From Pseudokineococcus lusitanus (GTDB lineage: Bacteria > Actinomycetota > Actinomycetes > Actinomycetales > Quadrisphaeraceae), in contig NZ_RJKN01000001.1 in assembly GCF_003751265.1 (NCBI RefSeq), positions 186,001 through 250,000 of the forward strand: a stretch of 64,000 nt of DNA, given 5' to 3'. The first letter of the stretch is position 1, and each line of letters begins with the position of its first letter. The position numbers and the translations under genes are program-made. Shown piece after piece: positions 1 through 64,000 of the stretch. The notes under the pieces were generated by a model. It saw only the letters and a program-made list of their open reading frames with translations, searched no databases and was not told where the DNA came from.

Positions 1-40
1 AGGCCGCACCCTCACTACCGCCTCAGCGTCACCTTGGTCG

Positions 41-154
41 CTAGGCGAAGCGCCAGATCGCCACAACGGCGCACAGGGCCAAGAAGGACCCGTACATGAT
101 GATCTGACCTCGGGTGCTGGCGGGCCGCCAGTTACCGCCCTTCACCCAGGGCAT
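41..154 (-). CDS. Tiny predicted membrane protein (37 aa)
   Basis: This short reading frame starts at ATG (complement of 152-154) and stops at TAG (41-43). Its first half is polar (PWVKGGNWRPASTRGQ) and its second half is a single hydrophobic segment (IIMYGSFLALCAVVAIW), so a one-span membrane protein is likely. Its start overlaps the TAA stop of the 25-residue ORF upstream (TAATG), an arrangement typical of translational coupling. I recognise no family and the length makes chance possible; the coupling and the matching membrane character of its partner are the main support. Confidence 0.4.
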   Translation of the reverse strand: MPWVKGGNWRPASTRGQIIMYGSFLALCAVVAIWRFA

Positions 155-231
155 TACTTCTTGTTCCTGCGCAGGAACATGACAACCGCAATGACGGCGA
201 AGATGGCAATGAGAACAAAGAAGAACTCCAT
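154..231 (-). CDS. Tiny predicted single-span membrane protein (25 aa)
   Basis: The ORF encodes a peptide that is almost entirely one transmembrane segment (EFFFVLIAIFAVIAVVMFL) followed by a basic tail RRNKK, which predicts an inward-facing C-terminus. The same frame is open upstream to position 360, but that part is arginine-rich and looks non-coding, so I chose the ATG at 231. Its stop overlaps the ATG of the 37-residue ORF. No family is recognised. It could be a small membrane modulator or a toxin-like peptide, but nothing in the sequence decides this. Confidence 0.4.
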   Translation of the reverse strand: MEFFFVLIAIFAVIAVVMFLRRNKK

Positions 232-601
232 GCTGATGGAGCCGCCGCTAGTACCCACTGTCACCTCACCACTAATGGCGGCCGCGCCCACGCTGCCCGC
301 TCTGGGGCGGCGACCATAGCCAGGCCGACGACGATGCGCCCCCCAGCAGCGACACACCACTCGTCCGTGTTGCCACCTGTAGCACCCGTCTCACTTGACG
401 ACCGTCTACCGGTGACGCCACAGGTCAGCGGCCCGTCGAGGCGTCGCTTGGCAGCGGGCGTCCCGATAGCCCTGTCCGGTTTGAATTTTCACTCAGGGGC
501 GTCATACGGACGGCCCCGGTGGCGGCGCGAGAGTCGGTTGGCCTCGCGGGCGAGCTGGACGATCGAAGGTCCCGACCATGCGGCGAACCTGGGCGTCGCC
601 G
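232..601. other. Intergenic stretch with no convincing gene
   Basis: About 370 bases separate the tiny membrane ORFs from the unknown protein ending at 602. Frames here are short, arginine- and proline-rich and match nothing I recognise. The segment around 455-500 (gtcccgatag ... gaattttcac) vaguely resembles the ends of actinobacterial IS21-like elements, but only one such motif is present and no transposase accompanies it. Confidence 0.3.
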
Positions 602-1057
602 TCAGCGGCGCGCCAGCTGTAGCTGCTCGCGCGTCCACGGGCCCGCGCCGTGCAGCCACCGGTCCAACCAGTGAGGCCACCGGACCCATCGGCGGTTCCA
701 CTCCTGGAGGAAGCAGGCCTCGGCGTAGTCCAACGGGGTGACGACGCCTGCCGTGGCGGTGCCCGCGGGCGACCGGCGCACGGCGTCGTCGACCAGCGCC
801 TGCAGCGCGGCGGCGTCGACCTCACCGGTGAGGGTGAGCACCACGCGCTCCTCCTTCCGCACGCTCGCGATGGCCAGGACCGCGCCGTCGACTCGATAGG
901 CGGCCACGTACTCGCCGTCCTCGACCATCAGGAACTCCATCGACCCAGCCGCATACGCCGCATCGGCGTAGACGTCGAGGTCACCGTCACGGTCGAGCAC
1001 GAAGACCGCCCCGCCGACCGGCGCCTCATCACGAGCCACCGCCGACCCCCTGCTCAT
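602..1057 (-). CDS. Hypothetical protein beside the resolvase
   Basis: A 151-residue soluble protein of unknown function. The middle (from about residue 14) has alternating strand-like hydrophobic stretches (AVFVLDRDGDLDVYAD, MEFLMVEDGEYVAAYRVDG, RVVLTLTGEVDAAALQALV), and the C-terminus is tryptophan-rich (EWNRRWVRWPHWLDRW). The start at ATG 1057 overlaps the 3' end of the resolvase by 29 bases; a GTG at 1039 is an alternative. Close packing suggests co-transcription with the resolvase, as accessory cargo of the element. No signal peptide or membrane span is visible. I do not recognise the family. Confidence 0.6.
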   Translation of the reverse strand: MSRGSAVARDEAPVGGAVFVLDRDGDLDVYADAAYAAGSMEFLMVEDGEYVAAYRVDGAVLAIASVRKEERVVLTLTGEVDAAALQALVDDAVRRSPAGTATAGVVTPLDYAEACFLQEWNRRWVRWPHWLDRWLHGAGPWTREQLQLARR

Positions 1058-1622
1058 CCGTCGCCCGCGAGCCCAGGACGTTGCGGTAGATGGTGTTGCG
1101 GGAGACACCGAGGTGGGCGGCAACGCCGGTGACGGTGGCGCCCGGCTGGGCGAGCAGCGCCCGGGCCGCCTCGATCCGCTCGGGGCCCATGACGGTCGGG
1201 CGGCCGCCGACGCGGCCGCGGGCGCGGGCGGCCTCGAGCCCGGCGATGGTCCGCTCCCGGATGAGCTGACGCTCGAAGTCCGCCAGGGCCCCGAAGATCG
1301 AGAACACCAGCCGACCGCCGGCGGTGGTGGTGTCGATGGACTCGGTCAGGGACCGGAAGCCCACTCCCCTGGCCTCGAGCTCGTTGACCGTGGCGAGCAG
1401 GTGCGGCAGGGACCGGCCGAGCCGGTCCAAACGCCAGACGACGAGGGTGTCGCCGGGCAGCAGCCGCTCGAGGAGCTGGGCTAGCTGAGGCCGGTCGTCG
1501 CGGGAGCCGGAGGCGACGTCGGTCCACAGCCGGGCGCAGCCGGCAGCGGTCAGCGCATCGTGCTGGAGCGAAGCGTCCTGCGAGGTCGTCGAGACCCGGG
1601 CGTATCCGTGGGCGTGAGGCAC
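1029..1622 (-). CDS. Serine recombinase / resolvase (Tn3-type)
   Basis: A 197-residue site-specific recombinase of the resolvase/invertase family. The N-terminus has the catalytic-serine signature YARVSTTSQD at about residues 6-15. It is followed by the conserved WRLDRLGRS block and the ALADFERQLIRERTIAGLEAAR region ahead of the E-helix. The C-terminus is a helix-turn-helix (VTGVAAHLGVSRNTIYRNV), so the protein has full resolvase length. The start is the GTG at 1622, because the residues further upstream do not look like protein. Dyad sequences just upstream (1632-1693) could be its res site. It probably mediates resolution or inversion for the accessory region. No transposase is left nearby apart from an IS30 fragment about 12 kb away. 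Confidence 0.9.
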   Translation of the reverse strand: MPHAHGYARVSTTSQDASLQHDALTAAGCARLWTDVASGSRDDRPQLAQLLERLLPGDTLVVWRLDRLGRSLPHLLATVNELEARGVGFRSLTESIDTTTAGGRLVFSIFGALADFERQLIRERTIAGLEAARARGRVGGRPTVMGPERIEAARALLAQPGATVTGVAAHLGVSRNTIYRNVLGSRATDEQGVGGGS

Positions 1623-1631
1623 TCCCCCACT

Positions 1632-1693
1632 GTGCCGGAAAGGCCGACCACCGGGTTGTGGCACGCCGAGGTTTCCGCCACGGGTTTTGGCAC
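1632..1693. promoter_or_regulatory. Possible resolvase binding (res-like) dyads
   Basis: Directly upstream of the resolvase there is GTGCC at 1632-1636 facing GGCAC at 1660-1664, and a second GGCAC at 1689-1693. The two right-hand half-sites lie in near-repeats, GGGTTGTGGCACG and GGGTTTTGGCACG, spaced 29 bases apart. Resolvases bind paired inverted half-sites next to their own gene, so this is a reasonable res or operator candidate, but no consensus was tested. Confidence 0.3.
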
Positions 1694-1760
1694 GTCCACT
1701 ATCAGCGTGTCGCGCTCTCGCCGCCCGCCCCCGGCGACTGTCCCTCAAACCATCGGTTTA

Positions 1761-1795
1761 GTTGTGAGGCGGTCGGGTTGTCGCTTCCTCACAAC
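1761..1795 (-). terminator. Hairpin downstream of the first thiol oxidoreductase gene
   Basis: Perfect 9-bp arms GTTGTGAGG (1761-1769) and CCTCACAAC (1787-1795) are separated by 17 bases, 35-70 bases after the stop of the minus-strand gene ending at 1830. There is no T-run, so it may be a weak terminator or mRNA-stabilising hairpin. Confidence 0.4.
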
Positions 1796-1829
1796 GACAC
1801 CTCCCCCGACGGCGTGGCGGACCTCGTGA

Positions 1830-2534
1830 TCAGTCGGTTGCGGCGAGGGCCTGGTCGACAAGCTCGCGGAAGTGGTCGGGCGAGGTCGGCTCGATGCGCT
1901 GGCCGTCGAGGAAGAACGTCGGGGTGCCCTGGACGCCGAGGGCCTGGCCGTCGGTGAGGTCCTGGCCGACCCGCTGCAGGGTGGCGGGATCGGCCACGGC
2001 CGCGTCGTAGGCGGCCAGGTCCAGCCCGAGGTCGGCGGCGTAGCCGCGGAAGACTTTCGCTTGGGAGGCCTCCTGGTGAGACCAGTCCTCCTGGGTCTCG
2101 TACAGCCGCTGGTACATGACCTCGAAGGCGTCCTGGCCGGCGGCGGCCTCGACGGCGACCGCGGCGGTCTCGGAGTTGGGGTGCCCGGGCAGCGGGAAGT
2201 ACCGGGCGACCACGCTCAGGCGACCCTCGTACTCCGCCCGCAGCTCTTCCACGGTGGGGTAGACCTCGGCGCACGCCTCGCACTCCAGGTCCAGGAACTC
2301 CACCAGCACCGGCGCTCCGGACCCGGCGTCGGACAGGTAGTGACTGTCCTGGCGGACCAGCGGCACGTCGGCCTGCGCGGTCGGGGTCGGTCCGCCACCG
2401 CCGGAGACGACCGTGAGGACCACCAGCGCCGCGACCACCGCTAGGAATCCCCCGGCGGCCAGGGTCAGGACCCGCGACAGCCTGCTGGGACGACGTCGGC
2501 GGGGCGGCGTCACACGGCCCGGTGCAGTGCTCAT
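1830..2534 (-). CDS. Membrane-anchored DsbA-like thiol oxidoreductase, copy 1
   Basis: A 234-residue thioredoxin-fold protein of the DsbA/DSBA_Thioredoxin_4 type. A basic N-terminus (PPRRRRPSRLSR) precedes one membrane anchor at about residues 24-43, so the catalytic domain should face outside. The active site is CEAC in FLDLECEACAEVYPTVEEL (about residues 82-100), and the cis-proline loop is GVQGTPTFFLDG near the C-terminus. Known relatives oxidise or isomerise disulfides in exported proteins. It is transcribed divergently from the ArsR gene across an ArsR-type operator, so metal-responsive control is likely. A diverged copy lies at 13,978-14,676. Its exact substrate is not evident. Confidence 0.85.
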   Translation of the reverse strand: MSTAPGRVTPPRRRRPSRLSRVLTLAAGGFLAVVAALVVLTVVSGGGGPTPTAQADVPLVRQDSHYLSDAGSGAPVLVEFLDLECEACAEVYPTVEELRAEYEGRLSVVARYFPLPGHPNSETAAVAVEAAAGQDAFEVMYQRLYETQEDWSHQEASQAKVFRGYAADLGLDLAAYDAAVADPATLQRVGQDLTDGQALGVQGTPTFFLDGQRIEPTSPDHFRELVDQALAATD

Positions 2535-2584
2535 CAGATGTCCTCCAGCAGCCCTCGGTCACCGGTCATGGCGACGGCTCACCA

Positions 2585-2604
2585 TAACGAACTAATGAAC
2601 GTTA
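2585..2604. promoter_or_regulatory. ArsR-type operator, copy 1
   Basis: TAACG (2585-2589) and CGTTA (2600-2604) form a dyad in the gap between the divergent thiol oxidoreductase and ArsR genes. The core spacing TAAC-N12-GTTA is the same as in the second cassette copy, while the spacer bases differ, which supports a conserved protein-binding site. Its place between two divergent starts would let one repressor control both directions. Confidence 0.6.
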
Positions 2605-2615
2605 GAGTTACTGAC

Positions 2616-3041
2616 GTGGAGAGAGTCGACGACTGCGACCTGCTGTGCCTGGACCTGCCGCACGCCGAGCGGGTCCGCGCGGCCGTGCCGGCCCCGGGCG
2701 CCCTCGACGACGCCGCGGCGCGGGCCAAGGCGCTGTCGGACCCGACCCGGCTGCGGGTCGCAACGGCCCTGGCGACCGGCGGAGCCATGTGCGGGTGCGA
2801 CCTGGCCTGGGTGACCGGGCTGGCGACCAACCTGGTCTCCCACCACGCCCGGGCGCTGCGCGCCGCCGGGCTCGCGAGCTCACGGCGCGACGGCAAGCTC
2901 GTGATGTATCAGCTCACCCCAGCGGGGGTCGCGCTGCTCGGCGCGCTGACCGGCACCGGCGCTCTCACCCACCTCGCCAGTACCGCCGGTGCCGCTGGTG
3001 TCGCCGGCGCGCCGGCCGACCAGGGAGCGGCGACCCGATGA
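2616..3041 (+). CDS. ArsR/SmtB-family metal sensor, copy 1
   Basis: A 141-residue winged-helix repressor. The N-terminus holds CDLLCLDLPHAERVR, and the DNA-binding core runs from ALSDPTRLRVATAL through TGLATNLVSHHARALRAAG to the wing RRDGKLVMYQL. The MCGCDL segment places a Cys-x-Cys where CadC/ArsR-type sensors carry ELCVCDL, so Cd, Pb, Zn or As(III) sensing by thiols is likely; the actual metal is inferred. GTG at 2616 was chosen because it matches the start of the second copy and lies after the operator. The stop overlaps the transporter start (ATGA), so the two are translationally coupled. Confidence 0.88.
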   Translation: MERVDDCDLLCLDLPHAERVRAAVPAPGALDDAAARAKALSDPTRLRVATALATGGAMCGCDLAWVTGLATNLVSHHARALRAAGLASSRRDGKLVMYQLTPAGVALLGALTGTGALTHLASTAGAAGVAGAPADQGAATR

Positions 3042-3889
3042 GCACCCCGACGCGCCCCGCGGCGCCGGTCTTGAACGGTGCCCGGCGGGCGGTGCTGACC
3101 CGCCGGGTCCGCTGGGTCGTGGCCATCACGATCACCTGGAACGTCGTCGAGGCCGTCGTGGCCATCACCGCCGGCCGCGACGCGTCCTCGACCGCCCTGG
3201 TCGCGTTCGGGCTCGACTCCGTCGTCGAGGTGCTGTCCGCCGCCGCAGTGGCGTGGCAGTTCTCCGCCCCCGACCCCCAGGCCCGCGAACGGGTCGCGAT
3301 GCGGTTGATCGCGGTGTCCTTCGTCGGCCTGGCCCTGTTCGTCTCCGTCGACGCCCTCCGCACCCTGTTAGGCACTGCCGAGCCCAAGCACTCGACCATC
3401 GGCATCGCCTTGGCCGCGCTCAGCCTCGCCGTGATGCCGTTCCTGTCCTGGTTCGAACGCCGCACCGGCCGCGAGCTCGGCTCAGCCTCAGCCGTGGTCG
3501 ACTCCAAGCAGACGCTGCTGTGCACCTACCTGTCCGCGGTCCTGCTGGTCGGACTGCTGCTCAACTCCACCCTCGGGTGGACCTGGGCCGACCCGATCGC
3601 GGCCCTGGTCATCGCCGCCGTCGCCCTCAAGGAAGCCCGCGAGGCCTGGCGCGGTGACGCCTGCTGCGCCCCCACCGCCCTGACCGCTCACGCCGACGAC
3701 CCTGCACCGGTCGACGGCCAGGTCGATCCTTCGCCTGGGGCTCAGCCGGGGGTTCAGGGGGCCGGGTGCGAGGACGGCCGCTGTTCGGTGCCCACGGGCT
3801 CGTCCCGTCGAGGCCGGCCCGCGCCCATGTCTTCGCCCGTGCCCACGCCCACGCCCACGGCCACGGCCACGGCCACGCCGGGGTCATAG
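3038..3889 (+). CDS. CDF-like cation efflux transporter, copy 1
   Basis: A 283-residue membrane protein with about six spans. It carries the polar membrane motif FGLDSVVEVLSAAAVAW (second helix) and DSKQTLLCTYLSAV plus WADPIAALVIAAVALKEA (fifth and sixth helices), a pattern of cation diffusion facilitators and related actinobacterial cation transporters. A Cys pair (RGDACCAP) follows the last helix, and a Cys-containing tail (GCEDGRCS) ends in proline/threonine/alanine repeats. It probably exports the metal sensed by the coupled ArsR protein. The extreme C-terminus differs from that of copy 2, and a +/-1 frame there would encode a His-rich tail, so a frame slip is possible. Confidence 0.78.
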   Translation: MSTPTRPAAPVLNGARRAVLTRRVRWVVAITITWNVVEAVVAITAGRDASSTALVAFGLDSVVEVLSAAAVAWQFSAPDPQARERVAMRLIAVSFVGLALFVSVDALRTLLGTAEPKHSTIGIALAALSLAVMPFLSWFERRTGRELGSASAVVDSKQTLLCTYLSAVLLVGLLLNSTLGWTWADPIAALVIAAVALKEAREAWRGDACCAPTALTAHADDPAPVDGQVDPSPGAQPGVQGAGCEDGRCSVPTGSSRRGRPAPMSSPVPTPTPTATATATPGS

Positions 3890-3971
3890 CCGACCGGTCG
3901 TCGCCCGTCTGCAGTTGGTCGGGTTCTGGTCGTCGGGCGAGGCGACCACCTCCTCCCACCTGGGAATAGGG

Positions 3972-3986
3972 TACCCCCCGGGGGTA
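3972..3986. promoter_or_regulatory. CsoR-type copper operator
   Basis: TACCCCCCGGGGGTA is a 15-bp G/C-tract palindrome with a central C. G-tract dyads flanked by TA are the known form of CsoR/RcnR-family operators. It ends 11 bases before the ATG of the copper ATPase, so binding would block transcription of that gene. No csoR gene is present in the window; the repressor must be encoded elsewhere. Confidence 0.65.
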
Positions 3987-3997
3987 TTGTGGTGGGC

Positions 3998-6208
3998 ATG
4001 GTTCATCTGCGTCACGGCCCGCGCGTCGCCGCCCACGGCTCGTCCGACGGCTCTCATGGCGACCACGCCCCCACCGGCACGACGGCCGAGCACACGTGCC
4101 CGATGCACCCCGAGGTCCGCCAGCAGGGGCCGGGGGCGTGCCCGATCTGCGGGATGGCGTTGGAGCCGGTGACGGTCACTGCCGAGGACGGTCCGAGCCC
4201 GGAGCTGGTCGACTTCACCCGGCGGCTGTGGGTCGCGGTGGTGCTGACGGTGCCGGTGGTGGTCCTCGAGATGGGCGCCCACCTGTTTCCAGTCGTGCAC
4301 GACTTCGTACCGCCGGCGGTGTCGGTGTGGGTGCAGCTGGTGCTGGCGACCCCGGTGGTGCTGTGGGCGGGGTGGCCGTTCTTCGTGCGGGGTGTGGCCT
4401 CGGTGCGCAGCCGGCACCTGAACATGTTCACGTTGGTCGCCCTGGGGACCGGGGTGGCGTGGGCCTTCAGCGTCGTGGCGGTCCTGGCGCCGGGGATCTT
4501 CCCGGCGGCTTTCCGCGGCATGGGCGGGACGGTCGACGTCTACTTCGAGCCCGCCGCTGTCATCGCGACGCTGGTGCTGCTGGGGCAGGTGCTCGAGCTG
4601 CGGGCCCGCGACCGCACCTCCGGGGCGGTGCGCGCCCTGCTGGACCTGACCCCGCCGACCGCCCGCCGGGTCGAGACCGACGGCAGCGAGCACGACGTCG
4701 ACCTGGCCGACATTGCCGTGGGCGACCTCGTGCGGGTGCGCCCCGGGGAGAAGGTCCCGGTCGACGGGACCGTCGAGTCCGGCCGCGCGAGCGTCGACGA
4801 GTCGATGGTCACCGGCGAGTCGATGCCGGTGACCAAGACCGGCGGTGACCCGGTGATCGGGGGGACGCTGGCCTCCGGCGGTGGGCTGCTGGTACGCGCT
4901 GGCGCTGTCGGCGGCGACACTGTCCTGGCCCGGGTAGTCGACCTTGTCTCGGCCGCGCAGCGCTCCCGCGCCCCGATCCAGGCGACCGTCGACAAGGTCG
5001 CCGCGGTCTTCGTGCCCGTGGTCATCGCCGTGGCCGTGGCCGCCTTCGTGGTGTGGGCGCTGGTCGGCCCCGACCCCGCCCTGGCGCACGCCTTGATCGT
5101 CGCGGTCAGCGTGCTGATCATCGCCTGCCCGTGCGCGCTGGGGCTGGCCACGCCGATGTCGGTGATGGTCGGCGTCGGCCGCGCCGCCGGCGCCGGCGTG
5201 CTGGTCAAGGACGCCCAAGCGATGGAGCGGCTGGAGAAGGTCGACACCGTCGTGGTCGACAAGACCGGCACCCTGACCCAGGGCCGCCCCGAGCTCACCG
5301 ACATCCACGCCGTCGAGGGCGCCGACCCCACCCGGGTGCTGCGGCTGGCCGCCGCGCTCGAGCGGTCCTCCGAGCACCCCCTGGCCCACGCCGTGGTGAC
5401 CGCCGCCGACAGCCAGCCCGACGCGCGGACCGCTGGAGGCCCAGTGGTCAGCGACTTCGCCGCCCCCGCCGGGCGTGGGGTGTCCGGGGTCGTCGACGGC
5501 CACCGCGTGCTGGTCGGCAGCGCCGCCCACCTGCGCGAGCACGACGTCGACCCCTCTCCGCTGGAGGGCGACGCCGACCGGGTCCGCGCCGGCGCGGCGA
5601 CCGGCGTGCTGGTCGCCGTCGACGGCGCCCCAGCCGCGGTCCTGGCGATCGCCGACCCGATCCGCCAGACCACCGCCGAGGCGCTGGCGGCGCTGCGCGC
5701 CGACGGGCTCGAGGTCGTAATGCTCACCGGTGACGCCCACGCGACCGCCGCCGCGGTCGCCGGGCAGGTCGGCATCGACCGGTTCGAGGCCGAGGTCACC
5801 CCCGAGCGCAAGCACGAGGTCGTCGCCGAGCTCCGCGCCCGAGGGAGGGTCGTGGCGATGGTCGGTGACGGCGTCAACGACGCCCCCGCCCTGGCCGCGG
5901 CCGACGTGGGCGTGGCGATGGGCACCGGCACCGACGTCGCCCTGGAGAGCGCCGGGGTCACCCTGCTGCAGGCCGACCTGACCGCCCTGGTCCGCGCCCG
6001 CCGGCTGTCGCGGGCGACCATGCGCAACATTCGCCAGAACCTGGTCTTCGCGTTCGTCTACAACGGCGCGGGCATCCCGATCGCCGCGGGCGTGCTGTAC
6101 CCCGCGACCGGTCTGCTGCTGTCCCCCGTCCTCGCCGCGGCCGCGATGGCCCTGTCGTCCTTCAGCGTCATCACCAACGCCCTGCGGTTGCGCACCACCA
6201 CCACCTGA
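3998..6208 (+). CDS. Copper-type P1B ATPase with N-terminal heavy-metal-binding domain
   Basis: A 736-residue heavy-metal-exporting ATPase. The N-terminus is His-rich and then carries the Cys-based domain [20 protein letters not shown] (about residues 31-50), found in many Cu/Ag pumps. It then has TGESMPVTK (actuator), the membrane CPC site [12 protein letters not shown], the phosphorylated Asp in [20 protein letters not shown] (HP motif), MLTGD and [17 protein letters not shown]. The last helix has [11 protein letters not shown], a Cu+-specificity signature. ATG 3998 is preferred over in-frame GTGs at 3989 and 3992 because those touch the CsoR-type operator; there is no strong ribosome site, so a leaderless transcript is possible. 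It exports cytosolic copper. Confidence 0.92.
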
Positions 6209-6301
6209 GCCGAACCTGCCCCGAACCCACATCGAGGCCACCGGCGCCCGCGCCGGTGGCCCGATCGACACCCCACCGGACCCGAGAGGAGGCCTGCACC
6301 G

Positions 6302-7033
6302 ATGAGCACGCCGACGATGCGGCCCTCGGGCTCGCTGACGCATCCGGCACCCGCCGGTCAAGCTGCTGGTGGGGCCGGCAGCCGGGGTCCGGGTGGGAGC
6401 ACGCGCGGGCGCGCGAGCCGGAGTGGGCGGCGCGGTAAGGCCGCCGTCGTCCACGGTCGCGGTGAGCACCGTCGCATCCCGACGGTGGCCGACGCTGCGC
6501 AATGGGCGGCCGTGATGCTGCTGGCGACCGGCGTGGTCGTCATGCATGCCGTGCTCGGCCTGGCCCCGGCCTCCTCGACGTCCCTGGCCGGCTCCCCCGC
6601 CTCCACCTCGGCTACTCCTGCGGCCATCACCCAAACCGTCACCGAGACCGTCACCCGGACCGGCCCCGAGACCGTCACCCAGACCATCGGGTCGACGTCG
6701 ATGTCCACGTCTGGCGTCTCGTCGGGTGTCGCCGCCGCTCAGGTGTCGCCGGACGCCGGCCACGGCGGTCCGGCCGACCCGTCCGGTCATGACTGCGTGC
6801 ACTGCCAGGGCGCGGACCACGCGATGTCGTTGGGGCACCTGTGCTTGGCGGTCGTCGGCGGGTTGCTGCTGGCCGGTGCTGCTGCGTGGGGCCGGCGCCG
6901 TCACCGGCTGCCGGTGCTGGACCTCGACGTCCGGCGCAGCGAGCAAGGGCTCCGCCCACCGGCGCGGGCGGTGCTGGGCGTCCCACCCTGGAGTCATCTG
7001 TCCTTGGCGCAGCTGTCCCTGCTGCGGGTGTGA
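6302..7033 (+). CDS. DUF6153-like membrane protein (copper module)
   Basis: A 243-residue protein with a basic, low-complexity N-terminus. One membrane span follows at about residues 66-88 (QWAAVMLLATGVVVMHAVLG), then a Thr/Val/Ser-rich extracytoplasmic stretch, HDCVHCQGADHAMSLGHLC (His/Cys pairs) and a second span (LAVVGGLLLAGAAAW). The end SLAQLSLLRV is shared in form with the protein at 8927-9406 (SLAQLCLRRV). This fits the DUF6153 family, small membrane proteins often next to copper genes. It sits between the copper ATPase and the DUF305 lipoprotein on the same strand, so it is probably part of one copper-responsive unit. The biochemical role is unknown. Confidence 0.7.
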   Translation: MSTPTMRPSGSLTHPAPAGQAAGGAGSRGPGGSTRGRASRSGRRGKAAVVHGRGEHRRIPTVADAAQWAAVMLLATGVVVMHAVLGLAPASSTSLAGSPASTSATPAAITQTVTETVTRTGPETVTQTIGSTSMSTSGVSSGVAAAQVSPDAGHGGPADPSGHDCVHCQGADHAMSLGHLCLAVVGGLLLAGAAAWGRRRHRLPVLDLDVRRSEQGLRPPARAVLGVPPWSHLSLAQLSLLRV

Positions 7034-7144
7034 CAGGTCACCGGAGCCGTCGACCCCGACGCGCTCCGGGCCCTGTCATCACGCGTGAGCACCACGTGCT
7101 TCGCGTGCATCTACCCCGCAGCACACAGCCGCAAGGAGAACTTC

Positions 7145-7810
7145 GTGAAGATCCGCACCGTGATGCCCGCCCTCGCCCTGACCAGCGCCCTGGTCCTGGC
7201 CGGTTGCGGCGACGACGACGCCCCGATGCCCGGCATGGACATGGGTTCAGGCAGCACCTCCAGCCCCACCAGCAGCTCCTCGGCCACCGAGGGGGGCGAC
7301 AACGAGCACAGCCAGGACACCCCGACCGGCGAGGCCGCCGACGTGATGTTCCTGCAGATGATGTACCCCCACCACGCCCAGGCGACCGAGATGGCGGCGC
7401 TGGCGCAGGGCCGCACCGACAACCAGGCCGTGCTGGACCTGGCCACCCAGATCGAGCAGGCCCAGGGCCCGGAGATGGAGGAGATGGCCCAGCTGCTCGA
7501 GAGCCTCGGTGAGCCCGCACCCTCGGCCGACATGAGCGCGATGGAGGGCATGGACCACGGCTCGGGGTCGATGAGCGGGATGATGGACGAGGAGGACATG
7601 ACCACTCTGGAGGCCGCCTCGGGCCGCGAGTTCGACCAGATGTGGCTGTCGATGATGATCGAGCACCACACCGGTGCGGTCGAGATGGCCCGCACCGAGC
7701 TCGAGAACGGCGCCGACCCGCAGGTCAAGCAGCTGGCGACCGAGATCATCGAGGGCCAGGAGGCCGAAATCACCACGATGACCGAGCTCGTCAACCAGCC
7801 CCCTCGCTGA
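7145..7810 (+). CDS. DUF305 family lipoprotein
   Basis: A 221-residue exported lipoprotein. The signal sequence ends in the lipobox LVLAGC (about residues 15-20). A Met/Asp/Ser-rich linker (MPGMDMGSGS) follows, then two DUF305 repeats, each with the histidine motif MMYPHHAQATEMA and MMIEHHTGAVEMA. DUF305 proteins are ferritin-like four-helix bundles often linked to copper and other metals; a metal-binding role at the outer face of the membrane is inferred. GTG 7145 is chosen because AAGGAG lies just upstream and the signal peptide begins there. It follows the DUF6153-like gene by about 110 bases, and a strong hairpin follows it. Confidence 0.88.
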   Translation: MKIRTVMPALALTSALVLAGCGDDDAPMPGMDMGSGSTSSPTSSSSATEGGDNEHSQDTPTGEAADVMFLQMMYPHHAQATEMAALAQGRTDNQAVLDLATQIEQAQGPEMEEMAQLLESLGEPAPSADMSAMEGMDHGSGSMSGMMDEEDMTTLEAASGREFDQMWLSMMIEHHTGAVEMARTELENGADPQVKQLATEIIEGQEAEITTMTELVNQPPR

Positions 7811-7853
7811 CCGCCCCCGCAGCACCCGGGACTTCACGGCAGGTCGGCCCTCG

Positions 7854-7898
7854 GCCCGCGTCCTGCTCGCCACACCGCGTGGCGGGCAGGACGCGGGC
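7854..7898 (+). terminator. Strong hairpin terminator after the DUF305 gene
   Basis: Two 18-base arms (7854-7871 and 7881-7898) pair with a single mismatch around a 9-base loop. There is no T-run, as is common in high-GC actinomycetes. It closes the copper unit and also separates it from the converging GNAT gene. Confidence 0.65.
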
Positions 7899-8000
7899 CT
7901 GCCCTCGACGGAGACATGCCGCCAGATCGCGGCCCGTAGAAGCACCCCCGAGCCCCCCCTCCCCCGAGCCACCCGGACCACCTCAGAGCCACCCCTGGGG

Positions 8001-8849
8001 CTACCGCAGAGGTAAGCGGTACTCGATCAGCGCGGCACCGTCGCGCTCGACCTCCCGGGCCCGCTGCCATCCCAGCCGGTCGTAGAAGCCGGCCGCCCCC
8101 GCACGCTCCCGGTCTGACGCCTGCCCCCGCAGCCCCGGCGCCGGGCGGGCCTGCGCGATGGCGTCACGGGTCAGCAAGCACACCTCGGTGGCCCCCTCCT
8201 GCCGGGCCGCCTCGACCGCGGCCTCGAGCAGCTCGCGCCCGACCCCTCGACCGCGCACAGCCGGAACGGTGACCAGGGCGTAGACCACGGCCGACCGGGC
8301 GGGACCGACCGGCTCCCCCTGACCACCGCCGCCGCCTCGAGGACCAGCCGCGGTAGCAGCAGACGGCGCGGCCGGCGGGGCGCCGTGACCGCGTCCGGTC
8401 GGTCGAGGGCGCCGGCGCAGCAGCCGGCGGGCGTAGCGACGGCCACGGGTACGCGCGAACAACATCGCTACCACCGGCCGCCGGAGCAGGGCCGCGACGC
8501 CCGCAGCCCCCAGCCGCCACCGGCCGGTCCGCAGCACCTCCTCGACGTACCGGTCGGCCCGGGTCGCCACGAGGGCGAAGCCCACGACCTGGCCCAGGTC
8601 GTCGACCGCGACGACCCCGCGGCCATGGGGCACCGCCACGAAGGTGCGATGCCACCGCCGCAGGAAGCCGGCACCCAGCTGCGGGAACAGGCCCACCGAC
8701 AGGTACTGGTGGTGCAGCCCGGCGGTCACCTGACAGTCGTCGTCTCTCATCGGCCGCAGCGCCGTCCTGGCCATCTGCCTGGACGAGTCGGCACTGCGGT
8801 AGTCGTCGTGCCCCCGGTGACCCGGGTCGTGCTGAAAGCGCGCGGGCAT
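8001..8849 (-). CDS. GNAT family N-acetyltransferase
   Basis: A 282-residue acetyltransferase-like protein. The N-terminal half has the start of a GNAT fold (LRPMRDDDCQVTAGLHHQYL). A long Arg/Gly/Pro-rich insertion follows at about residues 140-190. The acetyl-CoA loop is VPAVRGRGVGRELLEAAVEAA, and the C-terminal GNAT strand is GFYDRLGWQRAREVERDG. The insertion is unusual and probably an unstructured linker. The start is uncertain: an internal methionine at about residue 26 (MARTALRPM) is possible. Substrate is unknown. It converges with the DUF305 gene and lies upstream, on the same strand, of no clear partner. Confidence 0.75.
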   Translation of the reverse strand: MPARFQHDPGHRGHDDYRSADSSRQMARTALRPMRDDDCQVTAGLHHQYLSVGLFPQLGAGFLRRWHRTFVAVPHGRGVVAVDDLGQVVGFALVATRADRYVEEVLRTGRWRLGAAGVAALLRRPVVAMLFARTRGRRYARRLLRRRPRPTGRGHGAPPAAPSAATAAGPRGGGGGQGEPVGPARSAVVYALVTVPAVRGRGVGRELLEAAVEAARQEGATEVCLLTRDAIAQARPAPGLRGQASDRERAGAAGFYDRLGWQRAREVERDGAALIEYRLPLR

Positions 8850-8926
8850 GCGTCATCGGCCCTCTGGTGACGAACGAGCACTGCCGCGGCCCCGAGGCCG
8901 GCGACGGTGATGACCTCAGAAGGCGG

Positions 8927-9406
8927 TCAGACCCTCCGCAGGCACAGCTGCGCCAAGGACGGGCCCGCCGGCACCCACACCGAGCCACGCACCAGCGGAG
9001 GACCCCGGAGCCCGTGCGCCCGGGTGGCCCACGCCAGCAGCGCCACCCCGACGACCCCGACCACCCACGACCGGTCAGCATCGGCTCGACCGGACCGGCC
9101 CGCCGCGGCAGCCACCTCTGCCCTCTGCCCGGCCAGGTGACCGCTGGGATGAGCACCCGAGTGCTCCCCCGATCCCGAATGCCCTACATGCTCGGACTGG
9201 CCTGGGTATCCCGCAGGAGCATCACCGTGCACGTGAGCGGCAAGACCCCCATGGACCGCAGCTGACCGCGTGTCGGCAGGCCCGTCCGCGCCCGTCTGAT
9301 GGTGGTGAGCCCCTAGGACGGCGACCACCACCACGACCAGCACGGCCGCCAACCACGCCCCCGGCAGCCGTGGGGCGCCCGCGTGCGGGAGACGGGGCAC
9401 GGGCAT
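8927..9406 (-). CDS. Second DUF6153-like His-rich membrane protein
   Basis: A 159-residue protein with an N-terminal membrane span (WLAAVLVVVVVAVLGAHHHQ) followed by a histidine-rich exposed region (HGGLAAHVHGDAP, SEHVGHSGSGEHSGAHPSGH). A second span (SWVVGVVGVALLAWA) and the terminal SLAQLCLRRV complete it. The layout and last residues parallel the protein at 6302-7033, so both are placed in DUF6153. Histidines outside the membrane suggest metal binding. The start at 9406 puts the signal/anchor near the N-terminus; the frame is open upstream to 9496 with no better start. It is separated from the copper block by the GNAT gene and is transcribed on the other strand. Confidence 0.65.
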   Translation of the reverse strand: MPVPRLPHAGAPRLPGAWLAAVLVVVVVAVLGAHHHQTGADGPADTRSAAVHGGLAAHVHGDAPAGYPGQSEHVGHSGSGEHSGAHPSGHLAGQRAEVAAAAGRSGRADADRSWVVGVVGVALLAWATRAHGLRGPPLVRGSVWVPAGPSLAQLCLRRV

Positions 9407-9672
9407 AGCCGCAGGGTAGAGACGCCACCTCACCCTGGTCGGCAGCCCTGACCGACGCCACGACCGAGGCCCCGACCGCCCGCGCGACACGCGCACCAGT
9501 CGACAACTGTCCCAGAAAGGGTGTCCGTTGCTCCACTGCTCCAGAAGCTCGCGTCATGTGGCACAGGCAATCGAACGCCCCTCGACAACCCCGCCACCCG
9601 GTGTGCCAGAAACCATCGAATGACGCCACGGACAGTCGGCTTGGAGGTTTCGACAGGAAGCCGGATGCAGAG
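9407..9672. other. Intergenic region with an inverted repeat
   Basis: No gene is supported here. The notable feature is TGGCACA (9559-9565) facing TGTGCCA (9602-9608). The right half continues TGTGCCAGAAA, close to TGTGCCGGAAA at 1631-1641 beside the resolvase. It may be a relic of a recombination site or an element end. Confidence 0.35.
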
Positions 9673-9703
9673 CAGGGCCGGCGGCTGGTTGCCGTCGGCC
9701 CTG
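9673..9703 (-). terminator. Hairpin terminator after the SDR operon
   Basis: Thirteen-base arms (9673-9685 and 9691-9703) pair with one G-T wobble around a 5-base loop, 17 bases after the stop of the last SDR gene on the minus strand. Confidence 0.6.
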
Positions 9704-9719
9704 TTGTTGGTGGTGTGCG

Positions 9720-10532
9720 TCAGGACGGGCGGGCGGCCTCGGCCTGTCGGGCGGCCTTGACCGGCTCGGGGGTGGTGCGGTTGTCGATCGCGGCCTGCTT
9801 GGTGGCCTCGTCGCCGCCGACGACGTGGTCGTCGCCGGCGATGAGCGCGTCGTAGCCCTGCTGGGCGACGAGGGTCTTGTCGTTCTTCCAGGAGTTGTCG
9901 CCGAACTTGGTGTTGCCCATGCCGGCGTTGGCGTGGAACTCGCTGTTGGTGGCGCCAGGGAGCAGGGCGGTGACGGACACGCCGGTGTCCTTGAGCTCTT
10001 CGCGCAGGGACTCGGCGAAGGAGAACCCGAAGGCTTTGGACGGGCCGTAGACGGTCTCGTAGGGGGTGGGGGTGGTCGCCGAGACCGACGAGACGACCAA
10101 GATCCGCCCGTCACCGCCTGCGACCATGTGCTGCACGACCCGCTTGGCCATGTGGACGGTGCCGGTGACGTTGATCGCGATGAGCTTGAGCTCGTCGTCC
10201 AGGTCGGTGTCGACGAAGGCACCGCCGACGCCGATCCCGACGTTGAGCGCGGCCGCGGCGACGGGGCGGCCGAGGTCGGTCACGAAGGTCCAGAAGCCCT
10301 CGACGCCGTCGTAGGTGCCGGCGTCCCCGCGGAAGGGGTAGGCCTCCACACCCAGGTCCGCCAGGGTCTTGGCGGAGTCGAAGACCCGCTCGCTCTGCCC
10401 GGAGATCGCCACGTCGTAGCCGTGGGTGGCGAACTGCTTGGCCAGCTCCAGGCCGATCCCGGAGGCGCCGCCGGTGACCAGGGCCAGAGGGCGGGCGGCG
10501 GCCGTGCCCGTGGTGGTGGTGGTGTCGCTCAT
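9720..10532 (-). CDS. Short-chain dehydrogenase/reductase
   Basis: A 270-residue classical SDR. The nucleotide-binding motif TGGASGIG is near residue 20, the conserved structural region is LNVGIGVGGAF, the serine strand is ILVVSSVSATTP, and the catalytic Tyr-Lys pair is YGPSK. The NAG-type motif is altered to NVG, which occurs in some SDRs. It is the last gene of a three-gene minus-strand unit with an epimerase and another SDR, 81 bases after the epimerase, with AAGGAG before its ATG. The substrate is unknown; the neighbouring XRE regulator suggests induction by a ligand. Confidence 0.85.
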   Translation of the reverse strand: MSDTTTTTGTAAARPLALVTGGASGIGLELAKQFATHGYDVAISGQSERVFDSAKTLADLGVEAYPFRGDAGTYDGVEGFWTFVTDLGRPVAAAALNVGIGVGGAFVDTDLDDELKLIAINVTGTVHMAKRVVQHMVAGGDGRILVVSSVSATTPTPYETVYGPSKAFGFSFAESLREELKDTGVSVTALLPGATNSEFHANAGMGNTKFGDNSWKNDKTLVAQQGYDALIAGDDHVVGGDEATKQAAIDNRTTPEPVKAARQAEAARPS

Positions 10533-10613
10533 CGGTGCTCCTTGCTCGAGGGGGACGTCGCTGCGCGTGCTCGCGCTCGTGCTGGCGCCGTGGTGGGTGT
10601 GGTGAATGCTGGG

Positions 10614-11555
10614 TCAGACGTGGTCGCGCCAGGAGTGGCGGGGGGTGAAGCCGAGCTCGTCGCGGGCGCGGGCGTTGGACAGCAGCGAGCCGTGCTCGGC
10701 GATGCGGCCGCGGACCTCGGCGCGGGGGTAGCGGGCGGCGATGATGTCGGCGGTCGGGATCGGCATGACGGTGTCGTCGGCCACGATCAGGTAGGCGCGG
10801 AAGCCCCGGGGCTCGTGGCGGACGGCGAGCTCAACGGCCTGGCCGACGTCACGGGCGTCGACGTAAGACCAGATGTCCCACGCGCGGGCGTCGAGGTCGT
10901 CGGCGAACGAGGGGTACTCGGCGTACTCCTGCACGGTCTGGACGTAGGAGATCCGCAGCGCGGTGATCCGCAGGTCGGGGTCGCCGGCGGTGAACTCCTC
11001 GGCGACGTGCTCACCGACGACCTTGGACAGGCCGTAGGCGTTGCGGCCGCGGCGGGGCGCGTCGTCGTCCAGCGGCAGGTAGGGCAGGTCGTCACCGAAG
11101 GGCACGCCCAGGACGGTCTCGCTGGAGGCGATGACGATGTCCTTGATCTTCAGCCGCCGGCAGGCCTCCACGACGTTGTAGAACGCCATCACGTTGTTCC
11201 CGAAGGTCTGGGTGTTGGAGACCAGCCGGGGGTGGGGCACCGCGGCGAGGTGGACCACGACGTCGAAGGCCCGGTCCTGGGTGTCTCCCAAGACGTCCCA
11301 GCCGACCGAGCCGAGGGCGTCGAAGGTCTGCCCGTAGTCGCCCAGGTCGGCGACGATCGAGATGATGTCGTCGCGCTGGGCCGAGGTGCGGTCGATCCCG
11401 ACGACCTCGTGACCGGCGGCCAGCAGCGCGTCGACGGCGTACCCGCCGACCTTGCCGTTGATGCCGGTCACCGCGACCCGCAGCTTCTTGGCGGTCTCCA
11501 TGTGCTCCTGCTGGGTGCTGGTGCTGTCGCTGCTGGTGGCGTCGGGGGCGGTCAC
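10614..11555 (-). CDS. NAD-dependent epimerase/dehydratase
   Basis: A 313-residue extended-SDR protein. The Rossmann motif is VAVTGINGKVGGYAVDAL (about residues 27-44), where GxxGxxG reads GINGKVG. VVVHLAAVPHP marks the fourth strand, ASSETVLG supplies the serine region, and YGLSKVVGE carries the catalytic Tyr and Lys. These proteins act on nucleotide sugars or related carbonyl substrates. GTG 11555 overlaps the stop of the upstream SDR (GTGA), so the two are coupled. The first 20 residues are Ser/Thr-rich, and a downstream ATG (METAKK) could be the real start. Confidence 0.83.
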   Translation of the reverse strand: MTAPDATSSDSTSTQQEHMETAKKLRVAVTGINGKVGGYAVDALLAAGHEVVGIDRTSAQRDDIISIVADLGDYGQTFDALGSVGWDVLGDTQDRAFDVVVHLAAVPHPRLVSNTQTFGNNVMAFYNVVEACRRLKIKDIVIASSETVLGVPFGDDLPYLPLDDDAPRRGRNAYGLSKVVGEHVAEEFTAGDPDLRITALRISYVQTVQEYAEYPSFADDLDARAWDIWSYVDARDVGQAVELAVRHEPRGFRAYLIVADDTVMPIPTADIIAARYPRAEVRGRIAEHGSLLSNARARDELGFTPRHSWRDHV

Positions 11556-12412
11556 GCGGCGTCCCCGGTGGAGGTCTCGTCGGCGCCGCGGCTGAGGTAC
11601 TCACGGGCGGCGATGTCGTCGCGGACCATGTCGAGCTTCTCGCGGATGCCGTCGTAGGCGATGGCGCCCAGCGGCAGCCGCAGCGGCGGGGTGTCCTCGT
11701 GGGCGACGGCCACGATCGCGGCCGCGGCGCGGGCGGGGTCACCGGGCTCGGCGCCGGCGCCCTGACGGAAGGTGCGGCGCTGGGCGCCGGCGGTGGCCGC
11801 GTAGTCGGCGATCTCGTCCTCGGGGGTGACCTCGGCGGCCGAGGACCCGGCCCAGTCGGTCGCGAACGGGCCGGGCTCGACGATGACCACGCGCACGCCC
11901 AGCGGGGCGACCTCCTGCGCGAGGGCCTCCGACAGGCCCTCGACGGCGAACTTCGAGGCGTTGTACCAGCCGACCGCGGGGAACGAGCGCATCCCGCCGA
12001 CCGAGGAGACGTTGACCACGGTGCCGGTGCGGCGGTCCCGCATCCCCGGCAGCACCGCGTTAGTCACCCCGACGAGGCCGAAGACGTTGATCTCCATCAT
12101 CCGGCGGTACTCGGCCTCCTGGCTCTCCTCGACCGCGGCGAAGTACCCGATCCCGGCGTTGTTGAAGAGCACGTCGATCCCGCCGAAGGCCTCCTCGGCG
12201 CGGGCCACGACGGTCGCGACCTGCTCGGCGTCGGTCACGTCCAACGCGAGGGCCAGGACCTGGTCGTCGTCGACGCCGGCGGTTCGAGCCAGGTCGGTCA
12301 GGGCGTCGGTGGAGCGGGCAGTGGCCACGACCCGGTCGCCGCGGCGCAGCGCCTCCAGGGCGACCTCGCGTCCGAAGCCACGCGATGAGCCGGTGATGAA
12401 CCAGGTGTGCAT
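11552..12412 (-). CDS. Short-chain dehydrogenase/reductase, first gene of operon
   Basis: A 286-residue SDR with cofactor motif TGSSRGFGRE at the N-terminus, NNAGIGYFAA in the middle, the serine strand TVVNVSSVGGM and the catalytic pair YNASK. The C-terminal extension (ATAGAQRRTFRQGAGAEPGDP) is typical of SDRs annotated as oxidoreductases in this subfamily. It begins with ATG after GGAGG. It is the first gene of the operon and faces the XRE regulator across a 171-base gap that holds a clear palindrome. Substrate unknown. Confidence 0.87.
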   Translation of the reverse strand: MHTWFITGSSRGFGREVALEALRRGDRVVATARSTDALTDLARTAGVDDDQVLALALDVTDAEQVATVVARAEEAFGGIDVLFNNAGIGYFAAVEESQEAEYRRMMEINVFGLVGVTNAVLPGMRDRRTGTVVNVSSVGGMRSFPAVGWYNASKFAVEGLSEALAQEVAPLGVRVVIVEPGPFATDWAGSSAAEVTPEDEIADYAATAGAQRRTFRQGAGAEPGDPARAAAAIVAVAHEDTPPLRLPLGAIAYDGIREKLDMVRDDIAAREYLSRGADETSTGDAA

Positions 12413-12467
12413 GAGGGCCCTCCAGCCGGTTGAGCAGACGGTGGCGCCGGACAGCTGCCCGACGCGC

Positions 12468-12483
12468 TTGCCTGAACAGGCAA
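12468..12483. promoter_or_regulatory. Palindromic operator between SDR operon and XRE regulator
   Basis: TTGCCTG-AA-CAGGCAA is a perfect 7-bp dyad with a 2-base centre, placed 55 bases from the SDR start and 100 bases from the XRE start. Its position and symmetry fit a binding site for the XRE dimer. Confidence 0.6.
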
Positions 12484-12583
12484 CCGCCCACCACCAGGGC
12501 CGAGGAAGGGTCGCCGCACCCTAGGAGCCGGCGACCCACCCACACCCCTTCTTCCGGGTTGCGGCCGGGGCGAGCATGGGGCG

Positions 12584-13426
12584 GTGGCCACCAACCAGGC
12601 GCTGAGCTCGTTCCTGACCGCCAAGCGCGCCGCCGTCAGCCCCGCCGAGGCCGGCGTGCCCGTCACCGGGCCCCGCCGGGTGCCCGGGCTGCGCCGCGAG
12701 GAGGTCGCCTACCTGTCCGGCGTCAGCGCCGACTGGTACGTCCGCCTCGAGCAGGGCCGCCAGATCACCCCCTCGGAGTCGGTCCTGGCCGCCGTCGCCC
12801 GGACCCTGCGCCTGGACGACGCCGAACGCGACTACCTGTTCAACCTCGCCGGCCACCGCTCCGACGGCCGTCGCCGTCCGCCCCGCGCGACCGTCCGCCC
12901 CGGCGTCACCCGCATGATCGGCGCCCTGGTCGACCAGGCCGCGTTCGTCCTGGGCCCCCGCATGGAGGTCCTCACCGGCAACGACCTCACCTGGGCACTG
13001 ATCCACGACTTCCCCGCCGAACCCGACGACCGCCAGAACCTGCTCCGCTGGCTGCTGACCGACCCCACCGCCAAGGACCTCTACCTCGACTGGGCCGTCG
13101 TGGTCTCGGAGATGGTCGGCGTGCTCCACCTGGAGTCCAGCGCCCACCCCAAGGACGCCGCCATCGCCGCCCTCGTCGGCGACCTCGCCACCACCAGCGC
13201 CGAGTTCCGCACCTGGTGGGCCGACCCCCGACCCCAGGGCCGCACCTCGGGCACCAAGCGCTTCGCCCACCCCGTCGCCGGCCCGCTGACCATCGACTGG
13301 GAAGCGTTCACCCTGCCCGACGAGCCCACTCAGACACTCTTCATCTACACCGCCGCCGACCCCACCTCGCGCGACGCCATGCGCTTCCTGGCCACCTGGC
13401 AGACCAGCCGTACCACCACGTCCTGA
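12584..13426 (+). CDS. XRE-family regulator with MmyB-like ligand-binding domain
   Basis: A 280-residue transcription factor. An N-terminal helix-turn-helix includes RRVPGLRREEVAYLSGVSADWYVRLEQGR in segments (about residues 29-57), followed by a C-terminal domain with LFNLAGH, WWADPRPQGRTSGTKRFAHP in its segments and LTIDWEAFTLPD. This is the MLTR_LBD/MmyB-like class, which commonly regulates a divergent oxidoreductase gene in actinomycetes. GTG 12584 begins VATNQALSSFL. It likely represses the SDR operon through the palindrome at 12468-12483; the ligand is unknown. Confidence 0.88.
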   Translation: MATNQALSSFLTAKRAAVSPAEAGVPVTGPRRVPGLRREEVAYLSGVSADWYVRLEQGRQITPSESVLAAVARTLRLDDAERDYLFNLAGHRSDGRRRPPRATVRPGVTRMIGALVDQAAFVLGPRMEVLTGNDLTWALIHDFPAEPDDRQNLLRWLLTDPTAKDLYLDWAVVVSEMVGVLHLESSAHPKDAAIAALVGDLATTSAEFRTWWADPRPQGRTSGTKRFAHPVAGPLTIDWEAFTLPDEPTQTLFIYTAADPTSRDAMRFLATWQTSRTTTS

Positions 13427-13499
13427 CCGCGGCCGGCGCTCAGCGCAGCAGCTCGGCCCCGCGACGTAGAACGTCGATACGGCTCGCTCGGCCGGCACC

Positions 13500-13884
13500 T
13501 GCTCGCCGCGCTGTCTGCACCATGGGCCCGGTACGCCTCGCGGCCTCCGTTCCGGGCCACCTCCCTCGAGACCGTGCAGGCAGGCCGGCCGAGAGCGGCT
13601 GCGATGCGCCGCAAGCTCAAGCCGGCGGCCAGGCCACGGGAGATCTCTTCCCGCTCGACCAGCGACAGGTGCCTCGACGAGCGGCCAGCGGGATGGACCC
13701 GAACCCCGCCGGTAGCGCCGAAGTACCGGCTGACGCGGTACGTCGGCTCCCCGATGTCCCGAGCGATCGAGCGGACCGACTGGCCGGTCCTCCAGGCCGT
13801 CCAAGCCTGGTCCTGCTGGGCGGGCGTGAGCGCGGGGCTCGGCACGGGCACCTCCACGGGTCGTGGCCATCGTGGGTGGTGCAT
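13500..13884 (-). pseudogene. IS30-family transposase, N-terminal remnant
   Basis: Only the N-terminal DNA-binding part of an IS30-type transposase is present: HLSLVEREEISRGLAAGLSL, RRIAAALGRPACTVSREV and ARNGGREAYRAHGAD, preceded by another helix-turn-helix (RSIARDIGEPTYRVSRYFGA). After about residue 125 the match ends, and the open frame continues to 13345 only as sequence antisense to the XRE gene. The DDE catalytic core is missing. The remnant lies between the XRE gene and the second metal cassette, so it marks a rearrangement junction. Confidence 0.7.
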
Positions 13885-13977
13885 CGACCGGTTGAGGCCG
13901 CCATCGATTTTGCTCTGAGGCAGCCGTGTTGTGCCCTTTCCACAACCACACGCCGCTGGCGAGACCGAGAGAACCCA

Positions 13978-14676
13978 TCAGTCGGCCGCGAGGGCCTGGT
14001 CGACGAGCTCGCGGAAGTGGTCGGGTGAGGTCGGTTCGATCCGCTGCCCGTCGAGGAAGAAGGTCGGGGTGCCCTGGACGCCGAGGGCCTGGCCGTCCAT
14101 GAGGTCCTGCCCGACCCGCTGGAGGGTGGCCGGGTCGGCCACGGCGGCGTCGTAGGTGGGCAGGTCCAGGCCGAGGTCGGCCGCGAACCCGCGGAAGACG
14201 TCTGCCTGGGAGGCCTCCCGGTGGCTCCACCGCTCCTGCGTCTCGTACATCCGCCGGTACATGCCCTCGAAGGCGCCCTGGCCGGCGGCGGCCTCGACCA
14301 CGACCGCGGCCGTCTCGGAGCTGGGGTGCCCGGGCAGCGGGAAGTACCGCGCGACCACGGTGAGGCGCCCGTCGTACTCGGCCCGCAGCTCCTCCACCGT
14401 CGGGTAGACCTCGGCGCACGCCTCGCACTCCAGGTCCAGGAACCCCACGAGCACCGGCGCGCCCGGACCGGCGTCGGAGAGGTGGTGGCTGTCCTCGCGC
14501 ACCAGGGGGACGTCGGCCTGCGCGGCCGGCGTCCGCCCGCCACCGCCGGCGACGACGGTGACGACCACCAGCGCGGCGACCGCGGCCAGGAAGCCGCCGG
14601 CGACCACGGTCAGCACCCGCGACAGCGTGCCGGGACGACGGCGACGGCCCGGGGCCGGCCTCGGTGCGGTGCTCAT
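13978..14676 (-). CDS. Membrane-anchored DsbA-like thiol oxidoreductase, copy 2
   Basis: A 232-residue paralogue of the protein at 1830-2534, with the same layout: basic N-terminus, one membrane anchor, CEAC active site in FLDLECEACAEVYP, and the GVQGTPTFFLDG cis-proline loop. Most of the catalytic domain matches residue for residue; differences cluster in the anchor and surface positions, so the two copies are old rather than a fresh duplication. The ATG at 14676 aligns with the start of copy 1. It is divergent from the second ArsR gene across a conserved dyad. An IS30 remnant lies immediately downstream. Confidence 0.85.
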   Translation of the reverse strand: MSTAPRPAPGRRRRPGTLSRVLTVVAGGFLAAVAALVVVTVVAGGGGRTPAAQADVPLVREDSHHLSDAGPGAPVLVGFLDLECEACAEVYPTVEELRAEYDGRLTVVARYFPLPGHPSSETAAVVVEAAAGQGAFEGMYRRMYETQERWSHREASQADVFRGFAADLGLDLPTYDAAVADPATLQRVGQDLMDGQALGVQGTPTFFLDGQRIEPTSPDHFRELVDQALAAD

Positions 14677-14745
14677 GACCGGGTCCTCCAGCGGTCGGGG
14701 CGCGCCCCCGTGGGTCGTCGGCGCGGTCACCGGCAGGGCGACGGC

Positions 14746-14777
14746 TCACCCTAACGCTCCAACGACGGTTAGGGTGA
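14746..14777. promoter_or_regulatory. ArsR-type operator, copy 2
   Basis: TCACCCTAAC (14746-14755) and GTTAGGGTGA (14768-14777) form a perfect 10-bp dyad with a 12-base spacer, ending four bases before the ArsR start. The inner TAAC-N12-GTTA matches the dyad of copy 1. A repressor bound here would block the start of arsR and probably the divergent gene. Confidence 0.7.
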
Positions 14778-14781
14778 TCGG

Positions 14782-15159
14782 GTGGAGCGAGCGGACGACT
14801 GCGACCTGCTGTGCCTCGACCTGCCGCACGCGGAGCAGGTCCGTGCGGCCCTGCCCGCTCCCGAGGCCCTGGACGGCGTCGCCGCGAGAGCCAAGGCGCT
14901 GTCCGACCCGACCCGCCTGCGCGTCGCGACGGCGCTGGCGACCGGCGGGGCGATGTGCGGGTGCGACCTGGCGTGGGTGACCGGTCTGGCGACCAACCTC
15001 GTCTCCCACCACGCCCGGGCGCTGCGGGCCGCCGGCCTGGCCGCCTCCCGCCGCGACGGGAAGCTCGTCATGTACCGCCTCACCCCGACCGGCACCGCGC
15101 TGCTCGAGGCCCTGACCGGCGCCGACGCCGCCTCCGAGCGTGCGGGGACAGTCCGGTGA
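14782..15159 (+). CDS. ArsR/SmtB-family metal sensor, copy 2
   Basis: A 125-residue paralogue of the sensor at 2616-3041. It keeps the N-terminal CDLLCLDLPHAEQVR, the MCGCDL thiol site and the same recognition region (TGLATNLVSHHARALRAAG) but lacks the alanine-rich C-terminal extension of copy 1. GTG 14782 directly follows the operator, so the mRNA leader must be very short. The stop overlaps the transporter's GTG. Identical predicted recognition helices suggest that each sensor can bind both operators. Confidence 0.88.
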   Translation: MERADDCDLLCLDLPHAEQVRAALPAPEALDGVAARAKALSDPTRLRVATALATGGAMCGCDLAWVTGLATNLVSHHARALRAAGLAASRRDGKLVMYRLTPTGTALLEALTGADAASERAGTVR

Positions 15160-15923
15160 TCGCCCACAGCGCGCCGGCGACGCCCGACCTCAACGCAACG
15201 CGCCGAGCCGTGCTGACCCGCCGGGTCCGCTGGGTCGTGGCCGTCACGATCACCTGGAACGTCGTCGAGGCCGTCGTGGCCCTCACCGCCGGCCACGTCG
15301 CGTCCTCGACCGCGCTGGTCGCCTTCGGGCTCGACTCCGTCGTCGAGGTGCTGTCGGCCGCCGCGGTCGCGTGGCAGTTCTCCGTCCCCGACCCGCAGGC
15401 CCGCGAGCGGGTCGCGATGCGCCTGATCGCGGTGTCCTTCGTCGGTCTGGCCCTGCTCGTGTCGGTCGACGCCGTCCGCACCCTGCTCGGCGCCGTCGAG
15501 CCCGAGCACGTCCGGGTCGGCATCGTCCTGGCCGCCCTCAGCCTGGCCGTCATGCCGTTCCTGTCGTGGTTCGAGCGCCGCACCGGCCGCGAGCTCGGCT
15601 CCGCCTCGGCCGTGGCCGACTCGAAGCAGACGCTGCTGTGCACCTACCTCTCGGCGGTCCTGCTCGTCGGGCTGCTGCTCAACGCCACCCTCGGCTGGAC
15701 CTGGGCCGGCCCCGTCGCCGCCCTGGTGATCGCCGCCGTCGCCCTCGGGGAGGCCCGGGGGGCCTGGCGCGGCGACGCCTGCTGCGCCCCCACCGCCCTG
15801 ACCACCACCCGCACCGACGACGGCGGCGGCGCAGGGAGCGCGTGCACCGACCCTTGCTGCTCCTCCGACGCAGGCGCCACGAGGCAGGCCACCCCGGTCC
15901 AGCTCTCGGCACGCCGGCCCTGA
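15156..15923 (+). CDS. CDF-like cation efflux transporter, copy 2
   Basis: A 255-residue paralogue of 3038-3889 with the same membrane motifs (FGLDSVVEVLSAAAVAW, DSKQTLLCTYLSAV). The aspartate of WADPIAAL in copy 1 is a glycine here (WAGPVAAL), which removes one acidic residue from the sixth helix. The tail is Cys-rich (DACCAP, CTDPCCSSD). It is coupled to the ArsR gene by a GTGA overlap. It probably exports a thiophilic divalent metal; the Asp/Gly change and different tail hint at different metal preference from copy 1. Confidence 0.78.
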   Translation: MIAHSAPATPDLNATRRAVLTRRVRWVVAVTITWNVVEAVVALTAGHVASSTALVAFGLDSVVEVLSAAAVAWQFSVPDPQARERVAMRLIAVSFVGLALLVSVDAVRTLLGAVEPEHVRVGIVLAALSLAVMPFLSWFERRTGRELGSASAVADSKQTLLCTYLSAVLLVGLLLNATLGWTWAGPVAALVIAAVALGEARGAWRGDACCAPTALTTTRTDDGGGAGSACTDPCCSSDAGATRQATPVQLSARRP

Positions 15924-15944
15924 CACCAGGCGCACGGCCGCCGG

Positions 15945-15974
15945 CACGGGGCCGACCCCGTCGACGACCCCGTG
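15945..15974. terminator. Convergent hairpin terminator
   Basis: CACGGGG (15945-15951) and CCCCGTG (15968-15974) flank a 16-base loop between the converging transporter and hydrolase genes. Confidence 0.45.
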
Positions 15975-15975
15975 A

Positions 15976-16818
15976 TCAGCGGCGCCGCACGTGCGCCAGG
16001 ACCGCCGCGACCACCGCGTCCGGCTCCCGCTCGGGCACCCAGTGGCCGGTCGGCAGCACCCGGTGCTCGTAGGGGCCGCGGACGAGGTCGGCGGTCCCCT
16101 CGACCGCCGCCCGGGCGTAGAAGGGGTCGTCGCGACCGGACAGGTAGGTCACGGGCACCCCGACCCGTCCGACGCCTCCGGAGAACGGGAGGGCGCGGTA
16201 CCAGCCGAGCGCCGCGGTGAGGCGGCCGCCCTCGCCGGCACGAAGTGCGTAGCCCGCGGCGAGCTCGTCGGCCAGGCCGGTGCGCCGCAGCGTCTCCCGC
16301 AGCCCCCGGCCGCCACGGCGCAGCAGCACCCGCTCGGGGAGCCACGGCACCTGGAAGCCGAGGACGTACGCCGAGCGCAGCAGCTGGTCGGACCGGGTGA
16401 CGGCGCCGACCATCGCCGCCGGGTGCGCCTGCGAGAGCGCCGTCAGCGACGCCACCCGGTCCGGGTGCCGCGCCGCCAGCGCCCACGCCACGACGCCGCC
16501 CCAGTCGTGACCGACGACGTGGGCGCGGGCCACGCCGACGGCGTCGAGCAGGGCGACCGCGTCGGCGACGAGCTCGGGCAGCGCGTACGGCCGCCGCCCG
16601 CGCGGCCGGGCACCCGGCGAGTACCCGCGCTGGTCCGGCGCCAGCACGCGCACCCCCGCGGCGGCGAGCCGGGGCGCGACGCCGTCCCAGGCCGACCGGT
16701 CCTGCGGGAAGCCGTGGAGGCACAGGGCGACCTGACCGCCGGTTACCTCCCCCGGCCGGCCGGCCGGGGCGGTGTCGGTGACGTCGAAGGTGAGGCCGTC
16801 GCGCCGGAAGGTGTCCAC
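15976..16818 (-). CDS. Alpha/beta hydrolase, epoxide-hydrolase-like
   Basis: A 280-residue alpha/beta hydrolase. The oxyanion region is LCLHGFPQDRSAWDG, the nucleophile elbow is GHDWGGVVAWALA (Asp nucleophile, as in epoxide hydrolases and dehalogenases), and the terminal histidine is in LPTGHWVPE. DQRGYSPGARP matches the epoxide hydrolase subgroup. The GTG at 16818 gives a normal N-terminus (VDTFRRDGLTFDV). It lies 66 bases after the aquaporin gene on the same strand and may be cotranscribed. Substrate is unknown. Confidence 0.85.
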   Translation of the reverse strand: MDTFRRDGLTFDVTDTAPAGRPGEVTGGQVALCLHGFPQDRSAWDGVAPRLAAAGVRVLAPDQRGYSPGARPRGRRPYALPELVADAVALLDAVGVARAHVVGHDWGGVVAWALAARHPDRVASLTALSQAHPAAMVGAVTRSDQLLRSAYVLGFQVPWLPERVLLRRGGRGLRETLRRTGLADELAAGYALRAGEGGRLTAALGWYRALPFSGGVGRVGVPVTYLSGRDDPFYARAAVEGTADLVRGPYEHRVLPTGHWVPEREPDAVVAAVLAHVRRR

Positions 16819-16883
16819 CGCCCCACCGTGCGGCCCGACGGCCCGGGCCGCCGCCCGGGCCGTCGGGTGCGTCGGACGAGGGG

Positions 16884-17660
16884 TCAGGCCGTGGGGGCCG
16901 ACGCCCGCCCGATGACCCGGTCGTAGAGGACCGCGGCCGCGATGCCGCCGACGACCGGCGCCAGCAGGTACAGCCAGGCGCTGCCGAGCTCGCCGCTGAC
17001 GAGCATGGGCCCGAGCGCGCGCACGGGGTTGACGGCGCCGCCGGTGACCGGCCCGCCGATGAGGACGGCAGCCGCGAGCGCGAAACCGATGCTCGTGCTC
17101 GCCGCCGCGCCCGAGGCCCGACGGTCGCTCGTCACGGCGATGATGACGAAGACGAGCAGGAAGGTGATGAGCGCCTCGACGAGGAAGGCGCGCCCGTCGG
17201 AGACGCCGTCCGCCGGGGCGGGTGCCCCGAGCGCCGCGACGGAGCGGGCGTCGGGACCGAAGGCCGCCCACGTGGCGAGGGCGGCCAGGACGGCGCCGGC
17301 GAGCTGGAAGCCGACGTAGACCGGCACGGCGCGCCAGGCGAACTTGCCGGTGACCGCGAGGCCGAGCGTGACGGCCGGGTTGAGGTGGGCCCCGCTGACG
17401 TGCCCGAGCGCCCCGACGAGCGCCGCGAGGACGAAGCCGAAGGCGAGCGCGATGGCGAGGCTGTCCGGCGGCGCCCCGCCGATGGCGGTGCCGAGCGTGG
17501 CGGCGACGGCCGTGGCCGTCCCGGTGAAGACGAGGAAGAAGGCGCCGATCATCTCGGCGAGTCCCGCCCGCGTGAGGTTGAGCGTGCCCGTCGCCTCGTC
17601 GGCGGAGGACGTCCGCGGGTCCGCCGCGTCCTCGAAGGACGTGTCGCGTCGTCGTGCCAT
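16884..17660 (-). CDS. MIP-family aquaporin / glycerol facilitator
   Basis: A 258-residue channel with six spans and the two half-helix motifs: HLNPAVTLG (NPA) and GGAVNPVRALGP (NPV instead of NPA). That substitution is common in bacterial AqpZ-like and solute-permeable MIPs and affects pore selectivity. The start ATG 17660 follows a good GAGGAG site. It is the first gene before the hydrolase. A short palindrome lies just upstream (17681-17691). Confidence 0.9.
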   Translation of the reverse strand: MARRRDTSFEDAADPRTSSADEATGTLNLTRAGLAEMIGAFFLVFTGTATAVAATLGTAIGGAPPDSLAIALAFGFVLAALVGALGHVSGAHLNPAVTLGLAVTGKFAWRAVPVYVGFQLAGAVLAALATWAAFGPDARSVAALGAPAPADGVSDGRAFLVEALITFLLVFVIIAVTSDRRASGAAASTSIGFALAAAVLIGGPVTGGAVNPVRALGPMLVSGELGSAWLYLLAPVVGGIAAAVLYDRVIGRASAPTA

Positions 17661-17680
17661 GGGGGTGCGCTCCTCGTGCT

Positions 17681-17691
17681 TTACGGCGTAA
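17681..17691. promoter_or_regulatory. Palindrome upstream of the aquaporin gene
   Basis: TTACGGCGTAA is an 11-bp dyad, and another CGTAA half-site occurs at 17713-17717. It may be an operator for the aquaporin promoter. Confidence 0.3.
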
Positions 17692-17815
17692 GCCAGAACA
17701 GGTCGCACGGACCGTAAGTGCCACCGGGCCGCGGCGCGCGGCGGAGGCGTCACCCGGGCGGGTGGCGCCCTCCGGGAGGGCGCCGGTGAGGCTCGCCGCG
17801 CGGCACGATGCCGCC

Positions 17816-17977
17816 GTGAGCGCTGCCGACCCCTCCTCGCCCCTCGTCGTCGTCCTGCCGCACGTGGGCGAGGCGCTCGTCGCGGCGCCCGTGGCCGTCC
17901 TGGTCGTCGCGGCGGCCGTCGGCGTGGTGCTGCAGGTGCGCGAGCGGCGGCGGCGGGCGGCGTCGCGCCGGCCCTGA
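17816..17977 (+). CDS. Small predicted membrane protein (53 aa)
   Basis: The frame from GTG 17816 encodes one hydrophobic helix (LVAAPVAVLVVAAAVGVVL) followed by a basic end (RERRRRAASRRP), which is a sensible single-span topology. It lies in the gap between the divergent aquaporin gene and the converging CDF gene. No ribosome-binding site stands out and no family is recognised, so it is a moderate candidate only. Confidence 0.4.
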   Translation: MSAADPSSPLVVVLPHVGEALVAAPVAVLVVAAAVGVVLQVRERRRRAASRRP

Positions 17978-18027
17978 CCGCCCGCGTCGGGCCCGGGCCC
18001 GCTCCGGCGGACGGCGGGCGACCGCCC

Positions 18028-18960
18028 TCAGGGGTGGGCGTGCTCCTCGTGCCCGTGGTGGGACAGCGGCTCGAGCTGGAACGTCGAGTGGTGCACCGCC
18101 ACGGCGAAGTGCTCGGCCACGCACCGCTGGAGCACGTCGAGCACCTGGGGCGCGTGCCCGTCGTGGAAGCAGCCGTCGTCGAGGACGACGTGGGCGGAGA
18201 GCACGGGGAGCCCGCTGACGATCTCCGAGGCGTGGAGGTCGTGGACCCCCCGGACGTGCGGCAGCGCCAGCAGGTGCCCGCGGACGTCGTCGAGGTCCAG
18301 GTCCCGCGGGACGGCCTCGAGGAGGACCCCCGTCGTCTCGCGGAGGATCGACAGCGTGCGGGGCACGACGAGGGCGACGACGACGAAGGACGCGACGGCG
18401 TCGGCCCGCTGCCACCCGGTGAGCAGGACGACGAGCGCGGACACGAGCACGGCCACGGACCCCACGCCGTCGGCGAGCACCTCGAGGAAGGCCGCCCGGG
18501 TGTTGACGCTCGCCCCCCGCCCGCGGGCCAGCACGGCGAGCCCGACGACGTTGACCGCCAGGCCCACGGCGCCGAAGACGAGCACGAGGCCGGCCGCCAC
18601 CTCGGGCGGCTCGGCGAGGCGCCGGACCGCCTCGACGGCCACGAGGACGCCGACGGCGAGGAGCAGCCCCGCCTGGACGGTGGCGCCGAGCACCTCGGCG
18701 CGGCGCAGCCCCCACGTGCGCCGCGACGTCGGCGGGCGCAGCGCCAGGGTGGCCGCGAGGACGGCGATGCCGAGCCCGACGACGTCGGTGAGCATGTGCG
18801 CGGCGTCGGCCAGCAGCGCGAGGCTGCCGGTGACGAGCCCGCCGACCACCTGGACGACCATGACGGTCGCCGTGAGGCCGAGGACGACGAGCAGGCGGCG
18901 GCGCTGGTCCTGCGCGCCGTCGGGCCCGGCCGAGGGGCCGTGGTGGTGCCCCGCGCCCAT
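18028..18960 (-). CDS. Cation diffusion facilitator (CzcD/ZitB-like)
   Basis: A 310-residue CDF transporter with His-rich ends (GAGHHHG, SHHGHEEHAHP). The zinc-site residues are visible in ALLADAAHMLTDVVGLGIAV (helix 2, H and D) and EVLADGVGSVAVLVSALV (helix 5, first Asp). The cytoplasmic domain is included. This family exports Zn, Cd or Co in exchange for protons. ATG 18960 precedes the His-rich N-terminus. It is unrelated in detail to the shorter transporters at 3038 and 15156, which lack this His-rich loop pattern. Confidence 0.9.
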   Translation of the reverse strand: MGAGHHHGPSAGPDGAQDQRRRLLVVLGLTATVMVVQVVGGLVTGSLALLADAAHMLTDVVGLGIAVLAATLALRPPTSRRTWGLRRAEVLGATVQAGLLLAVGVLVAVEAVRRLAEPPEVAAGLVLVFGAVGLAVNVVGLAVLARGRGASVNTRAAFLEVLADGVGSVAVLVSALVVLLTGWQRADAVASFVVVALVVPRTLSILRETTGVLLEAVPRDLDLDDVRGHLLALPHVRGVHDLHASEIVSGLPVLSAHVVLDDGCFHDGHAPQVLDVLQRCVAEHFAVAVHHSTFQLEPLSHHGHEEHAHP

Positions 18961-19041
18961 CAGGCCGCCCCGGCGCCGTGCGTCACGCCGACGATCCAAC
19001 CACCGGGGGCGGTGCCGGGGCGGTGCGCCCCCGCCGTCGGG

Positions 19042-20397
19042 TCAGGCGCGGTCGCGCACCCAGGCGAGCGGTCGGCGGACGGTCGAGAGCGGGCCGAAGC
19101 CGCGGCGGTAGGAGCTGGTGCGGATCGAGCCCACCTGGAAGAGGACGAACACCACGAGCCAGAGCAGGCGCGCCTGCGCGGGGGCGGTGAGGAGCAGGAC
19201 GGCGGCGGCCACGACGAGCGCCCCGACCTCCACGGCGACGACCGCGGCCAACGAGCCCGGCGCCAGCCAGGGCGCGCGCCCGTCCCACGCGCCGCCGCCC
19301 GGCCGGCTGCGGAGGTGCAGCACCGTGGGTGCCGCCGCGCTGACGACCGCCGCCGTGCCGAGGACGGCGCCCGCGAGGGGCCCCGCTCCCCCGCCGACGG
19401 CGACGGTGGCGTAGGCGCCGAGCACCGCGAGCGCGCCCGCGACGTCCCAGACCTTCCAGTCGGCCCACGACGAGGCGGGGCGGTCCCGGGCGACGACGAG
19501 GGACGCGGGCTCCGCCGGGACGGCGGCCGTCGTGCCCTCGGCCCGCAGCAGGCCGGCGTGCTGGAGCAGGAGGCCGACGTGCGCCCGGCGCTGCAGGCCG
19601 GCCGCCGGGGGCTCGCCCCGGCCGCGCAGGAACGTCGTGGCCTCGAGCGCCCACGCCGTGCAGACGGTGGCCGTGTAGGTGGCGAGCACGGTGACGACGA
19701 GGAGCAGGCCCAGGACCGCGGGCAGCTCGCCCTGCGAGGCGGCGTGGTAGCCCGCCCAGACGCGCAGCCCGTAGCCGAGGGGGATGCACAGCAGCACGGG
19801 CAGGCCGAGCCGGCGCGCGTCGGTGCTGCCCGGCACGACGTCGGGCCCGCGGCGGATGCGCTCGCGGCACACCTCGTAGGTGCCCGAGACGAGCACGAGG
19901 AGGACGAGGAAGGCGACGGCGGCCTGACCGGCGGCGCCGGGCAGCCAGACCGCGAGGCCGACGGCGAGGACGACGCGGGCGACGAGGCTCCCCCAGACGA
20001 CCGCGGCCCGCAGCGGGGTCCAAGGGAAGGTCAGCCGGCCCCGGTGCGTCTTCTCCGGGTGGGCGGCGTCGGCCGCGCGGTCGCGGAGGTCGTTGAGCTG
20101 GTAGCGGGCCTGGTAGGCGAGGACCTCGACGAGCAGCCACAGGACGACGAGCTGGCCGAGCAGCGCGCCCGTGGGCAGCCGGCCCTCCGCGACGACGGCC
20201 ACGGCCGCGCCCAGCGGCACCAGCGGCAGCTTGAGGAGCACCTCCCGGGCCCGCGGCATCAGCGCGCGGGAGACGACCTGGCCGCGCGTGCTGCGCAGCT
20301 CCTCCGTCGTCGGTCCCACGTCGTGCCCCCGCCCCTCCGGTGACGGCTCGTCGCCGTCCGCCCGGCTCCCGACCGCCATGACCCCCGTCGCGCTCAC
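19042..20397 (-). CDS. UbiA-like prenyltransferase-family membrane protein
   Basis: A 451-residue integral membrane protein. The segment AYQARYQLNDLRDRAADAAH (about residues 92-111) contains the NDxxDR motif of UbiA prenyltransferases, and HPEKTHRGRL resembles the loop after it. The second aspartate-rich motif of UbiA is not clear, so catalytic ability is uncertain. About nine to ten hydrophobic helices follow, more than the family core. It stands alone between a CDF gene and a divergent HAD gene. Function is not known; a polyprenyl-linked role is possible. Confidence 0.6.
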   Translation of the reverse strand: MSATGVMAVGSRADGDEPSPEGRGHDVGPTTEELRSTRGQVVSRALMPRAREVLLKLPLVPLGAAVAVVAEGRLPTGALLGQLVVLWLLVEVLAYQARYQLNDLRDRAADAAHPEKTHRGRLTFPWTPLRAAVVWGSLVARVVLAVGLAVWLPGAAGQAAVAFLVLLVLVSGTYEVCRERIRRGPDVVPGSTDARRLGLPVLLCIPLGYGLRVWAGYHAASQGELPAVLGLLLVVTVLATYTATVCTAWALEATTFLRGRGEPPAAGLQRRAHVGLLLQHAGLLRAEGTTAAVPAEPASLVVARDRPASSWADWKVWDVAGALAVLGAYATVAVGGGAGPLAGAVLGTAAVVSAAAPTVLHLRSRPGGGAWDGRAPWLAPGSLAAVVAVEVGALVVAAAVLLLTAPAQARLLWLVVFVLFQVGSIRTSSYRRGFGPLSTVRRPLAWVRDRA

Positions 20398-20544
20398 GGT
20401 CAGTCACCGTAGGGGCCGCCGCCGACCGCCGGGGCCGTCCGTCGGGACGTCACCCGTGAGGACCACCGGCGTTCACGAGGACGACGCAGCGCTGTCGTCG
20501 CCCTGGGCCATCATCGGCGCGACCACCGTGCCCTGGAGGACCCC

Positions 20545-22032
20545 GTGCCCGTGCCCGACCACCTCGTGTCCACCGACTGCTTCGACACGGTCATCACCCG
20601 CGCCCTCGGCGAGCCCCGCCAGGTCGGGTACGTCGTCGCGGCGCGCCTGCGCGCCGCCGGGGTCGTCGACGTCGACGGCGAGGAGTACGTCGAGGCGCGC
20701 GAGCGCGGCGAGCACCTGGCACGGCGGCGGCGCGGGCCGGGCCGGTCGCTGGCCGACGTCGCCGCCGAGACGGTCGAGCTCCTCGGCCTGCCGGCGACGG
20801 CCGCCGGCGACCTGCTCGCGGCCGAGCTCGACGTCGAGGCGGAGCTCACCCGCGAGGTGCCGGGCAGCGCGGCCGACCTGTCCGCGCGGAGGGGCGGGGG
20901 CGCACGGGTGGCGTTCCTCTCCGACACCCCCCTCACCGGGCCCCAGCTGGACGTCCTGCTGCGCCGCTGCGGCGTGGTGGGCGAGGGCGACCTCGTGTGG
21001 ACCTCGAGCGACCTGGCGGCGGAGAAGGGCGAGGGCGAGGCCTACGCGGCGGTCGTCGGCGCGCTGGGCGGCCGCCCCTCCCGGTGGGAGCACCGCGGCG
21101 ACAACCGCCGCTCGGACGTCCTCATGGCGCGGCTGTCCGGCGTCGAGGCGACGTGGGCGCCCGCCGCGGCCCTGACGCCGGACGAGCACCGGCTGGACGC
21201 CGCGGCCGCGGCCACCGGCGGCACCTCCTCGGCGCTCGCCGGTGCGGCGCGCCTCGCCCGCCTGCGCCTGGCGGCGGACGGTCGGGGGGACGACCGCACC
21301 GGCACGGCCACCGCCGTCGTCGCGCCCCTCCTCGTCGGCTACGCGCTCTGGGCGCTGGGACGGGCCCGGGCGGCCGGCGCCCCCGCCCTGCGGGTCGTCG
21401 GCGCCCCGGTGGGGACGACGTCGCTCGAGGAGGTGCTCGCGGCGCTGGCGCCCGTCGTCGCCCCCGACCTGCGCCTGCTCCGCGGGGACGACGACGCCGT
21501 CGCGGGCGAGGTGCGGCTGCACCCGCCGCACGTCCGGGGCGACGCGCCCGGCCTGCGGCTCGTCCGCGACGTCGGCGGGCGCCCCGACGACGGCTCGGCC
21601 GGGTGGCTGCGGGACGACACGGCCGGCACCGGGGTGGTCGAGCCGGTCCTCGACGCGGCCCTGCTCGTGGCCGGCCTCGCCGCGGCGCCGCACCCCGGCC
21701 CGGGCCTCGTGGCCGCGGAGCTCGCCCGGGTGCTCGGCCGGCTGCCCGAGCTGCGGCCCGGTGCGGACCTGCGCGGCCCCGTCCTGCGGGTCGCCCGTCG
21801 CCTCGCGGACGCGCCCACGCCCGAGGAGGCGCGGGCCTGGGCCGGCGTGCTGCCTGCCGCGACCGCCTGGCCGGCCGCGCGGCGCGCCGCCGCTCCGCGC
21901 GCGAGGCGGACCGTGCTCCGGGCCGCCGACCGGGCGGCGGGCGGCGCCGGTCTCGTCCGCCACAAGGTCCGCCGCGCGGCGGCGGTCCTCGGCGCCCGGC
22001 GCCGGTGGCGCGGGGTCAGTCGCGGAGGGTGA
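20545..22032 (+). CDS. HAD-superfamily protein (COG5610-like)
   Basis: A 495-residue protein. The N-terminus has DCFDTVITR (HAD motif I region, about residues 11-19), VAFLSDTPLTGPQLDVLL (motif II region) and EHRGDNRRSDVLMARL (motif IV region), matching the predicted HAD hydrolases found near cell-surface glycan genes. A long C-terminal part (from about residue 230) contains LVGYALWALGRARAAGA and resembles no domain I know. The 3' end overlaps the converging methionine aminopeptidase gene by 17 bases. Substrate unknown. Confidence 0.7.
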   Translation: MPVPDHLVSTDCFDTVITRALGEPRQVGYVVAARLRAAGVVDVDGEEYVEARERGEHLARRRRGPGRSLADVAAETVELLGLPATAAGDLLAAELDVEAELTREVPGSAADLSARRGGGARVAFLSDTPLTGPQLDVLLRRCGVVGEGDLVWTSSDLAAEKGEGEAYAAVVGALGGRPSRWEHRGDNRRSDVLMARLSGVEATWAPAAALTPDEHRLDAAAAATGGTSSALAGAARLARLRLAADGRGDDRTGTATAVVAPLLVGYALWALGRARAAGAPALRVVGAPVGTTSLEEVLAALAPVVAPDLRLLRGDDDAVAGEVRLHPPHVRGDAPGLRLVRDVGGRPDDGSAGWLRDDTAGTGVVEPVLDAALLVAGLAAAPHPGPGLVAAELARVLGRLPELRPGADLRGPVLRVARRLADAPTPEEARAWAGVLPAATAWPAARRAAAPRARRTVLRAADRAAGGAGLVRHKVRRAAAVLGARRRWRGVSRGG

Positions 22033-22786
22033 GGACCTCCGGCCCGTCCGGGGTGACGACGCACGTGTGCTCGACGTGGACGCCCCGGCCGCCGGTGGCG
22101 CTGCGGAGGGTCCAGCCGTCGTCGTCCGTGACGAGCTCGTCGGTGTCGACCATGACCCACGGCTCCAGCGCGACGAGCAGGCCCGGCTTGATCGGCATGC
22201 CGCGCCGGGCGCGGCCGTCGTTGGGCACGTGCGGCTCCTGGTGCATGGTGCGCCCGACGCCGTGGCCGCCGAAGTCGGTGTTGACGCGGTAGCCGGCCCC
22301 GCGGAGGACGCCGCCGATGGCCGCCGAGACGTCGCCGAGACGGTTGCCGACCCGCAGGGCGTCGATGCCCGCGGCCAGCGCCTCGTCCGTCGTGTCGATC
22401 ATGTGCTGCTCGGCCGGGGTCGGCTCGGCCCCGACGACGACCGTCAGCGCCGAGTCGGCCACCCAGCCCTCGACCTCGACCGCCAGGTCGAGGCTCAGCA
22501 GGTCGCCGCGCTGCAGCCGGTACGGGTGCGGCCGGCCGTGGAGGACCGCGTCGTTGACCGACGTGCAGATCCAGTGCGCGAAGGGGCCGCGGCCGAAGGA
22601 GGGCGCGTAGTCGACGTAGCAGGACGTCGCGCCGGCCTCCGCGATGCGGCGGGCGACGAGGGCGTCGACGTCCATGAGGTCGGTGCCGACGCCCACGGAG
22701 TCGCGCAGCTCGGCGAGGACACCGGCGACGAAGCGGCCGGCCGGGCGCGCCCGCTCGACCTCGGCGGGGCTGAGGAGCTCGATCAC
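22016..22786 (-). CDS. map: Methionine aminopeptidase, type I
   Basis: A 256-residue metallopeptidase that removes the initiator methionine from new proteins. The metal ligands are recognisable: Asp in LLSLDLAVEVEGWVADSALT (two Asp), His in GHGVGRTMHQEPHV, and Glu in LVALEPWVMV and HVEHTCVVT. The substrate histidine is in PFAHWICTSVNDAVLHG. Length is normal. The window may not hold the only copy, since actinomycetes often carry several. It stands alone, converging with the HAD gene. Confidence 0.92.
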   Translation of the reverse strand: MIELLSPAEVERARPAGRFVAGVLAELRDSVGVGTDLMDVDALVARRIAEAGATSCYVDYAPSFGRGPFAHWICTSVNDAVLHGRPHPYRLQRGDLLSLDLAVEVEGWVADSALTVVVGAEPTPAEQHMIDTTDEALAAGIDALRVGNRLGDVSAAIGGVLRGAGYRVNTDFGGHGVGRTMHQEPHVPNDGRARRGMPIKPGLLVALEPWVMVDTDELVTDDDGWTLRSATGGRGVHVEHTCVVTPDGPEVLTLRD

Positions 22787-22885
22787 GGCGTCGACGCTAG
22801 CGCGCCCGGCCCGGACGTCCGGACCGGGCGGCGGCGGGGCGGCGCGGCCCGCACGAGCGCGCCGCCCCCCGCTCGACCCGTCGGG

Positions 22886-23437
22886 TCAGGCGCGGAAGAC
22901 CCGGTCGGCCAGGGCGGTGGCCCGGTTGCTCGGGCGCTGCTGCTCGCCGGCGAAGGAGCTGATGCCGACGAGGGCCCCGGTGAGCGAGGGGATGACCCAC
23001 TGCAGGGCGTGCAGCTGGCGCTGGGCGTCGGCGACGTCGGGCGGCGTCGCGGCGGTGGGGCTCGTCCCGGCGGCGACGGGGACGTCGGTGCGCTGCGAGA
23101 CGACCTTGCCGAGCTTGCGGCTGTAGGCCGTGACGCCGAGGGCGGCGACCGTGAGGACGGTCTTGGTGACGCTCATCGTCGCCACGCTGGGCTGGTCGGT
23201 GATGCGGTCGCGGTTGCCGATCACCTGGCCGACGCTGCCGACGAGGTGGGCGCCGATGGCGGCGGCGTTGACCGGCGTCCACCGGTCCCAGCCGACGTTG
23301 GCGACCTTGCCCGCCTCGCGGGGGTCCCCGGGCGCGGCCGCGGCGGCGTTGAGGGCCACCGCGTTGGCGAGCGTGCCGCCGAACCAGGCGGCGAGGCCGA
23401 CGTCGTGCAGGACGCGGGAGACGGTGCTGGGTGCCAC
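22886..23437 (-). CDS. Hypothetical membrane protein
   Basis: A 183-residue protein with several hydrophobic stretches (VGLAAWFGGTLANAVALNAA, AAIGAHLVGSVGQVIG, KTVLTVAALGVTAYSRKLG, WVIPSLTGALVGISSFAGE). I recognise the pattern from actinobacterial hypothetical proteins but know no function. GTG 23437 follows a strong GGAGG, which decides the start. It lies upstream of the methionine aminopeptidase gene in the same direction but with a 100-base gap. Confidence 0.7.
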   Translation of the reverse strand: MAPSTVSRVLHDVGLAAWFGGTLANAVALNAAAAAPGDPREAGKVANVGWDRWTPVNAAAIGAHLVGSVGQVIGNRDRITDQPSVATMSVTKTVLTVAALGVTAYSRKLGKVVSQRTDVPVAAGTSPTAATPPDVADAQRQLHALQWVIPSLTGALVGISSFAGEQQRPSNRATALADRVFRA

Positions 23438-23556
23438 GGTGAGACCTCCGGGTGGGGGCGGGTCGACCCCCGTGGCCGGCCCGTCGTCGTCCACCCTGCG
23501 CGCCGCCCGCCGGGGCCGCACGGCGAGACCGGGCCGGCGCCGGCGGCGGGCCGGGG

Positions 23557-23796
23557 TCAGTCCTTGGCGCGGAGGGCGGTGCGGCGGAGCACGAGGCCGT
23601 CGTCGGTGAGCTGCTTCTGCCGCCACACGAGCAGCCCCATGGTCACGCCGAAGGCGATGAGCACCCACCCGCCGTACGTCGCGGGCCGCATGACGGCGAG
23701 GACGACGCCCCCGACGAGGGCGACGACCCCGAGCACCGCGACGAGGCGGCGGACGAGGACGGTCAGCGTCGACTGGTAGATCTCGTTGGTGCTCAC
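23557..23796 (-). CDS. Small hypothetical membrane protein (79 aa)
   Basis: A 79-residue protein with two transmembrane segments (LVAVLGVVALVGGVVLAV and GGWVLIAFGVTMGLLVW) and a charged C-terminus (RQKQLTDDGLVLRR). The GTG at 23796 begins VSTNEIYQSTLTVLVRR. No family or function is recognised. It lies between a membrane protein gene and the SatD-like regulator, which is divergent. Confidence 0.65.
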   Translation of the reverse strand: MSTNEIYQSTLTVLVRRLVAVLGVVALVGGVVLAVMRPATYGGWVLIAFGVTMGLLVWRQKQLTDDGLVLRRTALRAKD

Positions 23797-23866
23797 GGGC
23801 GCGAGGGTAGAGGGCGGGGTCCCCGGCGGCCCCCGGGCGGCCCGAGCCGGGCGCGTCACGGCCGTG

Positions 23867-23914
23867 GGTCAAGCCCTCGGGCTTGACCTGGCACCATCAA
23901 GCACCCAGGCTTGA
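23867..23914. promoter_or_regulatory. Two palindromic operators upstream of the SatD-like gene
   Basis: GGTCAAGCCC-TC-GGGCTTGACC (23867-23888) is a perfect 10-bp dyad. TCAAGC (23897-23902) and GCTTGA (23909-23914) form a second dyad with a 6-base spacer. Both share TCAAGC/GCTTGA and end four bases before the start codon. This is a strong tandem operator candidate, probably for the encoded helix-turn-helix protein. Confidence 0.65.
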
Positions 23915-23917
23915 CCG

Positions 23918-24529
23918 GTGACCCGTCCCGTCGTCCTCACCGTGGACCAGCGCGGCAGCCGGCGCGGCGCCGACGCGGTGCCCGCCCTGCTGGAGCGGCT
24001 CTCGGCCCTCCGGCCGGCTCCCCTGCGGCCCTTCGAGCGGACGGCCGGCGACGAGGTGCAGGGCGTGCTCGACGACGCGGGCGCCGTCGTCGCGGCCGTC
24101 ACGGCCCTGGCGGACGACGGCCGGTGGAGCGTCGGCGTGGGCGTCGGCGCCGTCCGCACGCCGCTGCCCGCCAGCACGAGGGCGGGGGCCGGCGTCGCCT
24201 TCGAGGCCGCCCGGCGCGCGGTCGAGGCCGCCAAGCGCGTCCGGGAGGGCGTCGCCGTCCGCGGCGGGCCCGACGACGCCGAGCCCGCCCCTGCCGTCGT
24301 CGACGCGGAGACCGCGCTGCTGCTCCTCGTGGACCTGCGGCGGCGCCGCTCGGCGGCCGGGCGGGAGGTCGTCCGCCTCGTCGAGGAGGGCCTGCCCGCC
24401 GGGCGGGCGGCGGAGCGGCTCGGGATCACGCCGCAGGCGGTGAGCCAGCGGCTCGCCGCCGCCCGCTGGTCCTCCGAGCAGCGCCTCGTCCCGCTCGCGG
24501 TGCGCCTCGTGGCGGCGGCCGCCGGCTGA
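23918..24529 (+). CDS. SatD-like regulatory protein with C-terminal HTH
   Basis: A 203-residue protein of the SatD type. The N-terminus (VVLTVDQRGSRRGADAVPALLERL) and ERTAGDEVQGVL match the nucleotidyl-cyclase-like SatD domain. The C-terminus is a helix-turn-helix (AERLGITPQAVSQRLAAARW). SatD proteins are poorly understood and usually sit next to a membrane protein, as here. GTG 23918 follows the tandem palindromes, which suggests autoregulation. The downstream membrane protein gene is only 60 bases away. Confidence 0.75.
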   Translation: MTRPVVLTVDQRGSRRGADAVPALLERLSALRPAPLRPFERTAGDEVQGVLDDAGAVVAAVTALADDGRWSVGVGVGAVRTPLPASTRAGAGVAFEAARRAVEAAKRVREGVAVRGGPDDAEPAPAVVDAETALLLLVDLRRRRSAAGREVVRLVEEGLPAGRAAERLGITPQAVSQRLAAARWSSEQRLVPLAVRLVAAAAG

Positions 24530-24589
24530 GCCGGCCCGGCGGGCGGGCGCGGGCCCCCGGTCGTCGGTGGCCTGCGCCAGGGTGGGGAC

Positions 24590-25147
24590 GTGGTCGCCCT
24601 GCTGCTCCTCCTCGTCGCGCTGACGGCCGCGCCCGGCTGGCCGCAGACGGCCGACCTGCTGCGGCGCCGCGGCCTGCTGGGCCTGCGGCGGGCCGCCCTC
24701 GTCGCGCCGCTGGGGCTCCTCGCGGCCGCCGCCGTCCTCGCGGCCGCGGTGGGGACGCCGGCCGGTGGCCCGCTCGGCCCGCAGGGGCTGGGCGCCACGG
24801 CCGTCGTCGTGCCCGCGGCCGTCGCCGCCGCCGTCGTCGCGGGCGGCCCGTGGACGACGGCGGTCCTCGAGGCCGTGCGCCGGGGGCAGCGGGCCGACGC
24901 GACCATCTCTGCCGTCGTGCTCAGGGGCGGCGCCGCCATCGGCGCCCTCGAGCGGGCGGCCGTCGCCGCGACGCTCCTCGCGGGCTGGCCGGAGGGGCTG
25001 GCCGTCGTCCTCGCCGTCAAGGGGCTCGGCCGCTACGACGAGCTCCGCGCCTCCACCGACGCGGCGGAGCGCTTCATCGTCGGGACCTTCGCCAGCGGCC
25101 TGTGGGCGGCGGCCTGCACGGGCGTGGCCCTCCTCGCCACCCGTTGA
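24590..25147 (+). CDS. Membrane protein partner of the SatD-like protein
   Basis: A 185-residue membrane protein with about five hydrophobic helices. The C-terminal part (GALERAAVAATLLAGWPEGL, AVVLAVKGLGRYDELR, AERFIVGTFASGLWAAA) resembles the C-terminal half of DUF3307-type proteins, the usual companions of SatD. Function is unknown. GTG 24590 lies 60 bases after the SatD stop, so the two are likely one operon controlled by the palindromes upstream. Confidence 0.65.
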   Translation: MVALLLLLVALTAAPGWPQTADLLRRRGLLGLRRAALVAPLGLLAAAAVLAAAVGTPAGGPLGPQGLGATAVVVPAAVAAAVVAGGPWTTAVLEAVRRGQRADATISAVVLRGGAAIGALERAAVAATLLAGWPEGLAVVLAVKGLGRYDELRASTDAAERFIVGTFASGLWAAACTGVALLATR

Positions 25148-25163
25148 GCGGGGCGGACGCCGG

Positions 25164-25613
25164 TCAGCCGACCGGCGGACGCCCGCGGCGCGGGCGCCGC
25201 GAGCGCAGCCACCAGAGCCCGAGGACGGGCAGGACGAGCGGGACGAACCCGTAGCCGCTGCCGTAGCCGGACCAGACGGTGGCCTCGGGGAAGTCGGCGG
25301 CGTCGACCTGGCTGAGCGTCCCGACGGCGAGGACGCCGACGAGCTCGACCGTCACGGCGACCAGGGCCACGCGGCGCGAGCGCTCGCTGGAGCGGACGAG
25401 CGCCACCGTCGCGACGACGTAGACGGCCGCGGCGAAGGCCGACAGCAGGTAGGGCAGCGGCGCGCTCGGGAAGTCGGTGACGAGCTGGAAGCCCGCCCGG
25501 AAGCTCGCCGAGAGGGCGAACACCGCGTAGACGGCCACGAGGATGCGCCCCGGCCCGCTGCTCAGCGCCGGGCCGCCCCGTCGTCCCGTCGTCGACCCGT
25601 CCACGCGCCTCAC
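25164..25613 (-). CDS. Hypothetical four-span membrane protein
   Basis: A 149-residue membrane protein with segments such as ILVAVYAVFALSASFRAG, PYLLSAFAAAVYVVATVALV, ALVAVTVELVGVLAVGTL and GFVPLVLPVLGLWWL. Its GTG start overlaps the stop of the upstream gene (GTGA). No function is recognised. The layout resembles small actinobacterial integral membrane proteins of unknown role that travel as a pair with the gene upstream. Confidence 0.7.
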   Translation of the reverse strand: MRRVDGSTTGRRGGPALSSGPGRILVAVYAVFALSASFRAGFQLVTDFPSAPLPYLLSAFAAAVYVVATVALVRSSERSRRVALVAVTVELVGVLAVGTLSQVDAADFPEATVWSGYGSGYGFVPLVLPVLGLWWLRSRRPRRGRPPVG

Positions 25614-25966
25614 CCGTTCCAGACCTGCTCGAGCCGCAGCACGAGGACCGCCGTCGTCACCGCCGCCACCGCCAGCACGCCGTTGCCCCAGCGGCTCCGG
25701 TCGGCGAGCCCCCAGAAGACGCCGGCCGGCAGCAGCAGCACGATCGTCAGGAGGTAGCCCACGAAGGTCGCCGTCGACAGCGGCCGGGTGCCGGTGACGA
25801 CGAGGACGACGGCGACCACGCCCTGCACGAGCAGGCCGACCTCGAGGGCCGCCGCGAGGAGCAGCTGCCCGCCGGAGGGGCGCGCCGCCCGGACCGCGCC
25901 GACGAGGGACCACACCGCCAGCACGAGCGAGGCCGCGCCGAGCGCGACGGCCAGGGGGGTGAGCAC
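25610..25966 (-). CDS. Hypothetical four-span membrane protein
   Basis: A 118-residue protein with four hydrophobic helices (LTPLAVALGAASLVLAVWSL, LLLAAALEVGLLVQGVVAVVL, TATFVGYLLTIVLLLPAGVFW, GNGVLAVAAVTTAVLVLRL). GTG 25966 gives a start at the first helix. Its stop is coupled to the next membrane protein by a 4-base overlap, so the two are cotranslated. It is divergent from the phosphatase gene at 26012. Function unknown. Confidence 0.7.
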   Translation of the reverse strand: MLTPLAVALGAASLVLAVWSLVGAVRAARPSGGQLLLAAALEVGLLVQGVVAVVLVVTGTRPLSTATFVGYLLTIVLLLPAGVFWGLADRSRWGNGVLAVAAVTTAVLVLRLEQVWNG

Positions 25967-26011
25967 GGCGAGCAGCGTAGGAGGGCGGCGCCGCTCCCCT
26001 AGCCTCGCCCG

Positions 26012-26686
26012 GTGACCATCCCCGACGACGCGACGCCCCCGGCCCTCGGCGACGGGCCGCACGGCCTGGCCCTCGGGCCCGGCCGGTACCCGCTCCTGCT
26101 CGTGCGGCACGGCCAGACCGACTGGGCGCGGGACGGGCGGCACACGGGCCGCACCGACGTCCCCCTCAACGCCGTCGGCGAGGAGCAGGCCCGGGCGCTG
26201 CGGGCGCTCCTCGCGCCGTGGGACGTGCGGGCCGTGCGGGTCAGCCCCCTCCAGCGGGCGCGCCGGACGGCCGAGCTCGCCGGGCTCGGCGACGGGCTCG
26301 AGCTCGTCGAGGACCCCGACCTCGTCGAGTGGGACTACGGCGGCGTCGAGGGCCTGGCCACGCCGGAGATCCGCGAGCGCCTCGGCTTCGAGTGGAAGAT
26401 CTTCGACCACGGCGTCCCGCCGGGGCGGACCCCGGGCGAGCTGGTGCAGGACGTCGCCGCACGGGTGGCGCACGCGCTGGCCCGGGTCCGGCCGCTGCTC
26501 GACGAGGGGCCGGTCTGCGTCGTGGCCCACGGCCACTCGCTGCGCGTCCTCGCGGCCACCTACCTCGGTCTCCCGCCCGCCACGGCGGCGGCCCTCGAGC
26601 TGAGCCCGGCCTCGCTGAGCGTGCTCGGCGAGAACCACCGGGTGCCCACGGTGCGCCACTGGAACCTCCAGGCGCCCGGCGCCTGA
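26012..26686 (+). CDS. Histidine phosphatase (phosphoglycerate mutase family)
   Basis: A 224-residue phosphatase. The catalytic RHG is in LLLVRHGQTDWARDG, and the second histidine is in VCVVAHGHSLRVLA. The conserved Glu-rich middle segment (LVEWDYGGVEGLATPEIRERL) is also present. Broad-specificity phosphatases and phosphoglycerate mutases share this fold; the length and absence of the mutase insertion favour a phosphatase. GTG 26012. It ends 160 bases before oleA. Confidence 0.9.
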   Translation: MTIPDDATPPALGDGPHGLALGPGRYPLLLVRHGQTDWARDGRHTGRTDVPLNAVGEEQARALRALLAPWDVRAVRVSPLQRARRTAELAGLGDGLELVEDPDLVEWDYGGVEGLATPEIRERLGFEWKIFDHGVPPGRTPGELVQDVAARVAHALARVRPLLDEGPVCVVAHGHSLRVLAATYLGLPPATAAALELSPASLSVLGENHRVPTVRHWNLQAPGA

Positions 26687-26847
26687 GCCCGCCCCCGGGC
26701 GGTGCCGCCCCGGCGGCCCCGTCCCGTCGTCGCCGGGCGCACGGTCCCGGCGGTGGCAGACTCGTCGCCCGTGCGCCCGGGGCGTGCCCCACGACCACGG
26801 GGCCGGCCCGCCCGGCGGACCACCGGACGGACAGACAGGACACGCGC

Positions 26848-27873
26848 GTGACGGGCAACACCACCATCAGCCACGAGGGCACCGCCCTGCTCGGGACCAG
26901 CGCCGTCGAGGCGCCCGTGGTGGTGACCTCCGACGCGATGGAGGAGCGGCTCGCCGAGACGCTGACCCGGCTGCGCATGCGGCCGGGCACCCTGTCGTCG
27001 CTCGCGGGCATCCAGGAGCGCCGCTGGTGGGGGCCCGACGAGGACGCTGCCCAGGGCGCGGCGCGGGCCGGGCGCGAGGCGCTCGCCGCCGCCGGCGTCG
27101 AGCCGGGCCAGGTGGACCTCCTCATCAACACCTCGGTCTTCCGCGCCAACCTCGAGCCGTCCGTGGCCGTCGGCATCCACCACGCGCTGGGCCTGCCGTC
27201 GTCGGCGCTGAACTTCGACATCACCAACGCCTGCCTCGGCTTCGTCAACGCGCTGACGCTCGCCGGCACCCTCATCGACAGCGGCCAGGTCCGGTACGCG
27301 CTCGTCGTCGACGGCGAGGACGCGCGGCCCGTGCACGAGTCGACCCTGCGGCGCCTGTCGGCGCCCGAGGCCGTCCGGCGCGACTACCTCGACGCCTTCG
27401 CCACCCTCACGCTGGGCTCCGGCGCCGCCGCGGCCGTGCTCGGTCCCGTCGGGGCGCACCCCGACGCCCCGCGCGTCATGGGCGGCATCTCGCGCGCGAG
27501 GTCGTCCGCCCACGAGCTCTGCGTCGGCGGCAACGACGGCATGGTCACCGACGCCCGCGGCCTGCTCGAGGAGGGGCTGCTCCTCGTCGGCGAGGCGTGG
27601 GACGACGCCCTCGCCGACGGCTGGGCGTGGAAGGACATGGACCGCTACGTCATGCACCAGGTCAGCACCGTGCACACCCGTGCCCTCGTGGAGCGCATCG
27701 GCATCGACCCCGAGCGCGTCCCGCTGACCTTCCCGCGCTGGGGCAACGTCGGCCCCGCGGCTCTGCCCATGACCCTGGCCACCGAGGCGCCGACGCTGCG
27801 CCGCGGCGAGCGCGTGCTCTGCATGGGCGTCGGCTCGGGCCTCAACACGGCCATGACGGAGATCCGCTGGTGA
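26848..27873 (+). CDS. oleA: OleA, 3-oxoacyl synthase for long-chain olefins
   Basis: A 341-residue thiolase-superfamily enzyme that joins two fatty acyl-CoA molecules head to head, giving a beta-keto acid. The catalytic Cys is in FDITNACLGFVNAL (about residue 130), His in RYVMHQVSTVHT, and Asn in FPRWGNVGPAALP, the order of the OleA triad. GTG 26848 gives an N-terminus like known OleA. The stop overlaps the OleBC start, so the product passes to a co-translated partner. This is the first enzyme of the Ole pathway described in Micrococcus luteus, Xanthomonas and others. Confidence 0.93.
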   Translation: MTGNTTISHEGTALLGTSAVEAPVVVTSDAMEERLAETLTRLRMRPGTLSSLAGIQERRWWGPDEDAAQGAARAGREALAAAGVEPGQVDLLINTSVFRANLEPSVAVGIHHALGLPSSALNFDITNACLGFVNALTLAGTLIDSGQVRYALVVDGEDARPVHESTLRRLSAPEAVRRDYLDAFATLTLGSGAAAAVLGPVGAHPDAPRVMGGISRARSSAHELCVGGNDGMVTDARGLLEEGLLLVGEAWDDALADGWAWKDMDRYVMHQVSTVHTRALVERIGIDPERVPLTFPRWGNVGPAALPMTLATEAPTLRRGERVLCMGVGSGLNTAMTEIRW

Positions 27874-30719
27874 GGGGCGCCCCCTCGCCCGCCTCCCCCT
27901 CCCCCGCCGCGGCGGCCGCGCCCGGCGCGCCCGCCGTCGACGTCGCGGCCCTGCCCGGCGTGGACCCCCGGTGGTCGCGCCTCGTCGCCGCCCCGAGCGC
28001 CGACGGCACCCGCCGGACGTGGCACCTGCTCGACGGCGCCGGCGCCCTCGACGGGCGCGAGCCCGCCGGCACCGTGCTCGCCGTCCACGGCAACCCCACC
28101 TGGTCCTACCTGTGGCGCGACGTGGTCCGCGCGGGCGTCGTCGGGGACGCCGCGGGCCGCCCGTGGCGCGTCCTCGCCGTCGACCAGCTCGGCATGGGGC
28201 TGTCGGACCGCCGTCCCCGTGCCGGCGGCGGGCCGTGGCGCCTCGCCGACCGGGTGGCCGACCTCGCCGCGCTCGTCGACGTCCTCCGCGCCGGCACGGA
28301 CGACGGCTTCCCGCCGGTCGACGGGCCGCTCGTCGCCCTCGGCCACGACTGGGGCGGGGTCGTCGTCAGCGGCTGGGCCGGGGAGCACCCCGACGAGCTC
28401 GCGGCGCTCGTCCTCACGAACACCGCCGTCCACGCCCCCGCGGGCGACGCCCTCCCGCCCGCCCTGCAGGCGGTCACCGCGCCCGGGCTGCACGCGCTCC
28501 TCACCTCGCGCACCGACGCCTTCGTGCGCGCCGCGGCCGCGCAGCCCGCCCGTCGCCTGCCCGACGCGGTCCGCGCCGCCTACCGGGCCCCCTACCGCAG
28601 CGTGGCCGACCGGGCCGCCGTCGAGGGCTTCGTGGCCGACATCCCCTGGCGCGCCGACGACGTCAGCCGTCCGGCGCTCGAGCGGGTGTCGGCCGGAGTG
28701 AGCGCCCTCGGCGCCGCCGACGTCCCCGCGCTGCTCGTGTGGGGTCCCCGCGACCCCGTCTTCGGCGAGCGCTACCTGCGCGACCTGCGCGGCCGCCTGC
28801 CGGGCGCCGACGTCCACCGGGTCGAGGACGGCGGCCACCTGCTGCCCGAGGACGTCGACCTGGGCCCGCTCCTGCTGCGCTGGCTCGCGGCGCGGGGGCT
28901 CGGCGCGGGCGGCACGCCCGTCGTCTCGGGGCCCGCGCCGGCCGGCGTGCGCGCCCCGCTGTGGGCCGAGCTCGAGGCCCGGACCGGGGACGACTCCCCC
29001 GCCGTCGTCGAGCTGTCCGCCGACGGGGCCGCGCCCCGCGTCGTCAGCTGGCGCGAGCTCGGGCACCGGGTCGCCGAGGTGGCGGTCGGCCTCCACGAGG
29101 AGGGGGTCCGGCCCGGCGACCGGGTCAGCCTCCTCGTGCCCCCGGGCGCCGACCTCACGACCTGCCTCTACGCCTGCCTGCGCCTCGGCGCGGTCGTCGT
29201 CGTGGCCGACCAGGGCCTCGGCGTCCGCGGTCTCGGCCGCGCGGTCCGGGGCGCCGGCCCCCGCCACGTCGTGGCCGTCGAGCGCGGCCTCGTGGCCGCC
29301 GCCGCCCTGGGCTGGCCCGGGAGCCGCACCGGTGCGGGCCCCCTCGGGCCCGTGGGGCGCCGGCTCGCCGGGACGACGCTCACCGGGCTCGCGGCGCGCG
29401 GCCGCCGCAGCGCGCTCGGCGGCGTCGAGGGCGGGCCCGCCGCGGGCCGGCCGACGCTCGCCACGGTCCGGCTGCCGGAGCCCGACCCCTCCGCGGACGC
29501 GGCCGTCCTCTTCACCTCCGGGTCGACCGGGCCGGCGAAGGGCGCCGTCTACACGCACGAGCGGCTCGCGGCGATGCGCGACGCCGTCGCCGCGGCGTAC
29601 GACGTCGACCGGCGCACCGCCCTCGTCGCGGCCTTCGCGCCCTTCGCGCTCCTGGGCCCTGCGCTCGGCGCCGTCTCGGCGAGCCCGGCCATGGACGTCA
29701 CCGCACCGCGGACGCTCACCGCGCGGGCGCTGGCGGACGCCGTCGCCGCCGTCGACGCCACCGTCGTCTTCGCCTCTCCCGCAGCCCTCGCCAACGTCGT
29801 GGCGACCGGCGGGGACCTCGACGCCGCCGGCCGTGAGGCGCTGGCCGGGGTCCGGCGGCTGCTGTCGGCCGGGGCGCCCGTGCCCGTGGCGCTGCTGCGC
29901 GACGTCGCCCGGCTCGTCCCGGGGGCGTCGCTCCACACCCCCTACGGCATGACCGAGGGGCTGCCCATGACCGACGTCCGGCTCGAGGAGCTCGAGGCCG
30001 CCGCCGCCCCCGGCGGCGTGGACGACGGCGTCCTCGTCGGCGGGCCCCTGGCCGACGTCGAGGTGGCGCTCGCGCCGCTCGACGGCGAGGGGACGCCGTC
30101 GGACCGACCGGTCCGCGACGCCGGCACCACCGGCGAGGTGCTGCTGCGGGCCCCGCACACGAAGGCGCGCTACGACCAGCTGTGGGCCACCGAGCACGCC
30201 AGCCGCCTCGTGGACGACGAGGGGCGCACGTGGCACCGCAGCGGGGACGTCGGCGTCCTCGAGCCCGACGGCCGGCTCCGCGTGCGGGGCCGGACCGCGC
30301 ACCTCGTGCGGACGGCCGAGGGCGTCGTGACGCCCGTGGGCGTCGAGCTCGCCGCGGCGTCCGTGCCCGGCGTCGCCCGGGCCGCCGCCACCGGCGTCGG
30401 CCCGGCGGGCACGCAGGCGCTCGTCGTCGTCGTGGAGACCGTGCCGCCCGCCCGCCGGGCCGGCGGGGCGGCGCCCGACCTCGTCGACGCGGTGCGGCGG
30501 TCCGTGGCCGCCCTGCCGGAGCACCCCGCCGTCGCCGCCGTCCTCGTCGTGCCCGGGCTGCCGACCGACGTCCGCCACGACTCGAAGGTGGACCGGACCC
30601 TCGTCGGCGCCTGGGCCGCGGAGCGTCTGGCCGGTCGTCCGGTGCCGCCGCCGTGGGGCGGGGGCGGCCTGCCCGCCCGGCTCGGCCGCGCCCGCCGGGC
30701 CCTGCGGGGACGGCGATGA
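27870..30719 (+). CDS. oleBC: OleBC fusion: beta-lactone decarboxylase and beta-lactone synthetase
   Basis: A 949-residue fusion of two pathway enzymes. Residues up to about 345 are an alpha/beta hydrolase like haloalkane dehalogenase: AVHGNPTWSYLW, nucleophile Asp in LGHDWGGVVVSG, and His in DGGHLLPED. This OleB part turns the beta-lactone into an alkene with CO2 loss. The rest is an acyl-adenylate-type enzyme (AVLFTSGSTGPAKGAVYTHE, YGMTEGLPM, RSGDVG), OleC, which forms the beta-lactone from a beta-hydroxy acid. A Pro/Ala-rich N-terminus precedes OleB. OleBC fusions are known in actinobacteria such as Micrococcus. The start and stop overlap both neighbours. Confidence 0.93.
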   Translation: MRGAPSPASPSPAAAAAPGAPAVDVAALPGVDPRWSRLVAAPSADGTRRTWHLLDGAGALDGREPAGTVLAVHGNPTWSYLWRDVVRAGVVGDAAGRPWRVLAVDQLGMGLSDRRPRAGGGPWRLADRVADLAALVDVLRAGTDDGFPPVDGPLVALGHDWGGVVVSGWAGEHPDELAALVLTNTAVHAPAGDALPPALQAVTAPGLHALLTSRTDAFVRAAAAQPARRLPDAVRAAYRAPYRSVADRAAVEGFVADIPWRADDVSRPALERVSAGVSALGAADVPALLVWGPRDPVFGERYLRDLRGRLPGADVHRVEDGGHLLPEDVDLGPLLLRWLAARGLGAGGTPVVSGPAPAGVRAPLWAELEARTGDDSPAVVELSADGAAPRVVSWRELGHRVAEVAVGLHEEGVRPGDRVSLLVPPGADLTTCLYACLRLGAVVVVADQGLGVRGLGRAVRGAGPRHVVAVERGLVAAAALGWPGSRTGAGPLGPVGRRLAGTTLTGLAARGRRSALGGVEGGPAAGRPTLATVRLPEPDPSADAAVLFTSGSTGPAKGAVYTHERLAAMRDAVAAAYDVDRRTALVAAFAPFALLGPALGAVSASPAMDVTAPRTLTARALADAVAAVDATVVFASPAALANVVATGGDLDAAGREALAGVRRLLSAGAPVPVALLRDVARLVPGASLHTPYGMTEGLPMTDVRLEELEAAAAPGGVDDGVLVGGPLADVEVALAPLDGEGTPSDRPVRDAGTTGEVLLRAPHTKARYDQLWATEHASRLVDDEGRTWHRSGDVGVLEPDGRLRVRGRTAHLVRTAEGVVTPVGVELAAASVPGVARAAATGVGPAGTQALVVVVETVPPARRAGGAAPDLVDAVRRSVAALPEHPAVAAVLVVPGLPTDVRHDSKVDRTLVGAWAAERLAGRPVPPPWGGGGLPARLGRARRALRGRR

Positions 30720-31735
30720 GCGACGACGTCCTCGTCACCGGCGCCAGCGGGATGCTGGGGCGCGCCGTGGCCCGCACCCTCGCCGACGCGGGGCACCGGG
30801 TCCGGACGCTGCAGCGCAGCCCCAGCGGGCTGGCGGGGCCCCGCTCGGGCACCGGGGGGACGGTGGCCGACGTCGCGCTCGACCTCGGCGACCCGGGGTC
30901 GGCCCCGGCGCTGCGGGAGGCGCTGACGGGCACGGACGTCGTCGTCCACCTCGCCGCCAAGGTCTCGGTCTCCGGGCCGTGGGCCGACTACCGGCGCACC
31001 AACGTCGAGGGCACGCAGCGCCTGCTCGACGCCGCCCGCGGCGCCGGCGTGCGCCGCTTCGTGCAGGTCTCGTCGCCGTCGGTGGCCCACGCGGGCGACC
31101 CCCTCGTCGGCGCGCCGGCGGGGGCGGCCGACCCGGACGCGGCCCGCGGCTCCTACGCGCGCAGCAAGGCGATGGCCGAGCTGGCGGCCCTGGCCGCCGA
31201 CGGGCCCGACCTCGCCGTCGTCGCCGTCCGGCCGCACCTCGTGTGGGGCCCCGGCGACACCCAGCTCGTCGCCCGCGTCGTCGCGCGCTCGCGCGCCGGC
31301 CGCCTGCCGCTGCTCGACGGCGGGACGGCGCTCGTCGACTCGACGTACGTGGACGACGCCGCCGAGGCGGTCGCCGCGGCGGCGGCCCGGGCGGGCGACG
31401 CGGAGGTCCACGGCCGCGCGCTCGTCGTCAGCAGCGGGGAGCCGCGGACGGTCGGCGAGCTGCTCGCGTCGCTGTGCCGCGCCCACGGCGCCCCGGCGCC
31501 GGAGCGCTCGGTGCCCGCCGGCCTGGCCCGCGCGGTCGGCGCTGCGGTGGAGGCGGTCTGGGCGGTCCGCCCGGGGCTCGGCGGCGCCGACGAGCCGCCC
31601 ATGACGCGCTTCCTCGCCGAGCAGCTGTCGACGGCGCACTGGTTCGACCAGCGCGAGACCCGCCGCCTGCTGCGGTGGTCGCCGCGGGTCGGCCTGGACG
31701 AGGGCTTCGCGCGCCTCGCCGCGGCCGCGGGCTGA
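30716..31735 (+). CDS. oleD: OleD, NADPH-dependent beta-keto acid reductase
   Basis: A 339-residue extended SDR that reduces the OleA product to a beta-hydroxy acid for OleC. The cofactor motif is LVTGASGMLGRAVAR, the HLAAKVSVSGPW segment follows, the serine strand is VQVSSPSVAHAG and the catalytic pair is in SYARSKAMAE. The ATG overlaps the OleBC stop (ATGA). Together OleA, OleBC and OleD give the complete set for internal long-chain alkenes in one operon. Confidence 0.9.
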   Translation: MSDDVLVTGASGMLGRAVARTLADAGHRVRTLQRSPSGLAGPRSGTGGTVADVALDLGDPGSAPALREALTGTDVVVHLAAKVSVSGPWADYRRTNVEGTQRLLDAARGAGVRRFVQVSSPSVAHAGDPLVGAPAGAADPDAARGSYARSKAMAELAALAADGPDLAVVAVRPHLVWGPGDTQLVARVVARSRAGRLPLLDGGTALVDSTYVDDAAEAVAAAAARAGDAEVHGRALVVSSGEPRTVGELLASLCRAHGAPAPERSVPAGLARAVGAAVEAVWAVRPGLGGADEPPMTRFLAEQLSTAHWFDQRETRRLLRWSPRVGLDEGFARLAAAAG

Positions 31736-31741
31736 GCGACG

Positions 31742-32518
31742 GTGACCGGCACCCCGCCCGGGCGCCCTCCCGTGGCCGCCGTGCCCACCGGCGCGGTCCC
31801 GGTGCCCGACCTCGTCCGGTCCGTGCTCCCCGGCCGGCGGCTGGACCCGGTGTGGCGCAACGAGGCCGGCGGGCTCACGTGGCGGACGGACGACGCGGGC
31901 CCGGCCCGCCACGTCAAGTGGACCCCGCACGGGGCGGCCGCCCTGGACATCCCCGCGGAGGCGGGGCGCCTGCGCTGGCTCGCCGGCCGGGTCGTCGTCC
32001 CGGAGGTCGTCGCCGTCGAGCACGACGACGGCGGGACGGTGCTCGTCACCGCCACGCTCCCCGGCCGCAGCGCCGTGGACCCGCGGTGGCTCGCTGCCCC
32101 CGAGGTCGCCGTCACCGCCGTCGGGCGGGGCCTGCGGGCGTTCCACGACGCGCTGCCGGTCGAGGGCTGCCCCTTCTCGTGGACGGCCGAGCACCGGCTG
32201 GCGCGGCTGCGCCCCGACGTCCCCGCCGAGGTCCGGGCCCGGCTGGGCGACGTCCCCGACGTCGACCACCTCGTCGTCGCCCACGGCGACGCGTGCATGC
32301 CGAACACGCTGCTCGACGACGACGGCCGCCCCGCGGCGCACGTCGACGTCGGCGCCCTCGGGCTGGCCGACCGCTGGGCCGACCTCGCCGTCGCCTCGTG
32401 GAGCACCGCCTGGAACGTCGGGCCCGGCTACGAGGACCTGCTCCTCGAGGCCTACGGGGTCGAGCGCGACGACGCCCGCGTCGCCTACTACCGGGAGCTC
32501 TGGGACGCGAGCCCCTGA
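31742..32518 (+). CDS. Aminoglycoside phosphotransferase-like kinase
   Basis: A 258-residue APH-family protein. The catalytic loop is VVAHGDACMPNTLLDDDG (HGDxxxxN), and the metal Asp is in AHVDVGALGLADRWADLAVA. The substrate is unknown; many genomic APH-like proteins act on other small molecules, so antibiotic resistance is not implied. GTG 31742 lies six bases after the oleD stop, so it may be read from the ole transcript. A strong hairpin repeat follows 75 bases later. Confidence 0.82.
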   Translation: MTGTPPGRPPVAAVPTGAVPVPDLVRSVLPGRRLDPVWRNEAGGLTWRTDDAGPARHVKWTPHGAAALDIPAEAGRLRWLAGRVVVPEVVAVEHDDGGTVLVTATLPGRSAVDPRWLAAPEVAVTAVGRGLRAFHDALPVEGCPFSWTAEHRLARLRPDVPAEVRARLGDVPDVDHLVVAHGDACMPNTLLDDDGRPAAHVDVGALGLADRWADLAVASWSTAWNVGPGYEDLLLEAYGVERDDARVAYYRELWDASP

Positions 32519-32542
32519 GCGCTCCTCCTCACCCCTCCCCCT

Positions 32543-32643
32543 CCCGCGACGTGCGGCCATGACGCGCCGTCGCACCGCGACCTCCCCCCGACGTGTGGCC
32601 ATGACGCGGTCCGCGTGGGTCCACGGACCGCGTCATGGCCACA
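32543..32643. repeat. Hairpin repeat with a 20-bp perfect stem
   Basis: A perfect 20-base inverted repeat (32594-32613 against 32624-32643, 10-base loop) lies after the phosphotransferase gene. A shorter direct copy of the stem core (GACGTG-GGCCATGACGCG) lies about 43 bases upstream, near 32548-32565, so the core GGCCATGACGCG occurs twice on one strand and once inverted. It may end the ole operon transcript, and it resembles a small dispersed intergenic repeat. Confidence 0.65.
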
Positions 32644-32710
32644 GGTCGCGGGTCGGGGTGACGGTTCGCCGCCGCACGTGCGCCGGCGAGGGCGTCGGTA
32701 GCGTGCCGCC

Positions 32711-33172
32711 ATGCCGCAGATCGCCACCAACACCTCGGTCTCCCGCGAGGAGATGCTCGAGTTCTGCCGTCCGCGTCACCGTGTCGTCCTCATCACGCAC
32801 CGACGCTCGGACGGCGGGCCGCAGGCCTCTCCCGTATCGTGCGGCGTCGACGCCGAGGGGCGCTTCGTCGTCTCGACGTACCCGGAGCGGGCCAAGTCGG
32901 GCAACGTCCGGGCCACCGGGCGGGCCAGCGTCGTCGTGCTGTCGGACGAGTGGGACGGGCCGTGGATGCAGGTCGACGGCGACGCCGAGCTGCTCGAGCT
33001 GCCCGACGCCCTCGAGCCCCTCGTCGACTACTTCCGCTCGATCTCCGGCGAGCACCCGGACTGGGACGAGTACCGCGAGGCCATGGCGCGCCAGGGCAAG
33101 GCGCTCGTCCGCATCACGCCGACCCGCTGGAGCCCGGTCGCCACCGGCGGCTTCCCCGCCCGGCTGGGCTGA
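32711..33172 (+). CDS. PPOX-class F420/FMN-dependent enzyme
   Basis: A 153-residue flavin- or F420-binding split-barrel protein. The typical core is VVLITHRRSDGGPQASPVSCG, VVSTYPERAKSGNVRATGRA and VVLSDEWDGPWMQVDGDAE, with the C-terminal RITPTRWSPVATGGFPARL. Members reduce small molecules with F420H2 or FMN in actinobacteria. The cofactor is inferred. It stands alone and converges with a secreted protein gene across a hairpin. Confidence 0.85.
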   Translation: MPQIATNTSVSREEMLEFCRPRHRVVLITHRRSDGGPQASPVSCGVDAEGRFVVSTYPERAKSGNVRATGRASVVVLSDEWDGPWMQVDGDAELLELPDALEPLVDYFRSISGEHPDWDEYREAMARQGKALVRITPTRWSPVATGGFPARLG

Positions 33173-33186
33173 CGGGGCGCGAGGCC

Positions 33187-33212
33187 GCCGGCCGTCCCGC
33201 GGGACGGCCGGC
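33187..33212. terminator. Convergent palindromic terminator
   Basis: GCCGGCCGTCCC (33187-33198) and GGGACGGCCGGC (33201-33212) form a perfect palindrome between converging genes. Confidence 0.55.
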
Positions 33213-33223
33213 AGCCCGACGGC

Positions 33224-33931
33224 TCACCGCCCGGGGACGGTGACGGCCTGGGAGGTGCGCGACCAGATGTACGGCGTCTCCCACGTCGTCACCCGGTACG
33301 TCGCGGCGTACCGGTTGGTGAAGGTGTAGTCGATGAGACCCGTGCCCGGGACGGTGACCGAGCGCAGGTACTGCCAGGTGCGGCCGTCCTTGCCCAGGAT
33401 CTCGACGGTCGCCTTCCGGTCGCGCAGCGGCTGGAACGAGGCCTTCGACGCGTCGTAGTACGAGGCCTGGACCCTCAGCGTGACGTCGTCCCCGGAACGG
33501 CTGCCGCGCAGGCTCGCCCGTGCGCCGTACTTGAGGGCGACGGTCACCGGGGCGACCTCGACGTCCGGGTCCTGGTCCAGGTCGCCCGAGAAGGTCCAGC
33601 GGCCCACCGGGTACTCCAGGCCGACCTCCCACGTGCCGGTCGAGGTCGCCCCCTCCGGCACGAGGACGGCGGTCCGGATGCCCCGGGGGCCGGCGAGGTC
33701 CAGCAGGTACTCGTCGGTGCCGCCGCAGCGGTCGAGCCCGACCGCGACGTCCTTGGAGAAGGCGTCGATCGAGATCCTCGCCGGCACCTGCGGTGCCGTC
33801 CGGCACAGCTCCGCGCTCCCGTGCCCGCCCTCAACCGGCGTCGCGGACGCCGGTGCCACCGCCAGCCCCCCGAGGACGACCGCCGTCACCAGGGCCTGCG
33901 CCGCGCGACGACCCACCCGCTCGATGCTCAT
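33224..33931 (-). CDS. Secreted hypothetical protein
   Basis: A 235-residue exported protein. The signal peptide (RAAQALVTAVVLGGLAVAPASA) has a likely cleavage after ASA. Two cysteines (ELCRTA, DRCGG) may form a disulfide. The mature part has repeated strand-like regions (VEVAPVTVALKYGARASLRG, VTLRVQASYYDASKASFQPL, TVEILGKDGRTWQYLRSVTV) typical of a beta-sandwich. I do not recognise the family. Its start region overlaps the long tail of the MFS gene upstream. Confidence 0.7.
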   Translation of the reverse strand: MSIERVGRRAAQALVTAVVLGGLAVAPASATPVEGGHGSAELCRTAPQVPARISIDAFSKDVAVGLDRCGGTDEYLLDLAGPRGIRTAVLVPEGATSTGTWEVGLEYPVGRWTFSGDLDQDPDVEVAPVTVALKYGARASLRGSRSGDDVTLRVQASYYDASKASFQPLRDRKATVEILGKDGRTWQYLRSVTVPGTGLIDYTFTNRYAATYRVTTWETPYIWSRTSQAVTVPGR

Positions 33932-35207
33932 GTGTGCTCCTCCCGTCGGCACCCCTGCGGCGCCGTCCCGGGCAGCCAAGTGCACCCCGCGCGCCGTGTC
34001 CCGGCAGGAGGGCGGTCGTGGCGTGATCGTGACGTGCGGTCGTGGTGGGAGCCCCGCCGCCCGGCGCGGGCAGCACCGCGGCGAGCAGGACGGCCGCCCC
34101 GGCGAGCACCGCACCGGCGAGCCCGAGCCCCTCGGCCAGCCGGCCCGCCGCCGTCGCCCCCACCGCCTGACCGGCGGTGAGCCCGACGAAGAGGGTCGCC
34201 GTCGTCGCGCCGGCCGTGGCGGGACGCAGGTCGCCGGCCCAGGCGATGAGGACGCCGCTGAGCGCGGTGTACGAGGCGCCGAAGAGCGCGCCCGCCGCGC
34301 CCGCGAGGAGCACCGACGACGGCGCCAGCGCGAGGACGGCGGCGCCGACGGCCGAGCCGACCACGGTGAGCAGCCAGGCCCTCCGGAGCCCCAGCAGCCG
34401 CACGGCGTCACCGCTGAGGGCGCCGAGGACCGCCGCCGCCCCGAGCAGGACCCACAGCGCGGCGGTGGTCCGCTCCGGGAGCCCGCCGACCTCGCCGAGC
34501 AGCCCGCGACCAAAGGTCCAGACCGCGGCGCTGCCCGCGCCCGCCAGCCCGGCCGCGGCGAGCGGCCGCAGGAGGTCGCGCCACGTCCCCCCGTCGGCCG
34601 GGGGCGCCGCCGCGGGCGCCGGCCACCGCGTACGGCGGTCGACGACGACGGCGACGAGGACCACCGCCACGGCTGCCCCCGCCCAGACCGGGCGCCACTG
34701 CGTCGGCGCGAGGAGGACGCCGACGCCCGCGACGGCCACGCCCAGCCCCGTCCCGCCGTTGACGACGGCCTGCGCCCGGGCCGCCCGCCCGGCCGGGACC
34801 GTCCCCGCGACCGCCACGACGAGGGCCGGTGACGCGGCCCCCGCCGCCCCGCCGGCCACGAGGACCCCGACGGCGAGGACCGGCGCCGAGGGGGCGACGG
34901 CCACGACGAGCGCCCCGACGGCCGCGAGCGCCGCGGACAGCCGCAGCACCGGTCGGCCCCCCGCCCGGCGGACGAGGCCGCCCGCCAGCAGCGCGACGAC
35001 GCAGTACGCCCCGAACGCCCCCGTGGCGACGGCCCCCTGCAGCGTCGGCGCCAGGTCGAGCTCCGCCGCGACGACCGGGAGGTGCAGCCCGTAGCCGAAG
35101 CGGACGACGCCGTACGTGAGGGCCACCAGCACGGTCCCGCCGGCGACGAGGCCCGTGGTCGCCGCGGCCTCCCCCGGCACCTCTGGCTGTAACGTCCGTT
35201 TCACCAT
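33831..35207 (-). CDS. MFS transporter controlled by divergent TetR
   Basis: A 458-residue transporter. The first about 380 residues hold roughly twelve helices, starting with TGLVAGGTVLVALTYGVVRFGYG. The last about 75 residues (after LLAAVLPAPGGG) are a low-complexity Arg/Gly/Ala tail with no membrane character. They overlap the next gene's 5' end by 101 bases, so the true stop may have been lost or the tail may arise from a frame error. ATG 35207 lies inside the TetR operator region. Drug or metabolite efflux is inferred from the TetR pairing. Confidence 0.75.
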   Translation of the reverse strand: MVKRTLQPEVPGEAAATTGLVAGGTVLVALTYGVVRFGYGLHLPVVAAELDLAPTLQGAVATGAFGAYCVVALLAGGLVRRAGGRPVLRLSAALAAVGALVVAVAPSAPVLAVGVLVAGGAAGAASPALVVAVAGTVPAGRAARAQAVVNGGTGLGVAVAGVGVLLAPTQWRPVWAGAAVAVVLVAVVVDRRTRWPAPAAAPPADGGTWRDLLRPLAAAGLAGAGSAAVWTFGRGLLGEVGGLPERTTAALWVLLGAAAVLGALSGDAVRLLGLRRAWLLTVVGSAVGAAVLALAPSSVLLAGAAGALFGASYTALSGVLIAWAGDLRPATAGATTATLFVGLTAGQAVGATAAGRLAEGLGLAGAVLAGAAVLLAAVLPAPGGGAPTTTARHDHATTALLPGHGARGALGCPGRRRRGADGRSTHEHRAGGSSRGAGPGDGGRPRGAGGGTGVRDAG

Positions 35208-35221
35208 AGTGGTCGTTACAG
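35187..35221. promoter_or_regulatory. TetR operator between MFS and TetR genes
   Basis: CTGTAACG (35187-35194) and CGTTACAG (35214-35221) are perfect 8-bp arms with a 19-base spacer. The dyad spans the ATG of the MFS gene and lies nine bases before the TetR start, so a bound dimer would block both. Confidence 0.6.
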
Positions 35222-35229
35222 TAGGGGGC

Positions 35230-35838
35230 GTGGCGACGACGAGCACGCGGCCCCCCGCCCGCGACCGGCTGCTGGACGCGGCCGAGACGCTCTTCGCCGA
35301 GCAGGGCATCGCGGCGACCGGCGTGGACGCGGTGCTGCGCCGCGCCGGCGTCGCCCCGGCGACCCTCTACGCGCACTTCCCCGGCAAGGACGGTCTCGTG
35401 GCCGCCTACCTCGAGCGGCGGCACCGGCGGTGGCGGGCGGTGTGGGACGAGGTGCTCGAGCGCTGCGGGGAGGACGTCGACGCCCGCGCCGTCTCCGTCG
35501 TCGACGCCCTCGCCGAGCTCCACCGCCGCGACCTGCCCGGCCGCGGGTGCGCCTTCCTCGCCGCGTCGGTCGAGGTGACCGACCACGACCACCCCGCCCA
35601 CCGCTGGCTCGTCGAGGACAGCCGGCTCCTCGCCGACCGCCTCAGGACGCTGGCGGCGGCGACGGGGGCGGACGACGCCGACGCCCTCGCCGCCGAGCTG
35701 CTGCTGCTCTACGACGGCGCCCTCGCCGCCCGCGCCCGCGCCCTCACCGCGGGCCGTGGTGGCCCGGTCGCCCCGCCGGACCTCGCCGCCGTCCGCGCCC
35801 TCGCCGTCGCGGCCGTCGGGCGCCACCGCCGCACCTGA
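35230..35838 (+). CDS. TetR-family repressor
   Basis: A 202-residue regulator. The N-terminal DNA-binding domain is RDRLLDAAETLFAEQGIAAT with the recognition helix in RRAGVAPATLYAHFPGKDGL. The C-terminal ligand domain is all helical (HPAHRWLVEDSRLLADRL). GTG 35230 directly follows the operator. It is divergent from the MFS gene, the standard layout for TetR control of an efflux pump. The inducer is unknown. Confidence 0.9.
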   Translation: MATTSTRPPARDRLLDAAETLFAEQGIAATGVDAVLRRAGVAPATLYAHFPGKDGLVAAYLERRHRRWRAVWDEVLERCGEDVDARAVSVVDALAELHRRDLPGRGCAFLAASVEVTDHDHPAHRWLVEDSRLLADRLRTLAAATGADDADALAAELLLLYDGALAARARALTAGRGGPVAPPDLAAVRALAVAAVGRHRRT

Positions 35839-35865
35839 CCGGACGGCCGGGCGGGCGAGCGGGGC

Positions 35866-37371
35866 TCAGGCCGGGACCGCCCAGGTGGCCACCGGCTCGC
35901 CCGCTCGCATGAGCTCGGCGTAGCGCACGAGCATCGTGTGCAGCGCCTCGCGGCGGTCCGTGCCACCCCGCTCGGCGGCCGCGACGGAGTCGTGCTGCCA
36001 CTGCGCGCCCGTGCGCCGCGTCCGCGCGCGCTCCTCGAGCACCCCGAGGTAGCGGTCGCACACCGCCGCCTCGATCCCCCAGTCCCGCAGGCCCTCGTGG
36101 ACCAGCGGCAGGAGCGTCCGCAGGACGAGGTCGTCGGCGTCGCGCTCGACGACCTCGCCCGTGCGCTCGTCGGGCCACGGCAGCCGCGAGCGCATCCCCC
36201 GCCGGGCGCCCGCGTCGAGGCCGGCCTGCGCGACGGCGAAGGGGACGGCGTCGGGGCCCTCCCACGGGCGGTGCTCCCGGGCGGCGAGGGCGCGCACGGC
36301 GCCGAACCAGAAGGCGGCGTTGGCCACCATGTCCACCACCGTGGGGCCCGAGGGCAGCACCCGGTTCTCGACCCGCAGGTTGGGGGCGCCGTCGACGACG
36401 TCGTACACCGGGCGGTTCCACCGCCAGACCGTGCCGTTCTGCATCCGCAGCTCGGGCAGCCGCGGCACGCCGCCGCGGGAGAGCACGCGCAGCGAGTCCT
36501 CCTCGCCGAGCTCGGGCAGCAGCGGCGGGTAGTGCCGGACCGCGTCGGCGAAGAGGGCGTGCGCGGACGTCGTCCACTCGCGCCCGAGGAGCACGCGCTC
36601 GCGCACGCCCTGGGCGGCCAGCTCGGGCGCCCGTGAGTCGGTCGACTGCGCGAAGACCGGCAGCCGTGACTCGTCCCACAGCCGCCGCCCGCCGTAGAAC
36701 GGCGAGTTCGCGGCCAGGGCCACCTGCGCCCCCGCGAGAAGCTGGGCGGCGTTGTGGACGGCGGGGAAGTCCTCGGGCGTGGTCTGCAGGTGCAGCTGGA
36801 CGGAGGTGCACGCCGCCTCGGGGGCGATGGAGGCGGAGTGGGCCAGCAGCCGCTCCTCGTCGCCACGGATGTCGAGGAGCAGGTCCTCGCCGCGCTGGGC
36901 CCGCACCGCCTCGTCGAGGGCGCGGTAGCGCGGGGAGCGCGTCATCCACCCCTCGGTCTGGTCGTCCGGCAGGAGCGTCGGGACGATCCCCACCATGACC
37001 ACGCGCGCCCCGTGCGCGCGGGCGGCGACGTCGGCGGCCTCCAGCCGGGCCCGGAGGTCCTCCTCGAGCGCCTGGGCGCCGCCCGCGTGCATCCGGGCCG
37101 GCGGCACGTTGAGCTCGATGGTGTGCGACCCGAGCTCGGTGGTGACGAGCGGGTCGGACAGCGTCCGCAGCACGTCGCGGTTGGCCCGGGACGGCCGGGC
37201 GTCGGCGCCGACGAGCGCCAGCTCCACCTCCATGCCGGTGAGCGTCCCGTCGGTGCGGAAGGCGTCGGCGTCGAGCAGCCGCTGCAGCACCTCGAGCTGG
37301 CTCCTCAGCCGCTCGCGGTACCGGCGCCGCCCCTCGGGCGTGGTGGCCGTGCCCGAGACCTCGTCACCCAC
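35866..37371 (-). CDS. Glutamate-cysteine ligase (GCS2 family)
   Basis: A 501-residue carboxylate-amine ligase. Characteristic parts are LTGMEVELALVGADARPSR (N-terminus), ELGSHTIELNVPPAR, ACTSVQLHLQTTPEDFPAVH and NAPFYG-like NSPFYGGRRLWDESR, and the pair RWNRPVYDVVDGAPNLRVEN. Members use ATP to join glutamate and cysteine or related amines; EgtA for ergothioneine and GshA-like enzymes belong here. No other ergothioneine gene is nearby, so the product is not settled. GTG 37371 was chosen; residues upstream in the frame look non-coding. Confidence 0.8.
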   Translation of the reverse strand: MGDEVSGTATTPEGRRRYRERLRSQLEVLQRLLDADAFRTDGTLTGMEVELALVGADARPSRANRDVLRTLSDPLVTTELGSHTIELNVPPARMHAGGAQALEEDLRARLEAADVAARAHGARVVMVGIVPTLLPDDQTEGWMTRSPRYRALDEAVRAQRGEDLLLDIRGDEERLLAHSASIAPEAACTSVQLHLQTTPEDFPAVHNAAQLLAGAQVALAANSPFYGGRRLWDESRLPVFAQSTDSRAPELAAQGVRERVLLGREWTTSAHALFADAVRHYPPLLPELGEEDSLRVLSRGGVPRLPELRMQNGTVWRWNRPVYDVVDGAPNLRVENRVLPSGPTVVDMVANAAFWFGAVRALAAREHRPWEGPDAVPFAVAQAGLDAGARRGMRSRLPWPDERTGEVVERDADDLVLRTLLPLVHEGLRDWGIEAAVCDRYLGVLEERARTRRTGAQWQHDSVAAAERGGTDRREALHTMLVRYAELMRAGEPVATWAVPA

Positions 37372-37457
37372 GGGTCGATCCGACCACAGCCCGCGACGGC
37401 CCGCCCGGCGCAGCGGCGCCGCGCCCGACGGGGACGCCCCCGGGCCGCGGGGCCGGG

Positions 37458-40097
37458 TCAGGCGTGCAGCCGCTCCGTCCGCGCCCCGGTGACGAGGCGG
37501 TACCGGTCCGGGACGCACGTGAGGACGAGCACCTGGCAGGACGCCCCGGCCACGGACAGCGCGCGGGCCATGCCGTCGAGGCGCCGGGGGTCGGACCAGC
37601 CGAGCGCGTCGTCGACGACGACGGGGACACCGGCGCCGCCGCTGACGAGGACGGCGCACGCCAGCCGTCCGAGCAGGGCCAGCTGCTCGCGCGCACCGGC
37701 CGAGAGCTGCTCGAAGGGCACCGTGACGCCGCCGAGGGTGCGGGAGACCACCCGCAGGTCGGGGCCCACCTCCACCTGGACGTCGGGGCCGAAGACGGGC
37801 ACGGCCAGCCGGTGCAGCTGGGCGCGCAGGGGCTCGACGTAGGCGGCGTGGGCGGACGCCCGGGCCGCCTGCAGCGCCTCGTGCAGGGTCCTCGCCGCGG
37901 TCGCCCGCCGGTCCCACGCCACGAGGGCCCGACGGGCACGCTCCTCCTCGGCCCGCGCCTGCCCCAGCTGCTCGGCGAGGCCGAGACCGCCCTGCGCCTC
38001 GAGGACCGCCGTGAGCGCGCCCACCTCGTCCTCGTGCGCGCGGAGCCGCTTCTGCCCGTCGAGGAGCCGCGCCCGGCGCAGGTCCAGCTCGGCCTGGGCG
38101 TCCGCCACCCCGGCGACGGCGACCGCCGCCTCGGCGACGGCGAGCGAGGCCGCCGCCTCCCCGCGCCGCCGCAGCGCGTCCTCGGCGTCCTCGGCGGCCC
38201 GGTCGTCGGGCAGCGCGGCGCGGGCCCCGGCCAGCTCGTCGAGGACGACCCGCTCGCGCGCGTCGGCCGCCGTCGCCGCGGCGGTGCGGTCGGCGGAGCG
38301 CGCGGCCGCGCCGTCCACGGCCTCGCGCGCCGCCTCGAGCCGCACCCCGGCGCGGACGACGGCGAGGTCGGCCGCACCGAGCGCCCCGTCGGCCTCCTCC
38401 CGCCGCCGGCGCAGGTGCTCCCCCGTCGCCGCCCCGGCGTCGGCGGCGGCGTCGTCGGCGCCCGCGGCGGCGTCGGGCGACCCCTCGAGGTCGTCGGCGC
38501 GCGCGACCCGTCGGCGGGCGGCGTCGAGGTCCTCCCCCGACGCCGCCCGCCGGGCCGCGTCCCGGGCCCGCTCGAGCTCTGCCGTGGCCTCCCGGCGGGC
38601 GCGGGCGGCCGTGGCCGCCGCCGCCGCGTCGTCGACGCCGAGGCGGGCGCACAGCCCGGCGAGGGCGTCCTCGGCCCGGCGGGCGTCGGCCTCGGCCCGC
38701 TCCTGGTCGGCGGAGGGACGGGCGCTCACGCGGACCCCGCCCGCCTCGAACCAGGTGCCGCCGACGAGCCGGACCTCCTCGGGCCCCTCGTCGAGCACCC
38801 GCTCCCCGTCGGACGTGAGCAGGGTCCGACCGGCGCCCTCGAGCACGACCACCGGGGTGGCCGCGCCCGCCCGCGCGGCGGCCACGGCGAGGGCCCGCGC
38901 GGCGTCCTCGACGAGGGCCAGGGCGGCGTCGTCGACCGGTGCGGCGGCGACGGCCTCCTCGGCCGCGGCCACCCGGCGCTGCGCGGCGACGGCGTCGGCG
39001 AGGACCGCGCGCAGGCGCGTCACCTCGACCACCTCGGCGTGCCGCTGCTCGGCGGCGAGGGCGTCCTCGCGCTCCTCCCGACGCGCCGCGGCGGCGTCCC
39101 GGGCGAGCTCCAGCTCCCGGGCGACCGCACGCAGGTGGTCCTCCGCCGCCGCGAGGTCGGCCGCGGCCGTGGCCGCGGCGACGTCGCGCTCGGCCGCGGC
39201 CTCCCGCGCCTCCTCGGCCCGCGCGAGCAGCGCGCGGCGGCCCGCCCGTTCCCGCTCGGCGGTGGCCGCGGCGGCGTCGGCCGCCGCCAGGGCCCCGCGG
39301 GCCACCTCGACGGCCCGGACGACCCCGTGGAGGTCGGCGACCCGCTCCTCCGCGTCCCGGACGGCGGCGGCGTCCTGCGCCCCCGCGGCCCGCTCGTCGG
39401 CGGCGTCGGCGCGGGCCCGGTCGAGGCGCTCGACGACCCGTTCGACGCCCGCCACCTCGGCCTCGAGGGCGGTGACGCGCGCCGAGGCGGCGGCGACGTC
39501 GGCCTCGAGCGTCCGCGCCTCCGTCCGCCGACCGCCGGTCGGCGTCCAGTAGCGGAGGAACTCCTCCTCGGCCCGCGCGACGAGCGTCTCCTCCCGCTCG
39601 CCGCCGACGGTGCCGGCGACGGTGGCGTCGAGGGCCTGCGCGAGCGACGAGCGCGCCTGGAGGTCCGCCTGCTCGAGGGGCACGCCCTGCTGGAGGCGCA
39701 GGGCCCGCCACAGCGGCAGGTCGACCTCCGCGCCGAGGACGGCGAGCACCCAGTCGTGGGCCTCCCGCCCGGCGAGCTGCTCGGGCGCCGGCTCGTGCAC
39801 GACGAGCCGGGTGGACGGCTGGCGGTGCCACTGCTTGCGGTACGTGAAGCGGTGGGCGCCCGCCTGCACCTCCGCCTCGACGACGGTGGGCACGTCCTGC
39901 CCGACGGGCTGGGTGCGTCTCACCGCCTTCTTCCGGGCGTCGTCGTACTCGTCGAGAAGCATGTCGAGCGCCTCGACGAGGCTCGTCTTGCCCACCTCGT
40001 TGTCGCCGGCGAGCACCGTGACGCCGGTGGGCGCCGGCGTCACCTCGCGGTCGGCCACCCCGCGGAAGTTCTGCAGCCGCAGCCGCAGGACCCTCAT
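37458..40097 (-). CDS. SMC-like ATPase of the SbcC/YhaN type, without zinc hook
   Basis: An 879-residue ATPase. The N-terminal Walker A is LAGDNEVGKTSLVEALD, the C-terminal signature is FEQLSAGAREQLALLG, and Walker B is VPVVVDDALGWSDPRR. Between them are long alanine-, arginine- and glutamate-rich coiled coils (about residues 185-770). No CxxC zinc hook is visible in the middle, unlike canonical SbcC/Rad50. The ATG overlaps the stop of the nuclease gene (ATGA), so the two form a complex likely involved in double-strand end processing. Confidence 0.82.
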   Translation of the reverse strand: MRVLRLRLQNFRGVADREVTPAPTGVTVLAGDNEVGKTSLVEALDMLLDEYDDARKKAVRRTQPVGQDVPTVVEAEVQAGAHRFTYRKQWHRQPSTRLVVHEPAPEQLAGREAHDWVLAVLGAEVDLPLWRALRLQQGVPLEQADLQARSSLAQALDATVAGTVGGEREETLVARAEEEFLRYWTPTGGRRTEARTLEADVAAASARVTALEAEVAGVERVVERLDRARADAADERAAGAQDAAAVRDAEERVADLHGVVRAVEVARGALAAADAAAATAERERAGRRALLARAEEAREAAAERDVAAATAAADLAAAEDHLRAVARELELARDAAAARREEREDALAAEQRHAEVVEVTRLRAVLADAVAAQRRVAAAEEAVAAAPVDDAALALVEDAARALAVAAARAGAATPVVVLEGAGRTLLTSDGERVLDEGPEEVRLVGGTWFEAGGVRVSARPSADQERAEADARRAEDALAGLCARLGVDDAAAAATAARARREATAELERARDAARRAASGEDLDAARRRVARADDLEGSPDAAAGADDAAADAGAATGEHLRRRREEADGALGAADLAVVRAGVRLEAAREAVDGAAARSADRTAAATAADARERVVLDELAGARAALPDDRAAEDAEDALRRRGEAAASLAVAEAAVAVAGVADAQAELDLRRARLLDGQKRLRAHEDEVGALTAVLEAQGGLGLAEQLGQARAEEERARRALVAWDRRATAARTLHEALQAARASAHAAYVEPLRAQLHRLAVPVFGPDVQVEVGPDLRVVSRTLGGVTVPFEQLSAGAREQLALLGRLACAVLVSGGAGVPVVVDDALGWSDPRRLDGMARALSVAGASCQVLVLTCVPDRYRLVTGARTERLHA

Positions 40098-41305
40098 CCG
40101 GCGGCCGCCAGGCGGTGGAGCAGGGACAGCGCGTCCTGCGCCGCGACGGCGTCGGGCGTCACGGGGACGCGGCCACGCTCCCCGCCCGTGCCGCCGGCCA
40201 CGAGGTCCGCCACGGCGGGGGCCTCGGCGCGCGCCGCCAGGGCCTCCGCGGCCTCGCGGGCGAAGCCGGTGAGCGCCAGGGCGTCCAGGTCGTCGGCGTC
40301 CGGCCGGACGACGAGGTCGCTGCGCCGCTCCCACACCTGCAGGGCGCCGAGGAGGTCGGCGGAGTGCTCGAGCAGCGCGTCGACGCGGGCCTTCTGCGCC
40401 AGCGAGAGGGTGCCGACGACGGCGAGCTTGAGCGCCGTGCGCGACTTGTCGGGCAGCCCGGCGAGCAGCCGCTCGAGCTCGTCGACGTCCTCGTCCGTGC
40501 TCAGCTCGCGCCGCTCGCGGTGGAAGCGCCACCGCCCCACGGGGACCCGCGTGACCTCGGGGGCCGGACGGCCGCCGGGGCCGGGCAGGAGGAGGTCCTC
40601 GTCGCCGAGGTCGACGACGAGCACGTTGCCGGGGTCGAGCTCGTCGTGGTCGGTCGGCTCGGGCGCCCCGGCGTACCAGACCCGCCCCGTCCGCCCGACC
40701 TCCGTCGTCGAGTGCCGGTCCCCCAGGCAGACCGCGTCGAGGGCCCCGGCTTCGAGGAGCCGCTCGAGGGCGGCGAGGTCGACGAGCGCCGGGTCGGGCG
40801 ACGACGACCCGAACTCGAGCACCGTGCCGTGCGCGACGAGCACGCGGCGCACGCCCGGCTCCGCCGCGAGCCCCTCGCAGGCCCGGGCGGCGAGGTCCTC
40901 GACCGGGCGCTTGCTGCGCCACGGGGCGGAGAGCACCTGCACCCCCGCGACCTCGACGGGCGTGCCGTCGAGCACCGTGACGTGGGGCGGCGCCAGCCGC
41001 CGGAAGAGCGCGGACGTCATGACGCTGCCCGCGTCGAGGGGGTCGTGGTTGCCCGGCAGCAGGAGGACGGGGACGGGGACCTCGGCCATCGCCTCGCACG
41101 CGCGGGCGACGACGTCGCGGCCCACGCGGTTGGTCTCGAAGACGTCCCCCGCGACGACGACGAACGCGCAGCCGTGCTCGGCGGCCACGGCCCCGAGCCG
41201 GCGGACCGCCTCGAAGCGCGCCTCGGTGGAGCGGGCCTGCGCGGCCGGCGAGAGGTAGTGCCGCGTCATGCCGAGCTGCCAGTCCGCGGTGTGGAGGAAC
41301 CTCAC
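40094..41305 (-). CDS. SbcD/YhaO-like metallophosphoesterase
   Basis: A 403-residue calcineurin-like protein, the presumed nuclease partner of the SMC-like ATPase. Motifs are HTADWQLGM (where SbcD/Mre11 has DxH, here Q replaces the histidine), VVAGDVFETN, LLPGNHDPLD, VLVAHGTVLEFG and CLGDRHSTTEVG (in place of GHxH). Two classical metal-ligand positions are therefore altered or shifted. The GTG start at 41305 gives a correct N-terminus. The C-terminus links by ATGA overlap to the ATPase. Metal-dependent nuclease activity is likely but may be changed. Confidence 0.82.
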   Translation of the reverse strand: MRFLHTADWQLGMTRHYLSPAAQARSTEARFEAVRRLGAVAAEHGCAFVVVAGDVFETNRVGRDVVARACEAMAEVPVPVLLLPGNHDPLDAGSVMTSALFRRLAPPHVTVLDGTPVEVAGVQVLSAPWRSKRPVEDLAARACEGLAAEPGVRRVLVAHGTVLEFGSSSPDPALVDLAALERLLEAGALDAVCLGDRHSTTEVGRTGRVWYAGAPEPTDHDELDPGNVLVVDLGDEDLLLPGPGGRPAPEVTRVPVGRWRFHRERRELSTDEDVDELERLLAGLPDKSRTALKLAVVGTLSLAQKARVDALLEHSADLLGALQVWERRSDLVVRPDADDLDALALTGFAREAAEALAARAEAPAVADLVAGGTGGERGRVPVTPDAVAAQDALSLLHRLAAAG

Positions 41306-41488
41306 CGACCGACCTCCCCGTGGTCCCGCCGCCGGGCCCCGACGGCCCGCCCCCGCGCGCCCTGCGCGGCCGTGCCGACGCTAGCCGCGGGGACCGACAG
41401 CGCCCCGGCCCCGCGCCGCGGGGGCCCGTGCGGCAGGCGGCGGCGTCATCACCCGTCCGGGGGACGTCGGGCGCCCGTCCCCGCCCCA

Positions 41489-41517
41489 CCAATCCCGCGG
41501 CGCCCCGGGGGCGAACA
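41489..41517 (+). promoter_or_regulatory. Candidate SigK-type promoter upstream of sigK
   Basis: CCAATC (41489-41494) and CGAACA (41512-41517) with a 17-base spacer resemble the -35 CCATCC and -10 CCGAAT pattern reported for mycobacterial SigK. It would start transcription about 80 bases before sigK. The match is partial and rests on memory of the consensus. Confidence 0.25.
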
Positions 41518-41603
41518 CCCCTCGCCGGACGCCCCGAGGGGCGCCCCGGTGGTCGGCGGGTCCACCGCCGACCTGCGGATCGACGACCCCGGGGAGTGGC
41601 ACA

Positions 41604-42209
41604 GTGGGCGAGGTGTCCTTCCTGAGACCAGAGCGACGGCGCTCCCGCACCGAGGCGGCGTCGGCCGACGTCCTCGGCGACCTGCTGCGCCGCGTGGCCC
41701 GCGGCGACGAGCAGGCCTTCGAGAGCCTCTACGACGCCGTCGTCGGGCCTGTCTACGGCGTGGTGCTGAGGGTCCTGCGTGACCCGGCCCAGTCCGAGGA
41801 GGTCGTGCAGGAGGTCCTCGTCGAGGTCTGGCGGCAGGCCCCCCGGTACGACCCGTCGCGCGGCACCGCCCGCGGCTGGGTCCTCACCGTGGCGCACCGC
41901 CGGGCGGTCGACCGTGTGCGGTCGGCCCAGGCGAGCACCGACCGCGAGGACAAGGTGGCCTCGCGGGACACCGCGCGCCCCTTCGACGTCGTCTCCGAGG
42001 AGGTCGAGCACCGGCTGGAGACCGAGCAGGTCCGCCGGGCCCTCGACGTCCTCACCGACCTCCAGCGCGAGTCCGTCGAGCTCGCCTACTTCGGCGGGTA
42101 CACCCACCGCCAGGTCTCCGACATCCTCGGCGTCCCCCTGGGCACCGTGAAGACACGACTTCGTGACGGGCTGATCCGCCTGCGCGACGAGATGGGAGTG
42201 GTGGCGTGA
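41604..42209 (+). CDS. sigK: ECF sigma factor SigK
   Basis: A 201-residue group IV sigma factor. Sigma region 2 is DEQAFESLYDAVVGPVYGVV with SEEVVQEVLVEVWRQAPRYD. Region 4 is QRESVELAYFGGYTHRQVSD, followed by ILGVPLGTVKTRLRDGLIRLRD. The short linker and the neighbour RskA make SigK the best name. GTG 41604 lies before VGEVSFLRPERR. The stop overlaps the anti-sigma gene. It directs transcription of a small regulon upon release from RskA. Confidence 0.88.
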   Translation: MGEVSFLRPERRRSRTEAASADVLGDLLRRVARGDEQAFESLYDAVVGPVYGVVLRVLRDPAQSEEVVQEVLVEVWRQAPRYDPSRGTARGWVLTVAHRRAVDRVRSAQASTDREDKVASRDTARPFDVVSEEVEHRLETEQVRRALDVLTDLQRESVELAYFGGYTHRQVSDILGVPLGTVKTRLRDGLIRLRDEMGVVA

Positions 42210-42910
42210 TGACCGTGCTGCCGCCGCAGAGCCCCTGGCGCACCGGGGACGACGCACGTGACCTGCTGGGGGCCTACGCCCTCGACGCCGTCGACGACGT
42301 GGAGCGCGCCCGCGTGGAGCGCCTGCTCCGCGAGGACGCCGACGCGGCCGCCGAGGCCGCCTCCTTCCGCGAGACGGCGTCCCGCCTCGCGGTCGCCGTG
42401 GCCGCGACACCGCCGCCGGCGCTGCGGGCCCGCGTCCTCGCCGAGGTGGCCCGCACCCGGCAGGAGGCGCCGAGCGCCGTCCGTCCCGCCGACCGCCGCC
42501 GGGCCGGCGCCCGCTCGGTCCGCCTCCTCGCCGCCGCGTGCGGCGTCCTGCTCGTCGGCTGCCTTGGCCTCGGGGCCGCCCTCGTCGGCCAGGACGACCC
42601 CGCGCCGGCGCTCGTCGCGACGGGCGAGCTGGCCGGCGGCACCGCGGCGGTGCTGCAGGTGGACGACCGCTACGTCGTCGTCGGCGAGGGCCTCGAGGAC
42701 CTGCCGGCCGACCGCGTGTACCAGCTGTGGGCGGTCTCCGGGCCCGACGCCGCCCCCGTACCCGCCGGCTTCCTCGCCCCCGCCGAGGGCGGCGGCCTGT
42801 CCGCCGACCTCGAGGACTGGCGCGCCGGCGACACCCTCGCCGTCACGGAGGAGCCCACCGGGGGCTCTCCCGCCCCCACCGGCGAGATCCTCACCACCGT
42901 CGCCACCTGA
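42206..42910 (+). CDS. rskA: Anti-sigma-K factor RskA
   Basis: A 234-residue membrane anti-sigma factor. The cytoplasmic anti-sigma domain has LLGAYALDAVDDVERARVER, but the zinc-binding His/Cys motif is absent, as in RskA. The membrane span is SVRLLAAACGVLLVGCLGLG (about residues 104-123), and the outer domain contains YQLWAVSGPDAAPVPAGFL typical of the RskA family. A GTG at 42206 overlaps the sigK stop; the ATG at 42209 is also possible. It holds SigK inactive until regulated proteolysis. Confidence 0.88.
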   Translation: MMTVLPPQSPWRTGDDARDLLGAYALDAVDDVERARVERLLREDADAAAEAASFRETASRLAVAVAATPPPALRARVLAEVARTRQEAPSAVRPADRRRAGARSVRLLAAACGVLLVGCLGLGAALVGQDDPAPALVATGELAGGTAAVLQVDDRYVVVGEGLEDLPADRVYQLWAVSGPDAAPVPAGFLAPAEGGGLSADLEDWRAGDTLAVTEEPTGGSPAPTGEILTTVAT

Positions 42911-43020
42911 CCCCGCGGGCCCGCCGCCCGCCGCCCGTCCGCGTGACCCCCGTGACCCGCCGTGGTCACGGGGGTCTCGTGCGTCCGGCCCCGGGGGGTT
43001 GACGGCGACCCTGGTCCCCT

Positions 43021-43044
43021 GGTTCATTAGTCGAGTAATGAACC
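43021..43044. promoter_or_regulatory. GntR (YtrA-type) operator
   Basis: GGTTCATTA (43021-43029) and TAATGAACC (43036-43044) are perfect 9-bp arms around GTCGAG. The dyad touches the ribosome-binding site AAGGAGG of the GntR gene that follows, so it is a strong autoregulatory operator. Confidence 0.75.
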
Positions 43045-43055
43045 AAGGAGGCATC

Positions 43056-43487
43056 GTGCTCGACGACGGCAGCCCGCTGTTCCAGCAGATCGCCCGCCAG
43101 GTGTCCGACGGCGTCCTCGTCGGCACCTTCCCCGAGGGCACGCAGGTGCCCTCGACCACCGAGCTCGCCGCCCTCCACCGCATCAACCCGGCGACCGTCG
43201 GCAAGGGGCTCGCGCTCCTCGTCGCCGAGGAGGTGCTCCACAAGCGCCGCGGCCTCGGCATGTTCGTCAGCGACGGCGCCCGGGAACGCCTCGTCGAGCG
43301 CCGGCGCGGGGAGCTGGCCACGACGTACGTGCGCCCGCTCGTCGCCGAGGCGCGGTCCCTGGGCCTCGCCGCCGACGACGTCCTCGCGCTCGTCGCGCAG
43401 CAGCTCCGCGACGACGGGCCCGCCCCGACCACCCGCCGCCCGCCCGTGCCGACGCCGGCACGGACCACCCCGGAAGGAGCCCGATGA
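43056..43487 (+). CDS. GntR-family regulator (YtrA subfamily)
   Basis: A 143-residue regulator. The winged helix-turn-helix is PLFQQIARQVSDGVLVGTF, VPSTTELAALHRINPATVGK and VLHKRRGLGMFV; there is only a short helical tail, which defines the YtrA subfamily. GTG 43056 is preferred to ATG 43038 because AAGGAGG lies in front of it and ATG 43038 lies within the operator. It is the first gene of an operon with an ABC exporter, the usual YtrA context. Such regulators respond to cell envelope stress or antibiotics. Confidence 0.9.
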   Translation: MLDDGSPLFQQIARQVSDGVLVGTFPEGTQVPSTTELAALHRINPATVGKGLALLVAEEVLHKRRGLGMFVSDGARERLVERRRGELATTYVRPLVAEARSLGLAADDVLALVAQQLRDDGPAPTTRRPPVPTPARTTPEGAR

Positions 43488-44410
43488 CCACCACCGCTCC
43501 CGCGGTCAGCGCCCGGGGCGTCGGCCGACGCCTCGGCAGCACGCAGGCCCTGCAGGACGTCTCGTTCGACCTCCCCACCGGCGCCGTGTGCGGCCTCCTC
43601 GGCCGCAACGGGGCCGGCAAGACCACGCTCATGGCGATGGTCGCCGGCCACGACCGCCCCGACGCCGGCGAGATCGCCGTGCACGGCGAGCGGCCCTTCG
43701 AGAACCCCGCGGCCGCAGGACTCGTGAGCATGGTGCGGGACAACCAGCGCTACCCCGACGACCTGCACCTCGCGCACCTGCTGCGGGTCGGCCCGCTGTT
43801 CCACGCGGGCTGGGACGCCGACCTCGCCGCCGAGGTCGTGGACGCCTTCCGGCTCCCGTCGAAGCCGCAGCTGCGCAAGCTGTCCCGCGGCCAGTCCTCG
43901 GCCGTGGCGATCCTCGTCGGACTTGCGTCCCGGGCGCCCGTCACCGTCCTCGACGAGCCGACGCTGGGCCTCGACGCGACGTCGCGGCAGGTCTTCGCCG
44001 ACCTCCTCGTGCGCGACCTCGCCGCCGCGCCCCGCACCGTCCTGCTGTCGACGCACCTCGTCGACGAGCTCGAGGGCCTCCTCGACCACGTCCTCGTCCT
44101 CGACGGCGGCCGGCTCGTCCGCGACGCCGCGCTCGAGGACCTGCACGGCAGCGCCTCCGTCGTGCTCGGCCCGGCCGACGCCGTCGAGCGCGCCACCGCG
44201 GACGTCGCCGTCCTCGCCTCGCGCCGGGTCGGCGGCTTCCTCGAGCGGGTCGTCGAGGAGCCGGGGGGCTCTGCCCGGGCCGCCGGGGACCCCGCTCTGC
44301 AGGTCCGTCCGGCGGGCCTGCAGGAGCTCGTCGCCGCCCTCGGCGCCGGCGACGACGGGGACCGCGCGACCGCCGCCCGTCCCGGCTCCCTCACGGAGGT
44401 CTCCCGATGA
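43484..44410 (+). CDS. ABC exporter ATP-binding protein
   Basis: A 308-residue nucleotide-binding subunit. Walker A is LLGRNGAGKTTLMAM, the signature is KLSRGQSSAVAI, Walker B is VTVLDEPTLGLDA and the switch is LLSTHLVDE. It works with the downstream permease and is controlled by the GntR protein. Starts overlap its neighbours by 4 bases. The C-terminal 90 residues are a family-typical extension. Substrate is unknown; lipids or antimicrobial peptides are typical for this subclass. Confidence 0.92.
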   Translation: MTTTAPAVSARGVGRRLGSTQALQDVSFDLPTGAVCGLLGRNGAGKTTLMAMVAGHDRPDAGEIAVHGERPFENPAAAGLVSMVRDNQRYPDDLHLAHLLRVGPLFHAGWDADLAAEVVDAFRLPSKPQLRKLSRGQSSAVAILVGLASRAPVTVLDEPTLGLDATSRQVFADLLVRDLAAAPRTVLLSTHLVDELEGLLDHVLVLDGGRLVRDAALEDLHGSASVVLGPADAVERATADVAVLASRRVGGFLERVVEEPGGSARAAGDPALQVRPAGLQELVAALGAGDDGDRATAARPGSLTEVSR

Positions 44411-45186
44411 GCACCGTCCTGCCCTCCTCGACGCCGCGGACCTCAGGGACGTCGCCGGCCCCCGGCGCCCGCCCGTCCCCCGTCCTGGCTGTCCTGCGGC
44501 TGCAGTCCGTCAAGCGCTTCGAGACCTGGGCCACGCCCCTCGTCGTGCTGCTGCTCGGGCTCGTCTTCACCGTCCTGCTCGTCCTCGTCGTCTGGCGCGC
44601 CACGGGCGAGGGCCCGGGCAGCACCACGCTGGCCGACGTGAGCCGCGGGACCCAGGTGGCGCTGCCGTGGCTGGCCGGCTACCTCGTCTACAACGGCGTC
44701 CAGTCCGTCGGCACGACCTTCCCCCTCGCCCTGTCGCTCGGGACGACGCGGCGGGCCTTCGCGCTCGGGACCCTCGTGCACCACGGGCGGGTGGCGGCGT
44801 GGGTGGCGGTCGCCGTCCTCGCGCTGCGGGGGCTCGAGGTCCTCACCGGCGGGTGGTTCGCCGGCCTGCCCCTCCTCGCGGGGACGGCGCTCGGCGGCGG
44901 CGACCCGGTCCGCCTCGTCGTCACGGTCCTGCTCGTCTCGCTCGTCGCGATGTCCGTCGGCGGCGCCTTCGCCGCGATCTGGCTACGGGGGGGCGCCCGC
45001 GCGGCGGGCGCCGCCGGCGTGGTGCTCGGCCTCCTCGTGGGCGCCGCGGCCCTGCTGCTCGTGCCCGCCCTCGCCGACCTCGCCGGCGCCTTCCGGGTCT
45101 GGTGGCTCGCGGTCGCCGCCCTCGTCGTCGTCGCGGTCGGCGCGGCCGTCCAGGTCGTCGCCCTCCGCGGGGCGTCCGTCCGCTGA
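44407..45186 (+). CDS. ABC exporter permease
   Basis: A 259-residue membrane protein with about six helices (TPLVVLLLGLVFTVLLVLVV, VALPWLAGYLVYNGVQSVG, VAAWVAVAVLALRGLEVL, LVVTVLLVSLVAMSVGGAF, GAAGVVLGLLVGAAALLLV and VWWLAVAALVVVAVGAAVQV). A Pro/Ser-rich N-terminus precedes the first one. It overlaps the ATP-binding gene by 4 bases. Together they make a small drug- or peptide-type exporter under GntR control. Confidence 0.85.
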   Translation: MSTVLPSSTPRTSGTSPAPGARPSPVLAVLRLQSVKRFETWATPLVVLLLGLVFTVLLVLVVWRATGEGPGSTTLADVSRGTQVALPWLAGYLVYNGVQSVGTTFPLALSLGTTRRAFALGTLVHHGRVAAWVAVAVLALRGLEVLTGGWFAGLPLLAGTALGGGDPVRLVVTVLLVSLVAMSVGGAFAAIWLRGGARAAGAAGVVLGLLVGAAALLLVPALADLAGAFRVWWLAVAALVVVAVGAAVQVVALRGASVR

Positions 45187-45206
45187 CCCCGCTGACGCCA
45201 CGGGCG

Positions 45207-45246
45207 CGACGCGGCCCCCGTCCCGGGAGGGACGGGGGCCGCGTCG
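45207..45246. terminator. Strong bidirectional hairpin terminator
   Basis: At least 18 perfectly paired bases (45207-45224 against 45229-45246) close a 4-base loop between the converging exporter and gcvP genes. Pairing continues a few bases further with one wobble. Confidence 0.8.
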
Positions 45247-45281
45247 TGCGGAGGCCGGAGGCCCGAGGGGCCCGGCCGGGC

Positions 45282-48218
<2,937 letters not shown>

Positions 48219-48284
48219 CGACGGCTCCGGGGTGGCGGGCGGCGCCCGGTGGGCGCCACGACGGCGTGACCCCGCGGCCGCGGG

Positions 48285-48421
48285 GCTCCCCCTCTGTCGC
48301 CCTCGGCTCCAGAGATGCCTCACCCGCGCGGTCCTGGCGCCTGAGAGGTTCCGGGGAGGTTGCCCCTTCGGCGCCCCACCTCCGCCGGCGGGCCGGCGGT
48401 GCGGGGGCTCTCCCGCGCGGG
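48285..48421 (-). promoter_or_regulatory. Glycine riboswitch of gcvP
   Basis: On the minus strand the leader contains GCGGGAGAGCC, the conserved CGCCGAAGGGGCAA (48360-48373), CCTCTCAGGCGCC (48336-48348) and GACAGAGGGGGAG near its 3' end, in the order of the glycine (gcvT) riboswitch. It lies about 65 bases before gcvP. Glycine binding normally turns on expression. I see one clear aptamer; a second full aptamer is not evident. Confidence 0.85.
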
Positions 48422-48475
48422 GTCGATCAGCGGCCCCAGGGTAACCCCGGCGGGGGCGCCGTCCGTGGCGCCGTC

Positions 48476-50599
48476 TCAGGGCGCGGCCACGGCGCGCCGC
48501 TCCCCCGCCGCCCCGTCGGCCCTCTCCCCGCCCGCGTCCCCCCGGTCCGGGCCGGGGTCGACCCGGGCCGGCCACCAGAAGCGGCGCCCGAGGAGGAAGG
48601 CCGCCGCGGGCACGAGCAGCGTGCGCACGACGAGGGTGTCGAGGAGCACGCCGATCCCGACGAGGACGCCGATCTGCGTCAGCGTGACGACGGGCAGCAC
48701 GCCGAGGACGGCGAAGACGGCCGCGAGGAGCACGCCCGCGCTCGTGATGACCCCGCCCGTCGCCCGCAGCGCGGCGAGCATGCCGGGGCCGGTGCCCCGG
48801 ACCACGGCCTCCTCCCGCGCCCGGGTCGTGAGGAAGATGCTGTAGTCGACGCCCAGCGCGACGAGGAAGACGAAGCCGAGCAGCAGCACCGTGCCGTCGA
48901 GGGCGGGCTGGCCCAGCGGCCCGGTGAGGACGAGCCAGCCGGCGCCGACGGCCGCGCCGTAGGTGGCCACGACGGCGAGCAGCAGCAGCAGGGGCGCCAC
49001 GAGCGCGCGCAGGAGCAGCACGAGGACGAGCAGCACCGCGCCGAGGATGACGGGGACGACGACGGCACGGTCGTGCGCCTGCGCGTCCGCCACGTCCGCC
49101 GCGCTCGCGACGGTGCCGCCGAGCACCGTCGTCGGGCCGCCGGCGTCCGGCGCCCGCACCGCCGCGCGGACGTCCTCGAGCAGGTCGAGGGAGCGCTGCG
49201 AGGTCGGCACGGCGTCGAGGACGACGTCCACCTCCGCGGTGGTGGCACCGGTGCGGACGACGTCGGCGCCCAGCACGCCGTCGACCGCCCGCGCCGCGGC
49301 CGCGACGTCGTCGGCCGCCGCCGCGGGGGCGAGGACCTCGACCGGCTCGCGGGCGCCGGCGGGGAAGCCCCGCGCCAGCGTCTCGGCGCCGAGGACCGCC
49401 TCGGGCGTCTCCCGGAACTGCTCGGGCTGCGACAGGCCGGTGCGCAGGCCGAGCGCCGGCGCCGCCAGCAGCGCGAGGACGGCGACGCCGGCACCGGCGA
49501 CGAGCCACGGCCGTCGGGCGGCCCCGGACCCGAGGCGGTGCCACACCCGGCCCTCGCGCCCCACGCTGCCGAGGCGCGGCACGAACGGCCAGAAGGCGGC
49601 CCGTCCGAGGAGGACGAGGGCGCACGGCAGGACGACGAGGCCCGCGAGCATCGCGACGACGACGCCGACGGCCGCGGAGACGCCGAGGGACTGCGTGCCC
49701 TCGACGTCCGAGAGCGTGAGCGCCAGCACGGCGAGGACGACGGTGCTCCCGCTCGCGAGCACGGCGGAGCCGGCCCGGCGCACCGCCGTGCGCATGGCGT
49801 CCGCCGGCCGGGCCTCGACGCGGAGCTGCTCGCGGTAGCGCGCGACGAGCAGCAGCGCGTAGTTCGTGGCCGCGCCGAAGACGAGGACGCTCGTGATGCC
49901 GGCGCCGCTCGGGTCGAGCGCGAGCCCGACGCGGGGGACGACCTGCTCGACGAGCGCGAGCACCGTCTGCTCGGCGGCCCCGACGACGAGGAGCGGCACG
50001 ACGACGAGGAGCGGGCTGCGGTAGGTGACCAGCAGGAGCACCGCGACGACCGACGCCGTGAAGGCCAGGATCGTCACGTCGAGGCCGGCGAAGACCGCGG
50101 CGAGGTCGGCGGTGAAGGCCAGCCCGCCGGTCACCTCGACGACGAGCCCGTCCGCGGTGCCCGCCAGCGCGTCGCGCAGCTGCTGCACGAGGTCGCCCTC
50201 GTCGGCGGCGTCCGGCCCGGTCGGCAGGGGGACCGGCAGGAGCGCGACGGTGCCGTCCTCGGACGGCTGGGCGGGCGGCGTCGGCCCGGCGGCGACGCCG
50301 GCCGCGGCGACCCGCTCCCCCACGGCGGCGAGCTCCTCCGCGCCGAGCGCCCCGCCGTCGGCGCGGCTGACGACGACGAGGGCCACCGGCGCGTCCTCCG
50401 TCCCCAGCTCCGCGTCCAGCGCGGCCGCCGCCCGCTCGGCGGCGACCGAGCCGTAGGCGGCCCCGAGGCCCGTCGACGAGCGCGCCTCGAGGGGGGCGGG
50501 CGCGGGCGCGAGGGCGGCCGCGGCGACGCCGAGCGCGGCGAGGACGAGGACGAGCGCGGCGGTCCACGCGCGGGCGGGCAGGGCGGCGACGACGCGCAC
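48476..50599 (-). CDS. MMPL-family RND transporter
   Basis: A 707-residue transporter with two sets of six helices and two large outer loops. Landmarks are [40 protein letters not shown] (with YREQ after it), and in the second half [20 protein letters not shown], the MMPL GxxxDY motif. Family members export lipids or drugs. The GTG start at 50599 follows GAGGAG. It is divergent from a MarR gene across an inverted repeat, which suggests ligand-responsive efflux. Confidence 0.9.
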
Positions 50600-50602
50600 G
50601 AG

Positions 50603-50634
50603 GTCTCCTCAGATCGCTAAGCAGGTGAGGAGAC
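50603..50634. promoter_or_regulatory. MarR operator candidate
   Basis: GTCTCCTCA (50603-50611) and TGAGGAGAC (50626-50634) form a perfect 9-bp dyad with a 14-base spacer in the MMPL leader. One arm contains the ribosome-binding site of the MMPL gene, so the dyad could act at RNA level as well. Confidence 0.5.
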
Positions 50635-50706
50635 TAGGGCGACGGGCGGCGCGGCGCCACCGGGCCGCGAGGGCGGTGCCGGCGGGGTCGGTGGGATGCT
50701 CCCGCC

Positions 50707-51204
50707 ATGAGCGAGCCGCCCCCGGAGCCTCCGGCCACCGGTGCGGGCGGGACGCCGGACCCGCTCGCGGTGGCGATGCGCGAGCTCCTCACCCTCACCG
50801 CCCTCGCCCGGACGGTGATGGCCCGGCGGCTCGGGATGTCCGTCCACGACCTCGAGGCGGTGGAGCACGTGATGCTCTCGCCGGAGCCGGTGGGGCCCGC
50901 CGACCTGTCCCGCCTGCTGGGGGTCAGCACGGCGGCGGCGACGCAGTCCGTGCACCGCCTGCAGGCCGCCGGCCACATGGAGCGCGAGCCCCACCCCGTG
51001 GACGGGCGCCGCAAGGTGCTGCGGGTCACGAGCAGCGGCGCGGACCACGTGGTCGCCGAGCTCCGCCCGCTCCTGCGCCTCACGGCCGCCGCGGCCGACG
51101 GCCTCGACGAGCGCGACCGCCGGGCCGTCGCCCGGTACCTCGGCGGCATCAACGACGCCTACCGCACCTTCCTCGGGGACGGGCCCGCCGAGCCGCCCAC
51201 CTGA
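50707..51204 (+). CDS. MarR-family regulator
   Basis: A 165-residue winged-helix regulator. The core is HDLEAVEHVMLSPEPVGPAD, LSRLLGVSTAAATQSVHRLQ and the wing HPVDGRRKVLRVTSSG. ATG 50707 begins a Pro-rich tail of about 20 residues. It is divergent from the MMPL gene and probably represses it. The DHA2 exporter lies 125 bases downstream on the same strand and could be a second target. Confidence 0.88.
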   Translation: MSEPPPEPPATGAGGTPDPLAVAMRELLTLTALARTVMARRLGMSVHDLEAVEHVMLSPEPVGPADLSRLLGVSTAAATQSVHRLQAAGHMEREPHPVDGRRKVLRVTSSGADHVVAELRPLLRLTAAAADGLDERDRRAVARYLGGINDAYRTFLGDGPAEPPT

Positions 51205-51328
51205 CCTCCCCGGGCTCTCGGGGCAGCCCGGCGGGCACCGGCATGGTCGGCGCCGCCACGGCGTTGTGACCGCGCCCGTCCCGTCCGCCCGGACGGCGGG
51301 CCGGCACGCGCGACGCGAGGAGGGCCCC

Positions 51329-52789
51329 GTGGCCCAGCACGGACCACCCGCCGGACCGGTCGGCGACCCGCCCGCGGCGCCGGTGGTCGCCCCGCTGGCC
51401 CTCGGCACGCCGCGGGCCCGGTGGGTCCTCCTGGCCACGGTCCTCGCCTCCGCCATGGCCTTCCTCGACGCGTCCGCCGTCAACGTGGCCCTCCCGACGC
51501 TCGGGACGGACCTCGGTGCCTCCCTGCAGGGGCTGCAGTGGGTGGTCACCGGCTACACGCTCGCGCTGGCCGCGCTCGTGCTCCTCGGCGGGTCGCTGGG
51601 CGACCGGTACGGGCGCCGACGCGTGTTCCTCGTCGGCGTCGTCTGGTTCGCCGCGGCGTCGCTGCTGTGCGGGCTGGCGCCGTCGACGGGGCTGCTCGTC
51701 GCCGCCCGGGTCCTCCAGGGCGTGGGGGGCGCGCTCCTCACCCCCGGCTCCCTGGCGATCCTCCAGTCCTCCTTCCGCCCCGGCGACCGCGCCCGCGCCA
51801 TCGGGCTCTGGTCGGGGCTCGGCGGCGTCGCCGGGCTCGGCGGGCCCTTCCTCGGCGGGTTCCTCGTCGACGCCGCGAGCTGGCGCTGGGTCTTCCTCGT
51901 CAACGTCCCGGTCGCGGCGGCGGTCGTCGCCGTCACGCTCCGGCACGTCCCCGAGAGCCGCGACCCCGCCGCGCACGGCCGCTTCGACGTCGCCGGGGCC
52001 GTTCTCGCGGCCGTGGCGCTCGGCGCGACGACGTACGCCCTCGTCGACGCGGGCGGGGCGGGCACCTGGCCCGCCGCGGCCGTGGGGCTCGCGGCCGGCG
52101 TCGGCTTCGTCCTGCGGGAGCGGCGGGCCCGCGACCCCCTCCTGCCGCTCGCCGTCTTCGCCGACCGCACCTTCAGCGGCGCCAACCTCACGACCCTCGC
52201 CGTCTACGGCGCGCTGGGCGGCTTCTCCTTCTTCCTCGTCCTGCAGCTGCAGACGGTCCTCGGGTACGGCGCGCTGCAGGCGGGCGCCGCGAGCGTGCCG
52301 CCGGTCCTCGTCATCTCGCTGCTGTCGGCGCGCGCCGGCGCGCTGGCCACCCGGGTCGGGCCTCGGGTGCCGATGACCGTCGGCCCCCTCGTCGCGGCGG
52401 CGGGGGTGCTGCACCTGTCGGCCGCCGACGCCGGCGACCGCTTCGTCACCGCCGTGCTCCCCGGCTCGCTCGTCTTCGGGCTGGGCATGGCCCTCACCGT
52501 CGCGCCGCTGACGGCCGCCGTGCTGGCGGCCGCCCCCGACCACCTCGCCGGCGTCGCGAGCGGCGTCAACAACGCCCTCGCGCGGGCGGGGCAGCTGCTC
52601 GCCGTCGCGGCCCTGCCCGTCGCCGTCGGCCTCTCCGGCGACGACTACGCGCGCCCCGACGCCCTCTCCGACGGCTTCGCCTCCGCGCTGCGGGTCTGCG
52701 CGGGCCTGCTCGCGGCCGGTGGGGTCGTCGCCTGGCTGACGGTGCGTGGCGACGTCGTCGCGTCGTCGACGTCGGAGCGTCCGGCCTGA
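51329..52789 (+). CDS. DHA2-type MFS drug exporter
   Basis: A 486-residue 14-helix exporter. Signature parts are AMAFLDASAVNVALPTLGTD (helix 1, motif D1), LGGSLGDRYGRRRVFLVGV (motif A), LLTPGSLAILQSSF and WSGLGGVAGLGGPFLGGFLV (motif C). GTG 51329 follows GAGGAGG. Members pump out antibiotics, dyes or metabolites with protons. It may be regulated by the upstream MarR protein. Confidence 0.92.
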   Translation: MAQHGPPAGPVGDPPAAPVVAPLALGTPRARWVLLATVLASAMAFLDASAVNVALPTLGTDLGASLQGLQWVVTGYTLALAALVLLGGSLGDRYGRRRVFLVGVVWFAAASLLCGLAPSTGLLVAARVLQGVGGALLTPGSLAILQSSFRPGDRARAIGLWSGLGGVAGLGGPFLGGFLVDAASWRWVFLVNVPVAAAVVAVTLRHVPESRDPAAHGRFDVAGAVLAAVALGATTYALVDAGGAGTWPAAAVGLAAGVGFVLRERRARDPLLPLAVFADRTFSGANLTTLAVYGALGGFSFFLVLQLQTVLGYGALQAGAASVPPVLVISLLSARAGALATRVGPRVPMTVGPLVAAAGVLHLSAADAGDRFVTAVLPGSLVFGLGMALTVAPLTAAVLAAAPDHLAGVASGVNNALARAGQLLAVAALPVAVGLSGDDYARPDALSDGFASALRVCAGLLAAGGVVAWLTVRGDVVASSTSERPA

Positions 52790-52846
52790 CGGCCTGACGG
52801 CTGACGGCCCACCGGGCGCGACGGCGGAAAGCCCTGGCCGGGGGAC

Positions 52847-53392
52847 GTGGCGGTGGTCCACCCTCCGCGGGTGCCCCCCGCCACCGCCCCGCGCGTCACC
52901 GTCGTCCACCTGCCCCCCGCCGCGCTCGACGCGCTGGCGGCCGGCGACCTCGCCGCGGCCTCGGCCGTCAGCCCGGTGCCGCTGCCCCCCGCCGTCGGCG
53001 CGCCCGACCTCCGGTGGCTGTGGCGCCTGCGCAGCGAGCAGGTCCGGGCCGACCCGGCCGCCGCGGCGTGGGTGACGGGGGTGCTGCGCGCCGGCGACCT
53101 CGGCCTGGTCGTGGGCCACGCCGGCTTCCACGGACCGCCGGACGAGCACGGCACGGTCGAGGTGGGTTACGCCGTCGCCCCCGAGCACCGACGTCGGGGG
53201 TACGCGCGGGCGGCGCTGGGCGCGCTGCTGCGGCGCGCGGCGGAGGAGCCGGACGTCCGGACGGTCCGCGCCACGGTCTCGCCGGACAACGTCGCCTCGC
53301 GGGCGCTCGTCGACAGCTGCGGCTTCGTGGCCGTGGGCGAGCAGTGGGACGAGGTGGACGGCCTCGAGGTGGTGCTGGAACGAGCCGTCTGA
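52847..53392 (+). CDS. GNAT family N-acetyltransferase
   Basis: A 181-residue acetyltransferase of the RimJ/RimL-like group. The core is DEHGTVEVGYAVAPEHRRRG (acetyl-CoA loop, with YARAALGALLRRA after it), and the C-terminal part is SPDNVASRALVDSCGFVAVG. Substrate is unknown. The start is a GTG at 52847; the first 15 residues are Pro/Ala-rich, so a later GTG or valine start is possible. It stands alone between MFS and MerR genes. Confidence 0.85.
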   Translation: MAVVHPPRVPPATAPRVTVVHLPPAALDALAAGDLAAASAVSPVPLPPAVGAPDLRWLWRLRSEQVRADPAAAAWVTGVLRAGDLGLVVGHAGFHGPPDEHGTVEVGYAVAPEHRRRGYARAALGALLRRAAEEPDVRTVRATVSPDNVASRALVDSCGFVAVGEQWDEVDGLEVVLERAV

Positions 53393-53416
53393 GGTCTGGC
53401 GGGGGACGGGCTGCGG

Positions 53417-54019
53417 TCAGCCGGTCTTGCGGGCGGCGCGCCGGGCGGACAGCTCGTCGGCGGCGTCGGGCGCCGGCGGTCCGGCGCTCTCGCCCTCGTC
53501 GGCCCGCTCCCCCGGCAGGGCGGCGAGCGTGCCCTCGACCTCGCGCCAGACGCGGCCGACGGCGATGCCGAAGACGCCCTGGCCGCCCTGCACGAGGTCG
53601 ATGACCTCGTCGGCGGACGTGCACTCGTAGACGCTGGCGCCGTCGCTCATGAGGGTGATCTGGGCCAGGTCCTCGACGCCCCGCTCGCGCAGGGCGGCGA
53701 CGGCGGTCCGGATCTGCTGGAGCGAGACGCCGGTGTCGAGCAACCGCTTGACGACCTTGAGGACGAGGACGTCTCGGAAGCCGTAGAGGCGCTGGGTGCC
53801 CGAGCCGGTGGCCGGGCGCACGCTCGGCTCGACGAGCCCGGTGCGGGCCCAGTAGTCGAGCTGGCGGTAGGTGATACCGGCGGCGCGGCACGCGGTGACG
53901 CCGCGGTAGCCGACCTCCTCGTCGAGGACGGGCAGGTCCTCCGTGAACAGCACGCCCTGGGCGGGCTGCGCCGGGGCACGGCGCGGGGCGGCCCCGCCGG
54001 TGTCACCCGTGCTGCTCAT
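53417..54019 (-). CDS. MerR-family regulator (Rv1830-like)
   Basis: A 200-residue MerR-type protein. VLFTEDLPVLDEEVGYRGVT, ITYRQLDYWARTGLVEPSVR and GSGTQRLYGFRDVLVLKVVK match the mycobacterial Rv1830 type, followed by the C-terminal block QGGQGVFGIAVGRVWREVEG. Function is a DNA-binding regulator of growth-related genes; exact targets are not known to me. ATG 54019 precedes MSSTGDTGG. A good promoter lies upstream (54126-54154). It is the last gene of the garA-ftsR neighbourhood. Confidence 0.85.
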   Translation of the reverse strand: MSSTGDTGGAAPRRAPAQPAQGVLFTEDLPVLDEEVGYRGVTACRAAGITYRQLDYWARTGLVEPSVRPATGSGTQRLYGFRDVLVLKVVKRLLDTGVSLQQIRTAVAALRERGVEDLAQITLMSDGASVYECTSADEVIDLVQGGQGVFGIAVGRVWREVEGTLAALPGERADEGESAGPPAPDAADELSARRAARKTG

Positions 54020-54125
54020 GGAGACCTCCATCGGGTCCGCGGGCCCCGCGGGTCGCGGGGCGGTGCTCCGGGCGTCGGGGTGGAGCCGTGCCCGCCGCTG
54101 ACCTCGTCGTCCGGGGTCGTGCGCG

Positions 54126-54154
54126 AACGTACGGCCGGCTCCCAGCCGGGTCAA
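54126..54154 (-). promoter_or_regulatory. Sigma-70 type promoter of the MerR gene
   Basis: On the minus strand TTGACC (54149-54154) and TACGTT (54126-54131) are spaced by 17 bases. This would start transcription about 100 bases before the MerR start at 54019. Confidence 0.6.
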
Positions 54155-54252
54155 CGACCACGGCCCCGGACGGCTCCGGGCGTGTCGCGGACCTCGGCGT
54201 CATCGCCACCCCGCCCCTCGGTCTCGACCTGAGGTCGAGGGTCGAGGGTCGG

Positions 54253-54774
54253 TCACGGCCTCGGCTCGGCCGGCCCCCCGGGCGGGGTCCCGTCGTCGCC
54301 CGTGGGCTCGAAGTCCTCGGCGCTGACCTGGTCGAGGAACTCGCGGAAGCGCTCGACCTCGTCCTCGGCCTCGCCCTCCTCCTCGGGGACGCCCACCGCG
54401 CTCGCGTCGAGCACCTCCTCGGCGCCGAGGATGCTGCAGCCGACGCGCAGGGCGAGGGCGATCGCGTCGGACGACCGCGCGCTGACGACAACGCCGCCGT
54501 CGAGCACCAGCTCGGCGTAGAAGACGTCGTCCCGCACGGCGACGATCCGCACCTGCTCGAGCGTCCGCCCCAGGGCACCGATGACGTCGGTCATGAGGTC
54601 GTGCGTGAGGGGCCGGGGCGGCACGACGCCCTGCTGGGCGAAGGCGATGGCGCTGGCCTCCGGGGCGCCGACCCAGATCGGCAGGTAGCGCTCGCTGCCC
54701 GTCTCGCGCAGCAGCACGATCGGCTGGTTGGACGGCATCTCGACCCGGACTCCGACGACCTCGAGCTCACGCAC
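54253..54774 (-). CDS. Bifunctional nuclease family protein (BFN/DUF151)
   Basis: A 173-residue protein of the BFN domain family. Conserved segments are PIVLLRETGSERYLPIWVGA, PEASAIAFAQQG, RPLTHDLMTDVIGALG and SARSSDAIALALRVG. Family members have been given nuclease activity in plants and are universal in actinobacteria (Rv1829). The C-terminal Glu/Asp/Gly-rich tail is disordered. GTG 54774. It lies between the two MerR-type genes, as in Mycobacterium. Confidence 0.9.
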   Translation of the reverse strand: MRELEVVGVRVEMPSNQPIVLLRETGSERYLPIWVGAPEASAIAFAQQGVVPPRPLTHDLMTDVIGALGRTLEQVRIVAVRDDVFYAELVLDGGVVVSARSSDAIALALRVGCSILGAEEVLDASAVGVPEEEGEAEDEVERFREFLDQVSAEDFEPTGDDGTPPGGPAEPRP

Positions 54775-54855
54775 GTCCTCACGGTAGCCCCGTCGGCCGG
54801 GACGGGGCTCCCCCGACGCCCCCCGCGTCCGCGGGCGGGCGGCCGGAGGGGTCGC

Positions 54856-55596
54856 TCACCCGAGGCGGTCGAGGCCCGCCCGCACGAGGGAGGTGTGCAG
54901 GCGCAGGCAGAGCGCGGCGATCTCCGACGCGGCGTCGGCCGCGCGGGCCGGCGCCCCGGGCGACGGGTGGTGCCGCAGCGGGCTGACGACCTGGTCGACG
55001 AGGCCGACCTCGCGCTCGGCGGCGGTCCGGAAGGCCCGCAGGTGGCGGGCGCCGATGCCGTAGGCCGCGAGCTCCCCCGCCGCGCGGGCGACCTCGAGGT
55101 CCTCCGCGCCGAAGTGGCCGTCCTGCGCCGCGACGAGCCCGAAGCCCTCGAGGTCGGACAGCAGCTGCTCGTCGACGCCGGCGGCCTCGCGCAGCTCCGA
55201 GCGGCGCAGCCGCAGACGCGCCGGGGCCGCGAGGCGGACCGGCGCCGGCTCGGCCGCCGCCTGGGGCACGAGGACGGGCCGCCCGGGGGCGCGGCGCTCC
55301 TCGAGGCCGCGGTCCATCGCGTCGAGGTGCTCGGCGATGGCCTTGAGCGGCATGTAGTGGTCGCGCTGCAGCTGGAGGACGGTGCGCAGGCGCTCGACGT
55401 CCGCCGGGGTGAACTTCCGGTAGCCCGCCGGGGTGCGCTGGGGCTCCACGAGCCCGCGCTCCTCGAGGAAGCGGATCTTGGAGTGGCTGATCTCGGGGAA
55501 GTCGCCGACGAGCTCCCCGAGGACCTCGCCGATGCTCAGCAGCCGCCCCGGGGGCTGGCCGCCGGGCCGCTCCCCCGGGCGCGCGACGGCGCTCAC
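54856..55596 (-). CDS. ftsR: MerR-family cell-division regulator FtsR (Rv1828-like)
   Basis: A 246-residue MerR-type activator. LLSIGEVLGELVGDFPEISH, SKIRFLEERGLVEPQRTPAG and YRKFTPADVERLRTVLQLQR, then DHYMPLKAIAEHLD, match Rv1828/FtsR. The C-terminal domain includes a second helical unit. In Corynebacterium FtsR activates ftsZ. GTG 55596 overlaps the garA stop (GTGA), giving translational coupling. Confidence 0.88.
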   Translation of the reverse strand: MSAVARPGERPGGQPPGRLLSIGEVLGELVGDFPEISHSKIRFLEERGLVEPQRTPAGYRKFTPADVERLRTVLQLQRDHYMPLKAIAEHLDAMDRGLEERRAPGRPVLVPQAAAEPAPVRLAAPARLRLRRSELREAAGVDEQLLSDLEGFGLVAAQDGHFGAEDLEVARAAGELAAYGIGARHLRAFRTAAEREVGLVDQVVSPLRHHPSPGAPARAADAASEIAALCLRLHTSLVRAGLDRLG

Positions 55597-56117
55597 GCGC
55601 CGTCCCCGGCGTCGACGGGCGACGGCGAGAAGACGAGCCGGTACTTGCCCACCTGGACCTCGTCGCCGGCCGAGAGGCGGACCTCCTCGACCCGGTCGCG
55701 GTTGACGTAGGTGCCGTTGAGGCTGCCGGCGTCGCGGACGCTGAAGGCGGTGGCCGGGCCGGTGCCCTCGCGGAGGAACTCCGCGTGCCGGCGGGAGACC
55801 GTCACGTCGTCGAGGAAGATGTCGCTGTCCGGGTTGCGCCCGGCCGTGGTGCGGCCCGCGTCGAGGAGGAAGCGAGCCCCCTGGTTGGGGCCCCGCTGGA
55901 CGACGAGCAGCGCCGTCCCCGGCGGCAGCGCCCGGACGGCCGCCTGCTCCTCGGTGCTCAGCAGGGACGCCGCACCGGCGGCGTCGGGCACGTCCACGGC
56001 GGGCCGGGAGGTGGTGCGGTCGACCTCGGGCAGCGCGTGGCTCGAGGTGGTCAGGTCGCGACCGGTGCCCTCCGGGGCGGGGCCGCCGGCCGACGCCCCC
56101 GGGTCCTGCGTGCTCAT
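55593..56117 (-). CDS. garA: GarA-type FHA-domain signalling protein
   Basis: A 174-residue protein. The C-terminal FHA domain is AGRNPDSDIFLDDVTVSRRH, with SLNGTYVNRDRVEEVRLSAG after it. The N-terminus carries a Thr-Thr-Ser sequence (DLTTSSHALPEVD), the place of the PknB/PknG phosphorylation site ETTS in mycobacterial GarA; the first residue differs. GarA regulates 2-oxoglutarate and glutamate enzymes according to its phosphorylation. ATG 56117 after a good purine-rich site. It is coupled to ftsR. Confidence 0.9.
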   Translation of the reverse strand: MSTQDPGASAGGPAPEGTGRDLTTSSHALPEVDRTTSRPAVDVPDAAGAASLLSTEEQAAVRALPPGTALLVVQRGPNQGARFLLDAGRTTAGRNPDSDIFLDDVTVSRRHAEFLREGTGPATAFSVRDAGSLNGTYVNRDRVEEVRLSAGDEVQVGKYRLVFSPSPVDAGDGA

Positions 56118-56274
56118 CGGTTCCTCCTCCTGACGTCGCCTACCGACCACTGCGAGCCACCGCTCGCCGCGGAGCGTGGCAACCCTAGTGCTGCACCGGG
56201 GCAGCGTTCCCCCGTCGACCGCGACCGGTGCACCGGTCGCGTCCGGGACGCGCGACCGCTGCCGGCCGCCGCGG

Positions 56275-56667
56275 TCAGGACGTCGTCGCGCGGTAGCCGT
56301 CGGCGTCGAGGAGCGCCTCGACGGCGGCGGGGTCCACGCCCTCGAGCTCGAACATCCACCCCTCGCCGTACGGGTCCGAGTTGACGAGCTCGGGCGAGGC
56401 CTCGAGGGCCTCGTTCACCGCGCTGACCGTGCCGCCGAGCGGGGCGTAGACCTCGCTGACGCTCTTCGTCGACTCCACCTCGCCGATGCTGTCGCCCGAG
56501 GTGACCGCGGCCCCCGCGTCGGGGAGCTGGACGAAGACGACGTCGCCGAGGGCGTCCTGCGCGAAGTCGGTGATCCCGACGCGCACCGCGCCGTCCGGGC
56601 CGGCCGGGCGGACCCACTCGTGCTCGGCGGTGTAGCGCAGGTCGGCGGGGAGGGCGTGCTCGGCCAC
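56275..56667 (-). CDS. gcvH: Glycine cleavage system H protein
   Basis: A 130-residue lipoyl carrier. The lipoylated lysine is in GEVESTKSVSEVYAPLGGTV, and the N-terminal LRYTAEHEWVRP and the C-terminal GEGWMFELEGVDPAAVEALL complete the fold. It shuttles aminomethyl between GcvP and GcvT. GTG 56667 is chosen for the standard N-terminal length. Its position next to garA copies the mycobacterial order, while gcvP lies 8 kb away with its riboswitch. Confidence 0.93.
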   Translation of the reverse strand: MAEHALPADLRYTAEHEWVRPAGPDGAVRVGITDFAQDALGDVVFVQLPDAGAAVTSGDSIGEVESTKSVSEVYAPLGGTVSAVNEALEASPELVNSDPYGEGWMFELEGVDPAAVEALLDADGYRATTS

Positions 56668-56815
56668 GGTGCTCCAGGGGTCGGGCGCGCTGGTGCGCGA
56701 CTGGGAGGGCGGCCGCCGGCGACCGGCGGCCACGGCGGTGGGCAGATCATGCCAGCCGGCGACCGTCCCGGGCAGCACGGGGACGAGGGCCGGGGACGGC
56801 GGGACGACCCGCCGG

Positions 56816-57679
56816 TCAGCCGCCGTCGGACGGGGCGTCGTCGCGACGGGCGACGCCGTCCTCGGGCAGCTCCGCCAGGGCGTCGACGCGGACCTCCTGG
56901 CTGGCGCGCACGGTGACCGCGGCGCCCCGGTTCTCCAGCAGGTCGAGCACCCCGCCGGGGATGCCGGCCGTCGCCTCGAGGCGGCTCGGGTCCCCGATCG
57001 CCAGCACCGAGAAGGACGGCCCCAGCGCCGTGCCGTCGACCTCGACAGTGCCGTCGGCGTCGACGAAGGCGGACGACGCGACGACCCGGACGTCGCCGAC
57101 GGAGATGACCTCGGCCCCGGCGTCGCGCAGCTCCTGGACGGCGCCCAGCACGTCGCGCGCCATGACGTCGGACGCCTCGTCGACGCGCAGCTCGACGCCG
57201 GGCCCGACCGCCGGCTCGGTGCCCGCGAGCAGCGCCAGCGAGCGCTCGCGCTCCCGGGCCGAGGCCAGGGCCTCCGCCCGGCTGGCGCCCTCGGACTCCA
57301 GGGCCCGGCGGGACTGCTCGAGCTCGGCCAGCTCGGACTGCAGCCGCTGGCGCTGGTCCCCCAGGTCGTCGACCGCCCGGACGAGGTCGGCCTCGCGGAG
57401 CTGGCCGAGGCCGGACTCCTGCGTCGAGCGGAGCTGGACGACGAGGGCGAAGCCGAGCGCCAGGCACAGCAGCCCCGCGAGCACCTGCCCCCGCGTGGCG
57501 CGCGGCAGGAGCGCCGTCGCGAGCCGCCGCCAGGGCGACGTCCCGTCGTGCCGCCGCGGTGCGCCCGGCGGCGTCGACGTCCCGGGCTCGCCGGCCCCGT
57601 CGTCGGGGCGCTCGACGGCCGGCCGGTCGGGCTCCCCGGGACGGGCGTGCCGCGGGCGCGGCGAGGTCTCGTCGGCCAC
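56816..57679 (-). CDS. DUF881 membrane protein, first copy
   Basis: A 287-residue protein. A charged N-terminus of about 65 residues precedes one span (RGQVLAGLLCLALGFALVVQ), a coiled coil (DLGDQRQRLQSELAELEQSR) and the DUF881 core (VGPGVELRVDEA, AVQELRDAGAEVISVGDVRV). DUF881 proteins are common in Gram-positive sporulation and actinobacterial division-gene regions; function is not settled. GTG 57679 lies two bases after the stop of the small basic protein gene. Confidence 0.88.
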   Translation of the reverse strand: MADETSPRPRHARPGEPDRPAVERPDDGAGEPGTSTPPGAPRRHDGTSPWRRLATALLPRATRGQVLAGLLCLALGFALVVQLRSTQESGLGQLREADLVRAVDDLGDQRQRLQSELAELEQSRRALESEGASRAEALASARERERSLALLAGTEPAVGPGVELRVDEASDVMARDVLGAVQELRDAGAEVISVGDVRVVASSAFVDADGTVEVDGTALGPSFSVLAIGDPSRLEATAGIPGGVLDLLENRGAAVTVRASQEVRVDALAELPEDGVARRDDAPSDGG

Positions 57680-57681
57680 GG

Positions 57682-58014
57682 TCAGGCCTTGAAGAGGTGC
57701 CGGCGGATGGCGGCGGCGTTGGAGAAGATCCGGATGCCGAGGACGACGACGACGCCGGTGGACAGCTGCGCGCCGACCCCGAGCTGGTCGCCGAGGTAGA
57801 CGACGAGCGCGGCGACCACGACGTTCGAGAGGAACGAGACGACGAAGACGCGGTCGTCGAAGACGCCGTCGAGGACCGCCCGCAGGCCGCCGAAGACGGC
57901 GTCGAGCGCGGCGACGACGGCGATCGGCAGGTACGGCTGGACGGCCGGCGGCACGGTCGGCTGGAGGACGAGGCCGAGGACGACGCCGGCCACGAGGCCG
58001 AGGACGGCGATCAC
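57682..58014 (-). CDS. sbp: Small basic protein Sbp (DUF1290)
   Basis: A 110-residue protein with three helices (IAVLGLVAGVVLGLVLQP, YLPIAVVAALDAVFGGLRAV, VVSFLSNVVVAALVVYLGDQ) and the typical C-terminus GIRIFSNAAAIRRHLFKA. It matches the DUF1290/Sbp family near ftsZ or divIVA genes in other Gram-positives. It is flanked by two DUF881 genes; GTG 58014 overlaps the stop of the upstream one. Confidence 0.92.
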   Translation of the reverse strand: MIAVLGLVAGVVLGLVLQPTVPPAVQPYLPIAVVAALDAVFGGLRAVLDGVFDDRVFVVSFLSNVVVAALVVYLGDQLGVGAQLSTGVVVVLGIRIFSNAAAIRRHLFKA

Positions 58015-58877
58015 GGCGCGTCCGTCGCGGCGTCGTCGGGGACCCGGGCGAGCTCGGGGCGCAGGCCGGCGGCGGCGGGCAGGTGCAGCTCGTCCTCCTC
58101 GGTCGTCGTGACGCGGATGCCGTAGTCGGCGAGGCCGGCGGCGTACCGGCCGCCGGCCGAGAGGGCGAAGCCGGTGGCGAGGTCCGCCGGGTCCCCGACG
58201 GCCTCGACGGTGTAGGGCGGCGCGAGCGGCTGGTAGCCGACGAGCACGGCCTCCCCGGCGCCGCGGACGGCGGTGCGGGCGGTCAGCCGCTGCCCGCCCA
58301 CGGAGACGGCCTCGGCCCCGGCCACCCAGAGGCCGTTGACGACGGTCTGGAGGTCGCGGTCGCGCACGCGGCCGGCGTCGGCGGCCTCGTCGGTGCGGGG
58401 CGAGCCGGAGGCGTCGGCGGCCGCGGAGGGCGCGTCGGCGACGACGACCCGCAGCCCGGGTCCCGTGACGGGCAGGTCGCCGGTGAGGACGCCGAGGCGC
58501 TCGGTCCGCTCGGACGTGGCGGCGGCTCCCGGCCCCAGGGCCGCCTCCTCGGCCGCCGCCACGGCGGCGCGGCTCTCCTCGACGGACGCGGCGAGCCCGT
58601 CGACCTGGGCCTGCCGGTCCTCGACCTCGGCGCGCAGCGCCCCCGTCGTGCCGGCGGCGGCGGGCGCCCGGAGCGCCACGACGCCGACGGTGGCCACGAG
58701 CCCGGCGGTGGCGGCCAGCGCCAGCGTGAGGACGAGCCGGCGGCGGCGCGGGCCGGGTGCCGTGCCGTCCGCGCGGGCCCGGGCGGCGGCGGCGTAGCCC
58801 GGGTCGAGCGGCCGCTCCATGACCTCGCGCAGGAGCGTCATGGAGGCGTCGGGCCGCGGCCGGGCGGGGGTGCTCAC
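58011..58877 (-). CDS. DUF881 membrane protein, second copy
   Basis: A 288-residue protein. After an N-terminal segment (MTLLREVMERPLDPGYAAAA) one span (LVLTLALAATAGLVATVGVVAL) leads to a coiled coil and the DUF881 core (VTGPGLRVVVADAP, LQTVVNGLWVAGAEAVSVGG, QRLTARTAVRGAGEAVLVGY). It is related in layout to the protein at 56816 but not close in sequence. GTG 58877 overlaps the stop of the phosphatidyltransferase gene. The set suggests an envelope-linked complex. Confidence 0.88.
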   Translation of the reverse strand: MSTPARPRPDASMTLLREVMERPLDPGYAAAARARADGTAPGPRRRRLVLTLALAATAGLVATVGVVALRAPAAAGTTGALRAEVEDRQAQVDGLAASVEESRAAVAAAEEAALGPGAAATSERTERLGVLTGDLPVTGPGLRVVVADAPSAAADASGSPRTDEAADAGRVRDRDLQTVVNGLWVAGAEAVSVGGQRLTARTAVRGAGEAVLVGYQPLAPPYTVEAVGDPADLATGFALSAGGRYAAGLADYGIRVTTTEEDELHLPAAAGLRPELARVPDDAATDAP

Positions 58878-59488
58878 GCGGTCCCCGGGGGGCTCGCCGC
58901 CGTCGCCGCGTCGCGCCCGCGGCCGGCGGCCCGGTCCTCCTGCACGAGGCGGCGGACCTGGTGCACGTAGAGCAGCCCGGCCCACCAGTACAGGCCGGTC
59001 CCCCACCACGCGAAGGCCCAGCCGAGCGGCTCGGCCACGACGCCGACGGACTCGCCCACCTGCGCGAGGAGGATGAGCGGGAAGGCGTAGAGCAGGCAGA
59101 AGGTCGCGGCCTTGCCGAGGTAGTGGACCTCGAGCGTCCCGTAGCCGTGCCGCTGCAGCACGGGCACGGTGGCGGTCAGGACGACGTCGCGCAGCGCGAT
59201 GAGGACCACGAGCCACCACGGCACGATGTCGCGCCACGCGAGCCCGACGAGCGTGACGGCGATGTAGAGCCGGTCGGCCGCGGGGTCGAGCACGCGCCCG
59301 AGCCGGGAGGTCTGGTGCCACCGGCGGGCGAGGTAGCCGTCGACGTAGTCCGAGATGCCGGAGACGAAGAGGACGACGAGGGCGGCCAGGTCCCGCTCGG
59401 TGACGATGAGGACGGCGAAGACGGGGACCAGCAGCAGCCGGGCGGCGCTGATGGCGTTGGGGATGGTGAGGACCTCGTCGGTGTCCAT
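58874..59488 (-). CDS. CDP-alcohol phosphatidyltransferase
   Basis: A 204-residue membrane enzyme. The catalytic motif D-x2-DG-x2-AR-x8-G-x3-D-x3-D is in SDYVDGYLARRWHQTSRLGR followed by VLDPAADR. It joins a CDP-diacylglycerol to an alcohol such as glycerol phosphate, inositol phosphate or a lipid. About five helices are visible. ATG 59488. The substrate cannot be fixed by sequence here; PgsA-like enzymes share the motif. Confidence 0.88.
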   Translation of the reverse strand: MDTDEVLTIPNAISAARLLLVPVFAVLIVTERDLAALVVLFVSGISDYVDGYLARRWHQTSRLGRVLDPAADRLYIAVTLVGLAWRDIVPWWLVVLIALRDVVLTATVPVLQRHGYGTLEVHYLGKAATFCLLYAFPLILLAQVGESVGVVAEPLGWAFAWWGTGLYWWAGLLYVHQVRRLVQEDRAAGRGRDAATAASPPGTA

Positions 59489-59773
59489 CTCGTCCGCCGT
59501 CGAGCCGACCGGCCGGCCGACGAGGGTGTCCTCGCGCCGGGCTGCCCCCGGCGCTCGCTCGGGCCGTTGCGGCACGGCGGGCCCTCCTCCACGACGACGT
59601 CCGGTCGGGCACGGGAGGACCCGGCCCACGCGCCGCAGCGTACGGGGCGGGGCCGACGGCGGAGGGCGCCCCGGGGCGCCGGGCGGGTCCCGCGAGGGGG
59701 TGGTGGCCGGACACGGCCGGGACGAGACGGGGACGAGACCGGGACGACGCCGGAACGGGGCCGCAGACGACGA

Positions 59774-59805
59774 GAGGCCCCGGTGGGTCTCCCCACCGAG
59801 GCCTC
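59774..59805 (-). terminator. Hairpin terminator of the tRNA-Pro transcript
   Basis: GAGGCC (59774-59779) pairs with GGCCTC (59800-59805), and CGGTGGG (59781-59787) with CCCACCG (59792-59798), with one mismatch between the two stems and a 4-base loop. It lies six bases after the tRNA 3' end. Confidence 0.65.
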
Positions 59806-59810
59806 GTGCG

Positions 59811-59884
<74 letters not shown>

Positions 59885-59992
59885 AGCTGCTGCCGTCCTC
59901 GGCCCGACGACCCCGGCAGGGGCCGCGCACCGATCACCGCAGCGGGAGGAACCCTACCGCAGCGCGGGCGGGCCCCGCCCCCGCCTCGGCGG

Positions 59993-61585
59993 TCAGCGCT
60001 TGCGGCGCTCGCGCACGCGGACGCTGACCTCGACGGGCGAGCCCGTGAAGCCGAACTCCTCACGCAGCCGGCGCTCGAGGAACCGGCGGTAGCCCGCCTC
60101 GAGGAACCCGGACGCGAAGAGCACGAAGCGCGGCGGCTGCGTGGACGGCTGGGTGCCGAAGAGGATGCGCGGCTGCTTCCCGCCGCGGACGGGGTGCGGG
60201 TGCTCGGCGACGACCTGGCCGAGGAAGCTGTTGAGCCGCCCCGTCGGCACGCGGGTGTCCCACGACTCGAGGGCGACGTCGAGGGCGGGGACGAGTCGCT
60301 CGAGGTGCCGGCCCGTCAGCGCCGAGACGTTGACGCGCGGCGCCCACGTCACCTGGACGAGCTCCTTCTCGAGCTCGCGCTCGAGGTAGTGGCGGCGCTC
60401 CTCGTCGAGGAGGTCCCACTTGTTGATCGCGAGGACGAGCGCGCGGCCGGCCTCGACGACGGAGGTGATGACGCGGACGTCCTGCTCGGCGAGCGGCTCC
60501 GAGCCGTCGACGAGCACCACCGCGACCTCGGCCTTCTCCAGCGCCGCCTGCGTGCGCAGGGAGGCGTAGAAGTCGGCGCCGGACGTCTGGTGCACCCGGC
60601 GGCGGATGCCGGCGGTGTCGACGAAGCGCCACTCGCGCCCGCCGAGCTCGACGACCTCGTCGACGGGGTCGCGCGTCGTCCCCGCCGTCGCGTCGACGAC
60701 GACGCGGTCGGAGCCGGTCAGCTTGTTGAGCATGCTCGACTTGCCGACGTTCGGGCGGCCCAGCAGCGCCACGCGGCGCATGCCGGGGGCGTGCTCCTCG
60801 TCGCCGAGGAGCTTCTCCGGGACGGCCGCCATGACGGCGTCGAGCAGGTCGCCGGAGCCCCGGCCGTGGACCGAGGAGACCGGGTAGGGCTCCCCGAGGC
60901 CGAGCGACCAGAGCATCGCCGCGTCGGCCTCGCCGCGCTGGTCGTCGACCTTGTTGGCGGCCAGGACGACCGGCTTGCCGGAGCGCCGCAGGAGCCGGAC
61001 GACCGCCTCGTCGGTGCCCGTGGCGCCGACCGTCGCGTCGACGACGAAGACGACGACGTCGGCGAGCTGGACGGCCACCTCGGCCTGCGCGGCCACGCGG
61101 GCGTCGAGGCCGGCGGCGTCCTTCTCCCAGCCGCCGGTGTCGACGACCATGAAGCGGCGCCCGGCCCAGTCGGCGGGGTAGGCCACGCGGTCGCGCGTGA
61201 TGCCGGGCACGTCCTGGACGACCGCCTCGCGGCGGCCGAGGATGCGGTTGACGAGGCTCGACTTGCCGACGTTGGGCCGCCCGACGACGGCGACGACGGG
61301 CAGCACCTCCGCCGGCTCGACCGGGGCACCGGTCTCGTCGACGTCGAGGAGGGCGTAGTCCTCCGGCGACAGCTCGTAGTCCTCGAGGCCGGCGCGCAGC
61401 GCCGTCTCGCGGTCCGGGCCGCCGAGGTCGTCGTCGAGGACGTCGTCGTCGTCCTCGGGCGCCTCCTCGACGTCGTCCACGTCGTCGCCGAGGGCGGGCG
61501 CCGGCTCGAGGTCGCGGACCTCCTCGGCGGCCGCGACGTCGTCCGTCGGGTCGTCGGCGGGTCGGGGGGCGGTGGGCTCGCTCAC
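59993..61585 (-). CDS. der: GTPase Der (EngA)
   Basis: A 530-residue double GTPase needed for 50S ribosome assembly. The two G domains have [14 protein letters not shown] and [14 protein letters not shown] (P loops), DTGGWE and DTAGIRRR (switch II), and NKVD and NKWD (G4). A C-terminal KH-like domain closes the protein. An acidic N-terminal extension of about 95 residues is typical of actinobacterial Der. GTG 61585 overlaps the plsC stop by 4 bases. A complete der-plsC-cmk operon results. Confidence 0.95.
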
Positions 61586-62430
61586 GGGTGGGACCTCCCG
61601 GCGCCCGGGGCGCCGTCGTCGGTGGTGCGCTCGGCGTCGGCGCGCTCGGCCGCCTCGGCGGCGACCTCGCGGCCCTCCTCGGCGGAGCCGGGGCCCGCGT
61701 CGGGCAGGGGCATGCCCGTGAGGGCGACGGCGGCGAGCACGTGCTCGGTCATGGCCACGCGCAGGTCCTCGGTGGCCTGCGCCAGGGCGGTGCGGCGCGG
61801 GACGCCCGCGGGCGCCGTGAGGTGCACGGGCGCGCCGAGGACGACGTGGACGTGCTGGCGGAAGCGCGGCAGGGACGACGTCGAGCGCCCCGCCGGCCGG
61901 GTCCCCAGCAGCGCGACGGGCACGACCGGCGCACCGGTCTGCAGCGCGAGCCAGGTGACGCCGGACTGGAGGGACGCGACGTCGCCGCGGCCGCGCGTGC
62001 CCTCGGGGAAGACGCCGACGGACCCGCCGCGCCGCAGCACCTGGACGGCCGTGACGAGCGCGCCCCGGTCGCCGGTGCGGTCCACGGGGATCTGCCCGCA
62101 GCCGCGCAGGACGGCGCCCAGCCAGCCCCGGAACATCTCCTTCTTCACGAGGAAGTGGGTGCCCCGCGGCGCCATCCCCATGAGGAGCGGCCCGTCGAGG
62201 AAGCCGAGGTGGTTGCTCGCGAGCAGCACGGGGCCCTCGGCGGGCACGTGCTCGGCGCCGTGGCGCGTCACCGACCACAGCCCCTTGGACAGGACCCAGC
62301 CGACGGGCTTGCCCCATTTGGGCCCGAAGGTGCCGGGCACCTCGCGCGACGGCGCGGCCTTCTGCGGCGCCGCCGCCCCGGGGAGGCGGCGGGCCAGCGG
62401 GCCGGGCAGCGCCTCCCGCAGCCGGCTCAC
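61582..62430 (-). CDS. plsC: 1-acylglycerol-3-phosphate acyltransferase (PlsC)
   Basis: A 282-residue acyltransferase. The catalytic H-x4-D motif is in [18 protein letters not shown], and the second block is [20 protein letters not shown]. It adds the second acyl chain during phosphatidic acid synthesis, or acts on a related lysolipid. GTG 62430 overlaps the cmk stop. The Ala/Glu-rich C-terminal tail is probably disordered. Confidence 0.9.
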
Positions 62431-63185
62431 GGAGCCACCGCCTGCGCCGCCCGGTCGGCGACCGACGTCGGCGGCTCGGCGCCGGGCGGCAGCGCCTCCG
62501 GGACGGCGCGCAGGACGAGGGCGAGGACGGCGTCGACCGTCTCCTCCAGCGTCAGCGCGGAGGAGTCGACGGTGACGACGCCGTCGGCGGCCACGGAGAA
62601 CTCCGACACGGTCGAGTCGTCGCGGTCCCGGCGGACCACCTCGTCGCGGGTCCGCTCGCGCGCCGCGGCGTCGTCGGTGCCGTGGACGTCGCGGGCGCGA
62701 CGGCGCAGGCGTGCGTCCTCGTCGGCGACGAGGAGGACGCGCACGTCGGCGTCGGGCGTGACGACCGTCGTCGTGTCCCGCCCCTCGAGGACGACGCCCC
62801 GGCCCCCGCGGGCGGCGTCGACGACCTCGCGCTGGCGGCGGCGCAGCTCGGCGCGGACGTCGAGGTTGGTGGCGACGGCGCTGACGGCGGACGAGACGCG
62901 GCTCGTGCGCAGCTCCTCGGCGACGAGGCGCCCCTGCACGCGGACGGTGGGGCCCGTCGGGTCGGTGCCGAGCTCCAGGTCGAGCTGCCGCGCGGCCTCG
63001 GCGACGGCGGGGCGGTCCTCGAGGTCGACGTCGTTCTCGAGGCACCACCAGCACACCGCGCGGAAGGTCGCGCCGGTGTCGAGGTACTCGGCGCCGAGGC
63101 GGGCCGCGACGGCCCGGCTGACGCTCGACTTGCCGGAGCCGGAGGGACCGTCCACGGCGACGACGACCGGGCGGTGAGCGGGCAT
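62427..63185 (-). CDS. cmk: Cytidylate kinase
   Basis: A 252-residue kinase that converts CMP and dCMP to the diphosphates. Walker A is [18 protein letters not shown], the CMP-binding signature is [11 protein letters not shown], and [19 protein letters not shown] and the lid RDRDDS are present. ATG 63185. Full length. It is the first gene of the operon; the tandem repeat array lies directly upstream. Confidence 0.94.
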
Positions 63186-63340
63186 GACGGTCCCCCGTAC
63201 GGCTGAGGATGGAGGCGGTCTGCCGTGGCAGGCCGCCGGGTGCGGCGGCCACGCGGGCGCCGGCCGTCCGGCCCGCGGCGTCGTGGCCGGGGGCCAGGGT
63301 AGTCGCCCGGCCCCCCGGGCCCCGCCGCCCGCGCCGGGAC

Positions 63341-63572
63341 CCTCGCTGCCGACGACGATCCCTGAGGCCCCCCTCCACGACTTCGCTGCCGAAGACGATC
63401 CCCGATGCCCCCTCTCGCCGACTTCGCTGCCGAAGGCGATCCCCGAGGGCCCCTCTCGCCGACTTCGCTGCCGAAGGCGATCCCTGAGGGCCCCTTTCCA
63501 CGACGTCGCTGCCGACGTGGGCGCTCGGGACCCGTTCTCCACGACGTCGCCGCCGACGTCGCCCCGCGACGG
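63341..63572. repeat. 41-bp tandem repeats carrying hairpins
   Basis: About five and a half units repeat with period 41 (starts at 63341, 63381, 63422, 63463, 63504 and 63545; the first is 40). Each carries a stem of five bases around CTGC (or CCGC): CTTCG-CTGC-CGAAG in the second to fourth, CGTCG-CTGC-CGACG and CGTCG-CCGC-CGACG in the last two. The T-A pair changes to G-C on both sides, so the stem is kept. The array fills the gap between cmk and tyrA. It has no spacers like a CRISPR and no clear frame. Confidence 0.8.
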
Positions 63573-63584
63573 CCCCCCGCGTCG

Positions 63585-64000
63585 TCAGCCGGCGACGCGC
63601 CACCCGCGGCGCGGCAGCTCGGCCTCGAGGCGGGGGCGCTCGGCCGGCAGGACGGAGATCTCCGCGAGGCCGACGGGGCGGCCCTGGGCGTGCTCGAGGA
63701 CGAGGTCCTCGAGGTTGACGCCGATGTCACCCACGTCGTGGAGGAGCTGCGCGAGGCGGCCCGGCTCGTCCGGGACGAGGACGACGACGACCTCGTAGGG
63801 CACCGGCGCCCGGCCGTGCTTGCCGGGCACGCGCGCCACGCCCGCTCCCCCGGCGTCGATGGCCCGGGCCACGCGGGCACGGGCGCCCACCGCGCCGTCG
63901 ACCGGCCCGGCCGGCGCGACGTCGGCCGTGGCGGGCGTGTCCGCGGCGAGGGCGTCGAGGGCGCCGAGCACCTCGTCGAGGTCGTCGCGCAGGGCGTGCA
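63585..64000 (-). CDS. tyrA: Prephenate dehydrogenase, C-terminal part (cut by window end)
   Basis: The 3' part of a gene running off the window. The visible 138 residues end in an ACT domain (VVVLVPDEPGRLAQLLHDVG followed by DIGVNLEDLVLEHAQGRPVG and LAEISVLP), typical of the C-terminus of actinobacterial prephenate dehydrogenase. The ACT domain binds an amino acid for feedback. The catalytic dehydrogenase part lies beyond position 64,000. The position upstream of cmk-plsC-der is the usual actinobacterial order. Confidence 0.8.
   Translation of the reverse strand, partial: HALRDDLDEVLGALDALAADTPATADVAPAGPVDGAVGARARVARAIDAGGAGVARVPGKHGRAPVPYEVVVVLVPDEPGRLAQLLHDVGDIGVNLEDLVLEHAQGRPVGLAEISVLPAERPRLEAELPRRGWRVAG

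Follow-up and report, generated by a model that had tools for sequence, protein, structure and literature searches.

A dispersed intergenic palindromic repeat with a 41-bp period between tyrA and cmk and elsewhere in the genome of Pseudokineococcus lusitanus

The intergenic region between tyrA and cmk of Pseudokineococcus lusitanus includes a run of short hairpin-forming repeats, and the question raised by this locus is whether the array serves the neighboring gene or belongs to something that extends beyond it. The original prediction was made on the window, i.e., the whole stretch of 64,000 nucleotides analyzed here. It described 41-bp units with a stem around CTGC located directly upstream of cmk and downstream of tyrA, and it took a paired base change in the final two units as a sign of selection for the structure and not for a protein sequence. 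The relevant features, with the repeat unit named family A, are listed below.

62427 to 63185, minus strand: cmk, cytidylate kinase (PF02224, Cytidylate_kin, 3.7e-51)
63294 to 63306, minus strand: element GCGACTACCCTGG, with a promoter -10-like TACCCT; the array is upstream of this element
63338 to 63561, no strand assigned: whole array, six family-A units (TRF, pattern and gene calls)
63340 to 63355, plus strand: core of unit 1, CCCTCGCTGCCGACGA; no pairing at stem positions 1 and 3
63380 to 63395, plus strand: core of unit 2, ACTTCGCTGCCGAAGA; ACTTCG-CTGC-CGAAG type
63421 to 63436, plus strand: core of unit 3, ACTTCGCTGCCGAAGG; ACTTCG-CTGC-CGAAG type
63462 to 63477, plus strand: core of unit 4, ACTTCGCTGCCGAAGG; ACTTCG-CTGC-CGAAG type
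63503 to 63518, plus strand: core of unit 5, ACGTCGCTGCCGACGT; G-C replaces T-A
63544 to 63559, plus strand: core of unit 6, ACGTCGCCGCCGACGT; G-C replaces T-A, loop CCGC
63585 to 64000, minus strand: 3' part of tyrA, prephenate dehydrogenase (PF02153 and PF20463, PDH_N/PDH_C)

The description of the array held in most respects. TRF (period 41, 89% matches, 63343-63515, with an additional period-123 row that extends to 63576) and a pattern search identified six units, the 16-nt cores of which are in register with center-to-center spacings of 40, 41, 41, 41 and 41. The array is non-coding, as the claim about protein sequence implied. Its end lies 23 nt beyond the tyrA stop codon (63585-63587; the gene runs on past the window edge) and its start 152 nt ahead of the cmk ATG, and the TACCCT element in front of cmk may be its promoter -10. 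The paired exchange of T-A for G-C is confirmed on both arms, since the cores of units 2-4 are of the type ACTTCG-CTGC-CGAAG and those of units 5-6 of the type ACGTCG-CYGC-CGACGT. The stem is conserved in units 2-6 but not in the degenerate unit 1, in which CCCTCGCTGCCGACGA is unpaired at stem positions 1 and 3. Elsewhere in the window, at 23869-23915, there are two near-palindromes, TCAAGCCCTCGGGCTTGA and TCAAGCACCCAGGCTTGA, separated by 28 nt, which presumably resemble the tandem operator of a MerR-type regulator.

The 3.84-Mb source genome (G000) was searched on both strands for CTTCGCTGCCGAAG with up to one mismatch, which produced 85 matches compared to none with the reversed pattern used as control. 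A two-unit pattern matched 61 times per strand in G000 (control, 0) and had no matches in any of the three congeners (G001, G002 and G003); judging from these patterns, the family-A repeat appears to be species-specific. A looser pattern matched 66 times per strand in G000 and 0-2 times in each of the 395 other genomes of the order. Matches to this pattern were present in 45 of the 396 genomes, G000 included, versus two genomes with the reversed control, and those outside G000 appear to be chance occurrences within coding sequence. When the contigs of further genomes were scanned, nearly all of the at least 120 stretches listed contained one match. Covariance-model E-values in relatives are unreliable at such G+C richness, and scoring covered the best 150 candidates in each genome. 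Among these, the top match outside G000, from another genus of the family (G007; L216:1501-1560), was rejected, being a 12-bp tandem repeat, (ACGTCGCTGCCG)n, that holds a G-type family-A core.

Family A amounts to at least 27 arrays of 2-8 units in G000, with a total of 114 units, every one in a called intergenic gap. About 0.52 Mb (14%) of G000 was fetched as sequence. The 27 stretches fetched included 26 arrays in 25 stretches, two of them in L023; L009 and L024, each with a single chance coding match to the one-mismatch pattern, were left out of the array counts. One more array, L209, whose third unit is degenerate, was added through a covariance model; degenerate arrays may be missed because the best 150 of 24,675 candidates were scored. 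The unit totals used below are 109, 111 after the addition of L021 by hand, and 114 after that of L209. Since the pattern used to pick units partly fixes the inner stem letters and allows four loops, degenerate end units are missed and not counted, but no inner unit failed it because no array has an inner double gap. Of 13 occurrences of the 10-nt center TCG(CTGC/GCAG)CGA in 400 kb of contig C1, 12 were intergenic; the seven exact 16-nt cores were all intergenic, and none of the exact cores was solitary.

The distance between units is nearly constant. Among 87 center-to-center spacings, 78 were of 41, six of 40, two of 42 and one of 39. A profile of 60 head-to-tail unit pairs (42 CTGC plus 18 turned GCAG) showed a strongly conserved core, flanked on one side by a conserved CG, and a degenerate spacer in the middle of which there is a weak purine-to-pyrimidine turn. 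A weak GGGGCCCC dyad is located halfway between family-A cores; none was noticed by eye in the other families described below. Of 109 units, 106 had CTGC or GCAG as the loop, which gives the direction of each unit. The pattern permitted two further loops only, but the arrays are without inner gaps, so that no inner unit was missed on account of a different loop. The orientation steps within arrays were > > in 47 cases, < < in 22, > < in 17 and < > in one. The arrays are thus formed by one block or by two blocks that meet in one sense (> > < <), and the > < junction is present in 17 of the 27. At L018:2490-2630 the loop switches between CTGC and GCAG from unit to unit while the spacers hold their direction, so single loops seem able to invert within their stems.

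We propose, with a probability of about 0.5, that family A is a REP-like DNA satellite kept or copied by a putative 41-bp ruler, and that the window array is one dispersed copy of it. Family A would be a dispersed non-coding palindromic satellite, one of several families in the genus with a length of 41-42 bp, and it would act as DNA. Each dyad, composed of the half-site ACKTCG around the CTGC center, is a predicted recognition site for a dimeric protein, and these sites would recur every four helical turns, facing the same side of the helix. A putative dimeric protein or amplifying enzyme with a 41-bp footprint may both set the period and spread the units, and the insertions would persist mainly behind gene 3' ends, where promoters are left unbroken. 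The case for a two-fold site in family A comes from the conservation of the core against a degenerate spacer.

Functionless satellites, an explanation that we consider unlikely, would arise from rare seeds, expand by slippage or unequal crossing-over and be homogenized by gene conversion, leaving the common length as a by-product of duplication. The units are more alike within arrays than between arrays (spacer identity, 0.65 and 0.39, respectively), as local tandem duplication predicts, and the families differ between species. Nonetheless, cores are about 0.88 identical genome-wide, although spacers from different arrays are near random (0.39 versus 0.31 after shuffling). Furthermore, the spacing is exactly 41 bp even where neighboring spacers are only 0.29-0.48 identical, as is the case in L014, L015, L016 and L031, which contain an orientation switch that may lower spacer identity, and in three of four comparisons in L019, which does not contain one. 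Such spacing, kept despite divergent spacers, indicates that either there is selection on the spacing or units are produced at this length by an enzyme. Simple slippage, moreover, offers no ground for one length in several families.

The occurrence of other families with this length was surveyed with TRF in 400 kb each of G000, G002 and G003 and of two sister genera (G004 and G006), and in 275 kb of a third (G005). In the three species of the genus, 18 of the 25 intergenic clusters with a period of 30-60 were at 40-42 (7 of 8 in G000, 5 of 9 in G002 and 6 of 8 in G003), two of those in G000 being family A. The three sister genera together had three intergenic clusters in this period range, one with a period of 42. 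Coding repeats in that length range had periods that are multiples of three, with the exception of two of period 32 in G000. In a makeshift control (904 kb, no gene calls), the sole period-41 cluster of five was L121:5871-6500 from Terrilactibacillus laevilacticus, with 15 copies of a 41-bp unit of different, low-G+C sequence. This array gives no independent support for the period because the spacing was already fixed in the pattern that detected it.

Family B, CGARCAGGCGCCYGYTCG, matched 83/82 times per strand in G000 versus 11/11 in the control, and 11/8, 10/12 and 22/16 times in G001, G002 and G003, versus controls of 8-12. Neighboring pairs of family B, among the matches listed and grouped by hand, were 41 bp apart in 36 of 39 cases; two wider gaps, of 83 and 122 bp, or roughly two and three periods, are not among these 39 pairs. 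Family B is palindromic, for example at G000:C1:111729-111912 (L302) and 306834-306982 (L312), with 16 arrays as grouped among the matches listed. Family-B units were also observed just past family-A arrays (L016:2720, L016:2761 and L023:3928). Family C, TGCCGACRVAGTGC, had 179 matches in G003 versus 17 in the control, compared to 43 versus 20 in G000, 35 versus 18 in G001 and 50 versus 22 in G002. Once wider gaps had been split off, its spacing was 41 bp in 24 of 33 pairs and 40 or 42 in the rest, among the matches listed and grouped by hand. Arrays of family C, with up to about ten 41-bp units, are found at G003:C1:82076-82442, 381743-382156 and other places. By eye, the short center CTGCCGA is common to families A and C, which for this reason are perhaps not wholly independent; family B bears no likeness to that center.

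A few further arrays were observed. Two arrays of 41-42 bp in neighboring gaps of G002 (C1:308841-309171 and 307599-307742) have cores in opposite orientations, with the form GGGCGA...TCGCCC around a TGGCCA center. The 275 kb of the sister genus G005 contained one case only, L237:444-560, in which two to three 42-bp units with the core GCACKTCG..CGACGTGC follow the stop of a gene. At G000:C1:252517-252680 there is a 48-bp tandem repeat with the hairpin CGACGGTCGCCGTCG, which is probably coding. The palindrome as a general feature of 41-bp arrays was weakened by a comparison of 20 consensus units with periods of 39-43, in which the hairpin score of three (G000:306834, G000:333057 and G005:444) beat 95% of shuffles; those of two family-A consensus units, including that of the window array, were equalled by 36 and 67 of 200 shuffles. 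The features common to the arrays are the length and the intergenic place, and not always a palindrome.

A broader reading, which we offer tentatively, is that a genus-wide ruler of 41-42 bp (four DNA turns) operates on intergenic DNA independently of sequence, with families arising and being replaced from one species to the next while the period stays constant. The families that this ruler may have shaped, again tentatively, would be A and B in G000, C in G003 and others in G002. If true, this would be the bacterial equivalent of a satellite DNA in which a packaging protein, or a putative amplifying enzyme, dictates the monomer length through its footprint.

The placement of the arrays bears on whether they act as DNA or as RNA. 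According to a home-made gene caller, 19 of the 27 arrays are between co-directional genes (including L017, with a plus-strand rhodanese gene just left of the array as determined with a retrained caller and Pfam), five between convergent and three between divergent genes; the other gaps of at least 80 bp in 400 kb were 100 co-directional, 17 convergent and 54 divergent. A gene 3' end adjoins 24 of the 27 arrays versus 117 of the 171 other gaps (p=0.038), and 17 of the 19 co-directional arrays are nearer to the 3' end of the upstream gene (p=0.0007), with a median gap of 31 nt. Survival of insertions away from promoters would explain this preference, which RNA elements would show as well.

The arrays could be hairpins in 3' untranslated regions that serve as tandem terminators lacking a U-tract or that impede 3' exonucleases, as was proposed for REPs, but this seems improbable to us. 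The proximity to gene 3' ends and to the upstream stop codon (24 of 27 arrays; median of 31 nt for the 19 co-directional ones) is accompanied by stems of 6-8 bp with a tetraloop, and REPs are located likewise (PMC3733652). However, three arrays are between divergent genes, and the loop has no single orientation with respect to transcription (51 GCAG and 31 CTGC). The fold energy of the window array, the one array folded, was no better than that of shuffles on either strand (z of -1.43 and -0.72), and the array has no T-run; intrinsic terminators with a T-run numbered zero in 63150-63650. A search of 62000-64000 against Rfam produced no credible match, only two sub-threshold miRNA matches inside cmk. 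An RNA role does not require exactly 41 nt across different families either.

The changes in the stem also weigh against this explanation. In the sense RNA of co-directional arrays, the cells that are not Watson-Crick were 4 G-U, 8 A-C and 10 other outside pair 3, and G-U was present in none of the 21 such cells at pair 3; family-A stems show no wobble preference. The third of the six core stem pairs is the only strongly variable one. In 111 units it was T-A in 63, G-C in 21 and neither in 27, one of them G-U, and it was never A-T or C-G. The absence of these two pairs, which pairing would also allow, makes a pure pairing constraint doubtful at this position. As letters of the half-site, there were 149 T, 66 G, 7 A and 6 C, so that T and G together account for 215 of 228. 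The two arms are linked at this pair (Fisher p 1.7e-8, common descent not corrected for), and 18 of the 21 G-C units occupy an end position of their array; the linked T-A/G-C states could be inherited and not selected.

The original prediction held that stem-breaking changes in many units of other strains would speak against selection for the structure, and this partly applies to the present genome because only 65 of 109 cores pair completely over six bp. Some constraint on two-fold symmetry stands nonetheless. In an alignment of 76 overlapping unit pairs, in which many units occupy two rows, 26 cells were changed on both sides versus 15.3 in shuffles, with one of 500 shuffles as high. The changed cells come mainly from the T-A/G-C pair. 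Model pairs with changes on both sides were 4 of 16 versus 4.3 in shuffles, and further pair types were 16 versus 17.1. A two-fold DNA site with the half-site ACKTCG explains the covariation at least as well as RNA, since a dimeric protein that reads both half-sites would lead to the same paired change as RNA pairing.

The history of the tyrA-cmk locus was followed in the congeners. The array is absent in all three, where the two genes are adjacent. The distance from the tyrA stop codon to the TACCCT element is 62 nt in G001, 64 nt in G002 and 21 nt in G003, and 278 nt in G000, and the element itself is GCGACTACCCTGG in G000, G001 and G002 and GCCACTACCCTGA in G003. The empty sites and the conserved element indicate that the array entered or arose between the end of tyrA and the TACCCT element, as a dispersed insertion and not as a conserved cmk leader. 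The site of L021 is empty in G003 (gap of 23 versus 383 in G000) and that of L022 in G002 (82 versus 365); for the other 24 array sites there was no comparable flank pair in the 400-kb blocks of G002 and G003. A regulatory element specific to cmk or tyrA, such as an attenuator or an upstream activating site, is very unlikely: the array does lie upstream of the conserved TACCCT element before cmk, but family-A units are present at 26 other places, the ten neighbor genes typed by Pfam (of 54 listed) are functionally mixed, and the site is empty in all three congeners. The array is not a cmk-specific element, selection of the structure for the sake of cmk has no support in these data, and the initial interpretation is too local. 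We rank a DNA-level, protein-linked satellite first, neutral satellites next and hairpins in 3' untranslated regions third, with a cmk switch far behind.

Dispersed non-coding satellites were reported to be rare in prokaryotes (PMC6749651), and a genus with one 41-bp period across different families represents a tractable system in which to study how the monomer length of a satellite is determined. The genus also points to a way in which small palindromes could spread in the absence of a Y1 transposase; how CGTC REPs do so is an open question (PMC3733652). These results are a warning that a single hairpin array is not to be taken as the regulator of its neighbor gene.

CRISPR arrays are made of short palindromic repeats at a regular distance. 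Family A has both properties, but its spacers are related within an array (0.65 versus 0.39 between arrays), unlike the unique spacers of CRISPR, and it forms many small arrays with a repeat of only 16-20 bp. Mycobacterial MIRU-type repeats are intergenic tandem units of actinobacteria with variable copy number; family A is likewise made of intergenic tandem units and probably differs in length and sequence. Among the titles and abstract openings listed in searches of open-access literature, none described a comparable 41-bp intergenic bacterial repeat.

The likeness to the REP/BIME/REPIN elements is closer. As described in PMC3733652, these are extragenic palindromes of the 20-bp class with a 4-nt loop, present in tens to hundreds of copies, that form species-limited families, occur as pairs in opposite orientation and prefer the 3' side of genes, as family A does. 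The palindrome, the copy number and the paired orientation of REPs are found in family A; the tags and the Y1 transposase are not. The conserved unpaired GTAG or CGTC tag is lacking, and the positions flanking the core show only a conserved CG on one side and, on the opposite side, C and then G or C (60 and 76 pairs). In addition, there are no solitary exact cores in 400 kb, and the unit spacing of the arrays is nearly fixed at 41 bp. Mobilization by a RAYT/Y1 transposase in this genus was ruled out on the Pfam model PF01797, which had no match in the four genomes of the genus, G000 included, and was positive in 5 of 14 named genomes as controls. CGTC REPs are themselves said to have no dedicated transposase (PMC3733652).

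The other relevant class is that of the dispersed prokaryotic satellites, non-coding tandem repeats of more than 30 bp scattered over the genome. In PMC6749651, which covers 119 bacterial and 142 archaeal species, families of long repeats are reported only in Leptospira interrogans, with lengths of 46, 46, 46, 37 and 69, and in Methanocella conradii, with a length of 37; the length of 46 is thus common to several Leptospira families. Family A differs in having a two-fold core, a degenerate spacer and the > > < < order, and the present case differs in that several families of one length extend across species of a genus, in a high-G+C actinobacterium. With these features of its own, family A is a member of the dispersed non-coding satellites.
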